DNA of 43,234 nucleotides. It comes from a virus. Location of the stretch: positions 1 to 43,234 of the IMG/VR virus record IMGVR_UViG_3300025917_000008; one strand, given 5' to 3'. Within the stretch, counting starts at the first letter, position 1. Every line of letters starts with the position of its first letter. The notes beneath the pieces are model-generated. The model made no database searches, had not been told where the DNA came from, and was given only the letters and a program-made list of their open reading frames with translations. A program made the position numbers and the translations under genes. Below are positions 1-43,234 of this stretch, piece after piece.

Positions 1-127
1 AGAATGTCATCTTGAAGTAGGGTCGTGTCATCCAGGTCGAACATCGGATCGTGCTGCGGAGTGCCGCCGCGAGTATCGTAGGCGCCCATTATCCTGCCCC
101 CATCCCTGTTGGCCTGCTCACCGAGGG
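1..127. repeat. 127-bp terminal direct repeat (left copy)
   Basis: Bases 1-127 are identical to 43108-43234. The repeat lies inside an open reading frame that continues in frame when the copies are merged. A length of 127 equals a common largest k-mer of de Bruijn assemblers. I therefore read it as the overlap of a circular contig, giving a unique length of 43,107 bp, and not as a T7-like terminal redundancy. Confidence 0.95.
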
Positions 128-671
128 CGCGGAGACAGGCTGAAACGACTGCAAGGGCCGGTGCCGCCGCCCCTCGACAAAAGAACTCGCGGTAATGCTC
201 GGCGATGGCCTTTTCCATTTCGACCCGCGCCGGACCGCATATTTCACGGCCTATCGGATGATCTCTTCTGAGGCGTGCGATCTGCTCTTTGGCTGCGCTC
301 CTCCCCATCAACTGAGCGCGGTCCATGAACCGGAAAAACCAGCCGAACTCGCCCCACGATTTGTTGCCGTGGCCGATGAAGCTATGCAAAGCGTGGTTGC
401 AGGCGGTTTTTGGCACCAGCGTCATTGCCGCGTCGAGAGAGGAGGTGTAGAAAGGCGAGAGGCTGTCAGTTAGGGCCGTGAAGTTGCGCGAGTGCTGACC
501 CGGGTCTATCCATCCTACCATGACCCTTTTGCCGTCAACGATGGCGAGAACATCTGTTCCCTCGTAGACAGCCTCCCATCCTTTGATCGCGCAATGGACC
601 AGCGCATCAAGCTCTCGATCCGGCCCCGTTGCCGCTTCCACTCTCGCGGCCAATGCGAGAAGGCTGTTCAT
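1..671 (-). CDS. Conserved phage protein, N-terminal 223 codons (continues across the circular junction)
   Basis: The start ATG at 671 overlaps the stop of the upstream gene (ATGA). The frame is open to base 1 and continues in frame at 43107 down to the stop at 42996, giving a 260-aa protein on the closed circle. The N-terminus (MNSLLALAARVEAATGPDRE) and the segment with FYTSSLDAAMTLVP resemble a small protein family that is widespread in phages of Proteobacteria and has no known function. The middle is rich in Trp and Phe around residues 90-110. It belongs to the leftward early operon. Its function is unknown. Confidence 0.85.
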   Translation of the reverse strand, partial: MNSLLALAARVEAATGPDRELDALVHCAIKGWEAVYEGTDVLAIVDGKRVMVGWIDPGQHSRNFTALTDSLSPFYTSSLDAAMTLVPKTACNHALHSFIGHGNKSWGEFGWFFRFMDRAQLMGRSAAKEQIARLRRDHPIGREICGPARVEMEKAIAEHYREFFCRGAAAPALAVVSACLRALGEQANRDGGRIMGAYDTRGGTPQHDPMFDLDDTTLLQDDI

Positions 672-838
672 GGCCGGAGGCCTCGCGCGACAAGCAGTGG
701 AAGACCCGAAAAGATAAGCAAGATAAAGGAGGCGCCCGCCACTGTCGCGTCGCGCACGAATATGCCAGCGCCGAGCATGACAACCCCAGCGGCGACCAGT
801 CCCAAAGAAAACCATTCGCGCCCGCTTATTCTGCTCAT
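668..838 (-). CDS. Small two-helix membrane protein
   Basis: This is a 56-aa protein with two predicted membrane segments, about residues 10-28 and 34-52, joined by a short charged loop (VRDATV). The C-terminus is basic. The start overlaps the upstream stop as ATGA, and its own stop overlaps the start at 671. The size and topology would suit a class II holin-like or other membrane effector, but it lies in the early arm and not with the late genes, so I do not call it a holin. Confidence 0.75.
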   Translation of the reverse strand: MSRISGREWFSLGLVAAGVVMLGAGIFVRDATVAGASFILLIFSGLPLLVARGLRP

Positions 839-1131
839 CCCTTCTGTCCTTCCGTGTTGCCGAGAGCGCGGGAGAGGGCGGATTCCGCGATAGCCTTGAC
901 CGTGAAATGAAGGTCTTCCGCCGTGGCCGCGTTGGCCCGTCCCGGCGTCAGCTTGGCGATCCGATCCAGCGCCTCGGCCATTTCCGTCGCCGAGGCATAC
1001 AAAGCAGCATCGCCCTCCCTCGCGACGTAGGCCAGTAGCTTGCCGCCGCCATATATGCGGATGAAGCCGCTGATCGTGGTGTCTTTGTTCTCGCCGCCGA
1101 GTTCGCGCGGCCCCTTCGTCCACGGCGTCAT
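835..1131 (-). CDS. Hypothetical early protein (98 aa)
   Basis: The start ATG at 1131 overlaps the stop of the membrane peptide upstream (ATGA), and the stop overlaps the next start in the same way. Longer in-frame upstream extensions have no ribosome site and run into other genes, so they are rejected. The protein is mixed alpha/beta with no cysteines. Its middle (residues 20-50) is Gly- and Tyr-rich, and its C-terminal half is helical with many Ala and Glu. No family was recognised. Confidence 0.75.
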   Translation of the reverse strand: MTPWTKGPRELGGENKDTTISGFIRIYGGGKLLAYVAREGDAALYASATEMAEALDRIAKLTPGRANAATAEDLHFTVKAIAESALSRALGNTEGQKG

Positions 1132-1229
1132 GGCCGATCTCGCGCGACGATCTTGGCCAAGGCAAAGAGAATGCCCGTTTGAACGATCGCGCTGTAGAGT
1201 GCGATGGCCGCAAGGATGTTGATGGTCAC
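1128..1229 (-). CDS. 33-aa single-pass membrane peptide
   Basis: This micro-gene starts at a GTG at 1229 that overlaps the preceding TGA (GTGA) and ends in an ATGA overlap with the next gene. Residues 3-27 form one hydrophobic helix and the tail is basic (KIVARDRP). It fills the gap between two larger genes with no spare bases, which is the main argument that it is real. No homologue was recognised. Confidence 0.6.
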   Translation of the reverse strand: MTINILAAIALYSAIVQTGILFALAKIVARDRP

Positions 1230-2143
1230 TTCCCGTCCCCTCCTTGAGATGACTGAATGAGGGCACAAAGCTCTCGATGTAATTCGCCTTTGATCGCTCC
1301 CCACGTGCCGATATCGCCCATAGCCTCGACAATCTGTCGTGCGTCCTCTAGCCCCTTTACGTAGGCGCCGGACTTATTTGCATTTCGTGCAAACAAGTCA
1401 CCGCGAGAGGCGAGGATGGCGCGGACAATCGGCTCGAACTCTTCGGCCATGCCGCCAGCATCTTCAGCGGCCTCTTCCTCGTTCAGCCCCATCCGCCGCT
1501 GGTAGCCAAGCACAGCCTCGGCAAGTTTCTTGACGATCCGCTCCACCTCTCCATCTACGGGCTGAGGCATCGCTGGGGTCCGAGCGGCGAGAATGGCGCG
1601 CAGATCGGCGGCAATTGCCAGCCGTGTTGCGCTGCGGGGATGCTTAAGCCCCGCGAGCCAGCTAAGCTCCGTCTCTTCGCTTTCGAGATCGTCGGCCATT
1701 TGCGACAGGCGATTGATCAGCCCTTCATCTACGGGCTGAGCCGGTGGCAATTTCGCCAAGCTGCGATCAACAACGGCGGCGATTTCAGGCGGCATGGTTA
1801 TGGGCTGAACATCCATGCTATCGGCTGGAGCATGGATGATAGCGTACTGGATCGGGGGCGAGGCGGCGGCGGCGCGGGCGACGTCATAGGCCATGTTCGC
1901 TTCTTCGAGATCGCGAACAGCCTTACCGCCGTGGCAAAGTCGAAGACGCTCGATCAGATAATCTGCCGCGTCCAACGCCGCCCGCTCCACCCCAATATCC
2001 TGACTGGATGAGAGGGCGGCGAGGGCGGCGGCTTTCACACGTTTGTGATGCATAGTGCCCGGCCTGATCTCCGACCAGCTTAGCAGCGTGTCGTGGCGAT
2101 AGGTTTCGCGCCAAATGATCTCGGCAAGTTCATCTGTGGTCAT
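1226..2143 (-). CDS. Hypothetical helical early protein (305 aa)
   Basis: This is a long, mostly helical, acidic protein that starts at the ATG at 2143, overlapping the upstream stop. Two segments (about residues 130-195 and 200-245) both begin after a PVDEG/PVDGE motif preceded by a proline-rich linker. This suggests a modular, possibly duplicated architecture of short domains tied by linkers. There are no catalytic motifs, signal peptide or membrane segments. It is the second-largest gene of the leftward arm. Its function is unknown. Confidence 0.8.
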   Translation of the reverse strand: MTTDELAEIIWRETYRHDTLLSWSEIRPGTMHHKRVKAAALAALSSSQDIGVERAALDAADYLIERLRLCHGGKAVRDLEEANMAYDVARAAAASPPIQYAIIHAPADSMDVQPITMPPEIAAVVDRSLAKLPPAQPVDEGLINRLSQMADDLESEETELSWLAGLKHPRSATRLAIAADLRAILAARTPAMPQPVDGEVERIVKKLAEAVLGYQRRMGLNEEEAAEDAGGMAEEFEPIVRAILASRGDLFARNANKSGAYVKGLEDARQIVEAMGDIGTWGAIKGELHRELCALIQSSQGGDGK

Positions 2144-2364
2144 GGGGTTGGACCTTGGAAGGGGCGACGGATGCGAACGCCCTTGATGGCGCGCGCGGCT
2201 TCAAGTTGAATGTTCTCGTAGGCCATTTCGAGATACTCTTCGTAGTCGAGCGCCGAGTCTGGGTGGTCAGCATCGCGCCTGATCTGAGCGGGCTTCATGT
2301 AGACCTTGGCGATTCTCCGAAGAGTGTTGTGCAAGCGGATTTCGAGAGGGGTGGAGACCGCCAT
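2140..2364 (-). CDS. Hypothetical early protein (74 aa)
   Basis: ATG at 2364 is chosen because it overlaps the upstream stop as TGATG and follows a GGAGGAAGGG ribosome site. A longer in-frame version (to 2406) would run through the upstream gene. The 74-aa product begins with a basic helix and has an acidic Tyr-rich middle (DYEEYLEMAYEN) and a basic C-terminus. No family was recognised. Confidence 0.75.
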   Translation of the reverse strand: MAVSTPLEIRLHNTLRRIAKVYMKPAQIRRDADHPDSALDYEEYLEMAYENIQLEAARAIKGVRIRRPFQGPTP

Positions 2365-2519
2365 CACCCTTCCTCCCCGTGCCGATAGGCCTCTTCGCCT
2401 ATACAATGAAACCTCCGAGCCTTGAGGACTCGCGCTACCAATGCAGGATCAGAGGAACAGCGGAAACCTGTCTCGGGGTGACGCTTGGAGGCAACGTGGC
2501 GAATTTCGCGTTCGGTCAT
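2364..2519 (-). CDS. Hypothetical basic early protein (51 aa)
   Basis: This gene is short but well supported. The ATG at 2519 overlaps the previous stop region, and the gene ends in a TGATG overlap with the next. The 51-aa product is basic and helical, with two cysteines and two HGE/IGEE-type charged turns near the C-terminus. Without it, the space between the neighbours would be the only empty stretch of its size in this part of the operon. Its function is unknown. Confidence 0.65.
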   Translation of the reverse strand: MTEREIRHVASKRHPETGFRCSSDPALVARVLKARRFHCIGEEAYRHGEEG

Positions 2520-2704
2520 GATCCGGCTCCGTTCAGCAGCGTCGTTACCTCTTTACCGAGCGCGTGGCATTGGCGCATTTGGGCGGACGGGAAATTTGCC
2601 AGCGGCTGCTCGTTATACCCGTCGATGAACGCGCGGCGCTGCGGTCCTGAGCCGCTCATGGCGAGGATCGTTCTAATCCACAAAATGCGCTGTTCTTCGG
2701 TCAT
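2516..2704 (-). CDS. Hypothetical early protein (62 aa)
   Basis: The 62-aa product starts at the ATG at 2704, in an ATGA overlap with the gene upstream, and ends in the same kind of overlap. It has an N-terminal amphipathic helix (MTEEQRILWIRTILAM) and a GSGPQRRAFIDGYNEQP segment. It is soluble and has no recognised motif. Confidence 0.7.
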   Translation of the reverse strand: MTEEQRILWIRTILAMSGSGPQRRAFIDGYNEQPLANFPSAQMRQCHALGKEVTTLLNGAGS

Positions 2705-3018
2705 GGCTTGATCCCTTGGAGGGCGGTCCGAAGCTTGTTGGCTGCGGCAGAAAGCCCAGTCGCCGCATTCGGATAGTTGTATTCGGCCAGCCTTCCAGAA
2801 AAGCGGTCAAGAATTTCGATGCCGAACCTGAGTGCCTTTTCCAACGCCTCGACCCGCTCCTTGTCGGATTGGCGGGCGGAGATGAGCGTCAGCAAATCGG
2901 CACGAAAGGCATCCAACGCAGCTATCGGCATAGCCTGATATGTGCCGTTGATGGTGCCGCCCTCGGCTACGGCGCGCACCCGGTCAGCTATCTCCCTGAT
3001 GTTGGGGGAGGTGGTCAT
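2701..3018 (-). CDS. Hypothetical helical early protein (105 aa)
   Basis: The start at 3018 overlaps the upstream stop (ATGA). The protein is almost entirely helical and includes a likely coiled coil at about residues 45-75 (SDKERVEALEKAL). The phrase ALEKALRFGIEILDRF resembles the short helical genes of other phage early operons. No enzyme motif is visible. Its function is unknown. Confidence 0.75.
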   Translation of the reverse strand: MTTSPNIREIADRVRAVAEGGTINGTYQAMPIAALDAFRADLLTLISARQSDKERVEALEKALRFGIEILDRFSGRLAEYNYPNAATGLSAAANKLRTALQGIKP

Positions 3019-3188
3019 GGCGCGTTGAACGCTTGCACTCGCGTCGGGAAAATATCCACAAACTCCTTCACGTAAAAGCGGGCGCGGGGGTCTTCGGCGC
3101 CAAGGTTGCGCGGACGCGTCTCGTCATATTCCCACACAGCGAAGGAGGTTCGACCGCGATGATCCGTCATTGGGGTTATGAGCCTCAT
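3015..3188 (-). CDS. Hypothetical early protein (57 aa)
   Basis: ATG at 3188 is preferred over the longer frame to 3236 because it overlaps the upstream stop (ATGA) and is preceded by AAGGAGAG. The product is beta-rich and charged (FAVWEYDETRPRNLG, then RFYVKEFVDIFP), a compact fold without cysteines. It is co-transcribed with its neighbours. Its function is unknown. Confidence 0.7.
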   Translation of the reverse strand: MRLITPMTDHRGRTSFAVWEYDETRPRNLGAEDPRARFYVKEFVDIFPTRVQAFNAP

Positions 3189-3364
3189 GGCTTCACGCTC
3201 TCCTTCAAGCGGTGACGCAGGGCGCGCTGGTAGCAACGGTCCCGCACCTTTTTGCGTTCGGCATTAAGCGCGTTCTGCCTAGAGCGGACGCTTAAGCCCA
3301 GCTCAAACAGGTGCGAAATCTCCGCCTCCGTCGCCCAGTTCATCCATGTTGGCCGCTCGCTCAT
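3185..3364 (-). CDS. Hypothetical basic early protein (59 aa)
   Basis: Starts ATGAGCGAGCGGCCAAC at 3364, overlapping the upstream stop (ATGA), and ends overlapping the next start. The 59-aa product has an acidic N-terminal third with aromatics (WMNWATEAEISHLFELG) and a very basic C-terminal helix rich in Arg and Lys, which suggests nucleic-acid contact. Its first 17 bases resemble the damaged start of the gene at about 4340, which helps to explain that lesion. Confidence 0.7.
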   Translation of the reverse strand: MSERPTWMNWATEAEISHLFELGLSVRSRQNALNAERKKVRDRCYQRALRHRLKESVKP

Positions 3365-3693
3365 TCGCCGCGAGCCTTCGCGAGAGCCGTAAGCGCCTTT
3401 GCCAGCGCCTCTTTAGAGAACGTCTCGCCAGTGTATTCGGCGCGTTCTCGAACTAAGGCGGCGCAGGTTTCCAACGCTGCCAGCAAATCCGGCGCGGCTG
3501 CCATCAAATGGGCGTTGGCCTTGGCCACCTCGTCACCGCCGATATCTCCGAAACAGCCGCAGACAATCTGGCACCTGTCCCACGGCTCTGTTCTCACGGC
3601 CCACGGCTGACTGTAGCCCTCGCGCATATTCTTTCCGGTCGGACCTTCCGCAACCCACGGGCCGGGTGTAGGGTTCGTCTTGCTGGCGTCCAT
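3361..3693 (-). CDS. Conserved phage early protein (PGPW / AAPDLL family)
   Basis: This 110-aa protein has a layout seen in many phages: an N-terminal TPGPW motif (residues 9-13), a beta-rich middle with cysteines (CQIVCGCFGD), then NAHLMAAAPDLLAALE leading to a helical tail. The biochemical role of the family is not known. A good ribosome site (CAGGAGAG) precedes the ATG at 3693. It is the first gene after a 60-base gap that carries a likely leftward promoter, so it may begin its own transcription unit. Confidence 0.85.
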   Translation of the reverse strand: MDASKTNPTPGPWVAEGPTGKNMREGYSQPWAVRTEPWDRCQIVCGCFGDIGGDEVAKANAHLMAAAPDLLAALETCAALVRERAEYTGETFSKEALAKALTALAKARGE

Positions 3694-3715
3694 TTCGCGC
3701 TCTCCTGTAAGCCAC

Positions 3716-3744
3716 CTAATGGCCTATTGCGTTAGCCATGTCAA
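3716..3744 (-). promoter_or_regulatory. Leftward internal promoter, TTGACA type
   Basis: On the minus strand a perfect -35 TTGACA (3744-3739) is followed after 17 bases by CATTAG (3721-3716), a weak -10. It sits in one of the few intergenic gaps of this arm and points toward the gene at 3693. A strong -35 with a poor -10 is common in alphaproteobacterial promoters. Confidence 0.5.
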
Positions 3745-3753
3745 GGCTTATTT

Positions 3754-4164
3754 TCACGCCGCCTCTGTCGTCAGCATTTCCGGATCGCACTGGTACCGTT
3801 CCATAAGCCAGCGCATCGTATCTTCGTAGAGCCGCTCGAAATCGGCTTTTGCCATTGAAGCGACCTTCATGCTATCGGGGACGAAATACACGGTGCCGTC
3901 AACCGGGCTGACCCGATCCTCCCCGCGTTTCAGGGCGCGGAAAATGTCGTAGCGGAGAGCCTCGGTTGACGCCCATTCGCCGGTCGCCTGCACCACGTTG
4001 TTGAGGATGGCGAAATACTTCCGGTGCTGCGCCATATTGCGCGGTAGCCATGGTTGAAAGAACGCCTCGGCGCCCTCCTTCATCTGCCCGACATGGGCGC
4101 GCGCTGGCGCGTTCGCGGGGATCAGGATGAAGCCCTTGCGGCGGAATCGGCCTACGTCGCTCAA
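3754..4164 (-). CDS. DUF1367-like phage protein
   Basis: This 136-aa protein begins at a TTG (4164) that overlaps the preceding TGA and follows GGGAGAGG. Upstream ATG codons lie inside the previous gene. A hydrophobic strand (GFILIPANAP) is followed by RNMAQHRKYFAILNNVVQ, the signature of DUF1367 proteins, which sit beside recombination genes in lambdoid and related phages. The C-terminus is helical and acidic. Its position a few genes after ERF fits a role in recombination or replication, but none is established. Confidence 0.75.
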   Translation of the reverse strand: MSDVGRFRRKGFILIPANAPARAHVGQMKEGAEAFFQPWLPRNMAQHRKYFAILNNVVQATGEWASTEALRYDIFRALKRGEDRVSPVDGTVYFVPDSMKVASMAKADFERLYEDTMRWLMERYQCDPEMLTTEAA

Positions 4165-4340
4165 GGAGCCTCTCCCGTTCCATCGCACAGCGGGCAGGTG
4201 GCATAACTGGCGACGTAGATGTACGGTTGATCGGTTAGCGCGTTGATCTCACCCGTGCCGTGGCAGAGATGGCACTTTTCCTCTTCGCCGTAGAATTGAT
4301 CTTCGGCTTCATCGTATTCGTCTTGGAAGGTTGGCCGCTC
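4161..4340 (-). pseudogene. Two-CxxC zinc-ribbon protein lacking a start codon (4-bp deletion suspected)
   Basis: This frame encodes a coherent zinc-binding protein: an acidic N-terminus, then CHLCHGTGE and CPLCDGTGE, a DnaJ-like pair of CxxCxGxG motifs, ending at the TGA at 4161. No ATG, GTG or TTG lies between the upstream in-frame stop and the first motif. The start region reads GTGAGCGGCCAAC. Adding one more GAGC (GTGAGCGAGCGGCCAAC) gives an in-frame GTG start overlapping the upstream stop, just like ATGAGCGAGCGGCCAAC at 3364. I infer loss of one copy of a GAGC tandem pair. A sequencing error or a recoding event is also possible. Confidence 0.6.
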
Positions 4341-4497
4341 ACGGCTTCACCTTGTCCAGATTGGCGAGGGCGGTACGGAGGGCATCTGCGGCCTTCATCT
4401 CCGCGTGAAAGTCGGGCTCGCCGTCCATCGCCTCAATGAGCGCCCGCGCCGCTTTCACGACCTCTTCTGTCGGGCTGTCGTGGGGGTGGTTAGGCAT
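4339..4497 (-). CDS. Hypothetical acidic early protein (52 aa)
   Basis: The ATG at 4497 lies just inside the end of the HNH gene. The product is 52 aa, helical and acidic at the N-terminus (TEEVVKAARALIEAMDGE), then amphipathic (AADALRTALANLDKVKP), a pattern found in many small phage proteins. It ends at a TGA that overlaps the position where the next gene should start. No family was recognised. Confidence 0.65.
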   Translation of the reverse strand: MPNHPHDSPTEEVVKAARALIEAMDGEPDFHAEMKAADALRTALANLDKVKP

Positions 4498-4861
4498 TCC
4501 GCTCTCTCATTTCCGTCTCGATTTGCGCCCGGCGCGGACTGGCCTTGATGAACTCGGCGATTAGGGCCTCAACATCGCGCCCATGCCAGAAGGTCTGCTC
4601 TCCGATGATGTGCTGGCGGTCATGGCAACCTAGCTGGCCAGCGATATTGCTATGCGGGCCAGCGCAGAGCGGCACGGTGCGCCAATCGTCCGGCTTTTGC
4701 CCCATGCCACATTTGGAGCCGAGACGGACGTGAGCGGCCTCTATGTTCGTGGCAGAACCGCACACACAACACGCGAAGCCCCTGATCCACGCGCAATGCG
4801 CCAGAGAGCGCCACCTGCTTGCGCGCTTCGGTCCCTTTGGGATGCGGCGGGGAAGAGCCAT
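4490..4861 (-). CDS. HNH / Ref-like nuclease (DUF968-type)
   Basis: This 123-aa protein starts immediately after the ERF stop. It carries the layout of the P1 Ref / DUF968 group: a basic N-terminus, CCVCG (about 31-35), EAAHVR (about 42-47), a cysteine and Gly-rich loop, then VPLCAGPHS...LGCHDRQHIIGEQTFW with conserved Cys and His. Proteins of this group are metal-dependent HNH nucleases or RecA-stimulated recombination nucleases. Its place next to the single-strand annealing protein supports a recombination or concatemer-processing role. Activity is inferred from motifs only. Confidence 0.75.
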   Translation of the reverse strand: MALPRRIPKGPKRASRWRSLAHCAWIRGFACCVCGSATNIEAAHVRLGSKCGMGQKPDDWRTVPLCAGPHSNIAGQLGCHDRQHIIGEQTFWHGRDVEALIAEFIKASPRRAQIETEMRERNA

Positions 4862-5668
4862 CTATCCTCCGATCAGCGGATTTTCGCGCCAGCCCGGATT
4901 CGTCTCGCGCTCGGCTTGGGCCGCGTCGAACTCGGTCTGCTTGCGGGCGATGATCGAGCCCAGTCCCTCATATTCCTCGCCGTTCGGGCGACTGCCGCCA
5001 GTCCACCAGTCCGGAAGCTCAAGCCGGATTTGGTTTATCAGCGGGCCGTTGTCCTTGACCAGCGTGGCGAATTGCCCGGCGTCGTCGCAGTCCTTGACGT
5101 TCCCCCAGAACGGGCGCGCCTTGTCCTTGAGGTCCGTTTTGTTGCGGGCCGGGCCGGGGGTGAACGGAGCGTTGCGGCGAGCGGAGACCTCATGCGTCGA
5201 GGCGTCGGCGTCATTGTCCCCTTCGGTCGGGATTGCGAACGTCATGAAAGCAGCGTATTTGTAGGCGGCGCTCATGGCCTTGTTGGTGGCCTTGTCGCCC
5301 GAGTCCATCGCTTCCCCGAAGGTGCGGATCGTGTGCGTCGTTCCGTCCTCCGAAGAGACGAAATCGAACTCGGCTTCCACGGTGACGTAAAAGAGGACGC
5401 TTTCCTTCGGCGGGTCTGTAGGCTTATATCCCGGCTTGATCGAAACGCGCTCATGCATCTCGCGCCCGACCATGCGGGGGAGGATGCACAGGCCGTGCCG
5501 GGAAAGGAGCGGAGACAGCGCGGCATAGACTTGATCGATGCCACGGAATTTGTAGTTCTGCGCTTGGTTCACGCCCTCCTTCGCGATGCCGGTTTTTGCC
5601 AACTCGCCTTGGATCGCCGCGATGATCTGGTAGACGTTTCGCGTTTTCGGTTCGGGTTCTGTCGTCAT
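4862..5668 (-). CDS. erf: ERF-family single-strand annealing protein
   Basis: The predicted 268-aa protein has an N-terminal ERF core (about residues 8-150): VYQIIAAIQGELAKTGIAKE, then NYKFRGIDQVYAALSPLLSRHG, a beta stretch with VTVEAEFDF, and GEAMDSGDKATNKAMSAAYKYA. ERF proteins such as P22 Erf form rings and anneal complementary single strands, helping circularisation and recombination of phage DNA. The C-terminal part (160-268) is variable. ATG at 5668 is chosen because of the GAGAGG site upstream; the open frame to 5803 runs through two smaller genes. Confidence 0.9.
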   Translation of the reverse strand: MTTEPEPKTRNVYQIIAAIQGELAKTGIAKEGVNQAQNYKFRGIDQVYAALSPLLSRHGLCILPRMVGREMHERVSIKPGYKPTDPPKESVLFYVTVEAEFDFVSSEDGTTHTIRTFGEAMDSGDKATNKAMSAAYKYAAFMTFAIPTEGDNDADASTHEVSARRNAPFTPGPARNKTDLKDKARPFWGNVKDCDDAGQFATLVKDNGPLINQIRLELPDWWTGGSRPNGEEYEGLGSIIARKQTEFDAAQAERETNPGWRENPLIGG

Positions 5669-5775
5669 TCGGGTGTCCTCTCGGGAGGGGCTGGTAGGCG
5701 CGTCCGTATCTTTTTGCAGATGCGGCAACACCTTCTCTTTGCGTACACATAGGTATTTCCACGAATACTTGTCAC
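5665..5775 (-). CDS. 36-aa Cys-rich basic micro-protein
   Basis: A GTG at 5775 overlaps the preceding TGA, and the stop overlaps the ERF start (ATGA). The peptide has TYVYAKRRCCRICKKIRTR, with three cysteines in a strongly basic context, like small zinc- or nucleic-acid-binding peptides of other phages. It has no ribosome site of its own, so it is probably translated by coupling. Confidence 0.5.
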   Translation of the reverse strand: MTSIRGNTYVYAKRRCCRICKKIRTRLPAPPERTPE

Positions 5776-5843
5776 ACCAAACACCCCACGAACAGAGCGA
5801 CAAGGAAAGCGAGCCCGAGAGCCATTTCAGATTTGCGGATCAT
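5772..5843 (-). CDS. 23-aa membrane micro-peptide
   Basis: The ATG at 5843 has a strong ribosome site (GGAAGGAGC, 7 bases away) and overlaps the previous stop (ATGA). The product is a basic N-terminus (MIRKSE) followed by one hydrophobic helix to residue 23. The strong translation signal in front of so short a frame is the best evidence that it is expressed. Confidence 0.55.
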   Translation of the reverse strand: MIRKSEMALGLAFLVALFVGCLV

Positions 5844-5926
5844 GACGTAAGCTCCTTCCGTGCAACCACAGCCCTCAAAGCCTCTGTCCTCACAAAGCCG
5901 TCACGCTTGAAGTTCGGGTCGGTCAC
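5840..5926 (-). CDS. 28-aa micro-protein
   Basis: A GTG at 5926 overlaps the TGA of the GHKL-like gene, and the TGA overlaps the next ATG. The sequence TDPNFKRDGFVRTEALRAVV resembles the N-terminus of larger phage HNH-associated proteins. It may therefore be a remnant or a free-standing small protein. It tiles exactly between its neighbours. Confidence 0.45.
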   Translation of the reverse strand: MTDPNFKRDGFVRTEALRAVVARKELTS

Positions 5927-7107
5927 AGCGCGACTCCGGCAGCTTTTTCCGACTGAAGGAGCAACTCATCGAACAGCCAAGTTTGAAGCTGGCGAGTCAT
6001 GTCCGCGTAGCCGGTTTTCAGATGCACGAACTCCTCTAGGAGAGTGCTGGTGACTTCCTTCGTTCCCTTCTGGAAAGCGGCCTTGGCGATGAAAATGCGA
6101 TCCTCTTTGGCGAGTCCGTAAATGCCCTCGCCCAAATCCTCGACAACCATAATCGGATAGGCGTCGATATCATAGCCGACGCTGGCGAGGAACGCTTTGG
6201 CGCGGTCGAAGCGCGCCTGTTCGATGGGGTGAAGAACAACTCCGTCCGCTGGCCCGAGAGCCGATAGGGACATGCTCCGCGCCAGCGTAAGCGCCGAAGG
6301 GTTTGCCTTGGCGACATTGTCCAGTCGGCCTCTCAATCCAGCGGCCACGCGCAGGAAGGACTCGCCCGGCCCCATGGACTGGCTAAAGGTGAGATGGTGT
6401 TCCGTGAAGTCTGAGCCACACGACATGGCCGGATGGATCAAATCCTCTCGGCCGCAGGATATCAGCCCGCGCGCGATCTGGTCGTGTACAACATGGTGGT
6501 ATTTGAAGGCGCGATCCTCGGTAAGCTCGATTTTCCTGAGAAGGTTGTAAGTGTGGAAAGTCGGCCTCAGCATCGCGCCAACGCGAACGCCTCGATAATA
6601 GACCTGATCGCAGCGTCCGGGGCGGATTTCGATGATGTCGTTCGCATATTCCGGGGCGCCTTCAAGGATGATTTCCCCGCGCCCATAATAGGCATCCTCG
6701 ATCTCTTCGGAGTTGACAATGAACGCGGTTTCGCTATCGTCAATCGGGCCGATTTCATGGCCGCTGGCGTAGTAGCTCCCGCCCTCGTCCAGAGCGTTGC
6801 AGGCCAGTTCGCGAAAAGCCATCCACGGCTTCCAATCTCGCCCTAGGGCGGTGGTGAAGCCAAGCTCCTGCCCGTCAAGGGTGACAACCTCGAACGACTG
6901 GCCGCGAACCTCTTGGCTGACGGTGCCGAAGCGATGCTCCTGCTTGCCGCGATAAAGGGTGACAGAGCCGCCGCCCCGAAGTATGGTGGCGATAGCGAAT
7001 TTGACGCCCGTGCCGAAGTGGCCGATTGCGCCCTCTTCCTTCACGGAAACGCCAAGCGTCCGAACGGCGGTTAGGTCGATCAGGCCGGTGTTGCGAAAGA
7101 CGATCAT
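5923..7107 (-). CDS. Large early protein with GHKL-like ATP-binding N-terminus
   Basis: This 394-aa protein is the largest of the leftward arm. Residues 1-60 show FRNTGLIDL...VRTLGVSVK, then IGHFGTGVKFAIA, a glycine loop like the GxxGxG lid of GHKL ATPases (Hsp90, MutL, MORC). Residues 90-120 contain FRELACNALDEGGSY, matching the N-box region (E..NA.DE) where the Asn binds Mg-ATP. Near the C-terminus LLEEFVHLKTGYAD resembles a degenerate zinc-peptidase helix. Similar unnamed proteins occur in other phages. ATP binding is inferred from motifs and the target is unknown. The start overlaps the 23-aa gene upstream (ATGA). Confidence 0.8.
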   Translation of the reverse strand: MIVFRNTGLIDLTAVRTLGVSVKEEGAIGHFGTGVKFAIATILRGGGSVTLYRGKQEHRFGTVSQEVRGQSFEVVTLDGQELGFTTALGRDWKPWMAFRELACNALDEGGSYYASGHEIGPIDDSETAFIVNSEEIEDAYYGRGEIILEGAPEYANDIIEIRPGRCDQVYYRGVRVGAMLRPTFHTYNLLRKIELTEDRAFKYHHVVHDQIARGLISCGREDLIHPAMSCGSDFTEHHLTFSQSMGPGESFLRVAAGLRGRLDNVAKANPSALTLARSMSLSALGPADGVVLHPIEQARFDRAKAFLASVGYDIDAYPIMVVEDLGEGIYGLAKEDRIFIAKAAFQKGTKEVTSTLLEEFVHLKTGYADMTRQLQTWLFDELLLQSEKAAGVAL

Positions 7108-7175
7108 GCTGCGCCCTCATCGATCACGGCAGCCATGGCGCGGGAGCGGAGGGCGGATGCGGGTGGGGCTTTCAT
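7104..7175 (-). CDS. 23-aa micro-ORF
   Basis: It starts at an ATG overlapping the upstream stop (ATGA) and stops in an ATGA overlap with the large GHKL-like gene. The product is Ala-rich with a basic patch (LRSR) and has no motif. The two-sided overlap is the only support. Its main role could be to couple translation to the 394-aa gene. Confidence 0.4.
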   Translation of the reverse strand: MKAPPASALRSRAMAAVIDEGAA

Positions 7176-7648
7176 GCTGGCACCTTCGCATCGATGCGGT
7201 ATGGAGCGTAGAGGGCGACTTGCGCGCGACGCGGAACACCGTAGTCCTCGGGCGGCGCGCCTTTGTCGAGTAGATATCGGATACGCGCCGCCGCGCCCCA
7301 ATGGGAATTGTCGACCATGTCCCAATCGCCATCGAAACACCATCCTCCCCGCGCGCTATTTTCACCGACGAAAAGGGAGCAATACCCAGCCCAATCCACC
7401 GGGCCAAAAAAGATTGAGGAAGAGACGAAACGCGGCGGAACGAGAATGCCAGCGGCCGGGCCATGCCCTGCGGCACAGGCGGCCGTGCCGCAAGAGGTCA
7501 GCCCGCCATTGTGTCTGGCATAGCGCGCCTCTTCGTCGCCTCGGTAGAAAATAGCCATGTTGAAATGCCTGTAGCTCTTTGGCAACCCTTCCAGATATGC
7601 CGCCAGCTTTTCGAGCCGAGCGCGCTGAGCTTTCGTCAATTTGGTCAT
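7172..7648 (-). CDS. Conserved phage protein with SCGTAACAAGH motif
   Basis: ATG at 7648 is chosen because GGAGAGGAGC precedes it; the open frame to 7723 lies inside the previous gene. The 158-aa protein starts with a helical MTKLTKAQRARLEKLAAYL segment. It has SCGTAACAAGH at about residues 58-68, a cysteine motif typical of a phage and prophage family of unknown function, then aromatic-rich segments with FFGPVDWAGYCSLF. It is soluble. Confidence 0.8.
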   Translation of the reverse strand: MTKLTKAQRARLEKLAAYLEGLPKSYRHFNMAIFYRGDEEARYARHNGGLTSCGTAACAAGHGPAAGILVPPRFVSSSIFFGPVDWAGYCSLFVGENSARGGWCFDGDWDMVDNSHWGAAARIRYLLDKGAPPEDYGVPRRAQVALYAPYRIDAKVPA

Positions 7649-7802
7649 CGCTCCTCTCCAATCCCATCGCCACGGCCTTGGCAAGCTCGTCTCTGAGGCG
7701 CTCGATTTCGGCAATGGACTCACGGTGAAGCGCCACGTCTTTCGCCAGCGCGCCGCCGCTAGTCATGCGGCCCCGAAGCCGCTGGACAATATCCTCACTC
7801 AC
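7362..7802 (-). CDS. Small coiled-coil early protein; C-terminal extent uncertain
   Basis: The GTG at 7802 overlaps the upstream stop (GTGAGTGA) and has GGAGG six bases ahead. The first 55 residues (SEDIVQRLRGRM then ESIAEIERLRDELAKAV) match the short phage proteins with an IERLRDE coiled coil. From about residue 60 onward the frame lies inside the 7172-7648 gene for 287 bases and its composition looks like an out-of-frame shadow. Either the true gene is about 60 aa with a lost stop or frameshift near 7650, or the two genes genuinely overlap. Confidence 0.55.
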   Translation of the reverse strand: MSEDIVQRLRGRMTSGGALAKDVALHRESIAEIERLRDELAKAVAMGLERSDDQIDESSARSARKAGGISGRVAKELQAFQHGYFLPRRRRGALCQTQWRADLLRHGRLCRRAWPGRWHSRSAAFRLFLNLFWPGGLGWVLLPFRR

Positions 7803-8058
7803 TGGTAGCCTCCAATCGCTCTTTGACAGCAAGGCCGAGAGGGAGTAGGCCAGCCCAATTGCGCGCTCCCCAAGCGAGATTGCGTTCGGCGAGGGCTCGA
7901 ATGGTGTTGGGCTGAATCAAAACCCCGCCACACTTGACGCGCCCCAAGTGATAGAGGTCGCTGACCCAGCGGACGCGGTTCCACACTGGCAGAGCGAGGA
8001 GCGCCCGACACTGCGCTTCCGTCAGTCCGGCAACCACCTTCTCTACATCGTCACTCAT
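7795..8058 (-). CDS. Hypothetical early protein (87 aa)
   Basis: ATG at 8058 is preferred because GGAGG lies six bases upstream; the ATG at 8064 touches it and the one at 8133 lies in the previous gene. The product starts MSDDVEKVVAGLTEAQ and has two Trp-containing helices and a C-terminal basic helix. The pattern AQCRALLALPVWNRVRWVSDLYHLG followed by IQPNTIRALAERNL may form a small winged-helix fold, but I cannot confirm it. Confidence 0.7.
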   Translation of the reverse strand: MSDDVEKVVAGLTEAQCRALLALPVWNRVRWVSDLYHLGRVKCGGVLIQPNTIRALAERNLAWGARNWAGLLPLGLAVKERLEATSE

Positions 8059-8221
8059 CGCCATCCTCCAGTCCCTCCAAATATCCATGCCCGCCACAAT
8101 CCCCGCAAGCCGGATTCGGCCAAGGTTCATCATACATGCAATAGGGACAGATAACCGCCCCTTGAGCTATGGCACGATCCGCACTGGCGGCCATGATGGA
8201 GCGGCGGGCCTCAGTCTGCAT
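8051..8221 (-). CDS. Small zinc-ribbon protein (56 aa)
   Basis: The start at 8221 overlaps the upstream stop. An in-frame ATG at 8194 is a possible alternative. The C-terminal half has CPYCMYDEPWPNPACGDCGGHGY, two CxxC pairs that would hold one zinc ion, with the second pair of the DnaJ-like CxxCxGxG type. Such proteins recur across this genome. The long frame to 8566 is an overprint of the neighbour and is rejected. Confidence 0.65.
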   Translation of the reverse strand: MQTEARRSIMAASADRAIAQGAVICPYCMYDEPWPNPACGDCGGHGYLEGLEDGDE

Positions 8222-8609
8222 GGGGGGTCTCGGCGATGCCTTCGGCCCGCGCTGTCGCGGCTTCGCCGTCAAGCCCGTTCCGGTCTTGCCCCTCCGGGCT
8301 TCCATCGCTATCGCGGAGCGGCCCGTAGGCCAGCGGGCGCAGTATCGCCTCGAACCCGCGTAGGGTGGCGCACTCTTGGCGCCCGCGTTCCAGACACCAT
8401 TGGAGAAGCTCGGGATTAAAGCGACTGTCGTGCCTCGCGGCTGTGACTGCCTCTCGCTCCCAAAGCTCCAGAGCGTATCGCGCGTTCGCCGAGGCGCTCC
8501 AAAGTTCGCCCCAGCGCGAGGGATCGAAGCCCGCAAGGGCTGGAACCGCTTGCGGGTCCGGTTCACGAGAGCTCGGTCCGAAGGACGCGCCTTGATTCTG
8601 TTCAGCCAT
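8211..8609 (-). CDS. Hypothetical early protein (132 aa)
   Basis: The ATG at 8609 overlaps the upstream stop as TGATG. The 132-aa protein has a Pro-rich start, a helical centre with conserved-looking Trp residues (SRWGELWSASANARYALELWE) and an acidic Asp/Gly-rich C-terminus. No recognised family. It is cytoplasmic. Confidence 0.7.
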   Translation of the reverse strand: MAEQNQGASFGPSSREPDPQAVPALAGFDPSRWGELWSASANARYALELWEREAVTAARHDSRFNPELLQWCLERGRQECATLRGFEAILRPLAYGPLRDSDGSPEGQDRNGLDGEAATARAEGIAETPHAD

Positions 8610-8815
8610 CACTCTTCTCCCCGCGCTGAGCGGAGGGCGGCGAGAGCGCGTTCCTTGATCTCAGCGCCTTTCGGGCCACGCAAAACGCGCGTATAATCGA
8701 CTGCGGTCATGAGGGATGCCAGCGCCTCGTAGAGCTTTGGGGCCGAGGCGAGGCGGCGTTCATTGCGGCGACCGGGGAAGTTCTTGGGCTTCGCGCCATA
8801 TTTGCAGCGGGGCAT
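8609..8815 (-). CDS. Hypothetical basic early protein (68 aa)
   Basis: Three in-frame ATGs lie close together (8833, 8821, 8815). Only 8815 has AGGAGA at the right distance (six bases), so it is taken as the start. The 68-aa product has a basic N-terminus (PRCKYGAKPKNFPGRRNERR) followed by a helical ASAPKLYEALASLMTAV segment similar to the AAPDLLEAL helices of other phage proteins. The two hairpins at 8839-8896 lie just upstream. Confidence 0.7.
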   Translation of the reverse strand: MPRCKYGAKPKNFPGRRNERRLASAPKLYEALASLMTAVDYTRVLRGPKGAEIKERALAALRSARGEE

Positions 8816-8838
8816 TCTCATTCTCCTGCTCATTAATT

Positions 8839-8896
8839 CCCCGAGGCGGCGTTGAGGGGCTATTACCGCCTCGGGGGCCAGCGGTGGGACCGCTGG
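8839..8896 (-). promoter_or_regulatory. Two tandem perfect hairpins between the first two leftward genes
   Basis: In the leftward transcript the first gene's TAA is followed directly by CCAGCGGT-ccc-ACCGCTGG (8896-8878, 8-bp stem). One base later comes an 11-bp perfect stem, CCCCGAGGCGG/CCGCCTCGGGG (8876-8866 with 8849-8839), with a 16-base loop. No U-tract follows either hairpin, so a simple intrinsic terminator is unlikely. An attenuator, processing site, antitermination site or protein-binding RNA is more plausible. Confidence 0.75.
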
Positions 8897-9091
8897 TTAT
8901 GCTGCGATTGAGCCGATATTCTCGGTGGCGCCGAGCGGAGCAGGCGGCTCGTTGTTGAGCAGCCGCAACATCAGGCTCTGCAAAAGCGGGCTGGCGCGGG
9001 CTGCGTAGAACCGAGCGATGGGAAGGCCGTCCGCCCTCAGGATCGTCGTCTTGCTCGTTCCTTCGACCGAGATTTCAAATTTGGGCTGCAT
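8897..9091 (-). CDS. First gene of the leftward arm (64 aa)
   Basis: This is the promoter-proximal gene of the minus arm. It has a good ribosome site (GGGAGAG) and an ATG at 9091. The product has a beta-rich N-terminus (FEISVEGTSKTTILRADG) and a helical middle (SPLLQSLMLRLLNNE). Position and size suggest a regulator or host-takeover factor, but there is no HTH motif. Its stop codon abuts the first hairpin of the 8839-8896 element. Confidence 0.75.
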   Translation of the reverse strand: MQPKFEISVEGTSKTTILRADGLPIARFYAARASPLLQSLMLRLLNNEPPAPLGATENIGSIAA

Positions 9092-9196
9092 CGAATCTCT
9101 CCCTTGTTTCGCTCTCTATAAAGCACAACCATGGCGGCAACGCAATAGGGAAAATGAGGGCTTGCGAAAGTTTTTCTCGGCGCGTATGGAGGGGTC
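9092..9196. promoter_or_regulatory. Divergent control region between the two arms
   Basis: These 105 bases separate the first leftward gene (ATG 9091) and the first rightward gene (ATG 9197). The leftward promoter is clear. For the rightward gene I see a GGAGGGG ribosome site and a TTGCGA (9161-9166) with only a poor -10 17 bases later. No convincing operator repeat was found by eye. Confidence 0.7.
9117..9145 (-). promoter_or_regulatory. Leftward early promoter
   Basis: On the minus strand TTGCGT (9145-9140) is followed after exactly 17 bases by TTTATA (9122-9117), about 25 bases before the ATG at 9091. It is the best sigma-70-like match in the divergent region and would drive the whole minus arm. 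Confidence 0.65.
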
Positions 9197-9409
9197 ATGC
9201 TTGACCAAGCCGCCATCCTCGATTCCGTCGAGAGCCGCGCGAAGGGCCTGAACCTTAGCATGACGAAGGTCTGCGAGGAGGCCGCTATTCGCTATGAAAC
9301 CTATTTTCGCTGGCGCAAGGGCATGAACCCGACGCTCAAAAATCTGAACAAACTGACGGGCGCACTCGACCGCTTGGAAAGCCAAATGCGCGAGAGGCTG
9401 TCGGCATGA
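9197..9409 (+). CDS. Small HTH DNA-binding protein (Cro-like position)
   Basis: This 70-aa protein has a helix-turn-helix pattern at about residues 18-50: LNLSMTKVCEEAAIRYETYFRWRKG, then a helix with TLKNLNKLTGALDRLE. It is the first gene of the rightward arm, directly opposite the leftward promoter, the place where Cro- or CII-like switch regulators sit. A GGAGGGG site precedes the ATG. The regulatory role is inferred from position and motif. Confidence 0.8.
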   Translation: MLDQAAILDSVESRAKGLNLSMTKVCEEAAIRYETYFRWRKGMNPTLKNLNKLTGALDRLESQMRERLSA

Positions 9410-9690
9410 CTACATCCCCCGAAGCCGAACAGACCTTCGCGAAGATTTTCGACACGGCGCACGGCCAGTTGCTCGTTTTCCTAGACGAGACGGATGACGG
9501 AGAGCCCGCTATCAGCGTCATCGGCGCGGACGTGCGCGGCGTTCGCCCAAAGGCCAAGCTTTCAGGCTGGGCGGACGGCGAAGAGGCGCAGCTTCGCAAC
9601 TTTGAGAAAACCGATCAAGCCATGGCCGAGGACTTTGCCGCCCAGCTTCATCGAACCGCTGATCAACTCGCTCCCGAGTCCGCATCATGA
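9406..9690 (+). CDS. Hypothetical early protein (94 aa)
   Basis: ATGA overlap with the HTH gene. This 94-aa acidic protein has an N-terminal helix, a beta-rich centre (QLLVFLDETDDGEPAISVIG) and a helical C-terminus. No cysteines or recognised domain. It is probably co-expressed with the regulator. Confidence 0.75.
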   Translation: MTTSPEAEQTFAKIFDTAHGQLLVFLDETDDGEPAISVIGADVRGVRPKAKLSGWADGEEAQLRNFEKTDQAMAEDFAAQLHRTADQLAPESAS

Positions 9691-9761
9691 CAGCCCCCGA
9701 TACAGACCGAATGGAGAAAATGCCATGTGCACCATGTCAGTGCGCGAGCCGAGCGCGGTGA
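9687..9761 (+). CDS. Possible 24-aa CxxCxC peptide
   Basis: This starts at an ATG overlapping the previous TGA and ends at TGA 9759-9761. The peptide contains CAPCQC. It overlaps the next candidate in another frame, so at most one of the two may matter. Support is only the stop-start overlap. Confidence 0.3.
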   Translation: MTAPDTDRMEKMPCAPCQCASRAR

Positions 9762-9856
9762 TGGTGACAGCGGCGATCAACAGACCGGTTGACGAGGCGG
9801 CAAATGATTATTCAAGTGTGTGGCGCGCCATGATCGACAAGGTTCTCGCGCCATGA
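9725..9856 (+). CDS. Hypothetical peptide (43 aa)
   Basis: ATG at 9725 has GGAG nine bases upstream. The product starts MCTMSVREPSAVMVTAAINR and ends in a Trp-containing helix. Its stop overlaps a 15-codon frame that leads to the gene at 9897. It is not recognised, and the overlap with the 24-aa candidate lowers confidence. Confidence 0.45.
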   Translation: MCTMSVREPSAVMVTAAINRPVDEAANDYSSVWRAMIDKVLAP

Positions 9857-9896
9857 CCCTCTACGTTCATAGGGCGGCTATTCGGGGGGAGAAGAG

Positions 9897-10076
9897 GTGA
9901 GCCGTGAGGATCAAATGGCAGCGATCCAGCTCAAGTTCGCGCTTGAGCGCAGGCTAGGCGAAATGCCCTATGACGACCTCTGCCGAGCCTCATCAAAGGG
10001 GCTCGCCAAGGAGTTCGACATCTCCGCCTACTGGGCCGGAGCAGCGCTTCGTAGCGAGATGCGGAGGCGGCCATGA
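9897..10076 (+). CDS. Small helical protein, possible DNA-binding (59 aa)
   Basis: A GTG at 9897 follows GGGGGGAGAAGAG, and the stop overlaps the next ATG (ATGA). The product reads SREDQMAAIQLKFALERRLG, then SSKGLAKEFDISAYWAGAALRSEMRRR. The second part looks like a helix-turn-helix with a basic tail. It may be a small transcription factor. Too short for the ORF length cut-off, but framed by clear signals. Confidence 0.6.
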   Translation: MSREDQMAAIQLKFALERRLGEMPYDDLCRASSKGLAKEFDISAYWAGAALRSEMRRRP

Positions 10077-10255
10077 GCGAGCCCTTCAATCCCGAGATGA
10101 TCGCCAAGATGCTGCGGAACATGACCGAGGACCGATTGCGCGAAACCAAGCCGAGAGACTTTCACATCTGGCCGACAAAGCGTATCGTTCCCACTGCCGT
10201 TATACAGGAATTGATCGCAAACGAAAGAGCCAAGCGGAGGGTTGGAAATGCCTGA
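10073..10255 (+). CDS. Hypothetical early protein (60 aa)
   Basis: ATGA overlap with the gene upstream. The product is basic (MSEPFNPEMIAKMLRNMTED, then RDFHIWPTKRIV) and helical at both ends. No recognised family. Confidence 0.7.
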   Translation: MSEPFNPEMIAKMLRNMTEDRLRETKPRDFHIWPTKRIVPTAVIQELIANERAKRRVGNA

Positions 10256-10592
10256 GACTGTCACGGATCGCGAGTTGCTATGGGAGCTGGCGCAGAAACC
10301 GATTGGCTCGCGCGCGCCGCTCGGGCTGACCGAGATTCCCGATGGCTGCGATCTTCCGATGGACGAAGAGGTAGAGATCGTCGTCAGCGCGCTCGGCTAC
10401 GAATTGCGAGACGAATGGGACGATGACGATCTCTCCGACGAAAAAGTTTCACCCGACGCCCTGAGAGAGGCGATCCAAGCCCTTCGCGACGACGACAAGA
10501 GGTTGGCGATGGTCCTGTTCCATTCCGTGTTCGACACCCTGTCGCCAGAGCTTGACGTGATCGAGCGCGCCTTGCTCCAGAGGGCGGCATGA
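10248..10592 (+). CDS. Hypothetical acidic protein (114 aa)
   Basis: ATG at 10248 is chosen because GGAGGG lies seven bases upstream; a TTG two codons earlier is less likely. The protein is strongly acidic (ELRDEWDDDDLSDEKV), with an N-terminal ELLWELAQKPIGSRAPLG segment. The acidity might suit a DNA-mimic or protein-interaction role, but that is speculation. It ends in an ATGA overlap with the GP88-like gene. Confidence 0.7.
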   Translation: MPETVTDRELLWELAQKPIGSRAPLGLTEIPDGCDLPMDEEVEIVVSALGYELRDEWDDDDLSDEKVSPDALREAIQALRDDDKRLAMVLFHSVFDTLSPELDVIERALLQRAA

Positions 10593-11347
10593 CCCTCACC
10601 GCAAGCCAGCGCTACGCTTCTGGCGGCTCGCTCCGCAGGTTCGCCAGCATCGCGCCCAAGGGCCATCGCATCCACCTTGCCGACGATCACCCCGCCTTGG
10701 TCGAGGGGCGAACGCTCTTTCCGTCTAGAGTCGAGGCACCCGAGGACCGTCCTCGCCTTCTAGTCTCGGGCGTCAACTCGCGCAAGATCGGCCGCAAGGT
10801 CACGAAGGGGAGGATGCGCGGCTTCCCCATCTTCACGCTCACGCTTGAGGAGCGCGCCACCTGTCCGCGATCCTGCGTCGAATGGCGCACCTGTTATGGA
10901 AACGGGATGAATTGGGGGCGCCGCATCAAGCACGGCCCGACATTCGAACGGATGCTTTGGGACGAGCTTGCGGCCAAACAGGGCGAGCATCCGAACGGCT
11001 TCCTCGTTCGTCTCCATATCCTCGGCGACTTCTACTCGGTCCAATATGCCGAGCTATGGGCTCACGCGCTAGAGGAATATCCGGCGCTGAATATCTTCGG
11101 CTATACCGCCCGCGATCCTGCCAGCGATATCGGCTCCGTCATCGCGGAATTGATCGGCACACAGCCCGAGAGGTTTCACGTCCGGTTTTCGGGATGGGGT
11201 GGACCTCGGAACGGCGCCATTGTGGTAGATCATGCCGAAGAGACCGAGCATCTGATTTGCCCCGCTCAACAGGGCAAGGTCGAGTGCTGCGCAGCCTGCG
11301 CGTTTTGCTGGCACACCGACAAGACCCTAGCCTTCCTGAGGCATTAG
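10589..11347 (+). CDS. GP88-like cysteine-rich phage protein
   Basis: This 252-aa protein has features of the phage gene-product-88 group: NSRKIGRKVTKG, FPIFTLTLEERATCPRSC, then CYGNGMNWGRR, followed by VRLHILGDFYS and FGYTARDP, and a C-terminal cluster with LICPAQQGKVECCAACAFCW. The many cysteines suggest a bound metal or Fe-S cluster. The family is common in phages and mobile elements, and its biochemical role is unproven. It overlaps the upstream gene (ATGA). Confidence 0.75.
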   Translation: MTLTASQRYASGGSLRRFASIAPKGHRIHLADDHPALVEGRTLFPSRVEAPEDRPRLLVSGVNSRKIGRKVTKGRMRGFPIFTLTLEERATCPRSCVEWRTCYGNGMNWGRRIKHGPTFERMLWDELAAKQGEHPNGFLVRLHILGDFYSVQYAELWAHALEEYPALNIFGYTARDPASDIGSVIAELIGTQPERFHVRFSGWGGPRNGAIVVDHAEETEHLICPAQQGKVECCAACAFCWHTDKTLAFLRH

Positions 11348-11971
11348 ATGAAGCGCCACGCCTGTATATCGTGCGGCAAGCTCCGCGACGAAGGAAGCCG
11401 CTCCGGACTGTGTCGAACGTGCTGGACGCCGCCCAAGCCGCCAGAACGCTTTTGCCGGTGCGGCACGAAGCTTGGGCGACACAACAAGAGCGGGCTCTGC
11501 AAGCCCTGCATTTGCTACCGTAACCACGTCGATCCGGAATTGAGCGTCAAGCGGATCGAGGGGACGCGCCGGTCAAATGCCGATCCTGTCCTCAGGGCCA
11601 AACGCGCCGAGCTTTGCAAGATCGCCTGCAACAGCGTGAAGGAGCGCGAGCGTCGGAGTGAGTTGGGGAAGCGCTCGCATTCGCTGACCATACACTCCCA
11701 AAAAGCCAAAGAGAAGGCTTTCTCGCCGGAGTCGATTGCACTAAGGTCTCGGGCGAGGCTGGCGACCATGGCGCGCAAACGGGAGAAGGCGACAAGGCTG
11801 GAAGCGGCGCGAAAGGCGGCGTTGGATCGCGCCGCTGAATTGGAGGCCATGTCTCCATTCGAGCGCCAGCTACAGGCCGTCCGCAACGGAGCTTCAATCG
11901 TGGAGCGGAGGGATTACCGAACAGAGCCTAGCATGTCGCTGACCGGCATTAGCACGGTGTACGGCGGATGA
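11348..11971 (+). CDS. Zinc-ribbon protein with basic coiled C-terminus
   Basis: Starts right after the GP88-like stop. The N-terminus carries two CxxC-type ribbons: CISCGKLRDEGSRSGLCRTC (residues 6-25) and CRCGTKLGRHNKSGLCKPC (about 38-56). Residues 60-170 are very basic and helical, rich in Arg, Lys and Ala. The layout suggests a nucleic-acid-binding protein, perhaps related to phage zinc-ribbon regulators or remnants of homing endonucleases. There is no HNH or GIY motif. Length 207 aa. Confidence 0.75.
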   Translation: MKRHACISCGKLRDEGSRSGLCRTCWTPPKPPERFCRCGTKLGRHNKSGLCKPCICYRNHVDPELSVKRIEGTRRSNADPVLRAKRAELCKIACNSVKERERRSELGKRSHSLTIHSQKAKEKAFSPESIALRSRARLATMARKREKATRLEAARKAALDRAAELEAMSPFERQLQAVRNGASIVERRDYRTEPSMSLTGISTVYGG

Positions 11972-12099
11972 CGCTCAAGCAAGCCAGCATGGCCGTCTGC
12001 GCCTTGATGGCGATCATATGCACATTGGGCGGCCAATTCGAGGCTGGATCGATTTACGTCTGCACGGCTCTTCTCATTGGCAATCTGGCGCGCGAGTGA
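11968..12099 (+). CDS. 43-aa membrane peptide
   Basis: ATGA overlap with the zinc-ribbon gene. The product has two short hydrophobic stretches (MTLKQASMAVCALMAIICTL and SIYVCTALLIGNL), giving one or two membrane passes. No recognised family. Confidence 0.55.
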   Translation: MTLKQASMAVCALMAIICTLGGQFEAGSIYVCTALLIGNLARE

Positions 12100-12114
12100 T
12101 GGTCTGACACCCTC

Positions 12115-12143
12115 TTGCATTTCAGTTTGGGATAGGGGATAAG
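12115..12143 (+). promoter_or_regulatory. Possible rightward promoter
   Basis: TTGCAT (12115-12120), 17 bases, GATAAG (12138-12143). It lies in the 132-base gap between the membrane peptide and the next gene, and its spacer contains one copy of a repeated TTGGGATAGGG. The match is moderate. Confidence 0.35.
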
Positions 12144-12183
12144 GAGTTTGTAGGCCAACTGGCGAGCGAAACTTGGGATAGGG
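12127..12183. repeat. Direct repeat TTGGGATAGGG x2
   Basis: Exact 11-base copies lie at 12127-12137 and 12173-12183, 46 bases apart start to start, in the intergenic region just before the replication genes. They could be operator or origin-type binding sites. No third copy was found nearby. Confidence 0.6.
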
Positions 12184-12231
12184 ACGCTCGGCTCAATTGC
12201 TTACGTGGCTAGCTATGGGAGGCCAACCTAC

Positions 12232-12636
12232 ATGACCGATATACAGGACCGATCTGCCGAGCGCAAGAGGCCAGCAAAAGCCTTCTCTGTTTCGCCGCGA
12301 CCGCTTAACCGCAGAGTCGCCACTTCCAGCAATCCACTCTCGGCCGATTGGACGCTATACGATCCGGCTGTGTTGGCGGAAAAGCTGTCTCTCCCCATTG
12401 AGGTTGTGAGTGCCGCGCTAGTCGAAACCGGCTTCGCGAAAGCTGTTCACGTCCGCATGGAACTTGTACGCTGGAAAGAGAGGCTCCGCAACGAAGATCG
12501 CGACCTATCTGAAGAGCTGCGCCGCCTTGACAACAGCCGCCGTGCCATCATGGCCCGCAAAGCGATTGTGAAGGAGGCTCTAGAGGGCGCGCGCAATGTG
12601 CTTCGCTTGCCACGCGATCCCTCAGGGGTAGCATAA
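12232..12636 (+). CDS. Hypothetical coiled-coil protein near replication genes (134 aa)
   Basis: ATG at 12232 follows GGGAGG; a GTG nine codons upstream is less likely. A basic, Pro- and Ser-rich N-terminus leads to a segment around DPAVLAEKLSLPIEVVSAAL that may be a small HTH, then a long charged helix (RWKERLRNEDRDLSEELRRL). It is probably a DNA-associated protein; no family was identified. Confidence 0.7.
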   Translation: MTDIQDRSAERKRPAKAFSVSPRPLNRRVATSSNPLSADWTLYDPAVLAEKLSLPIEVVSAALVETGFAKAVHVRMELVRWKERLRNEDRDLSEELRRLDNSRRAIMARKAIVKEALEGARNVLRLPRDPSGVA

Positions 12637-12640
12637 AGAC

Positions 12641-13036
12641 ATGGCAGGGGCAGATGTGGTGTCCGGTCGTGAAACCGCTGGCGAGGCCATCGCCGACACC
12701 ATGTTTCGCTTCGCGCTAGAGGACGAATGTGGAGTCGAGTTGGACGGGTGGATTTACTTTCTCGGCTGCAAAGAGCCGCGCGCAATTAAGATCGGCTTCA
12801 CTACCAAAAGTCCCATCAAGCGCCTGAGGCAGCTACAAACCGGCAATCCGTCGCCGCTCATTCTTCTCGGGTGGTATCCTGGCTGTCAAGCACAGGAGCG
12901 GGACCTTCACGCTCAACTAAGGGACTTTCGTCTTTCCGGAGAATGGTTTCGCCTTGATGAGCGCATGAGCGAGATTATCGCTGGTCCTGTCAAATGCATG
13001 CACATCAACAACGCGCTCACCGGCCACGCTCCGTGA
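12641..13036 (+). CDS. GIY-YIG-like T5orf172 / MUG113 domain protein
   Basis: In this 131-aa protein residues 35-110 form a domain of the T5orf172/MUG113 type: WIYFLGCKE, AIKIGFTTKSPIKRLRQLQT, LLGWYPGCQAQERDLHAQ, SGEWFRL. These domains belong to the GIY-YIG nuclease superfamily, with the YFLG and KIGFT strands and catalytic Arg (KRLRQL) and Glu (QERDLH) visible. It may be a small endonuclease or a regulator derived from one. It overlaps the replication gene at its 3' end. Confidence 0.8.
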   Translation: MAGADVVSGRETAGEAIADTMFRFALEDECGVELDGWIYFLGCKEPRAIKIGFTTKSPIKRLRQLQTGNPSPLILLGWYPGCQAQERDLHAQLRDFRLSGEWFRLDERMSEIIAGPVKCMHINNALTGHAP

Positions 13037-13851
13037 GTAGATGGTTTCGCCTTTATGCTGACGCCCTCCGCAACCCCAAGGTGCTTCGTCTTTCCGACAA
13101 GGATTTCAGGCTATGGGTTCGGCTGCTCGCGGTGGCATCGGAAGACGAGGGACACATCCCCCCGCTTGATGATCTTAGGAGACTCCTAAGCGTTCGCTTA
13201 GACCATCTCTCATCGGCCGTTAAGCGACTGATAAGCGGTGGCCTTATGGACCCGCTAAGAGACGGATACGAGCCGCACAATTGGGAGAAGTTTCAATATA
13301 AATCAGACAGTTCGACTAAGCGTGTCCACAGGCATCGCGCAAAACGAAACGTTTCAGAAACGTCCCCAGATACAGAAGCAGAGAAAGAGAAACCCCCTAA
13401 CCCCCGCAAGCGGGGGAATGAGGGAAAGACATTGCTGCCGGAGGATTGGCAGCTTCCTCCGGTCGCCACCCTTCCGCCAAAGGCTCGGGCATGCGCCGAG
13501 CGATGGACGCAAGAGAGCTACGAAACTCATGGGGAGGCATTTGTCAGCTACTGGCGCGGGCGCAGGGGGATGAACGCGGACTGGCGATTAACATGGGCCA
13601 ATCGAATCGTGGCGCTGCACAGTCAGGTCATGCGGGATCAGAAGTTCGGCAACGATCCGAAACCGCTTAATGGCCACCGCCCCGCGCGCACCGAAGCCGA
13701 TATCCGCCGAGGCATCGCCCGCGCCGAGGACAACGACGATCCCGAACGCGCTGCCGAGCTGCGGACCGAACTGGCCGCTCTGAAGGCCAAGCCGGTCGAT
13801 CCTGCGATTGCTGAGGTTGTCGCTCAAGCTGCCAAAGCTATGCGTCATTGA
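13033..13851 (+). CDS. Winged-helix replication initiator-like protein
   Basis: GTG at 13033 overlaps the previous TGA. Upstream ATG codons lie within the GIY-YIG gene. Residues 1-85 have the phage replisome-organiser pattern: RWFRLYADALRNPKVLRLSD, FRLWVRLLAVASEDEGHIP, then a winged helix ending in LISGGLMDPL. A basic, charged linker follows. The C-terminus has LPEDWQLPP...YWRGRRGMNADWRLTWANRI, like the helicase-loader-binding tail of lambda O- and DnaD-type proteins. It probably melts the phage origin and recruits host helicase. No phage polymerase or helicase was recognised, so replication would be host-dependent. Confidence 0.8.
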   Translation: MSRWFRLYADALRNPKVLRLSDKDFRLWVRLLAVASEDEGHIPPLDDLRRLLSVRLDHLSSAVKRLISGGLMDPLRDGYEPHNWEKFQYKSDSSTKRVHRHRAKRNVSETSPDTEAEKEKPPNPRKRGNEGKTLLPEDWQLPPVATLPPKARACAERWTQESYETHGEAFVSYWRGRRGMNADWRLTWANRIVALHSQVMRDQKFGNDPKPLNGHRPARTEADIRRGIARAEDNDDPERAAELRTELAALKAKPVDPAIAEVVAQAAKAMRH

Positions 13852-13898
13852 GTTTATATGGTCCTCAACACAACAGGCGAAAATGCGGTGAGAGGCTA

Positions 13899-13927
13899 TT
13901 GACACGCGCGCAAGATTGTGGGACAAG
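13899..13927 (+). promoter_or_regulatory. Rightward promoter, TTGACA type
   Basis: A perfect -35 TTGACA (13899-13904) is followed after 17 bases by GACAAG (13922-13927), a weak -10. It lies in the 101-base gap after the replication gene, 26 bases before the ATG at 13953. Its form resembles the leftward promoter at 3716-3744. Confidence 0.5.
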
Positions 13928-13952
13928 GCGGCATGAATGAGGAGATTCGCAC

Positions 13953-14345
13953 ATGAGCACACTATCCGAGCACCATCTGCCCAAGGCGGGCATCGTAGGA
14001 AAGTGCTCCGTCCCGATGTGGATAGGCGGCTATCCGGCTGGCTTTTGCGATGCCCCTGCATATGGCGAACAGTATCGTGACCCGTTCCTCCCTCCCTGCT
14101 GGGCCTACAATCGCAACAATAAACCACCGTTTGCTTCTGGCCTGTGCTGTGAGAGTCACGGCGGCCCGAGCAAAACAGCCACGCGGTTCGTCCGCGACGG
14201 CAACATGTGGTGTTCGTTCCGCCCGGACTTTGTCAACTTGCAGGAGAGTATCGCTGGCTTCGGGCCAACGCAAGCCACTGCTTACGATGATATGGCTGCT
14301 CTTATTTCTGAGAGCATCCGAGCCCCCAAGAGTTTGGGCACATGA
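13953..14345 (+). CDS. Hypothetical Cys-containing phage protein (130 aa)
   Basis: GAGGAG precedes the ATG. The 130-aa product is rich in Gly, Pro and aromatics in its centre (MWIGGYPAGFCDAPAYG, then FLPPCWAY) and has six cysteines, with a CC pair near residue 66. Its metal-binding or disulfide state is unclear. It is the first gene after a likely promoter. No family was recognised. Confidence 0.75.
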   Translation: MSTLSEHHLPKAGIVGKCSVPMWIGGYPAGFCDAPAYGEQYRDPFLPPCWAYNRNNKPPFASGLCCESHGGPSKTATRFVRDGNMWCSFRPDFVNLQESIAGFGPTQATAYDDMAALISESIRAPKSLGT

Positions 14346-14509
14346 CGGCAGAGCGAGAAGAGTTCGCTTGCCCGCGCTGCGGCGGGATGGGCTGGGTTGA
14401 AGTGAAGTGCGCCTACAACCCGTCCATATTCCCCGATTGTCCGAATTGCGACGGGGCGGGCGTGGTGGACAAGGACGGCAATCCGTTCCCGGAAAAGAGG
14501 GCAGCATGA
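14342..14509 (+). CDS. Small zinc-ribbon protein (55 aa)
   Basis: ATGA overlaps on both sides. Motifs CPRCGGMGW and CPNCDGAGV form two CxxCxGxG knuckles like the DnaJ zinc domain, with a KCAYNPSIFPD linker. One of several such proteins in this genome. Function unknown, probably nucleic-acid or protein binding. Confidence 0.75.
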   Translation: MTAEREEFACPRCGGMGWVEVKCAYNPSIFPDCPNCDGAGVVDKDGNPFPEKRAA

Positions 14510-14730
14510 CCGAGCGCCCCAAGCCGTCCAAATTGACGCCTGAACAGATGGCAGTAGTCAAAGCCTTCTGCGAATCTCAGGCCCGCATCGGCTGTAGCGG
14601 CGCCCAGCTGTCGAGGTGGATCGGCTTCTCTCCCGAGCAGATCAGCCGCTGGCGCTGCGGACACTGGCCCGTCCCGCATGTCGTCGCCTTTGCCATGAAG
14701 GCGCTTGAGAGCGGGCTGCGGCCTGATTAG
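14506..14730 (+). CDS. Small HTH protein (74 aa)
   Basis: ATGA overlap with the zinc-ribbon gene. A helix-turn-helix is visible at about residues 28-65: CSGAQLSRWIGFSPEQISRW, then GHWPVPHVVAFAMKALE. It resembles the XRE-like fold of phage and prophage regulators. It precedes a 78-base gap before the set of small genes and could control them. Confidence 0.75.
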   Translation: MTERPKPSKLTPEQMAVVKAFCESQARIGCSGAQLSRWIGFSPEQISRWRCGHWPVPHVVAFAMKALESGLRPD

Positions 14731-14808
14731 CGACTTATTTTCGGCGGCGCGTTATCCTTCTGGCACAAGAGGGGCGTATCTGTAGTTTACAAACCCACGG
14801 AGTGACAC

Positions 14809-15132
14809 ATGAGGAATCTTCGGCTTAGGGCGGCCATGCTAATGGCCCGCATTCTCGGTGTGCCTATCGACGTGCATCAGAGCTTTTTCGCGTTCGGAAA
14901 GAAGGAAAGAGCGCAAGTTGAACGCATAGCCCTCAAAGGACATAAGGGAGATATCGAGATGATCACCTACCAGCCTTTTCTCGGCGGCGTCCGCGTCATG
15001 CTGGACGGAAAGCGCATCGGGGTTATTCAGAACGCGCGCGCTGGCGGCTATTTCTACCAGCCCGTGGGCAGCAAGGCGGTTGGCGAGACTTTCCCGACTG
15101 TCGCGGCTGTCAAGCGCTCGCTGGAAGCTTAA
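14809..15132 (+). CDS. Hypothetical protein with two possible starts (107 or 57 aa)
   Basis: The frame is open from ATG 14809 (CGGAG upstream) through ATG 14959. The inner start has a leader (CAAAGGACATAAGGGAGATATCGAG) that resembles those of the following small genes. The inner 57-aa product (MITYQPFLGGVRVMLDGKRI...) is beta-rich and could be a complete small domain, while residues 1-50 are basic and partly hydrophobic. Either one fused gene or two starts in one frame. Confidence 0.65.
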   Translation: MRNLRLRAAMLMARILGVPIDVHQSFFAFGKKERAQVERIALKGHKGDIEMITYQPFLGGVRVMLDGKRIGVIQNARAGGYFYQPVGSKAVGETFPTVAAVKRSLEA

Positions 15133-15161
15133 TCTCACCCCCTCACACAGGGAAAGAACCA

Positions 15162-15350
15162 ATGGCATATTTCAATTCAGACTGGCACGGCGTTCCCGAG
15201 GGAGTCGATGTCACGATCTTGCTTCGAACCAAGAGCATCAACGGCGAGCCGCTGTACGTGGTCGAACGTGTCGATGGAGAGCAATTGCCGGGACCGTTTG
15301 TTTCCAGTCCGACTGCCTACGTCGCCGCCGAGTTCATCAACGAACAATAG
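15162..15350 (+). CDS. Hypothetical small protein (62 aa)
   Basis: Preceded by CACAGGGAAAG (15146-15156), the first exact copy of a leader shared with two later genes. The product is beta-rich and acidic (MAYFNSDWHGVPEGVDVTIL). No recognised family; small and soluble. Confidence 0.75.
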   Translation: MAYFNSDWHGVPEGVDVTILLRTKSINGEPLYVVERVDGEQLPGPFVSSPTAYVAAEFINEQ

Positions 15351-15378
15351 CACATCGGCACAGGGAAAGGAACTGGAT

Positions 15379-15555
15379 ATGACCGAACTCGAAAACGCGC
15401 TGCTTGATGTTTTGGAGCGCATTCATCGCCGCGCCTTGTTTCATCCCGACGATACGCCCGAGGACATGAAACGCAACCTCTACCATGTCGAGTGCATGGC
15501 CGCCAACGAGCTTCGCGCCAATGGCCGCGAGGCTCGCCCTCTTCAGACGGCATAG
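15379..15555 (+). CDS. Hypothetical small helical protein (58 aa)
   Basis: ATG at 15379 with leader CACAGGGAAAG at 15359-15369. An upstream in-frame ATG at 15208 lies in the previous gene and is rejected. The product is helical and charged (MTELENALLDVLERIHRRAL, then DMKRNLYHVECMAANEL). No recognised family. Confidence 0.7.
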   Translation: MTELENALLDVLERIHRRALFHPDDTPEDMKRNLYHVECMAANELRANGREARPLQTA

Positions 15556-15588
15556 CCTCCTAGCTCTCACAGGGAAAGGGTATTCGAC

Positions 15589-15786
15589 ATGGGACACAAG
15601 CGCGCGGATTTGATTCCGGTGGACGAACTGGAAACCGCCAGCCTCATGCGCGTCTCCAATGGGCGCAACCTGCCATTCGCTTTTGGCACTGGCGGTGTCG
15701 CGCTGATCTGGCGCGAAGCTCAGTGGGCCGTGCCGTTGCTTGCCGAGTGGCGCGGGATAACGTTCGCTGACGGCGCCGGTATCTAG
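15589..15786 (+). CDS. Hypothetical small protein (65 aa)
   Basis: Leader CACAGGGAAAG at 15568-15578. The product has a helical start (RADLIPVDELETASLMRV), then a Gly-rich beta part with Trp residues. No recognised family. Confidence 0.7.
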   Translation: MGHKRADLIPVDELETASLMRVSNGRNLPFAFGTGGVALIWREAQWAVPLLAEWRGITFADGAGI

Positions 15787-15810
15787 CCTCTAGCACATAA
15801 GGACAGAGAG

Positions 15811-15945
15811 ATGAACGTGAAATGCGACGAATGCAAAGGCCGAGGCGTTCTCAACCGCGATGGCAAGATGACCAAAACCGGCAAGCCCTACGATGTGGTT
15901 TGCCCGCAGTGCAACGGCATCGGTCATTATCGCGTTCGCTCTTGA
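15811..15945 (+). CDS. 44-aa DnaJ-like zinc-ribbon peptide
   Basis: Leader CACATAAGGACAGAGAG. The peptide has CDECKGRGV and CPQCNGIGH, two CxxCxGxG motifs around a basic linker. It probably folds around one zinc ion. A fellow of the zinc-ribbon genes at 14342 and 8051. Confidence 0.7.
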   Translation: MNVKCDECKGRGVLNRDGKMTKTGKPYDVVCPQCNGIGHYRVRS

Positions 15946-15975
15946 CCTCATCAACAGGACAAGGCAGATAGGGGT

Positions 15976-16071
15976 ATGGCAGCCGAGGTTTCATTCCGCA
16001 TCGAAGGCAATTACGTCGTTGTGACGGAGCGCTGGCGGCGCTGCTGGTGCATTGATGGCGCCGGGCAATAA
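15976..16071 (+). CDS. 31-aa hypothetical peptide
   Basis: Leader with CAACAGGACAAGG. The product is beta-rich, with a C-terminal Trp/Arg/Cys cluster (RWRRCWCIDG). It overlaps the start of the TerS-like gene. Support is the leader and the position. Confidence 0.45.
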   Translation: MAAEVSFRIEGNYVVVTERWRRCWCIDGAGQ

Positions 16072-16339
16072 AATAACGTTCGGGAAACCGGGGCCGGGCC
16101 GACCGAAGGGCTCGCGGAACAAGGTCACCGCAGCGGCCAAGGACGCCATTGCGCAAGCTGCTGAAAACATCGGCGGAATTGAACGCCTTGCCGCGTGGAT
16201 CAAGGAAGACCCGAAGAACGAGGCGGCGTTTTGGACGACCGTCTACCCTAAGCTCATCCCGGTCCAGGTGTCGGGCGATCCGGACGGCGCTCCGCTCATT
16301 TTCCGCACCGTCTACGAGGCTCAGCCAGGTGGAAATTGA
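16055..16339 (+). CDS. Putative small terminase subunit (TerS-like)
   Basis: The 94-aa protein starts with a basic GPGRPKGSRNK motif (residues 12-22), an AT-hook-like element common in phage DNA-recognition proteins of the DUF5681 type. A helical segment (VTAAAKDAIAQAAENIGGIERLAAWI) and a conserved FWTTVYPKLIP follow. It lies directly upstream of TerL and overlaps it, the usual place of TerS. It would recognise phage DNA and guide TerL. The assignment rests on position and the basic motif. Confidence 0.65.
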   Translation: MAPGNKITFGKPGPGRPKGSRNKVTAAAKDAIAQAAENIGGIERLAAWIKEDPKNEAAFWTTVYPKLIPVQVSGDPDGAPLIFRTVYEAQPGGN

Positions 16340-17711
16340 GCGCCGCATCCGCCCCTACCAGCGGCCTCTCCACGAATATCTGATGAGCTCCCCCGCGCCC
16401 CGCGCCGTCGAAATCGCGCACCGTCGTTGGGGCAAGGATGAAGTAGTTCTGGCCGCTGAGTGCGAGCTGGCTCACAGGCGCATCGGCACCTATTGGCACT
16501 GTCTTCCAGAATATGCGCAGGCTCGAAAGGCGTTGTGGACCGCCGTCAATGCGCACACCGGCAAGCGGCGGATCGATGAAGCCTTTCCGCCAGAAATCCG
16601 CGAGACGACCAACGAGCAGGAGATGTTCATCCGGCTCAAGGTCGGGTCTACATGGCAGCTCATCGGCTCCGATCGCTACGACAGCACGGTAGGTTCCGGC
16701 CCGGTGTTCATCGGCTATTCCGAGTGGGCGCTGGCAAACCCTTCGGCTTGGGCATATCATCGGCCCATGCTGGAGGAGAACGGCGGAGGGGCGGCCTTCA
16801 TCACCACGCCGCGCGGGCGGAACCACGCCCATGCCATGTATTTAATGGCCAAGGCGAACATGGAATCCGGCGGACGCTGGTTTGCCGAGCTGAGCACTAT
16901 CCATCAAACCAACGCGCTTTCGACTGAGCAGCTTGAAGAGGCGCTCGCCGAGTATATTACAATCTTCGGCGAGGATGTCGGCCGCGCCCAATATGAGCAG
17001 GAGTACGAGTGTTCCTTTAACGCCGCGATCCTCGGCGCCTTCTACGCTCGGGAGATGGTCAGGGTCCGCAGCGAGGGACGGATATGCGAAGACTTGGAAC
17101 CGCTGGACGCTCCGGTTCACAGGGCATGGGACATCGGCGTCCGCGACGACACTTCGATTTGGTGGTTTCAGGTTGCCGGCGCGCAGGTGTTCATCCTCGA
17201 TTGTTACACGGCCTCCGGGGTCGGGGTGGATCATTATGCAGACGTGATCCGCGAGCGCGCCGTCACACATGGCTGGCGCGCCGGCAAGGATTATGTTCCG
17301 CACGATGCGAAGGTGAAGGAATGGGGCTCCGGTAAGACGCGCGTCGAGACGATGCAGACATTGAGCCTTGACCCGGTTGTCGTGCCGCTGGCAACGAAGC
17401 TCGACGGGATCAACGCCGTTCGCCGCACTCTCCCCCGCGCCGTTTTCCACAGTCGGTGCGAAGAGATCGGAATCGCTGCTCTTGAGCAATATCGCCGCGA
17501 GTGGGACGATGAGCGCAAGGTTTTCCGGGTCAATGAGGTTCACGACTGGACTTCGCACCTCGCCGACGCTTTCCGCTATCTCTCACTGGCTTGGCAGGGT
17601 GTGCCGCTGGCGAAGCTGGGCGTCCGGCGCGACTTGTCGCTTCACGGCCGTTCGCCTTTGATCCTTGCCGAAGGAGTGACGGCGCCGCCGCTTAGGATCG
17701 CACGGCGATGA
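16329..17711 (+). CDS. terL: Terminase large subunit
   Basis: GTG at 16329 is chosen. The longer frame to 16149 overprints the TerS gene with a low-quality Arg/Ser-rich sequence. The 460-aa product has IAHRRWGKDEVVLA near the N-terminus, a variant Walker A typical of phage terminases (HRR.GK). FIGYSEWALANP is the Walker B region and ITTPRGRNHA the coupling motif. The C-terminal RNase H-type nuclease starts at DIGVRDDTSIWW and includes the acidic HLADAFRYLS end. It packages DNA into the prohead through the portal. The stop overlaps the portal ATG (ATGA). Confidence 0.9.
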   Translation: MEIERRIRPYQRPLHEYLMSSPAPRAVEIAHRRWGKDEVVLAAECELAHRRIGTYWHCLPEYAQARKALWTAVNAHTGKRRIDEAFPPEIRETTNEQEMFIRLKVGSTWQLIGSDRYDSTVGSGPVFIGYSEWALANPSAWAYHRPMLEENGGGAAFITTPRGRNHAHAMYLMAKANMESGGRWFAELSTIHQTNALSTEQLEEALAEYITIFGEDVGRAQYEQEYECSFNAAILGAFYAREMVRVRSEGRICEDLEPLDAPVHRAWDIGVRDDTSIWWFQVAGAQVFILDCYTASGVGVDHYADVIRERAVTHGWRAGKDYVPHDAKVKEWGSGKTRVETMQTLSLDPVVVPLATKLDGINAVRRTLPRAVFHSRCEEIGIAALEQYRREWDDERKVFRVNEVHDWTSHLADAFRYLSLAWQGVPLAKLGVRRDLSLHGRSPLILAEGVTAPPLRIARR

Positions 17712-20122
17712 CAGACGAAACCGAACTCGACCAAGAAGACAGCTTCACCGAGGAAGCCAAGTCGAGCCGCGCTGTGCTTGCCGCCCTTCGCAAGGCCGAA
17801 GACGCTTTCCGCGAATGGCAGGCCACGTGCGAGACGATCGACCGCATCTACAGCCTGGACGGCGACGGCTACGGAGGTTTGCGCCTCGATCTGGACGGCT
17901 ATGACTGGCAGGATGCGGAGCTTGACCTGTTCTGGTCCTCCTACGAGGTATTGAAGCCGGCCGTCTACGCCCGTCCCCCTCAGCCGGTCGTCGCCCCTCT
18001 GTTCAAGGACGGGAAGCCGCACGTCAACACGACCGCCGAGATGCTGGAGCGCTGCGCCGTCTCGGTGTTCAAGCGGACCGGAATTGACGATGTCATGCTC
18101 GGCCTGCGCGACGACCTGATCTTTGCTGGCCGTGGCGCGCCGTGGGTCAGGCATGAGGTGGACGGTGGAAAGCACAAGGTCTGCGTCGAGCATAAGGACC
18201 GGTTGGACTTCCTGCATGAGCCTGCCCGTAAGTGGACCGAGGTGGGCTGGGTCGCTGGCGCGGCGTGGCTGACCCGAAAGGAGATGCGCAAGCGGTTCCG
18301 CAAAACGAGCGGCGATGCCTATCAGGAAGCGCAGTATACCCTGCGCCGGGATGACGATGGCGACGATCTTGAAAAGCGCGCCGTCACCCGGAAGTGCAAG
18401 GTCTGGGAAGTCTGGCACAAGGCCGACAACAAGGTTTATTGGGTATCGGAAGGCGTCTCCGTCCTGCTCGACAGCGATAAGCCCCACCTTGAGCTGACCG
18501 ACTTTTTCCCATGCCCCAAACCAGCTTACGCTACCCTGCGCCGCCGGTCGCTGATTCCTGTTCCGGACTGGCAGCGCTATGCCATTCACTTCCGCAAGAT
18601 CAGTGAGCTGACCCGCCGCGTCTATTCCCTGCTCGACGCGGTGAAGATGAAGGGGCTGGTTGCCGGCGGTGGTGATGTCGGCGATGCGATCGAGCAGATC
18701 GTCCGCGACGAGAGCGACCAGATCATCATCCCCGTTCCCGGCGCGGCGTTGCTGGCGCAAGGCTCGGCGCCGCTTGTCGTCTGGCTTCCGTTGGCCGAAT
18801 TGGCAACTGCGATCCAAGGGCTGATCGAAGCGCGCGGGCAACTCATCAACGATTTCTACCAGCTCTCGGGCATATCCGACATCATGCGCGGCGCCACTGA
18901 GGCGGAAGAGACGCTGGGCGCGCAGGAATTGAAGACCCAATTCGGCTCGGTCCGCGTTCGTGAAAAGAGCATGGAGCTTCAGCGGGTCGCGGCGGATACG
19001 GTCAAGATCGCCGCTGAAATCCTCGCTGAGAAGTTCCCGCAGGATCAGTTGCTTGAGATGTCGCAGATGGACATCCCGACCAAGGCGCAGCTCGAAAAGC
19101 GCGTGGGGGAGATCGAGCGCGGTGCCGAGCAGGAACTGAAGGCGCTGACCAAGAAGGCCCAGCAAGCCACTCAGCAGGCTCAGATGGGGCAAGGCCAGCA
19201 GATCGACCCGGCTCAGGCGCAACAGGCATTTCAAGCCGCACAGCAGCAGATCGTCGCCAAATATGCGCCGATGCTGGCTGAGGTGGAGCAGCAGGTCACC
19301 ATCGAAGACGTGATGAGGCTCCTGCGCGACGACCGCGCGCGCAATTTCGTGTTCGAGATTGAGAGCAGTAGCACGATCCTGACCGACGAATTGCAGGAGA
19401 AGCGGTCACGCAATGAGTTCATGGGCGAATTCGCCACCGCCTCTCAATCGATGATGGGCATGGCCTCTATGGGCGAGCAGGGGGCGAAGCTAGTTGGCGC
19501 GATGCTGAAGTTCGTTCTCGCTCCTTACCGCGTCGGGCGCGAGTTGGACGGAGCGATTGACGAGTTCATCGACGCCGCCCCAGAGATGGCCCGCATGGCC
19601 GCCCAGCAGACGGGCGAAGGCGAAGAATTGGCCGAGGCGAACAAGCAGCTTGCCGAGGCGGAGATGCAGAAGGCCAAGGCCGCGATGGCAAGCGTCGAGG
19701 CCAAGTCCGCTCTCGACAAGGCCGAGATGCAGCGCAAGCTCATGGAGATGCAGCAGAAGGCGCAGGCGGACCAGATGAAGGCCGCACAGGAGACGGAAAA
19801 GTTGCGCCAGTCTCTCTCTGCGGAAGAGGCCAAAACCAAGCTGATCGAAGCGCAGATCAACAAGCTTACCGCCGACACGGCCAAGATATTGTCGAGCATC
19901 GGGCTTGACGAACGCCGCCAAGAGTTGGAAGAGTACCGCACCGCCGCCGATGCTCAGGCTCGTGAGACTGACCAGGCGATGACGGCGCAGGGCCAGGAGC
20001 GCGACGCCTCTTTTCGTGAGCGTGGCGAGGAACGGGCAGACCGGCAGCAGGAATTCACCGAAGAGTCTGGCGAGCGCCAGCATGCCCTTGCCGAACGTCA
20101 GGCGATGAAGGAACAGGAATAA
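17708..20122 (+). CDS. Portal protein
   Basis: 804 aa, directly after TerL, in the size range of large podoviral portals (P22 gp1 is 725 aa). The N-terminal half holds the core (WQDAELDLFWSSYEVLKPAV, Asp- and Arg-rich), followed by the DFYQLSGISDIMRGATEAEE region typical of portal clip and stem segments. Residues 470-800 are very Gln-, Glu- and Ala-rich and predicted as long coiled coils, like the barrel of P22-type portals. It would form the dodecameric DNA channel. Confidence 0.85.
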   Translation: MTDETELDQEDSFTEEAKSSRAVLAALRKAEDAFREWQATCETIDRIYSLDGDGYGGLRLDLDGYDWQDAELDLFWSSYEVLKPAVYARPPQPVVAPLFKDGKPHVNTTAEMLERCAVSVFKRTGIDDVMLGLRDDLIFAGRGAPWVRHEVDGGKHKVCVEHKDRLDFLHEPARKWTEVGWVAGAAWLTRKEMRKRFRKTSGDAYQEAQYTLRRDDDGDDLEKRAVTRKCKVWEVWHKADNKVYWVSEGVSVLLDSDKPHLELTDFFPCPKPAYATLRRRSLIPVPDWQRYAIHFRKISELTRRVYSLLDAVKMKGLVAGGGDVGDAIEQIVRDESDQIIIPVPGAALLAQGSAPLVVWLPLAELATAIQGLIEARGQLINDFYQLSGISDIMRGATEAEETLGAQELKTQFGSVRVREKSMELQRVAADTVKIAAEILAEKFPQDQLLEMSQMDIPTKAQLEKRVGEIERGAEQELKALTKKAQQATQQAQMGQGQQIDPAQAQQAFQAAQQQIVAKYAPMLAEVEQQVTIEDVMRLLRDDRARNFVFEIESSSTILTDELQEKRSRNEFMGEFATASQSMMGMASMGEQGAKLVGAMLKFVLAPYRVGRELDGAIDEFIDAAPEMARMAAQQTGEGEELAEANKQLAEAEMQKAKAAMASVEAKSALDKAEMQRKLMEMQQKAQADQMKAAQETEKLRQSLSAEEAKTKLIEAQINKLTADTAKILSSIGLDERRQELEEYRTAADAQARETDQAMTAQGQERDASFRERGEERADRQQEFTEESGERQHALAERQAMKEQE

Positions 20123-20847
20123 TGGCAGAAGGCGGCGCCCCGGTAACACCGATCAGCAAGGCGGGTGTTCCATTCCCGGTCGGCACCGAAGACGATCCGA
20201 TCTTCACCGATGGCGGATCAGGCGGGGGCGGACCGGTAACCGTCGCGGACGGCGCGGACGTAACGCAGGGCGCCGTCGCTGACGCTGCCGTAGCAGCCGG
20301 AGCAGCAGGAACGACAAGCGCGAAGCTGCGCCGCCTGACCACTGACATTGGGGCCATGGCGGCGGTCGAGGGCACTACCGCTGGCGCCGCAGTCGTCACC
20401 GACGCGAACGGCACGATTCAGCAATATCTGCGCGGGCTGGTCGTCCTGTTCGTTTCGTTCCTCACGCGCATTCCGGCCGCTCTCGGCGCAGGCGGCGGCC
20501 TCAAGATCGACGGCTCGGGCACGGCGCTTCCTGTCTCCGGCCCGATGACGAGCACGGAGTTTCTCGCCGATCTCCGCTCGACCGCCGCCTTCACCTCCGT
20601 CAACAGCGCGGCCTCAAGCACGACCATCCTCGCCTCCAATGCGAACCGCAAGGGCGCCGTGATCGTGAACACAGACGCGAACGCGCTCTACCTCGACCTG
20701 ACGGGCGGGACGGCGGCAACCACCCGCTATGCGACGGCTCTTTCGACCGGCGAGGAATATGAGGTCCCGTTCGGCTTGACTGGCCTGATCACCGGCATTT
20801 GGGCGGCTGACGGGTCAGGAGCCGCCCTGGTCACCGAGTTCAGCTAG
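20122..20847 (+). CDS. Virion structural protein, beta-rich (241 aa)
   Basis: Starts with an ATG overlapping the portal stop (TAATG). Ala-, Thr- and Gly-rich with low charge. Its C-terminal part (NANRKGAVIVNTDANALYLDL, then STGEEYEVPFG) resembles beta-sandwich domains of phage head or fibre proteins that end in a conserved TGE.YE.P motif. Its position between portal and scaffold suggests a head-decoration or head-fibre component. Confidence 0.7.
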   Translation: MAEGGAPVTPISKAGVPFPVGTEDDPIFTDGGSGGGGPVTVADGADVTQGAVADAAVAAGAAGTTSAKLRRLTTDIGAMAAVEGTTAGAAVVTDANGTIQQYLRGLVVLFVSFLTRIPAALGAGGGLKIDGSGTALPVSGPMTSTEFLADLRSTAAFTSVNSAASSTTILASNANRKGAVIVNTDANALYLDLTGGTAATTRYATALSTGEEYEVPFGLTGLITGIWAADGSGAALVTEFS

Positions 20848-21266
20848 TGCCCAAGTTCAGTTCCTCCATGGCCGTTCCGGTAGCATCGTCCTCGGCGCCG
20901 CCAGCGATCTCCGGCGCAGGGGCGGCAGGCTCGGCAACCACCTTCGCCCGCTCCGACCACACGCACAAGACGAGCCTTCAGAAGGTCCAGACCACCACCG
21001 ATTCGTCGGGCGTGATCTCGGTCACGTGGGCGACCCCGTTCGCCTCGGCCCCCTGCCTCTCCGTGCTGGTCATGGACGCGACCGGCGCGCGCTACACCGC
21101 GACGATCCTGACCAACTCGACCACCGGCTGCACGATCCAGATCGCCAAGGCTCGGCTTCTGCCCGCCGCGCTGACCCTGCTGACCGACTTGCTGAATTAC
21201 GCGGTGTTCCAAGCCGCTGGCTCGGGCGTGACCGTTCACGTCATCGCGGGGGTGGCAACGCAATGA
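20847..21266 (+). CDS. Fibre-like structural protein (139 aa)
   Basis: GTG start at 20847, right after the previous stop. The N-terminal half is Ala/Ser/Pro-rich and contains GSATTFARSDHTHKTSLQKV, the SDHTH motif of fibre or collagen-like linkers. The C-terminus is beta-rich. Probably part of a capsid or tail fibre. Confidence 0.7.
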   Translation: MPKFSSSMAVPVASSSAPPAISGAGAAGSATTFARSDHTHKTSLQKVQTTTDSSGVISVTWATPFASAPCLSVLVMDATGARYTATILTNSTTGCTIQIAKARLLPAALTLLTDLLNYAVFQAAGSGVTVHVIAGVATQ

Positions 21267-21454
21267 GGTTCGGTGGCTTTGGCTTCAACAAGCAGTTCGG
21301 CTTCAATGCGCCGACCGTGACGGCTGTCACGGTCCCCGGCGAAACAGATGTCCTGCTGCTTTCGGGTGACATGACTGACGGCGACGATTATCTGCTGCTG
21401 TCCGGCGACATGCAAAGCGGCGTGGACGGCCTCAAATTGAGCGGGAGCTTCTGA
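21263..21454 (+). CDS. Short repeat protein, LLLSGDM motif
   Basis: ATGA overlap with the fibre-like gene. The 63-aa protein has a Gly/Phe-rich start (MRFGGFGFNKQFGFN) and then three near-repeats of the form LLLSGDM..G.D (last one LKLSG). These look like short beta repeats used in virion decoration or linker proteins. The stop overlaps the next ATG. Confidence 0.65.
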   Translation: MRFGGFGFNKQFGFNAPTVTAVTVPGETDVLLLSGDMTDGDDYLLLSGDMQSGVDGLKLSGSF

Positions 21455-22545
21455 TGGCGAGCAAGGAAACCTCCGCCCTGACCGCCGCCGCCGCGCTCGA
21501 CGGATCGGAACTTGTCGCGATCGTTCAGGGCGGCAATTCGCGCAAGGCCACGGCGGCTGGCATATCGGCGGGAGCGGCGGGCCTCGTAACCGGCACTCCG
21601 GGCACTGGCTCTGCCACCCCAACCACTCCGGCGCGCGGTTTCTCTCGCGCCTCACGGCTTCTCAGCGCGCAATTCGGATTGTTCCTGTACACCGATGGTT
21701 CGGCATGGGAACTAAGCTACGGCTATTTCAACGGGACGACGATCACGCGCCCGGCTGGCGGCTTTGTCGCCTCTTCGACCGGTTCACAGCTTTCGCTGAC
21801 CAGCGCGGCGACTGTGGCGCTGGTCGCGGATGGCTGGCTCTCGCTGGACCGGCGAGAATGCAATCGCGGGCTGACCTATTACGGCGCAGGCGGCGCGCCT
21901 TATGAGATCGGCGTCAACACCGGCAGCGCAAACGGAACGCTGGCCGCCTCCAACCTCGCCAGCACCAATATTCTGACGAAGCAGGCGCGGTCCAAATTCA
22001 CATCGGCGACCACAGCCAATGCCCTGGGCGGGGTAAGCTGCAATACCGGCGGAACCGCCGGGCACATGATGCGCTCGACAACTGCGGGAACGGGCGGCTT
22101 TCATCTCTACGCGCTATGGGGCGCGAGCCAGCTTCCGACAGGGCCAAGGCTTTTTGTTGGGGCGGTGGACACCGGCTATTCGACCGCCGATCCCAGCACA
22201 ATCGTCGCAAATTTCGCCGGCTTTTCGAAAGACGAGGCCGACACGAATATCCAATTCCTCACCAACGACGCCTCCGGTTCCGGCAACAAGACAGACACCG
22301 GCATCGCGTGGGCGGCCAACAATTGGTATGAGACGCATGTTTTTTGCGCACCGGGGGCGACAAGCGTTCAGGGCGTCATCTGCGATTGGGGAAATGGCGT
22401 CGTGTTCTACACCTCCACCACGTCCAACCTGCCCGTCGATAATGCGAACATGGGGCTGATGGTCCGGGGCGGCCTCAACGGCACGAACACGGGCACCGCG
22501 ATCATCGTGGAGGTTGGCGCATTGATGTCGAAGGCAGGCCAATGA
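21454..22545 (+). CDS. Large capsid/tail-associated fibre-like protein (363 aa)
   Basis: Begins with SALTAAAALDGSELVAIVQG and RKATAAGIS, a short N-terminal module found at the start of many phage fibre and structural proteins. The rest is beta-rich, low in charge and high in Gly, Thr, Ser and Asn, with no enzyme motif. It is probably an exposed adhesin or fibre domain (jelly-roll or lectin-like). It lies in the block between portal and scaffold. Confidence 0.75.
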   Translation: MASKETSALTAAAALDGSELVAIVQGGNSRKATAAGISAGAAGLVTGTPGTGSATPTTPARGFSRASRLLSAQFGLFLYTDGSAWELSYGYFNGTTITRPAGGFVASSTGSQLSLTSAATVALVADGWLSLDRRECNRGLTYYGAGGAPYEIGVNTGSANGTLAASNLASTNILTKQARSKFTSATTANALGGVSCNTGGTAGHMMRSTTAGTGGFHLYALWGASQLPTGPRLFVGAVDTGYSTADPSTIVANFAGFSKDEADTNIQFLTNDASGSGNKTDTGIAWAANNWYETHVFCAPGATSVQGVICDWGNGVVFYTSTTSNLPVDNANMGLMVRGGLNGTNTGTAIIVEVGALMSKAGQ

Positions 22546-22781
22546 TCTACATCCTCGCCCAGCTTCTCGCCAGCTACACCCTCACTCTCACCGGCGAGGT
22601 GCCGGTCATCTGCGAAATCCGGCCGCAGTACGAGCTTTTCTGCAATGCCGAATACTCGCTCTATATCGAAGGGCCGGACGGGCGGGTCGAGATCGAGCGC
22701 GGCGGGCCGGATATCAAGACGCTCGCTCCGCTTCCGGACGGCCAGCATTATGTGATCGTGGCGACGGCGTTGATGCCTTAG
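22542..22781 (+). CDS. Hypothetical small protein with hydrophobic N-terminus (79 aa)
   Basis: ATGA overlap with the previous gene. Residues 1-18 (MIYILAQLLASYTLTL) are hydrophobic and could be a signal or membrane anchor. The rest is beta-rich with two cysteines (ICEIRPQYELFC). It is more likely a small virion-associated protein than an enzyme. Confidence 0.6.
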   Translation: MIYILAQLLASYTLTLTGEVPVICEIRPQYELFCNAEYSLYIEGPDGRVEIERGGPDIKTLAPLPDGQHYVIVATALMP

Positions 22782-22824
22782 CCCCTTTGCCCTATAGGAT
22801 CGCTTCAACCAAGGAGAATTCGAA

Positions 22825-23211
22825 ATGGCCGCCAGCGCAACCCGCCTAGTCGAACTGGGGATGGTCCCACCGCTCGCGAGCGAGGTCGCGGCGCAGATCG
22901 ACGCGAACTTGCCCGTTGAGCCCGGATCGATCGTCAACGCCGATATCAACGCGTCCGCCGCAATCGCCTTGTCCAAGCTGGCAACAGGCGCTCTCCCGAC
23001 CGCGATCACCGTGGCCTCGGCCAACCTTGTTGACGGGACCATCGTGAACGCGGACATCAATGCTTCTGCGGCCATCGCCACGACCAAGCTGGCCGCCACC
23101 GCCGACATTGCCGCGCTCACCGCCGCTCGCGCGTCTCCCGCCGCCTATTCGACAACGGGCGCGAACCTGGCAGCCGTTCTCGTCGCGCTCGGCGTGATGG
23201 CCCCCGCATAA
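22825..23211 (+). CDS. Head-fibre-type protein with an internal repeat
   Basis: AAGGAG precedes the ATG. The N-terminus reads ATRLVELGMVPPLASEVAAQI, the signature of phage head-fibre proteins (Phage_fiber_2 group). Two near-identical segments follow (GSIVNADINASAAIALSKLA and GTIVNADINASAAIATTKLA), trimer-forming repeats. It probably forms short fibres on the capsid. Confidence 0.8.
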   Translation: MAASATRLVELGMVPPLASEVAAQIDANLPVEPGSIVNADINASAAIALSKLATGALPTAITVASANLVDGTIVNADINASAAIATTKLAATADIAALTAARASPAAYSTTGANLAAVLVALGVMAPA

Positions 23212-23223
23212 GGAGTGACGAAC

Positions 23224-23457
23224 ATGGCGAAGAAAACCAAAGGCCCCGACAACAACAGGCGCCTCGCCGCGCTGGAAGCGAAGGAGGCCGCGCGCCTCAA
23301 GGCCGCCAGCGACGACACGGCGGAACGGGCCGCCTATGAGCAAGGCCGTACCGCTCGCCGCGCGCGCATTTCGCGGGACGAGCCCCCGCATGGCGAAGGC
23401 CCGCTCCTGAAGGCATGGCAGAAGGGCCACGACTACGAAGAGGCAGCCGGTGGCTGA
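23224..23457 (+). CDS. Hypothetical basic coiled protein (77 aa)
   Basis: ATG at 23224 has AAGGAG eight bases upstream; a GTG at 23215 overlaps that site. The protein is highly charged and helical (MAKKTKGPDNNRRLAALEAK). It precedes the scaffold by one gene, so it may be a head-assembly accessory. Function unknown. Confidence 0.65.
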   Translation: MAKKTKGPDNNRRLAALEAKEAARLKAASDDTAERAAYEQGRTARRARISRDEPPHGEGPLLKAWQKGHDYEEAAGG

Positions 23458-23845
23458 GCTGCTTCGGGTCGAGCCGTCCAAATTCTGCGCAGGCGAGGCG
23501 TGGTTCATCTTCGATGATGGCCGCTCCTGCCTGCGCAGAATCGACATGGCCCCAGAGCCCGCCCGAAGCAATTTTCCATGTCCCATGATCCGCCGCGACA
23601 ACATAACTCCGTGCATGGGCATGGACGGACGGATGCACGACAGTCTTTCGTCCTATCGTCGCACTCTCAAGGCGGACGGCAATCCGCAAGGCGAGAATTA
23701 CATCGAGCTCGGCAATGACAGCCTGAGCCCTGTAACCTACGATTTCGACTCCGACCAACGTCGCGACGACATTCGCGCGGCGCTACAGGACGTGAAAAAC
23801 GGACACGTCCCTCCGCTCACCGTTCTGGAGGATTTCCATGTCTGA
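23450..23845 (+). CDS. Hypothetical protein upstream of scaffold (131 aa)
   Basis: GTG start overlapping the end of the previous gene. Beta-rich, with cysteines (KFCAGEAWFIFDDGRSC, then FPCPM), ending in an acidic helical region. No membrane segment. Position suggests a structural or assembly factor. Confidence 0.65.
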   Translation: MAELLRVEPSKFCAGEAWFIFDDGRSCLRRIDMAPEPARSNFPCPMIRRDNITPCMGMDGRMHDSLSSYRRTLKADGNPQGENYIELGNDSLSPVTYDFDSDQRRDDIRAALQDVKNGHVPPLTVLEDFHV

Positions 23846-25004
23846 ATTGCAAGAGCCGTCATCGACTACGATCGAAGCCGAAGCCGTCCCCGCCGCTTCC
23901 GGCGCAGGCACTCCCAGCCTTTCCGACGCCATTGAGCCGCCCCTGACCGAGCCCCAGGATTTGCGGAGCGATATCGCGGCTGCGTTCAATGAAGAGGATG
24001 AGGCCAAGGCGGCGCCCGAAATCAAGGGGGCCAAGGAGGAGGCACCGAAGAAGAATGAAGCCGTTGCCGCCAAGCCCGCCGAAGCGAAGGCTGCGGAGGC
24101 CGCGCCCGAGGCAAAGGCAGCGCCAGCCAAGGAAGGCGAGCAAGCCGAAAACCCCGCCGAAGCCGAGAATGCGGCAGAAAAGGCAGAGGATCGCTCAGGC
24201 CACAGAGAGCCGCCGAAAAGCTTCCTCCCCGACAGCCGGGAGGTCTGGAAAAATGTTCCCCGTGTCGTCCGCCGTGACATCGAGACGATGACCCGCGAGC
24301 ATGAAACGGAAGTGACGCAACTCCGCGAAGCAGGGCAGCGGTACGAGTCGATCAAGCCCTACGATGATCTGGCGAAGTCCAATGGCATCGATCTCACGGA
24401 AAGCCTCCGTCGCGTGTCCGAACTGGAAAACCTGATACAGGCCAACCCGCTCGCCGGCCTCAATCGCATCCTTCAGGAGGCCGGACCTCGCAAGGCCGAC
24501 GGACAGCCCTTCTCGCTCTACGAGGTGGCGGATTTCATCGTCAAGCAGGGGCCGCAGGGCTACCGGCAACTCGTCACGCACCGCCAACAGCAGCAAGGGC
24601 CGAGCGAGGTGGATCAGCTCAAGGAGCAGGTCGCGGCGATGCAAGCGGAGATGAAAGCGGCCCCGATCATCCTCAAATTCGCGGAGAAAAACGACCGCTA
24701 TTACGAGCTGGAAGAGCCTATTGCGCTTTTCCTTCAATCCGGTATGATACCCCCAAGCCTTAGCCCCGAAGACAGGCTGGCGGCGGCATACGACATGGCT
24801 GTGCGGATCAAGCCCGCCTCCAATGCGCAAGCCCGCCCCTCCACCGAGGACGAAGGCCTCGACCGCCGCGCTGGCGAGGCTTCAGCGGCTCCATCAATCA
24901 AATCGTCGCCAGGCGCAGTGACCGAAGAGGTCGATGACCAGGCGGCGGGCGGCGAATCGATCGTGGAATCTATCCACAAAGCGAAGCGCCGGCTGAACGC
25001 CTAG
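23838..25004 (+). CDS. Putative scaffolding protein
   Basis: 388 aa. Residues 30-120 are an extremely Glu/Ala/Lys-rich, low-complexity region. Helical segments follow with coiled-coil character (RDIETMTREHETEVTQLREA, DQLKEQVAAMQAEMKAA), and the C-terminus is basic (IHKAKRRLNA). Acidic, helical, low-complexity proteins directly upstream of the major capsid gene are usually scaffolds, and a basic C-terminal helix is the part that binds coat protein in P22-like systems. No protease domain seen. Confidence 0.8.
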   Translation: MSELQEPSSTTIEAEAVPAASGAGTPSLSDAIEPPLTEPQDLRSDIAAAFNEEDEAKAAPEIKGAKEEAPKKNEAVAAKPAEAKAAEAAPEAKAAPAKEGEQAENPAEAENAAEKAEDRSGHREPPKSFLPDSREVWKNVPRVVRRDIETMTREHETEVTQLREAGQRYESIKPYDDLAKSNGIDLTESLRRVSELENLIQANPLAGLNRILQEAGPRKADGQPFSLYEVADFIVKQGPQGYRQLVTHRQQQQGPSEVDQLKEQVAAMQAEMKAAPIILKFAEKNDRYYELEEPIALFLQSGMIPPSLSPEDRLAAAYDMAVRIKPASNAQARPSTEDEGLDRRAGEASAAPSIKSSPGAVTEEVDDQAAGGESIVESIHKAKRRLNA

Positions 25005-25014
25005 GAGCATTTCA

Positions 25015-26031
25015 ATGGCCTCCATCAACCCGGACCGCAATTACGGCCAACTTTTGACCGCCGCCGTGGCGCGTCGCTCGCGGGCCATTCAGGACATCGT
25101 CTACAATGCCACTCCGCTGACCCGCATCCTGCGCGACGAGGGCAAGATCAAGGTCAAGCGCGCGGGCGGCCCCGAACTCCGCATCCCCGTTGAGTTCGAC
25201 AAGCTCCAGGCGCAGTGGTTCACCGGCTACGACAAGATCGAGATCACCCCCAAGGAGCTGCTGAACAGCGCCGTCTTCAACTGGTCGCGCGTCGTCGGCA
25301 TGTTCTCGCTGACCGGCACCGAGCTTCTCTTCACGCGCGGTGAGGAAGAGGTCATCGACCTGATGGCCTTCTATATCGACGCGGCCGAAAAGTCCGTGAA
25401 GGAGGAGTTCGAGCTTTCCATCGTCGGCGACGGCACGGCGGCCGGCGGGCGCCAGATGATCGGATTCGGCGGGGCTATCCCCATCGTCGCGAACACCGGC
25501 ATCTATGGCGGCATCAACCGCGCCGATGTTGCCAACTGGCGGACCTCGACGTTCAATATCGCATCCGGCGATGTCTCCGGCTACACCACATGGGACAGCA
25601 CCACGGCCCGCCCGATCATCGAGCGCATCGCTCTCGCCCGCTCGCGCAACAGCCGTTATGCCGACCTCCTGATTGCCGACGCGCTGGCCTATTCGCCGAT
25701 CTCGGCCTCCTTCGTCGCGCATCAGCGCCTCGCTTCGGAGCGCCTCGCCCGCCTCGGCTTCGCCGGCCTCACCTACATGACGCCGGCCGGCCCGGTCGAT
25801 ATCGTCGCGGCGGGTGGCATCGGCAACGTCATGCCGGCGAACACCATCTACGGCATCGATACGGACGGCCTCTGCCTTTGGGAGTTCCCCGGGCAAGCCT
25901 TCGTGCCGTTCCACCCCGGCAACGGGATGCGGCCGATCAATCAGGATGCGGTCGCGCAGGGCATCGTGTGGTCGGGGCAGATGGTCCTCGAAAACCCGCT
26001 CTTCACCTATCGCATCCGCACCACCTCGTAA
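25015..26031 (+). CDS. Major capsid protein
   Basis: 338 aa, ten bases after the scaffold. It has RSRAIQDIVYNATPLTRIL at the N-terminus, a long SVKEEFELSIVGDGTA helix, and a C-terminal domain ending LENPLFTYRIRTTS. The length, mixed alpha/beta character and codon quality match HK97-fold coat proteins of podovirus-like phages. An opposing 383-codon frame on the minus strand is an overprint. A protease gene was not found, so maturation without cleavage is likely. Confidence 0.9.
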   Translation: MASINPDRNYGQLLTAAVARRSRAIQDIVYNATPLTRILRDEGKIKVKRAGGPELRIPVEFDKLQAQWFTGYDKIEITPKELLNSAVFNWSRVVGMFSLTGTELLFTRGEEEVIDLMAFYIDAAEKSVKEEFELSIVGDGTAAGGRQMIGFGGAIPIVANTGIYGGINRADVANWRTSTFNIASGDVSGYTTWDSTTARPIIERIALARSRNSRYADLLIADALAYSPISASFVAHQRLASERLARLGFAGLTYMTPAGPVDIVAAGGIGNVMPANTIYGIDTDGLCLWEFPGQAFVPFHPGNGMRPINQDAVAQGIVWSGQMVLENPLFTYRIRTTS

Positions 26032-26043
26032 GGAGCCGTCACC

Positions 26044-26418
26044 ATGGCGAACACTTCTCCCTTCCGCATGAACCCCTCGCTCGGGCCGAATCTCTATCAG
26101 GTCGTCCTCGCCGATGAAGTCTGGTATGAGGGTGCTGGGCGCGGCGCCGCTGGTGCCGGCCAAATCGGCAGCCCGCAGCTTGGCGACACCGCTGTTGGCG
26201 ACGATGGCCGCGAATATATCTGGGTCGAGGCGTCCGGAACGATTGCTGACGCGGCGGCGCCGGGAACGCAGGTCGCACTCACCGTCACCGCTCCGGACAA
26301 TATCACGGCGGCAACCGGCTCGGGCGGTTTCTATGCCCCCTCCACCACGAATTACGGCACCGACATTCTCGCCGGTGATCGTTTCTGGGCGGCCAAGGGC
26401 ACCACACCGCTGGCTTAA
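26044..26418 (+). CDS. Putative head decoration protein
   Basis: 124 aa, right after the coat gene with AAGGAG upstream. Low charge and Gly/Ala/Thr-rich, beta-structured (QVVLADEVWYEGAGRG, then VTVTAP). These features and its position match capsid cement or decoration proteins. No sequence-specific family recognised. Confidence 0.65.
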   Translation: MANTSPFRMNPSLGPNLYQVVLADEVWYEGAGRGAAGAGQIGSPQLGDTAVGDDGREYIWVEASGTIADAAAPGTQVALTVTAPDNITAATGSGGFYAPSTTNYGTDILAGDRFWAAKGTTPLA

Positions 26419-26443
26419 GCTGCAAAGTCAACTGGAGACCTTT

Positions 26444-27169
26444 ATGACTCGCGTCGCTGAAATCGACATGCGCGAACTGACCGTGACCCCGGTGTTCAAG
26501 ATCATCGAGGTTGAGAACATTCCGAAGTCGGAAACTGCCGGCCATCCCGTCATGGAGACGATGGAGGTCGTGGAGGTTCGACTGGCGGGCAACAAGAACT
26601 ATTCGCCCGTCTTCCCCACCGACGCTTTCTGGCAGCGGCAGGGGAACGATGTCGTGACCTATGCCGAGCGCTGGCCGGACCAGTACCGGCAGTTCAAGGA
26701 AGGGAGCCCGCAGGAAGCCAACGGGACGCCGCTGGAAATGCTGCGCCCGCACGGCGTCACGCCCGAGGCGCTCTCGCTTTGCCGGGCGCTGCGCATCTAT
26801 TCGATTGAGGCGCTTCATCATCTGGAGGGTCCATCGGTCAAGGCGCTGGGCATGAACGCGAACAGGCTGAAAGAGGCCGCGCGAGCTTTCATGGCCGATC
26901 GGGACAAGGGGCTTGGCCATCTGTCGCGAATCGAAGCACTTGAGGCGGAGCTTGCCGCGTTCCGCGCTTCGTCTGCTGGCCTTGTCCCTGCGGAAGAGCC
27001 GTCGCCGGAAGAGGTCGAAGAGGCCGCCCAGAAGGCCGACGAGGCTTACGCCATGTTCAGCGACGATGACCTGAAGGTGAAGATCACCGATCTCGCCGGC
27101 ACTCGACCGCGCGGCAATCCTTCGAGGCTCACCCTTGAGAGGACGTTGCGAGAGCTGGAGGCGGCGTAA
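26444..27169 (+). CDS. Conserved structural/assembly protein (241 aa)
   Basis: ATG at 26444 with TGGAGA upstream; the frame to 26114 overprints the decoration gene. The N-terminus is mixed (MTRVAEIDMRELTVTPVFKI), the centre holds YAERWPDQYRQFKEGSPQEANGT and LRIYSIEALHHLEG, and the tail is a coiled coil with DDDLKVKITDLAGTRPRGNPS. The YAERFPDRYRQFK-type motif occurs in conserved head-assembly proteins of podophages. Exact role unknown. Confidence 0.75.
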   Translation: MTRVAEIDMRELTVTPVFKIIEVENIPKSETAGHPVMETMEVVEVRLAGNKNYSPVFPTDAFWQRQGNDVVTYAERWPDQYRQFKEGSPQEANGTPLEMLRPHGVTPEALSLCRALRIYSIEALHHLEGPSVKALGMNANRLKEAARAFMADRDKGLGHLSRIEALEAELAAFRASSAGLVPAEEPSPEEVEEAAQKADEAYAMFSDDDLKVKITDLAGTRPRGNPSRLTLERTLRELEAA

Positions 27170-27171
27170 TC

Positions 27172-27876
27172 GTGCCGATCCTGGCCGCCATGCAATCGGC
27201 CGCGATACGGTTGATGGGCCAGAAGCCCTCGGTTTTCTTCGGGGCCAGCCAGAGTTTCGAGATCGAGATATCCGATCTTGTGAACGAGGTTGCGAGGGAC
27301 GTTGTCGCCTCCGCCGACTGGCAAGCCCTGACAGGCGTCGGGATCATCGAAGGCGACGGCAGCACCACCGAGTTCGACCTCCCGGCCGATTACGACAAAA
27401 TGACGGTCACTGCTGGCGTTCAGGACACCTCGACATGGTTTTGGGGCTATTGGGCGATGACCGACATAACCCAATTCCTCTACCGGCAGTCGATCGGGTT
27501 TCAGCCTTATCCCGGCGGGTGGATCATCTACGGCGGGAAAATGAGGTTCGTTCCCGCGCCGCCGAGTGGCCAGAATGCAACCTTCCCCTATGTCTCGCGA
27601 AACTATGCGTGGGATTCCGGGACGCTTGAGACGAAGCCGGCTTTCACGTCGGATTCGGATGAATTCCTGCTGCCGGAACGCCTGCTGACCCTCGGCCTGG
27701 TATGGCGGTGGCGAGAGAACAAGAAGCTCGACTTCACCGGGGATCAGGAAGCCTTCATGAAGGCTATCGGCGAATATGCCGCGAAGGATAAGGGAACGCG
27801 CATCTATCGTCGCAGCAGCTATACGCGCATGCCCGGCACCTATCCCGCGTGGCCTTGGGCGTTGGGACCGGCCTGA
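27172..27876 (+). CDS. Head-tail adaptor (P22 gp4-like position)
   Basis: GTG at 27172, with GGAGG 10 bases upstream. 234 aa, beginning with a helical segment (MPILAAMQSAAIRLMG), then EISDLVNEVARDVVASADWQ, a mixed core with aromatic-rich strands (GWIIYGGKMRFVPAP) and a C-terminal helical region. This layout matches the podophage adaptors that close the portal and start the tail. Its place between capsid and tail genes agrees. Confidence 0.75.
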   Translation: MPILAAMQSAAIRLMGQKPSVFFGASQSFEIEISDLVNEVARDVVASADWQALTGVGIIEGDGSTTEFDLPADYDKMTVTAGVQDTSTWFWGYWAMTDITQFLYRQSIGFQPYPGGWIIYGGKMRFVPAPPSGQNATFPYVSRNYAWDSGTLETKPAFTSDSDEFLLPERLLTLGLVWRWRENKKLDFTGDQEAFMKAIGEYAAKDKGTRIYRRSSYTRMPGTYPAWPWALGPA

Positions 27877-29801
27877 TGTATGGCCGCACGGCTCAGCGGC
27901 CAAGGCATCGCCGCTCCCAGCTGAAGGCTTTCGCGGCGCCGATTGGCGGGTGGATTTCCAATCGCGCGCTTGCCAACCCGAACCCGACGCCCGGCCTCCC
28001 CCAAGGCGCTGCGGTTCTCGACAACTTCTTTCCGCGCTCGACCAGCGTTCAGCTTCGTCGCGGGAAGGTGCTTTATTGCACCCTCGGCAATGGCTCGGAG
28101 GATGCGTTGAGCCTGTTCAGCTACAACAACGGGCCGAACAAGAGGCTGGTCGCCGCCACCGCCAGCACGATTTACGACATTACCGATCTGCCCTTTCCCT
28201 ATGCCGTCGAGATCGTTGACGACGGCGGGGTCTTGCTCGGCGACGAGAACGGCAATTGGTTCGGGTGGAACTCCACCGAGTTCGCCGACGTGATGGGGGG
28301 ATTTACCGGTGGAAACTGGATCGTGGTTCAGTTCGCGACGACCGGCGGCGTTTATTTGATCGGCGTAAACGGAGAAGATGACGGCTTCATCTTCGATGGC
28401 TCGACCTTCTATCCAAACGTCGCGGGCGGCGTAAAGCGCCTGCTCTACGAAGCCGAAACCTCCGCCTTTACCGAAGGCGCCCTGCTTTCCGGCGGATTGT
28501 CCGGCGCCACGGCGGACATTTACAAGGTGATCGACAACGGCGCGACCGGCGAGCTTTGGCTTACCAACGTCGCTGGAGGTCCGTTCGATGACGGCGAAGC
28601 CATCACCGACACGGAAGGTGGCGCGGCTGTTGCAAACGGCGCCAGCACGGTCGCATCGCCCGGCGTTAACTTCACGTCCGGCGCCACAACGGCCGACATG
28701 TCCTTCGTCTGGGTCTATAAAAATCGCCTGTGGTTCGCCGAAAAAGACACGATGAATGCCTGGTATCTTGATCAGGTGGACTCGATCGGAGGCAATGCAG
28801 CCATTTTCCCCTTGGCCGGCGTGTTCGGCAGAGGCGGGACGTTGCTATGGGGCGCGACCTGGTCGCTTGAAGGCGGGCTTGAGGGCGGGCTTTCCGAGCA
28901 GAACATTTTCGTCTCGTCGGAGGGGGAGGTCGCTGCCTATCAGGGCATTTTCCCCGGCGAGGAGGCCACGTGGTCCAAGGTAGGGCTTTACCGCATCGGC
29001 AAGCCGCTCGGGAACAGGGCCTTCGTTCGCGGCGGTGGCGATCTGGCGGTGGCGACTTCCGTTGGCCTCGTTCCCCTTTCCAAGGCAATCGCCCTCGACA
29101 TCACGTCGCTGAACGTCGCCACGGTCTCCTATAACATCGCCGACGCATGGTCCGACGCCGTCTTTTCGCGAGGCATGAGCGATTGGCAAGGTGAGATTTG
29201 GCCGGAACAGAAGATCGCCGCCTTTTCGCCCCCGCTGATTCCAGGCTCCGGCCAGCCCGTTCTCTTTGTCTCCAATACTGAGACGGGCGCATGGAGCCGC
29301 TTCACCGGCTGGCATGCGCTTTGCATGGAGGTATTTGATGGCCGACTCTACTTTGGCTCGCCAGCGGGGGCGATCTATCTTGCCAACCAATCTGGGCAGG
29401 ATGACGGCGCAACTTATACCGGGTCACTCATGCCGCTCTTCGAGGATTTCGGCTCGCCGGCCTCCGCCAAGGTTCCCACTGTCGGCCGCGTCGTCGCTCG
29501 CGCGTCGAGCCGCATCAACGATCAGGTGCAGTGGCACAGCGACTATAATTTGACACTGTCCGCCGCGCCGAACGCGACGCAGATCAGCGACGCCGCGAGC
29601 ATCTGGGGCGCGGGAGAATGGGGCGCATCTGTCTGGGGAGCTGAGGCGCCGCAGATCATCAATCAGGAATGGCGCTCGCTGGCGGGCATCGGATACACCG
29701 GCTCGGTGTCGTTCCAGGTTACCAGCGGGGCGATCCAACCGCTTGATGTCGAGGTGATCCGGCTGGAAGCTCTCTATACGACTGCGGAGCTTGTATCCTG
29801 A
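27876..29801 (+). CDS. Large tail protein, P22 gp10-like (packaged-DNA stabilisation)
   Basis: ATG at 27876 overlaps the adaptor stop (TGATG); a GTG nine codons upstream is less likely. 641 aa. N-terminal GGWISNRALANPNPTPGLPQ, then GAAVLDNFFPRSTSVQLRRG is a hallmark of large podophage tail-hub proteins. The remainder is a repetitive beta-propeller-like series of Gly/Trp-rich strands. It would form part of the short tail tube or knob that holds DNA in the head. Confidence 0.8.
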   Translation: MYGRTAQRPRHRRSQLKAFAAPIGGWISNRALANPNPTPGLPQGAAVLDNFFPRSTSVQLRRGKVLYCTLGNGSEDALSLFSYNNGPNKRLVAATASTIYDITDLPFPYAVEIVDDGGVLLGDENGNWFGWNSTEFADVMGGFTGGNWIVVQFATTGGVYLIGVNGEDDGFIFDGSTFYPNVAGGVKRLLYEAETSAFTEGALLSGGLSGATADIYKVIDNGATGELWLTNVAGGPFDDGEAITDTEGGAAVANGASTVASPGVNFTSGATTADMSFVWVYKNRLWFAEKDTMNAWYLDQVDSIGGNAAIFPLAGVFGRGGTLLWGATWSLEGGLEGGLSEQNIFVSSEGEVAAYQGIFPGEEATWSKVGLYRIGKPLGNRAFVRGGGDLAVATSVGLVPLSKAIALDITSLNVATVSYNIADAWSDAVFSRGMSDWQGEIWPEQKIAAFSPPLIPGSGQPVLFVSNTETGAWSRFTGWHALCMEVFDGRLYFGSPAGAIYLANQSGQDDGATYTGSLMPLFEDFGSPASAKVPTVGRVVARASSRINDQVQWHSDYNLTLSAAPNATQISDAASIWGAGEWGASVWGAEAPQIINQEWRSLAGIGYTGSVSFQVTSGAIQPLDVEVIRLEALYTTAELVS

Positions 29802-30175
29802 TTGTCTCGGATGACCGCGTTGCCGCCTTCATTTCCGCGCGGCTTGGCTTCGGGCTCTGCCCGCCATTTACCGCCATGGGGATAGAGAAAGACGGGCAGA
29901 TTGTGGCGGGCCTTCTCCTGAATCACTTTGAAGGCCGCGACGCGCACGTAACCATCGCCGGAACCGGCTGGACCCGAGAGTTCATCCGAGCAGTCGGCGC
30001 CTACGTCTACGGACAGCTCGGTTGCGAACGAATGACCGCCATCACGGCAGACCCGAAGGTGGCTGACTTCGCGGTAAGGCTCGGCGGCAAGATCGAGGGG
30101 CGGCTGCGCTCACATTTCGGGCCTGGCAAGGATGCGATCGTAGCGGGTATTTTGCGAAGTGAGTGGCGGTATTGA
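29798..30175 (+). CDS. GNAT-like phage protein; CTG start proposed
   Basis: The only canonical start (ATG 29876) leaves a truncated N-terminus and has no ribosome site. The frame is open upstream to the tail gene. A CTG at 29798 (or ATT at 29801) lies 8 (or 11) bases after GGAG and gives IVSDDRVAAFISARLGFGLC, the usual N-terminus of this family. The 125-aa product continues with GIEKDGQIVAGLLLNHFEG and VTIAGTGWTREFIRAVG, a GCN5-related acetyltransferase fold found in tail regions of podophages. Substrate unknown. Confidence 0.75.
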   Translation: MIVSDDRVAAFISARLGFGLCPPFTAMGIEKDGQIVAGLLLNHFEGRDAHVTIAGTGWTREFIRAVGAYVYGQLGCERMTAITADPKVADFAVRLGGKIEGRLRSHFGPGKDAIVAGILRSEWRY

Positions 30176-30219
30176 GCTTTGCGTAGTTTCAAGGTAGTGT
30201 GCCCGTAATTTGCGCTGCT

Positions 30220-30252
30220 GGACCTACTTCGGGCGCTTGATGGAGTAGGTCC
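30220..30252 (+). promoter_or_regulatory. 9-bp perfect inverted repeat in the 5' leader
   Basis: GGACCTACT (30220-30228) and AGTAGGTCC (30244-30252) enclose a 15-base loop. The right arm covers part of the GGAG ribosome site (30242-30245) of the next gene and ends two bases before its proposed CTG. It could fold to control translation, or bind a protein. No T-tract follows, so it is not a typical terminator. Confidence 0.6.
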
Positions 30253-30253
30253 G

Positions 30254-31048
30254 CTGGTCTCGACCCCCAAACCGCCCGATCCGATGGTGACCGCTCAAGC
30301 GCAGGGCGGTTTGAACCGCGACACCGCCATTGCCCAAAATTTGACTAACATGATCGGAACCAACAATCCTTGGGGTTCGACATCCTACAGTCCAACCGGC
30401 TCAGCCAGCTACGTCGATTCGACCGGCAAAACGGTTTCGATTCCGCAATTCACGCAAACGACGACGCTCACGCCCGAGCAGCAGGAAATCTTCAACCGGT
30501 CTCAGGGCGCCCAGACCAACATCGCCGGGATTGCCGAGGATCAGTCGGCGAGGCTGGGCGACTATCTCAATGACCCGTTCGAGTTCAACAATCAGGACGC
30601 TGCGGATTGGTCCTACGACCTCGCCTCGTCGCGCATCCTGCCGCAGCAGCAGCGCAACGAAGAGGCGTTGCGGTCGCGCCTGATAAACGCCGGCCTTCGC
30701 CCCGGGACGCAAGCGTGGGATAGTGAGATGTCCCGCCTCACCATGGCGAACACGGACCAGATGAACCAGCTTGCCTTGACCGGGCGAGGACAGGCTTTCG
30801 GGGAGGCTCTCGCATCGCGCAATCAGCCGATCAACGAAATCACCGCCCTGCTTTCCGGCTCGCAAGTCTCGAATCCCGCCCAGATGTCCGGCCCCACGCC
30901 TCAGGCGTCAGTCGGCGGCGTCGATTACTCCAGCCTTGTCGGCGATCAGTACCGGGCAAAGCTTGCATCGCATAACGCGACCCTCGGGGGCTTGTTCGGA
31001 CTCGCTGGGCAGGTAGGCGGCCTAGCGGCTTTGCCCGGGGTGTTCTAA
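30254..31048 (+). CDS. Virion-associated protein (264 aa); CTG start proposed
   Basis: The first ATG (30284) lacks a ribosome site. CTG at 30254 has GGAG eight bases upstream and adds VSTPKPPDP, a Pro-rich start common in this protein type. Residues 15-50 contain NRDTAIAQNLTNMIGTNNPW and STSYSPTGS, also typical of podophage internal or tail proteins that carry a MxNxxTPxG/NPWG motif. The rest is helical with a Gly-rich C-terminus. Probably ejected or tail-assembly. Confidence 0.75.
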   Translation: MVSTPKPPDPMVTAQAQGGLNRDTAIAQNLTNMIGTNNPWGSTSYSPTGSASYVDSTGKTVSIPQFTQTTTLTPEQQEIFNRSQGAQTNIAGIAEDQSARLGDYLNDPFEFNNQDAADWSYDLASSRILPQQQRNEEALRSRLINAGLRPGTQAWDSEMSRLTMANTDQMNQLALTGRGQAFGEALASRNQPINEITALLSGSQVSNPAQMSGPTPQASVGGVDYSSLVGDQYRAKLASHNATLGGLFGLAGQVGGLAALPGVF

Positions 31049-31875
31049 TGGCCTCCAGCCCTCCCTCCAGCTTCACTTGGGGCCGTGGCGGCGCTCGGCT
31101 GACTCCGCAGGACATCGAGCGCCAGCGCGTCATCGCGCAGCAGCTTATGGCGCCGGACTATTCGCCTATCCAGTCGCCGTGGCAAGGGTTGGCCCGGGTC
31201 GCCGGGAACCTCACCGGGGCATTTCGCGAAAGGCGAGCGGATCAGGCATCTGAAGCAAATTCAGCCGATCAGCGGCGCATTGTCGAGGCAATGATGAATC
31301 CGGGCATGGCTGGCGGTTCTACCTCCGCGCTCGACGCGGGTCCGGGCGGCATGGATCAGGTTTCAAGTGCGGTCTCGGGTCTGTCGGATACTTCGGCCAC
31401 TCCCGCCGGGCGCCCCGCCATCAATCCGGCGGTCATCGAAGCCCTCACCTCTCCCTATGTCAGCGACGAGGTCCGCGCGCTTGCCGGGCGGCAATACACA
31501 GAGGCCACGCGTCAGCGCGAGCCCTTGGTTGTCAATGGCCACGTTCTCGACCCGCGCGATCCGACGCGCCAGATCGCCGATTACAGCGCAGAGGCGGAGC
31601 CGGAGGTTGTGCGGCTTGTCCGTGCCGCCGGCATTGATCCCGCAAGCGAGCAAGGGCGCTCGATGCTTCGCCGGTCTGTTGAAGGGCGTATTGATCCCAT
31701 CGTTTCCGTTCCTCTGCCGGGCGGGGCAACCTATGTCGGGCCACGTTCAGGTCTGCCCGGCAGCGTTGGGGCGACCACAAGAGAAGGCCCGCCCGCTACG
31801 TTGCCGCCAGACTATGATTTCGGCCAAGGAGGTCCGACGCCGCCCGCGTCGGGCAACTTTCCGGGGGCCCGGTGA
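31048..31875 (+). CDS. Virion internal protein, first part (275 aa)
   Basis: Overlaps the previous stop (TAATG). N-terminus MASSPPSSFTWGRGGARLTPQ, then a helical basic region (DIERQRVIAQQLM, LTGAFRERRADQASEAN). This type of gene follows the 254-aa-type protein in podophages. The frame ends at CCCGGTGA (31870-31875), just where a structural module (ARNNPGG...) begins in the +1 frame. It may be the first half of a longer protein. Confidence 0.75.
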   Translation: MASSPPSSFTWGRGGARLTPQDIERQRVIAQQLMAPDYSPIQSPWQGLARVAGNLTGAFRERRADQASEANSADQRRIVEAMMNPGMAGGSTSALDAGPGGMDQVSSAVSGLSDTSATPAGRPAINPAVIEALTSPYVSDEVRALAGRQYTEATRQREPLVVNGHVLDPRDPTRQIADYSAEAEPEVVRLVRAAGIDPASEQGRSMLRRSVEGRIDPIVSVPLPGGATYVGPRSGLPGSVGATTREGPPATLPPDYDFGQGGPTPPASGNFPGAR

Positions 31876-32197
31876 TGCCCGCAACAACCCAGGGGGCTTG
31901 AGAGTGCCGGGCACGATGCGCTTTCAATCGTTCCCCTCGCCTGCCGAAGGCGTAGCGGCGCAGGAAGCGCTTTTGCGTCGCCGCTATCTCGCGCGCGGAA
32001 ATACCGTTCGCGGGGTGGTCGAGCGCTATGCTCCCCGCCAGTCCAGAGGAGGCGATAATACGGACGCCCAAGTAAACAATTACATCGCTCACGTCGCCCG
32101 CAGACTTGGCATCTCGCCGGACGCTCCAATCGGTCCGGGAGATACCGAGCGGCTGGGGGCGGCGATGCGTGAATTCGAGACGGGGTCGCGGCGATAA
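31814..32197 (+). CDS. Virion internal protein, second part: NNPGGLR module in +1 frame
   Basis: Residues about 25-128 form a module common inside large podophage virion proteins: ARNNPGGLRVPGTMRFQSFP, GVAAQEALLRRRYLARGNTV, GVVERYAP, then DAQVNNYIAHVARRLGISPD. The only in-frame ATGs are 31814, without a ribosome site, and 31916, inside the module. A missing base in the GGGGG run at 31863-31867 or a +1 slip at CGG-UGA would join it to the upstream frame. So it is either a frameshifted half or a separately started gene. The stop overlaps the next ATG. Confidence 0.6.
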   Translation: MISAKEVRRRPRRATFRGPGDARNNPGGLRVPGTMRFQSFPSPAEGVAAQEALLRRRYLARGNTVRGVVERYAPRQSRGGDNTDAQVNNYIAHVARRLGISPDAPIGPGDTERLGAAMREFETGSRR

Positions 32198-34746
32198 TGG
32201 CTGAGCGGCGCACTGACCCTCGATCCGGCGCGACTTACGAGCGCGAAGCCGCTGGGCAGCCTTGGCATCTTGTCGGAGACGCGCAAAACCGTGGCAGCTC
32301 CGGCATCGTCGTTCCTGCTCCTCCTCCGCCCGCGCCGACCGGCTATCGATCGGCCCCCGGGGGCTTGGCCCCCATCCCCGGCGGTCCCGCCGACCGCAGA
32401 GAGCCCCCTGCTGGCTATCGTTACCGTGCGGATGGATCACTTGAGGCGATCCCCGGGGGACCCGCAGCTACAACTTCCGACCCGCAAAACGCTCGCATCG
32501 CCCGCCAGCTTCAGACCGACTCCGTATTGGACAGGATTAACATGGCCCGTCGCCAGATCGGGGACGGCTGGGCGACCGGCAATCTCGCTGGAACGTCATC
32601 CTTTCAGGCAGTGCCCTTTGTCGGCCAGAATAGCACTGATCTCGCCGCCACTCTTTCGGGCATTCAGGGCGATGTCATAAATCAAACGCTCCAAGCTTTG
32701 CGCGCGCAATCCTCCACTGGCGCGTCGGGCATGGGTTCCCTGACCGAGCGGGAAGCAGATCGGCTCGCGGCTGCCGTTGGCGCCCTACAGCAGAATCAGA
32801 GCGCTCAAAAATTGCGCGAGAACCTCGCAATTGTCGAACGCCATTACCGCAACGCACTGGCCCTGCTGAACAACGAGGACCCACGCGATACGGCTGTGGC
32901 GGAGCGCTACGGCATCATCACCGAAGCCCCTACTCAGCAGAACGAACGCGGCAGTGAATTGACCTCTGAGGGCAGGCTGGCGGCGGACCCGGCTCTGGCG
33001 GGAGTCAATGCCACTGTAGCCCGCATGGTCCGGGATGGTCGCTCTGAGCCTGAAATTCGCGCCTATATGAACCGCGTCCGTCCTGGATTGGGGGACCGTG
33101 TTCGTAACTTGGCGCCGAACATCGAATACTCGCGCCAGCACCCGGCCGCGAACCCATCGGTTGATGTCGAGCGCGAATGGGTTGCCAATGGCGGCCCGAC
33201 CGCCGCGCTGGGCGAGATCGGCATGTCTCCGTTCGGCTCCTATGTTGTCGGCGCAGGCGACATGGCGACCATGGGCACACTAGACAATTTCGCCGAGAAC
33301 CCGGACTTGGCCCGCGCTGTTATGGGAGGGCTGTCTGAGCGCAATCCGAACTCCTACCTTGGGGGGCAAATCACTGGCGGCGTTTTGGCCGGACTCGGGG
33401 CCGAAGCGGGAGCGGCGCGCGCCGGCATTACCGGCCTCGCTCGCGTCATTGCGCCTGACATTGCCATTGGCGCAGGTTACGGCGCTGGGAGCGCGGATGA
33501 AGAGGGCGACAGCCGCCTTGGCGGTGCGCTCTTGGGCGGCGTTACGGGGTACGGCGGTGGCGCGATCGGCCGTGGCGCATCCCGTTCTGTGGGACGACTT
33601 CTGACCGGCATAACCGATCCGGTGCGCCGCGCGCTCAACGCGCGCCGAGTCCCGATGACTGTCGGGCAAATCCTTGGCGGCGGCGCCCATCGGACGGAGG
33701 ACCGGCTTGCGGGCCTCCCGTTCGTCGGGGATCAAATCCGCGCCCGCCGAATCGAGGGGATGGAAGGTTTCAATCGCGCCGCTTTCGATGAGGCGCTTGC
33801 CCCGGTAGGCGGAACGACAAACGGCGTCATTGGAGCTCCTGGGGTGGACATTGCCCGCCAAGTTCGCAGCGACGCCTATTCAAGCGCGCTCGACCCCGTC
33901 CAAGTGCAGGCAGACGCTCCGTTCATAGGAGACATGCAGGCGACGATTGCAGCGGGCCGACAACTTCCTCCGTCAATGAGCGAGCCATTGGTGAATTATA
34001 CTCTACCGGTCCGTGTTGGAGAATCCTTCGATGCCAGTGGAGGTTTGTCGGGTCGCGATTATCAGCAAGCGATTCGCGGCCTGCGCCGCGACGCCTCTGG
34101 GATGGAAAACCTGCCATACGGCTACGATTTCGGGCAAGTCACAAATCAAGCAGAGGGCGCGCTGGAAGGCATACTTGCGCGGCAATCTCCTGAAACTATC
34201 CCGGCGCTCCAAGCTGCGAACCGAACCAACATGGGCGTGGAAACGGTGCGCGATGCGGTGAACCGCTCCCGCAACGGCACTCGCACTGGCGTCCCGGATG
34301 TTTTCTCTCCTTCGCAGCTTTCAGATGCCTCTGCGCGCTCGGCTCAGCGCTTCGGCAATAATCAGGGAACGACCAGCCAGCCGTTCTTTGAGCTGACCCG
34401 CGCCGGACAAGAGGTGCTTCCTTCCTCCGTCCCCGACAGCGGTACGGCTGGGCGGCTGGCCCTTCCGACTGTTGCGCTAGCCCTGCTCGGCGGCAGCGGC
34501 GGCGCGGCGACAGCGGATGATGGAGAGAGCGCTCGCCGGGGCGGCATTGGTGCCCTTGGCGGCCTCAGTGTCGCGGCATTGCTGGCGGCCCCGAACTCGC
34601 GCGCTGCCCGCAATGCACTCCAGCGGCTCCTTATGGCGGAACGTTTCGATGCGATTGAGCGCGCCGGACAGCAGCTTATTGACAGAAGGCGAATTGCGGG
34701 GCTTCTTGCCGCGCCCGCTGCTTTGGAGGCAACGGTGGGGCAATGA
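32197..34746 (+). CDS. Large internal / DNA-ejection protein (849 aa)
   Basis: Starts in a TAATG overlap. The N-terminal 100 residues contain PAGYRYRADGSLEAIPGGPA and a second IPGGPAD, Gly/Pro motifs that recur in phage ejection proteins. Residues 100-330 are helical and charged. Residues about 385-470 are Gly/Ala-rich with hydrophobic stretches that could insert in a membrane, followed by a basic and again helical region; the C-terminus has another Gly/Ala-rich part (730-830). This matches the large proteins that form a conduit across the cell envelope in podophages. No catalytic motif was identified. Confidence 0.75.
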   Translation: MAERRTDPRSGATYEREAAGQPWHLVGDAQNRGSSGIVVPAPPPPAPTGYRSAPGGLAPIPGGPADRREPPAGYRYRADGSLEAIPGGPAATTSDPQNARIARQLQTDSVLDRINMARRQIGDGWATGNLAGTSSFQAVPFVGQNSTDLAATLSGIQGDVINQTLQALRAQSSTGASGMGSLTEREADRLAAAVGALQQNQSAQKLRENLAIVERHYRNALALLNNEDPRDTAVAERYGIITEAPTQQNERGSELTSEGRLAADPALAGVNATVARMVRDGRSEPEIRAYMNRVRPGLGDRVRNLAPNIEYSRQHPAANPSVDVEREWVANGGPTAALGEIGMSPFGSYVVGAGDMATMGTLDNFAENPDLARAVMGGLSERNPNSYLGGQITGGVLAGLGAEAGAARAGITGLARVIAPDIAIGAGYGAGSADEEGDSRLGGALLGGVTGYGGGAIGRGASRSVGRLLTGITDPVRRALNARRVPMTVGQILGGGAHRTEDRLAGLPFVGDQIRARRIEGMEGFNRAAFDEALAPVGGTTNGVIGAPGVDIARQVRSDAYSSALDPVQVQADAPFIGDMQATIAAGRQLPPSMSEPLVNYTLPVRVGESFDASGGLSGRDYQQAIRGLRRDASGMENLPYGYDFGQVTNQAEGALEGILARQSPETIPALQAANRTNMGVETVRDAVNRSRNGTRTGVPDVFSPSQLSDASARSAQRFGNNQGTTSQPFFELTRAGQEVLPSSVPDSGTAGRLALPTVALALLGGSGGAATADDGESARRGGIGALGGLSVAALLAAPNSRAARNALQRLLMAERFDAIERAGQQLIDRRRIAGLLAAPAALEATVGQ

Positions 34747-34853
34747 GCACAGGCTTCATCATTTTCATCGCTTGCGCAATCAAGGGCGCGATTCTAACCG
34801 CGTGGGACATTCGACGCGAACGGAAGGAGAGGGCACGTGCCACGGTCAGGTGA
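34743..34853 (+). CDS. 36-aa membrane peptide
   Basis: ATGA overlap with the ejection protein. One hydrophobic helix (residues 3-19) followed by a strongly basic tail (RRERKERARATVR). The 3' end overlaps the next gene by 17 bases. A small membrane protein or leader peptide; its exact role is not known. Confidence 0.6.
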   Translation: MSTGFIIFIACAIKGAILTAWDIRRERKERARATVR

Positions 34854-35652
34854 CGGCACCTACAGCCTGCCTTCGGGTACCGTCGTACAGACGGGAGACG
34901 ATCTGCTTGTCTCGCAGCACAATCCCGCGTTTCAGGATGTCGCGGCGGCCCTGACCGGCTCGCTCGACCGCGACGGTAACGGGGGGATGCGAGCCGATTT
35001 GGATTTTGGCTCGCACAAAGCGATCAACATGCAGGACGGCACGGCCCCGACTGACGGAGCTACCGTTGGGCAGCTTTCATCCGGTGCAGGGATTCCCGTT
35101 GGGGCCGTCATGGACTTCGCCGGAAGCTCGGTGCCTGCTGGATGGTTGGTTTGCGGCGGGCAGTCTCTAAGCCGCAGCGAATATGCCGAGCTGTTCGCCG
35201 TGATCGGGACGGCGTTCGGCTCGCTCAGCGGCTCGACCTTCAGCCTGCCGGACTTGCGCGGGCGCGTGACGGCTGGTCGGGATTTCGACGCTGGCGGCAC
35301 GGCTGGGCGGCTCACCTCCACCACGATGACGCCGGATGGCGCTACGTTGGGCGCAACTGGCGGCGCGCAGACGGTAACTCTCGCCACGGACCAACTGCCG
35401 GCGCATGGGCACACCTATTCCGGAACCACAGCGTCCTCCGGCTCTCACAGTCACACGACCGACACCAGCGCCGGTCAGGGTCAGGGCGGCATTAACTTCG
35501 CCGCCAGCGCTGACCCCGGCTCGACCTCCGAGGCTGGCGCCCACACGCATACCTATTCCGGCACGACCGCGAACGCGGGCGGAGGAACCGCTCATGCCAA
35601 CGTTCAGCCGACCATCCTCATGAACAAGATCATACGAGCGAGCACAAGCTGA
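34837..35652 (+). CDS. Tail fibre/collar-domain protein
   Basis: GTG at 34837 with GGAGAGGG upstream. 271 aa. Residues about 85-150 hold the collar domain: GIPVGAVMDFAGSSVPAGWL, CGGQSLSRSEYAELFAVIG, then FSLPDLRGRVTAGRD. A His/Gly/Thr-rich region follows (HGHTYSGTTASSGSHSHT and a second HTHTYSG) and the end NVQPTILMNKIIRA is typical of tail-collar fibres. It is a receptor-contact or base-plate-like tail protein. Confidence 0.9.
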   Translation: MPRSGDGTYSLPSGTVVQTGDDLLVSQHNPAFQDVAAALTGSLDRDGNGGMRADLDFGSHKAINMQDGTAPTDGATVGQLSSGAGIPVGAVMDFAGSSVPAGWLVCGGQSLSRSEYAELFAVIGTAFGSLSGSTFSLPDLRGRVTAGRDFDAGGTAGRLTSTTMTPDGATLGATGGAQTVTLATDQLPAHGHTYSGTTASSGSHSHTTDTSAGQGQGGINFAASADPGSTSEAGAHTHTYSGTTANAGGGTAHANVQPTILMNKIIRASTS

Positions 35653-37325
35653 TGGCAGTCCCGATCAGACCCGTAGACTTGCCGGCGGCACCGGGCGGAG
35701 TTGTCGCCCCAGACTCCGCCCTCATCTTCGATGATGGGGACGGCGTTTGGAAGGCTACCCCGTCGCAAGTTCTGGATGGCGCGGGCGGCGCTTCATTTAC
35801 CGCCTTGGCGGCGGACGATGGCTCATCCTTACTCGGCTTCATTCAGGCCGGGACAGATTCTGTCGTTCGGACCGCTCAGGCCAAAATGCGCGAGCGCCTG
35901 ACCGTAGCCGACAAGGACGGCACATTTCTCGACCAGTTGGAAGCAATAGAGACCGACCTCCCCGATGGCGGGCTCGCTTACGCAGGGCCGGGAGCCTACG
36001 CCCTCTCCGCCGCGCAGGTGTTCGCGAACCAGCGAATGCGCCTCGTGGGGCAAAACTCAACCATCAGCTTCGATCCCGCCTCTCCCGCTGTCGCGATCAC
36101 CTACAACAGCCCCGACGCCGGCGGAATGGTGCAGGCCAGCTTCGACCGCTTCAGCTTCACGTCTTCGAACTCGGTGGCGAAGACGGCGTTCAAGGCGGTC
36201 AACGTCGCCGCCGTCTGTTCGATCACGAACCTCAGCATCGCCAATTCGGCATGGCTGGGGAGCGACTCGATAGGCATCCGCACCGAGGGGCGCGATACGA
36301 CCACGATCTCGGACAATATCATCGGCTGCGCCTATCCACTCTCCATCGGTGCCAACGCTTCCTTCCCCACTTTGGCCGCAGATCATTTCCGGGTGCACGA
36401 CAACGAGTTCATTTCGACATCAGCGACCGGAGCGGCGATTGTTGCCGATGACGGCGTTTCGTGGAGCACGACGAGTTTCGAGCGGCTCGCTCTGGTCGGA
36501 GGGCTCGACGGCTTCCGCCACGAATATACGGATGTTCCCGCCACGGGCGTCGCGCTCAGCTTCTCTGATACTCGCGTCGAGCAGGGTCTCGATTCCGCCG
36601 GGTGGAGCTATACAATCGGCCGCGACTTCGGCAGCGGGGCAACTCTCAATGTCGATCTAATCAACGCATTGTGGTCCAACTGCATCCTCGACGGCACCCG
36701 CAACGGCATCCGCACCCGCAATATCCAACTCGGGACCCTCGTCAATACGGTTTATGTCGGCGGCGCTTCTGACGGAGTAGCGTTCGACATTGACGGCGTT
36801 CCGGGGAGCCTCTGGACCTTCGTCGGCTGCCGGGCTCCGGCGACGGCGACTGTCGTTTTCAGTAAGCTCCGCTGCGCGCTCAAGCTTCACCCTTCCGAAG
36901 TCGGGGCTCCCATCGGACCCTACGAGCTGTGGCAGTATTTCAACCCGACACTGGCCGTTGATTCCGCAGATTATACTGCCATGAGCGCCGTTTCCGAAGG
37001 GGACTTCGGCTCTTTGGTCGGGCCGAGGCATTGGCGGTTTCCGTTCTCCTTCCCGGTGGGCGACATGACCCTCGCCTTGCCCGGATGCGCCGTCGCCAGC
37101 ATGGACGTAGACGTGACGATCACGGCCAAGGCCGCCAACAGCCAGCTGGTGGCCCGCTACCAGAAAGACGGCACACTCACGATTGTCAGCAGCGACGGAA
37201 TATTCAGCGGCGACACGCCAACCTCCGGCAAAATATATCTCACGAACCCCGGCAGCGCACAGGTCAACATGGTGGGAGACGCAGTCGCCGGGATCACGCT
37301 GGTCAAGGTGAGGATCGAGGAATGA
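35652..37325 (+). CDS. Putative tailspike / receptor-binding protein (557 aa)
   Basis: TGATG overlap with the collar gene. The N-terminal module contains PAAPGGVVAPDSALIFDDGD and VRTAQAKMRERLTVADKDGT, a head-binding type linker found before pectate-lyase-like beta-helix spikes. The middle (110-420) is a repetitive beta-rich region with many short Asp/Asn/Gly turns, and the C-terminus is beta-sandwich-like. It probably recognises and may cleave a surface polysaccharide. Catalytic residues cannot be named by eye. Confidence 0.75.
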   Translation: MAVPIRPVDLPAAPGGVVAPDSALIFDDGDGVWKATPSQVLDGAGGASFTALAADDGSSLLGFIQAGTDSVVRTAQAKMRERLTVADKDGTFLDQLEAIETDLPDGGLAYAGPGAYALSAAQVFANQRMRLVGQNSTISFDPASPAVAITYNSPDAGGMVQASFDRFSFTSSNSVAKTAFKAVNVAAVCSITNLSIANSAWLGSDSIGIRTEGRDTTTISDNIIGCAYPLSIGANASFPTLAADHFRVHDNEFISTSATGAAIVADDGVSWSTTSFERLALVGGLDGFRHEYTDVPATGVALSFSDTRVEQGLDSAGWSYTIGRDFGSGATLNVDLINALWSNCILDGTRNGIRTRNIQLGTLVNTVYVGGASDGVAFDIDGVPGSLWTFVGCRAPATATVVFSKLRCALKLHPSEVGAPIGPYELWQYFNPTLAVDSADYTAMSAVSEGDFGSLVGPRHWRFPFSFPVGDMTLALPGCAVASMDVDVTITAKAANSQLVARYQKDGTLTIVSSDGIFSGDTPTSGKIYLTNPGSAQVNMVGDAVAGITLVKVRIEE

Positions 37326-37516
37326 GGGCGCTCGAAATCGGCAGCGAGATCACCGCCAACATCCGTCTCGGCAACGGGCAGGAACGGGCTTGCCGCGCCA
37401 CCGTCAAAGGCTCCGGAAGCTGGGGCGTTCGCATCGAGATGATTGACGCGGCGGCGGAAGTCGATCTGCCCGCTGGGGTGCAAACCATCATCGGCTGGGA
37501 TAGGGTCCCGGCATAA
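37322..37516 (+). CDS. Hypothetical small protein (64 aa)
   Basis: ATGA overlap with the tailspike stop. Beta-rich (MRALEIGSEITANIRLGNGQ...TVKGSGSWGVRIEMID). Coupled to the spike, so perhaps a spike-assembly or chaperone peptide. No family recognised. Confidence 0.65.
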   Translation: MRALEIGSEITANIRLGNGQERACRATVKGSGSWGVRIEMIDAAAEVDLPAGVQTIIGWDRVPA

Positions 37517-37529
37517 CAAGGAGAGAGAC

Positions 37530-37661
37530 ATGAACGACAAACCCCTCCCCGACGAAGCCGAAGAGCGAAAGCCGCTCGATCCGGGCAAACCGGGACCGAA
37601 GCCGGCCGACAGTGGTGGAACCCCGCCGCCGCCGAGCGGCCCTCCCCCTCCGCATCAATAG
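37530..37661 (+). CDS. 43-aa proline-rich peptide
   Basis: AAGGAG lies seven bases before the ATG. The product is highly charged at the start (MNDKPLPDEAEERKPLDPGK) and then Pro-rich (GGTPPPPSGPPPPHQ). Disordered; no fold expected. Its 3' end touches the reverse HNH gene. Confidence 0.55.
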   Translation: MNDKPLPDEAEERKPLDPGKPGPKPADSGGTPPPPSGPPPPHQ

Positions 37662-38182
37662 ACAGATGCCCACGAATGACGATTCGCTATCCTCTTGGCA
37701 TGCGTTTTGCTGATGCCGAAGTCTCTGGCGAGACCTCGCCACGAGCGCCCCTTCGCTCTGGCTTTTCGGATGGCAATGACGGCCTCTGGCGACAACTTGG
37801 CGGCTGGATTTTTGACACCCTTCAACGTTCCGTGCCGCACGGTGTCTTCCGCGTTCTCCTGAGGAGTCGCCCAACGAAGATTGGAGATCACGTTGTGCGT
37901 TCGAATGCCGTCCCCGTGCGCCGCCTGATGCGCTCGCGTCGGCGGCTCTCCGAAGAAGGCGAAGGCCATAAGGCGATTGATGGTCGTGTGAATGCGCCTG
38001 CCGTTCGCGAACACCTTTGCCTTGACGTAGCCGTACTTGTCGAGCGCGCCGGGCCGAAGGATGCGGATTTGGGCACCCGAGCCGCCTCCGATCCTTCGCA
38101 GGCGCCCTATGCTCGAAACGGCATAGTTCGGCGCGAAGGGAATGACTTTCCAGATTTCGGTGGTATGATCGAACAGGTCCAT
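37655..38182 (-). CDS. HNH homing-type endonuclease (NUMOD4 + HNH + HTH)
   Basis: 175 aa on the opposite strand to all neighbours. N-terminal NUMOD4-like motif EIWKVIPFAPNYAVSSIGRL, then an HNH_3 core (RIHTTINRLMAFAFFG, AHQAAHGDG...HNVISNLRWATPQENA) and a C-terminal helix-turn-helix (KLSPEAVIAIR, then RGLARDFGISKTHAKRIANR). The start has GAGGGAG upstream. The arrangement is that of free-standing homing endonucleases in phages, which cut cognate sites and promote their own spread. Target site unknown. Confidence 0.9.
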   Translation of the reverse strand: MDLFDHTTEIWKVIPFAPNYAVSSIGRLRRIGGGSGAQIRILRPGALDKYGYVKAKVFANGRRIHTTINRLMAFAFFGEPPTRAHQAAHGDGIRTHNVISNLRWATPQENAEDTVRHGTLKGVKNPAAKLSPEAVIAIRKARAKGRSWRGLARDFGISKTHAKRIANRHSWASVY

Positions 38183-38295
38183 GATGCGCTCCCTCGCATT
38201 GCGGATAGGGCCGGGAGGGCGTTAACGCGCCTTCTCGGCTCGCATCTGTCTAGCAGGACGCCCGCGCCCGCGCAACTTTTCGCGAGGGCATCGCT
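38183..38295 (+). other. Gap after HNH gene, with 10-bp palindrome
   Basis: These 113 bases separate the reverse HNH gene from the membrane cluster. A palindrome GCGTTAACGC lies at 38219-38228. No convincing promoter or terminator was found. It may be an operator or the edge of the inserted HNH element. Confidence 0.4.
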
Positions 38296-38748
38296 ATGAT
38301 TTATTGGGCCTATGTAATCCCCTTGCTCGTTATCTGCGCGTGTTCCCTGACCGGGAGAGAGCAGATGATCCGCACGGCCATGGCAATTCTCGCCAATTGG
38401 ATAATCAATTCCGGCTTCGTGCTGGCGACCGGCATCTATGACCCGTGGTGGTTTTTCCTCGCCACGGACGCGCTGACCGCATGGGTGATCCTCTATCATC
38501 CTGCCGGGAAAGCTCAAGCCCTGATCGGCTACACCTATATAGCGCAAATCCTCATGCACTGCGTCTATGCGGTATCTAACTCCGTTTTGGCGGAATATGC
38601 CTATTGGCAAATCCTCACCGCTATCGCATTTGTGCAACTCCTCTTGCTGGGGGGCTGGATCGGTGGTTTTTGGTGGCGTCGTTATTCTGATCACAGCCGG
38701 AATAGTTTCGGCCCTGTCGCGACTCGCAAAAAAGGCGTGGCGGGGTGA
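38296..38748 (+). CDS. Multi-pass membrane protein (150 aa), holin candidate
   Basis: Four or five hydrophobic segments: about residues 1-19, 27-47, 48-68, 75-95 and 103-125, with few charges between and a basic C-terminus (TRKKGVAG). The first gene of the late membrane cluster. A holin or other inner-membrane protein is plausible by position, but the number of segments is higher than in most holins. Confidence 0.7.
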   Translation: MIYWAYVIPLLVICACSLTGREQMIRTAMAILANWIINSGFVLATGIYDPWWFFLATDALTAWVILYHPAGKAQALIGYTYIAQILMHCVYAVSNSVLAEYAYWQILTAIAFVQLLLLGGWIGGFWWRRYSDHSRNSFGPVATRKKGVAG

Positions 38749-38948
38749 CAGGCGCAAGGCAAGTTAGCTGGCCGCCGAACATCGTCCTGACCATCGTTCT
38801 GGCGCTTCTCGCGGCACAGCAGGCCTATTTCAATTTCAACAGCACGACGAAGGCGGATATAGCGGTGCTTCAATCTCAGGTGGCGGCGCTGCGGAACGAT
38901 TTGAACGACGCGCGCCGGGAGCTTGGAGAGCGAAGAGAGCAACGATGA
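38745..38948 (+). CDS. Small membrane protein with coiled coil (67 aa)
   Basis: GTG overlapping the previous TGA. One membrane helix (residues 11-27), then a coiled-coil rich in Gln, Arg and Asp (TTKADIAVLQSQVAALRNDL). Topology resembles inner-membrane spanin subunits or holin regulators, though it is shorter than most i-spanins. Confidence 0.65.
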   Translation: MTGARQVSWPPNIVLTIVLALLAAQQAYFNFNSTTKADIAVLQSQVAALRNDLNDARRELGERREQR

Positions 38949-39182
38949 ATGGACGCGCTACTCAACCCCGCTGTGCTGACCATCGTCCTCGGGGCGTTCG
39001 GCGGTGCGATCACATGGTTGTGGACGCGGGTCACAGAGGCGCTAAAGAAGCATCGGGCCTGCGAGGTCGAATTGGCGACCCTGAGGGCCGAGATGGCGGC
39101 ACAGGGGCGGGAGCTTAGCATTGTGCAGGGGACATGCTCTACCTTGACCGAATTGCTCCGTAAGGAGGTCCACGTTGGCTGA
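38949..39182 (+). CDS. Small membrane protein with coiled coil (77 aa)
   Basis: Starts directly after the previous gene. A hydrophobic helix (residues 7-27) with ITWLWTRV, then a coiled coil (CEVELATLRAEMAAQGRELS). Together with the previous gene it forms a pair of similar single-pass coiled-coil proteins, candidates for spanin-like or regulatory partners. Its stop overlaps the PAS gene start. Confidence 0.65.
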   Translation: MDALLNPAVLTIVLGAFGGAITWLWTRVTEALKKHRACEVELATLRAEMAAQGRELSIVQGTCSTLTELLRKEVHVG

Positions 39183-39564
39183 CCCGGTTGACATCGCTTC
39201 GTTTATCGGGGCTGGCTTTCACAAGGTGCTGGAAGACGCCCCCTCGGCTGTCGTTATCGCTGACGATCACGGCAAGCTCGTTTGGGCGAATCGGGCTTTC
39301 GTCGCCCTGTTCGGCCATGCCCGCCCCGAGATTGTCGGCAAGCAAATAAACTTCCTCCTGCCCGAGGATCGCCGCGAGCGCCACGCGGAATATATCGAGG
39401 GGTGGTTTGGAGGCCCGCGCCCCCGCCCCATGGGCGCCGATTTAGCGATCCAGGGCCGAAAAAAGAACGGCGACGTGATCGATCTCGAAATCCAACTCTC
39501 CCCGATTGAGACCGAAAAAGGCGTGCTGGCGCTCGCATGGATCAGGGCGAGGGACATAAGGTGA
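39175..39564 (+). CDS. Stand-alone PAS-domain protein
   Basis: TTG at 39175 with AAGGAGG six bases upstream, overlapping the previous stop. 129 aa, nearly all one PAS domain: LEDAPSAVVIADDHGKLVWA, NRAFVALFGHARPEIVGK, INFLLPEDRRERHAEYI, GRKKNGDVIDLEIQLSPI. His70 aligns with the FixL haem-binding His (SRH.SY), while the FixL distal Arg position is Leu90, so haem binding is possible but not assured. There is no kinase, GGDEF, EAL or HTH partner. In a membrane/lysis cluster it may sense a small molecule, redox state or gas. Confidence 0.85.
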   Translation: MADPVDIASFIGAGFHKVLEDAPSAVVIADDHGKLVWANRAFVALFGHARPEIVGKQINFLLPEDRRERHAEYIEGWFGGPRPRPMGADLAIQGRKKNGDVIDLEIQLSPIETEKGVLALAWIRARDIR

Positions 39565-39803
39565 GCGCGGTCCAAAGGGCTCTGATCGGGCTGGCGGCGG
39601 CGACCTACATCCTCGCGGTCTACTTCTGCCTTTGGGCGGCGAGCGCCATTTCCGACACGCATACCAAAACGGTGGAAATGCACGCGATGATGACGGAGCA
39701 AAAGAGCGGCCGGGACGCGCAAATCGACCGAGGCCATTCCGACAACGCCGAGAACATATCCTCGAACACGAACCGGCTTGAGGCGCTGGAAAACAGGCAA
39801 TGA
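39561..39803 (+). CDS. Single-pass membrane protein (80 aa)
   Basis: GTG at 39561 overlaps the PAS stop (GTGA); ATG 39537 has no ribosome site. One membrane helix (about residues 7-29: ALIGLAAATYILAVYFCLWA), then a charged coiled-coil-like tail. Coupled to the PAS gene, so it might be a membrane partner. No family recognised. Confidence 0.65.
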   Translation: MSAVQRALIGLAAATYILAVYFCLWAASAISDTHTKTVEMHAMMTEQKSGRDAQIDRGHSDNAENISSNTNRLEALENRQ

Positions 39804-40096
39804 CTGAGGCTGAGCGATGCAACAGATGCGGCGGTGATAATCCAGCTTGGGCGGCGCCGTCGCCTCTCTGGAACGCCGTCATGCGCGGCGGCTCGATCAA
39901 TGGCGAGCCTGAATTCGGCGACATGGTTTGCGCCACCTGCTTTATGATTTTGGCGGAGGAGCGCGGAATTGCTTTTCGCTGGCGCCTCCAGCCAGAGGTC
40001 GTGAACGTGGCCCTTGAAACCGTCACGCCCTCCGGTCGGATTTGGGACGAAGGCCGCTGGCTTTGGACCGCGCCTTCGCTGGGAAAAAGACAGTAG
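39800..40096 (+). CDS. Cys-rich conserved phage protein (98 aa)
   Basis: ATGA overlap. N-terminal CNRCGGDNPAWAAPSPLWNA and a second CATC lower down form a zinc-binding pair. The NPxWxAPSPLWNxVM pattern is common to a small protein family in actinobacterial and proteobacterial phages of unknown function. Soluble. Confidence 0.75.
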   Translation: MTEAERCNRCGGDNPAWAAPSPLWNAVMRGGSINGEPEFGDMVCATCFMILAEERGIAFRWRLQPEVVNVALETVTPSGRIWDEGRWLWTAPSLGKRQ

Positions 40097-40159
40097 CCCG
40101 CCCATTGAGCCCGCCGCCGAACGGGGCTATGAGGGGCGAACAGCAACAGGAGGATGGGC

Positions 40160-40462
40160 GTGGGAACAGAAGCCGACGAAGCCGAGGTCCGCCAACGCAT
40201 CGCGACGGACTGCCATTATCCCCTTGGCGAGCACGACGCCATGAAGTGGGCAATCGCCTTCCGCGTCCGATTCACCGAGGGCGAGCGCGGCGTGCCCATT
40301 CCGCTTTCGGCGAGCGAACTTGACAGCCGCATGGTCGGGTGGTTCGCCAACTGCATGGCGACAGAGGAAATGCTCCAGACCGGCGGCTCCTTCCTCAACG
40401 CCGATGGGGTGCAATCGATCATCGACGGAGAGATTGAGGCACACCCGGAACTTCATCGTTAG
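40160..40462 (+). CDS. Hypothetical acidic protein (100 aa)
   Basis: GTG at 40160 is chosen because AGGAGG (40148-40153) lies six bases upstream; the ATG at 40154 touches it. 100 aa, with an acidic mixed fold (TEADEAEVRQRIATDCHYPLG, then WAIAFRVRFTEGERG). No family recognised. Confidence 0.65.
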   Translation: MGTEADEAEVRQRIATDCHYPLGEHDAMKWAIAFRVRFTEGERGVPIPLSASELDSRMVGWFANCMATEEMLQTGGSFLNADGVQSIIDGEIEAHPELHR

Positions 40463-40708
40463 GGAGAGGGGAACACGATGAAGATCAGCGAAGGATGAGA
40501 CGCTCGATTACCTGTTACTCGGTTGCGGAGGCGCTCTTGTTGCGCGAAGTGAAGCTGCGGGCCAGAGCCGACCTCTGGCATCTCGGAAGGCGAAGTGTCT
40601 TTTGGGGCTTCCGCCAAGCACCACTGAACCGACTCGATTTGACCGCTAGCAGTCTCGCCGAATCGTACGGGTCATTCCCCGTCGCCGCAGCCCAAGGAGC
40701 ATAGCACC
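40463..40708 (+). other. Gap of 246 bases, mostly without a convincing gene
   Basis: This is one of the longer stretches without a supported gene. An ORF at 40495-40704 (69 aa, MRRSITCYSVAEALLLREVK...) has only a weak ribosome site. It contains no obvious promoter or hairpin. It may be a spacer, a weak gene or a small RNA region. Confidence 0.4.
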
Positions 40709-40906
40709 ATGATCTCCAAACTCAAGCTCATTCTCGCCGCCCTGTTCGCGCTATCGGCCTGCGCGCATGGGCTTCCTCGCGAGCGGTGCATGGACCGGAT
40801 CAACGCGGCCTTCGCGGCACGGAATGTCGCGGCTCACTCAAACGAGGAGATCGGCGGCGAGATCGGCAAAGCCCACCCGCTGCCCGTGTGCTTCAGGAGA
40901 GGATAG
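40709..40906 (+). CDS. Small lipoprotein (65 aa), outer-membrane spanin candidate
   Basis: CAAGGAGCA precedes the ATG. A basic start and hydrophobic helix end at LSAC (residues 15-18), a good lipobox with Cys18. The mature part has two more cysteines and is short, like Rz1-type o-spanins, though it lacks their Pro richness. It follows the gap in the late cluster. Confidence 0.7.
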   Translation: MISKLKLILAALFALSACAHGLPRERCMDRINAAFAARNVAAHSNEEIGGEIGKAHPLPVCFRRG

Positions 40907-40909
40907 ACC

Positions 40910-41212
40910 ATGAAAGCTCTCATCGCCCTCGCTTTGTTCGCCTCGCCCGCTTTCGCGCAGACGCCGCCGCCGAATTGGGAAATGACCCTGCCCGGCGCGC
41001 GCCATTTCGCCAAGGACGTATGCTCGGAGCGCGACAGTCTCCGCAGCGACCGCGCCTGCTATGCGGCCTATCTCCGCCAGCGCGACGTCGAGGCGCGTGG
41101 CTACCCTCCCGGAGATTTTCGTTGCACCCCTGCCTATCAGCGTAGGACGCGCTGGGAGTTCTATGCCGACGACAGGCCGAACTGCCCCAACTTGAGGAGG
41201 CCGAGACGATGA
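40910..41212 (+). CDS. Secreted cysteine protein (100 aa)
   Basis: Four bases after the lipoprotein. Signal peptide of about 16 residues (MKALIALALFASPAFA|Q). The mature part has four cysteines (KDVCSERD, RACYAAYL, RCTPAY, NCPNL), probably two disulfides in the periplasm. No lysozyme or amidase motif is visible. It may be a periplasmic partner in lysis or entry exclusion. Confidence 0.7.
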   Translation: MKALIALALFASPAFAQTPPPNWEMTLPGARHFAKDVCSERDSLRSDRACYAAYLRQRDVEARGYPPGDFRCTPAYQRRTRWEFYADDRPNCPNLRRPRR

Positions 41213-41598
41213 AGAAACTATTGCTCGCGCCGTTGCTGGCGGCATCGCTCGCGCTACAGGGATGCGCTGGATTGCTCGGTGCCATTGCCGGACCCGCCCC
41301 GGCTCCGCTCACCCGCACGACAATCGATGATCGCGCGCTGGAAACCGCGTGGCGCTCGTTCGACGTGGCGTTGGACGCGATCACTCTTCTGACAGACAGG
41401 GGCATCATCGTGCCCGGCTCTCCGCAAGGGCGCAGCATCGCCACTGCCATTCGCGCCGTGAATCGGGCGCTCGCCACCGCCGAGAGGTTCGCTGCCGCCG
41501 AGTCCGCGACCGATTACGCCACCGCCCTCCGCGAAGCGACCGAGGGCATGAACACCATCCGTCAAGCTTTGGGAGGCAACAATGCCGGGAATCGGTAA
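41209..41598 (+). CDS. Lipoprotein (129 aa)
   Basis: ATGA overlap. Signal sequence MKKLLLAPLLAASLALQGC with lipobox LQGC (Cys19). The mature protein is helical (DALDAITLLTDRGII, then AIRAVNRALATAERFAAAE) and likely sits on a membrane. It overlaps the next gene by 17 bases. Lysis or superinfection-exclusion role is possible. Confidence 0.75.
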   Translation: MKKLLLAPLLAASLALQGCAGLLGAIAGPAPAPLTRTTIDDRALETAWRSFDVALDAITLLTDRGIIVPGSPQGRSIATAIRAVNRALATAERFAAAESATDYATALREATEGMNTIRQALGGNNAGNR

Positions 41599-41860
41599 CA
41601 TCATCGACACGATCCAGAATGTCATGCAGGCGGCGCAGCGCATCACCGCCGCGATCCCCGGCCTTCAGGGCGTCAGTGGAATGATCGGCGTGGCCGAACA
41701 GGTGACGGAGATCGGCGAGAAGCTGATCCCGGTCCTCGGCACTCTGAGCGGTCATGTGACTGACTCGCGCACCCAGGCCGAGATGCAACAAACTCGGGCG
41801 GAATTGGCGGCGGCAGTCAGCGCGAAGGCGGAGAGTCTAGCGGACCGGCTTGACGGCTGA
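41582..41860 (+). CDS. Hypothetical helical protein at the end of the rightward arm (92 aa)
   Basis: Starts inside the lipoprotein gene. Helical, amphipathic (IDTIQNVMQAAQRITAAIPG), with a Gln/Ala/Glu-rich C-terminus. No signal or membrane segment is certain. Last gene of the rightward arm; its 3' end overlaps the last leftward gene (41817-41860). Confidence 0.65.
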   Translation: MPGIGNIIDTIQNVMQAAQRITAAIPGLQGVSGMIGVAEQVTEIGEKLIPVLGTLSGHVTDSRTQAEMQQTRAELAAAVSAKAESLADRLDG

Positions 41861-42182
41861 GCGCCTCGAAACGGTCGGCGGCTTCGGAACACGCCTCGGC
41901 CATTTCTTCGATCAGGGCACATAGGCAAATGCTCGCGCAGTTGCACCCCATGTCAGCGGGGCACAGGCCCTCTGGCTTGCTGAGCCTGTTGAGCCTCTCC
42001 ACCAGATCACCCTCAGGAACTTGGGCGGAGAGGGCTGCGACACGGGCAAGCGTTTCTCCGCACAGTTCGTAGAAATGACCGGCGCTCTCGGCCCATTCGT
42101 CGGTTACGGCGGTAGCCCGAACAGCGGCTATCGTGGCAATAGCGTCGTCCAGCGCCTCGCGCAGAGTGGGTGTGGCGGTCAT
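41817..42182 (-). CDS. Last gene of the leftward arm (121 aa)
   Basis: ATG at 42182 overlaps the preceding stop (ATGA); the frame to 42266 enters the previous gene. Helical (LREALDDAIATIAAVRATAV) with a Cys cluster CPADMGCNCASICLC, which may bind a metal. Its end overlaps the last rightward gene on the other strand by 44 bases. Confidence 0.7.
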   Translation of the reverse strand: MTATPTLREALDDAIATIAAVRATAVTDEWAESAGHFYELCGETLARVAALSAQVPEGDLVERLNRLSKPEGLCPADMGCNCASICLCALIEEMAEACSEAADRFEALSRQAGPLDSPPSR

Positions 42183-42397
42183 GGCGCCCGCGCCAGTTCG
42201 CGCGCCTCTTCGCCGAGCGCGGTCATTTTGAAAGTGCAGTCTCCCCGCCGATTGTATTGGACGCATTCAAGCGCGCCAGCGGAGAACATCGGCACCCGGT
42301 AATGTCCGCGAATATGGCTGTACGGATACGACGCGCCGGGTTGAAGGTCGCGCAGCCAGAAGCCCCATTTGTCGGCGATTTCAGCGGCGGTCATCAT
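42179..42397 (-). CDS. Hypothetical protein with Tyr-rich middle (72 aa)
   Basis: Starts in ATGATG at 42397 or 42394, overlapping the previous stop. The sequence has a helix-turn-helix-like start (TAAEIADKWGFWLRDLQPGA), followed by YPYSHIRGHYRVPMFS and beta strands. Winged-helix like; may bind DNA. Function unknown. Confidence 0.65.
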   Translation of the reverse strand: MMTAAEIADKWGFWLRDLQPGASYPYSHIRGHYRVPMFSAGALECVQYNRRGDCTFKMTALGEEARELARAP

Positions 42398-42843
42398 CCT
42401 TCCCCCAGCATCTTGAGGGCCTCGGCTGCGGCGCGGACCTCGTCGCCGAAATGGAAATCGATACAGTCGGCCGTGAACTCAGCGGCGTCGCCCCAAGCCG
42501 AAGTCCGACTATCCGAAACTTTCCAGAGCATGTGGGCATCGTCCGCCTCAGTGCCCTTGCGAAGCCCGGCGTGCATGCTCTCCCCGATGTAGGCGGCGTC
42601 AATTTTCCCAATTACTGGCGCCAGATTCTCCAATGCCCTCGCACAGGCCAAAAGCGCGGGGAAGGAGTTGACAATCTCCTTTTCTGCCGTCCGAACCTCG
42701 GCTGCCCATGCGTAAAACTTCTCCAGCCATACAGATTTTTCTCCGTTGTGCCACGCCAGCACGTCGTCCACGGTCGCGCCAGGCATCGGCTTCAATGCGA
42801 TCCTCCGCAGGGCCTCAAGCCGCCCAAGAACATCCTCTGCCAT
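42394..42843 (-). CDS. Hypothetical helical protein (149 aa)
   Basis: Starts right after the upstream TAG. Mostly helical and acidic (MAEDVLGRLEALRRIALKPM, then ALLACARALENLAPVIGKID), with two Trp-rich stretches. It has no motif. Part of the leftward operon. Confidence 0.7.
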   Translation of the reverse strand: MAEDVLGRLEALRRIALKPMPGATVDDVLAWHNGEKSVWLEKFYAWAAEVRTAEKEIVNSFPALLACARALENLAPVIGKIDAAYIGESMHAGLRKGTEADDAHMLWKVSDSRTSAWGDAAEFTADCIDFHFGDEVRAAAEALKMLGEG

Positions 42844-42999
42844 CTATTTGTCCTTTGCCTTTGCCCGCAGAGCGAGCACGATGACGGCCCACTCAGCAGC
42901 GGCCTGACGATATTCGTGGCGGTCGGGCGACCTGGTTCTCAGCGCTCCCGTCGCGTATTCCAGCAGGGCGGATTCGGCGCGGGCTAGAAGGTCACTCAC
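42844..42999 (-). CDS. Hypothetical basic helical protein (51 aa)
   Basis: GTG at 42999 overlaps the stop of the junction-spanning gene (GTGA) and has AAGGAGAGAAGGG ahead. Product: VSDLLARAESALLEYATGAL, then a basic helix with a Trp. No family recognised. The longer frame to 43041 is rejected because it would overprint the previous gene. Confidence 0.7.
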   Translation of the reverse strand: MSDLLARAESALLEYATGALRTRSPDRHEYRQAAAEWAVIVLALRAKAKDK

Positions 43000-43234
43000 C
43001 CCTTCTCTCCTTCTTCGGTATTGGCCTGCCCCTTTTCCCATTCAGCGAGCAGTTGAACGATGCGATCACAGACCGGCGCGTCTACGCCCCACAATTCGAG
43101 CCGCTCAAGAATGTCATCTTGAAGTAGGGTCGTGTCATCCAGGTCGAACATCGGATCGTGCTGCGGAGTGCCGCCGCGAGTATCGTAGGCGCCCATTATC
43201 CTGCCCCCATCCCTGTTGGCCTGCTCACCGAGGG
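42996..43234 (-). CDS. Same gene as 1-671: C-terminal part
   Basis: This is the C-terminal part of the 260-aa gene that begins at 671. It ends at a TGA at 42996-42998. An internal ATG at 43196 could be mistaken for the start of a separate 66-aa gene, but the upstream frame is open without interruption into the other end of the window. The tail is acidic (DLDDTTLLQDD) and then basic and charged. The next gene starts with a GTG that overlaps this stop. Confidence 0.8.
   Translation of the reverse strand, partial: LGEQANRDGGRIMGAYDTRGGTPQHDPMFDLDDTTLLQDDILERLELWGVDAPVCDRIVQLLAEWEKGQANTEEGEKG
43108..43234. repeat. 127-bp terminal direct repeat (right copy)
   Basis: This is an exact copy of bases 1-127, including the distinctive stretch at the start of the window. 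It should be removed before any gene or length count, because it duplicates part of one coding sequence. Confidence 0.95.

Follow-up and report, generated by a model that had tools for sequence, protein, structure and literature searches.

A gene for a PAS domain with no output domain, lying among small membrane genes of a phage, raises the question of what its product could sense and on what it could act. The window, meaning the whole 43,234-nt stretch of viral DNA that was analysed, carries an exact 127-bp direct terminal repeat (1-127 and 43108-43234), so that the genome is probably complete and either circular or circularly permuted.

A PAS protein without an output domain

The open reading frame at 39175-39564 (+ strand, TTG start) is real and complete, and encodes a stand-alone PAS protein of 129 aa. 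Residues 16-128 match positions 4-113 of the 113 in the Pfam PAS profile (E 9.7e-14; 51.8 bits, the curated cut-off being 22.6 bits), and the PAS_9, PAS_8 and PAS_4 profiles likewise exceed their cut-offs. Structure prediction, which had been proposed as a check, returned an AlphaFold2 model with the strand and helix order of a PAS domain (pLDDT 89.6, pTM 0.83; input alignment with 56 relatives). Fold and whole-domain profile match together place the protein in the PAS domain superfamily. A perfect Shine-Dalgarno sequence, AAGGAGGT (39162..39169, +), is located 5 nt upstream of the TTG start; the sequence around the start of the gene (from 39150-39210) is AAGGAGGTCCACGTTG. The gene overlaps the upstream open reading frame, which encodes a 77-aa transmembrane (TM)/coiled-coil protein, by 8 nt. 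Downstream, a membrane protein reading frame overlaps it by 28 nt if translation begins at ATG 39537 and by 4 nt (GTGA) if it begins at GTG 39561, the latter being more plausibly the start. The overlaps that couple the gene to its membrane-gene neighbours, as claimed in the original prediction, are therefore present with either start.

The closest cellular relatives share at most 46% identity with the phage protein and are input domains of large sensors. In complete close relatives the PAS domain is part of proteins of approximately 380-1300 aa, a range that leaves out frames truncated at the end of a contig and a 233-aa plasmid relative, which is more distant. In these proteins the last PAS strand is followed by a linker, I-R-D-(I/V)-T-E-R, the Asp of which is found in 54 of 54 sequences. 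The phage protein instead ends in I-R-A-R-D-I-R-stop, with Ala125 in place of the Asp of the DIT motif and the terminus four residues later. It stops after the last PAS strand, with neither a kinase nor a cyclic-di-GMP phosphodiesterase output, and no helix-turn-helix (HTH) DNA-binding output of the VqmA type was found in its sequence or with family profiles. The description of a complete PAS domain lacking an output is thus borne out. Because the output linker is lost, the protein cannot signal in cis, and if it acts, it must do so by way of another protein. Recent capture of a host gene was rejected, as no relative exceeds 46% identity.

One alternative is a degenerate passenger, the decaying fragment of a host kinase gene. 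The protein is known from a single genome, and no close homologue was found with which selection could be measured. We nevertheless regard this explanation as hardly credible given the perfect ribosome-binding site, the well-predicted fold (pLDDT 89.6), the clean overlaps with neighbouring genes, the conserved ligand residues described below, and a frame that has stayed open despite long divergence from any cellular PAS domain.

Haem-type kinship and ligand residues

The PDB sequences nearest to the PAS protein are DosP, FG214 and FixL, all of them haem sensors, with flavin PAS and LOV domains far behind. A Foldseek search with the AlphaFold model ranked FG214 (PDB 10jx) first, DosP and FixL next, and short LOV proteins together with NifL after these. 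In FixL, DosP and FG214 the proximal haem His lies on helix F-alpha, and His70 falls at the same place in the alignment, in agreement with the original prediction as regards FixL; the motif given there as SRHxxYI actually reads ERHAEYI. By this proximal His the protein falls among the FixL/DosP-type haem PAS domains, cluster 3 in the survey of Xing et al. 2023 (PMC10468136). According to that survey, whether a domain of this cluster binds haem depends primarily on the F-alpha His, which about 60% of the FixL-cluster PAS domains possess and about 40% lack. Since such His-less domains exist, kinship alone is no proof of haem. Every one of the 54 close cellular relatives has the equivalents of His70, Arg84 and Met86 (54/54).

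On the distal side of the pocket, the position of the distal Arg of FixL (R220) and DosP (R97) is occupied by Leu90, also as predicted. Leu is the usual residue there (39 of the 54 close cellular relatives, and FG214 as well), and the missing Arg is therefore a trait of the subfamily rather than a sign of decay. Judged from the alignment, O2 stabilisation of the FixL kind through a distal Arg is not available to this protein, and we do not file it as a FixL-type O2 sensor. DosP of E. coli and FixL of rhizobia share with it the PAS fold and the F-alpha proximal His at approximately 22-32% identity, but they possess a covalent phosphodiesterase or kinase output and the O2-stabilising Arg, whereas the phage protein has no output and carries Leu90.

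FG214 of Fimbriimonas ginsengisoli, a haem-binding HTH-PAS one-component switch, is the top match by structure and one of the best by sequence. In FG214, mutants and the crystal structure identify H156 as the proximal haem ligand, with H175 as the distal ligand and M172 as a possible alternative, and the state of the haem alters dimerisation (PMC13060918). These residues align with H70, D89 and M86 of the phage protein, respectively. Both proteins have the proximal His, an R-x-M-G motif with its Met, and Leu at the distal-Arg position; FG214 alone has the HTH output domain and distal His175. With Asp89 at the latter position, the phage protein does not qualify as a bis-His switch of the FG214 type. 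Taking these residues and relationships together, we consider it probable that the PAS protein binds haem.

Short LOV proteins such as PpSB1-LOV, which match by fold, are natural stand-alone PAS-fold sensors without an output, but a photoactive Cys is essential to them. None of the 129 aa of the phage protein is a cysteine, which excludes light sensing of the LOV or PYP type, and light was rejected as the signal. Of the oxygen, redox or light sensor that had originally been proposed, light and FixL-like O2 stabilisation thus fall away, and what stands is a PAS protein that is probably of the haem type and sits at a lysis locus.

The locus and its counterparts in other phages

Genes for a tail collar protein and fibre (34837..37325, +) serve as a syntenic anchor, after which the lysis cassette follows in related phages. 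A capsid gene is common to the best 80 of 91 viral contigs, many at 70-89% identity, and the nearest named phages by portal include Rhizobium and Bradyrhizobium phages. In the four relatives in which synteny was read (L082, L084, L093 and L098), the common collar and fibre genes are followed by GH19 (L082, L093) or phage lysozyme (L084, L098) genes, plus small TM/coiled-coil genes, and the gene content of this locus is strongly variable. The same place in the window holds an orphan gene for a 150-aa multi-TM, holin-like protein without a family match (38296..38748, +), a 67-aa TM/coiled-coil gene with weak matches to Rz-like spanin/holin PHROGs (38745..38948, +; phrog_739, E 0.0039; phrog_1296, E 0.042), the 77-aa gene (38949..39182, +; weak match to phrog_462, E 0.0015), the PAS gene, and an 80-aa TM/coiled-coil gene (39561..39803, +) whose GTG start overlaps the PAS stop codon. 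The PAS gene consequently lies in the syntenic lysis locus of its phage group, where 'lysis locus' is a statement about synteny and gene type, not about function. The 77-aa protein has an N-terminal TM helix (residues ~3-21) with a basic flank followed by a coiled coil, which by the positive-inside rule would be cytoplasmic.

Within the window itself the lysis cluster of the original prediction is only weakly visible (through the Rz-like 67-aa gene, E 0.004), and it is synteny with the relatives that upholds it. In the proteins from 38296 to 42843 that were scanned, no endolysin was recognisable, and the membrane genes of the window are orphans. A 650-aa protein matching an 'amidase' PHROG (27849-29801) was considered as the endolysin and rejected: its gene is located in the structural module, it has no Pfam match, relatives carry it together with a separate endolysin, and it is more likely a virion protein. 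The PAS protein did not match known holin, antiholin or spanin families in family profile searches. Directly after the membrane cluster lies a gene for a 98-aa protein with a zinc-finger-like CxxC...CxxC pattern (39800-40096, +), and further on one for a 129-aa lipoprotein-like protein (41209..41598, +). Between the fibre and the membrane cluster there is an HNH endonuclease gene (37655-38182, -; phrog_59, 2.8e-35), perhaps a homing insertion adjoining the PAS locus.

Searches among 49 capsid-sharing records recovered no PAS domain, in a search that gave a positive signal in 12 of 14 control genomes, and no relative of the PAS protein. The 150-aa neighbour was not found in these 49 related phages either; in 398 Pseudomonadota genomes it gave one weak match, inside a 595-aa frame, which was judged spurious. 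The protein could have no part in lysis and be an accessory sensor in a post-fibre insertion hot spot, where lysis genes and accessory genes alike collect, with a role in lysogeny, stress sensing or some other phage process. The variable content of the locus among relatives and the HNH endonuclease beside it would suit such a role, as would the fact that the tie to lysis in the window is one of syntenic position, with no endolysin. The translational coupling to a membrane gene on either side does not suit it, nor does the company kept by similar genes in the phages described below, and we consider this explanation unlikely.

Relatives in more distant phages were not apparent by simple means. 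Searching 50,697 phage records with tblastn gave no match at E 0.01, and at E 10 only noise and a PAS S-box protein of jumbo phage Phosso. The latter, a 434-aa multi-PAS protein of Sinorhizobium phage Phosso without obvious kinase annotation (L212, 3782-5086), was rejected as a stand-alone counterpart owing to its size and multiple PAS domains. Scanning viral contigs for exact patterns drawn from the PAS protein, from its alignment and from its neighbours likewise brought up no relatives, and a broader alignment-free PAS motif succeeded where these failed. Two scans of IMG/VR contigs with general PAS core motifs, blind to genomic context, were followed by a profile search.

In this way complete short PAS proteins were found in three further, unrelated phage contigs, which were picked by motif and not exhaustively. 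The first, L222, is a 54-kb phage with terminase, portal and capsid genes; its 128-aa PAS gene is preceded by a 146-aa TM/coiled-coil gene and directly followed by an SLT lytic transglycosylase gene (E 1.1e-9), with further TM genes. The second, L221/L204, is a 47.6-kb phage with DNA polymerase and Sak4, in which a 162-aa TM-PAS fusion stands between a 118-aa holin-like gene and a lipoprotein-like gene; the parallel with the lipoprotein-like gene of the window is suggestive only. In the third, the capsid-bearing contig L229, a 155-aa PAS gene overlaps a 74-aa coiled-coil/TM gene. This 12.7-kb contig has two more short PAS genes, making three in all (240-761, 709-1176 and 1603-2046 on the - strand), interleaved with two small TM/coiled-coil genes. 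The search for PAS genes beside lysis genes that the original prediction had recommended thus uncovered recurrence: three unrelated phages encode stand-alone FixL/DosP-like PAS proteins, in every case next to small membrane/coiled-coil genes, and this is new.

The main PAS proteins of L222, L221 and L229 have the F-alpha His, and their best PDB matches are haem PAS domains; the profile had been seeded with the subfamily of the window protein and favours FixL-like finds. Each of them is nearer to PAS domains of cells than to the others. A tree, rough owing to long branches and few columns, requires four label changes, at least three of which are forced by supported branches. The shared context is therefore not simply shared ancestry, and the tree points to several independent captures into a like context. 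The transglycosylase gene abutted by the L222 PAS gene also speaks against an accessory sensor unrelated to lysis.

Other PAS-containing proteins were encountered in the same material. Four contigs (L232, L250, L269 and L273) encode very large viral proteins (approximately 1390-1400 aa) whose PAS domain lies near residue 900. Seven prophage-like contigs (L195, L208, L230, L240, L249, L266 and L268) have PAS proteins of approximately 330-390 aa, and in L223 the gene for a protein of this size range is found ~3.7 kb after TM/coiled-coil genes. The proteins of ~330-390 aa are possibly PAS-kinases, and their genes could belong to flanking host DNA or be cargo.

Among viral proteins, a search by structure matched giant-virus and jumbo-phage kinases as well as short phage proteins, including proteins of the cultured Cellulophaga phages phi18:3 (172 aa, by length gp090) and phi19:1 (240 aa, gp108). 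The phi18:3 protein has a TM and coiled-coil N-terminus, and its gene is followed by a multi-TM gene and an endolysin gene, while gp108 of phi19:1 lies among TM genes, five genes before lysozyme. Relatives of gp090 are present in 24 Cellulophaga records: in phi38:2 the gene overlaps that of an L-alanoyl-D-glutamate peptidase by 14 nt, and in Ingeline_1 it lies two genes before a gene noted as VHS1069-like. Relatives of gp108 are found near lysozyme in Nekkels_1. The overlap with an endolysin gene in phi38:2 again argues against an accessory sensor without a part in lysis. In the Cellulophaga proteins the resemblance to PAS is confined to the fold (TM-score 0.63 and 0.71), with no Pfam match and no obvious haem His, so that the PAS scaffold may be general and its ligand variable.

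These His-less versions also lend themselves to a ligand-free explanation, in which the PAS fold is an adaptor, a clamp on membrane-protein coiled coils that would serve, for example, as an antiholin-like scaffold. The window protein would agree with this in not having kept the distal ligands (D89, L90). Retention of the F-alpha His in four independent phage PAS proteins whose best matches are haem PAS domains makes such an adaptor very unlikely in our estimation.

A target in the host, in line with the mimicry of a host PAS partner raised in the original prediction, is a further alternative. PAS domains commonly dimerise, and a protein that keeps the core of host-type sensors without their output linker could act as a decoy, dimerising with or blocking a host PAS sensor such as a FixL-like kinase or a cyclic-di-GMP enzyme and thereby altering host physiology, the position of its gene being no more than an accessory hot spot. 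Absence from 49 relatives is what would be expected of such an accessory gene. A specific decoy might, however, be closer in sequence to its target than the 46% identity or less seen with any cellular PAS domain found. The decoy also does not predict recurring placement with TM/coiled-coil and lysis genes in unrelated phages, and the fused TM versions (L221, phi18:3) argue for work at the membrane. We therefore think it improbable that the protein is a decoy.

Proposed role in lysis

The reading that we prefer, at close to an even chance of being right, is that of a split, membrane-tethered and output-less PAS sensor, probably loaded with haem b, which derives from a bacterial multi-domain sensor and would act in trans on lysis. 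A PAS domain would have been captured from such a sensor and cut just before the DIT linker. The cytosolic product would dock on the presumed cytoplasmic coiled coil of the 77-aa membrane protein, and the two together would make up a split TM/coiled-coil/PAS receptor. When a haem ligand binds or leaves, or the redox state changes (O2, NO, CO, Fe2+/Fe3+), the dimer state or the contacts of the PAS protein might then alter, and the altered state could gate the holin-like proteins so that permeabilisation of the membrane is delayed or advanced. In L221 and in the Cellulophaga phages a single chain contains all of these parts (TM, coiled coil and PAS). In the window, in L222 and in L229 they are divided between a TM/coiled-coil gene and an adjoining PAS gene, the ends of the two overlapping or abutting. 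In L222 and L229 the coiled coils of the counterparts of the 77-aa protein are likewise predicted to be cytoplasmic by the positive-inside rule.

VqmA of vibriophage VP882 is tied to the choice between lysis and lysogeny. It is a phage PAS-HTH quorum-sensing receptor (PMC8284805), and as such is also a phage-encoded PAS protein, but it is a transcription factor and does not stand alone in a lysis cassette. With VqmA a phage PAS was already known; the haem-type PAS without an output, recruited to phage lysis loci, is a new combination. A literature search, mostly outside subscription papers, turned up no publication that describes PAS proteins in the lysis cassettes of phages, which fits the earlier assertion that no such system has been described.

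Phage yield is decided by when lysis occurs, and this timing is usually described as an internal holin clock. Few inputs to this clock are known, among them lysis inhibition upon superinfection in T4 and membrane depolarisation. RI and RIII of T4 are small lysis-inhibition proteins that bind the holin and set the time of lysis upon a signal, RIII being cytoplasmic. They resemble the proposed PAS role as small proteins of signal-responsive lysis timing, but they do not have the PAS fold, and no sequence relation between them and the PAS protein was found.

For phages more broadly, we hold it possible, if somewhat doubtful, that output-stripped haem-PAS domains have repeatedly been recruited as split or fused membrane receptors of lysis cassettes, through which oxygen, NO or redox state would set the time of lysis or the decision to lyse. 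Similar proteins in similar places of several unrelated phages suggest that lysis is adjusted to a chemical signal in some phages. The group of haem-PAS proteins gains a stand-alone, output-less architecture. If the proposal is true, a gas or redox sensor in lysis cassettes would be an environmental input to lysis, and would constitute a new class of environment-gated lysis regulator. The question of whether phages read oxygen or respiration before bursting the cell would then become directly testable, and culturable Cellulophaga phages with PAS-like genes beside an endolysin gene offer an experimental entry.
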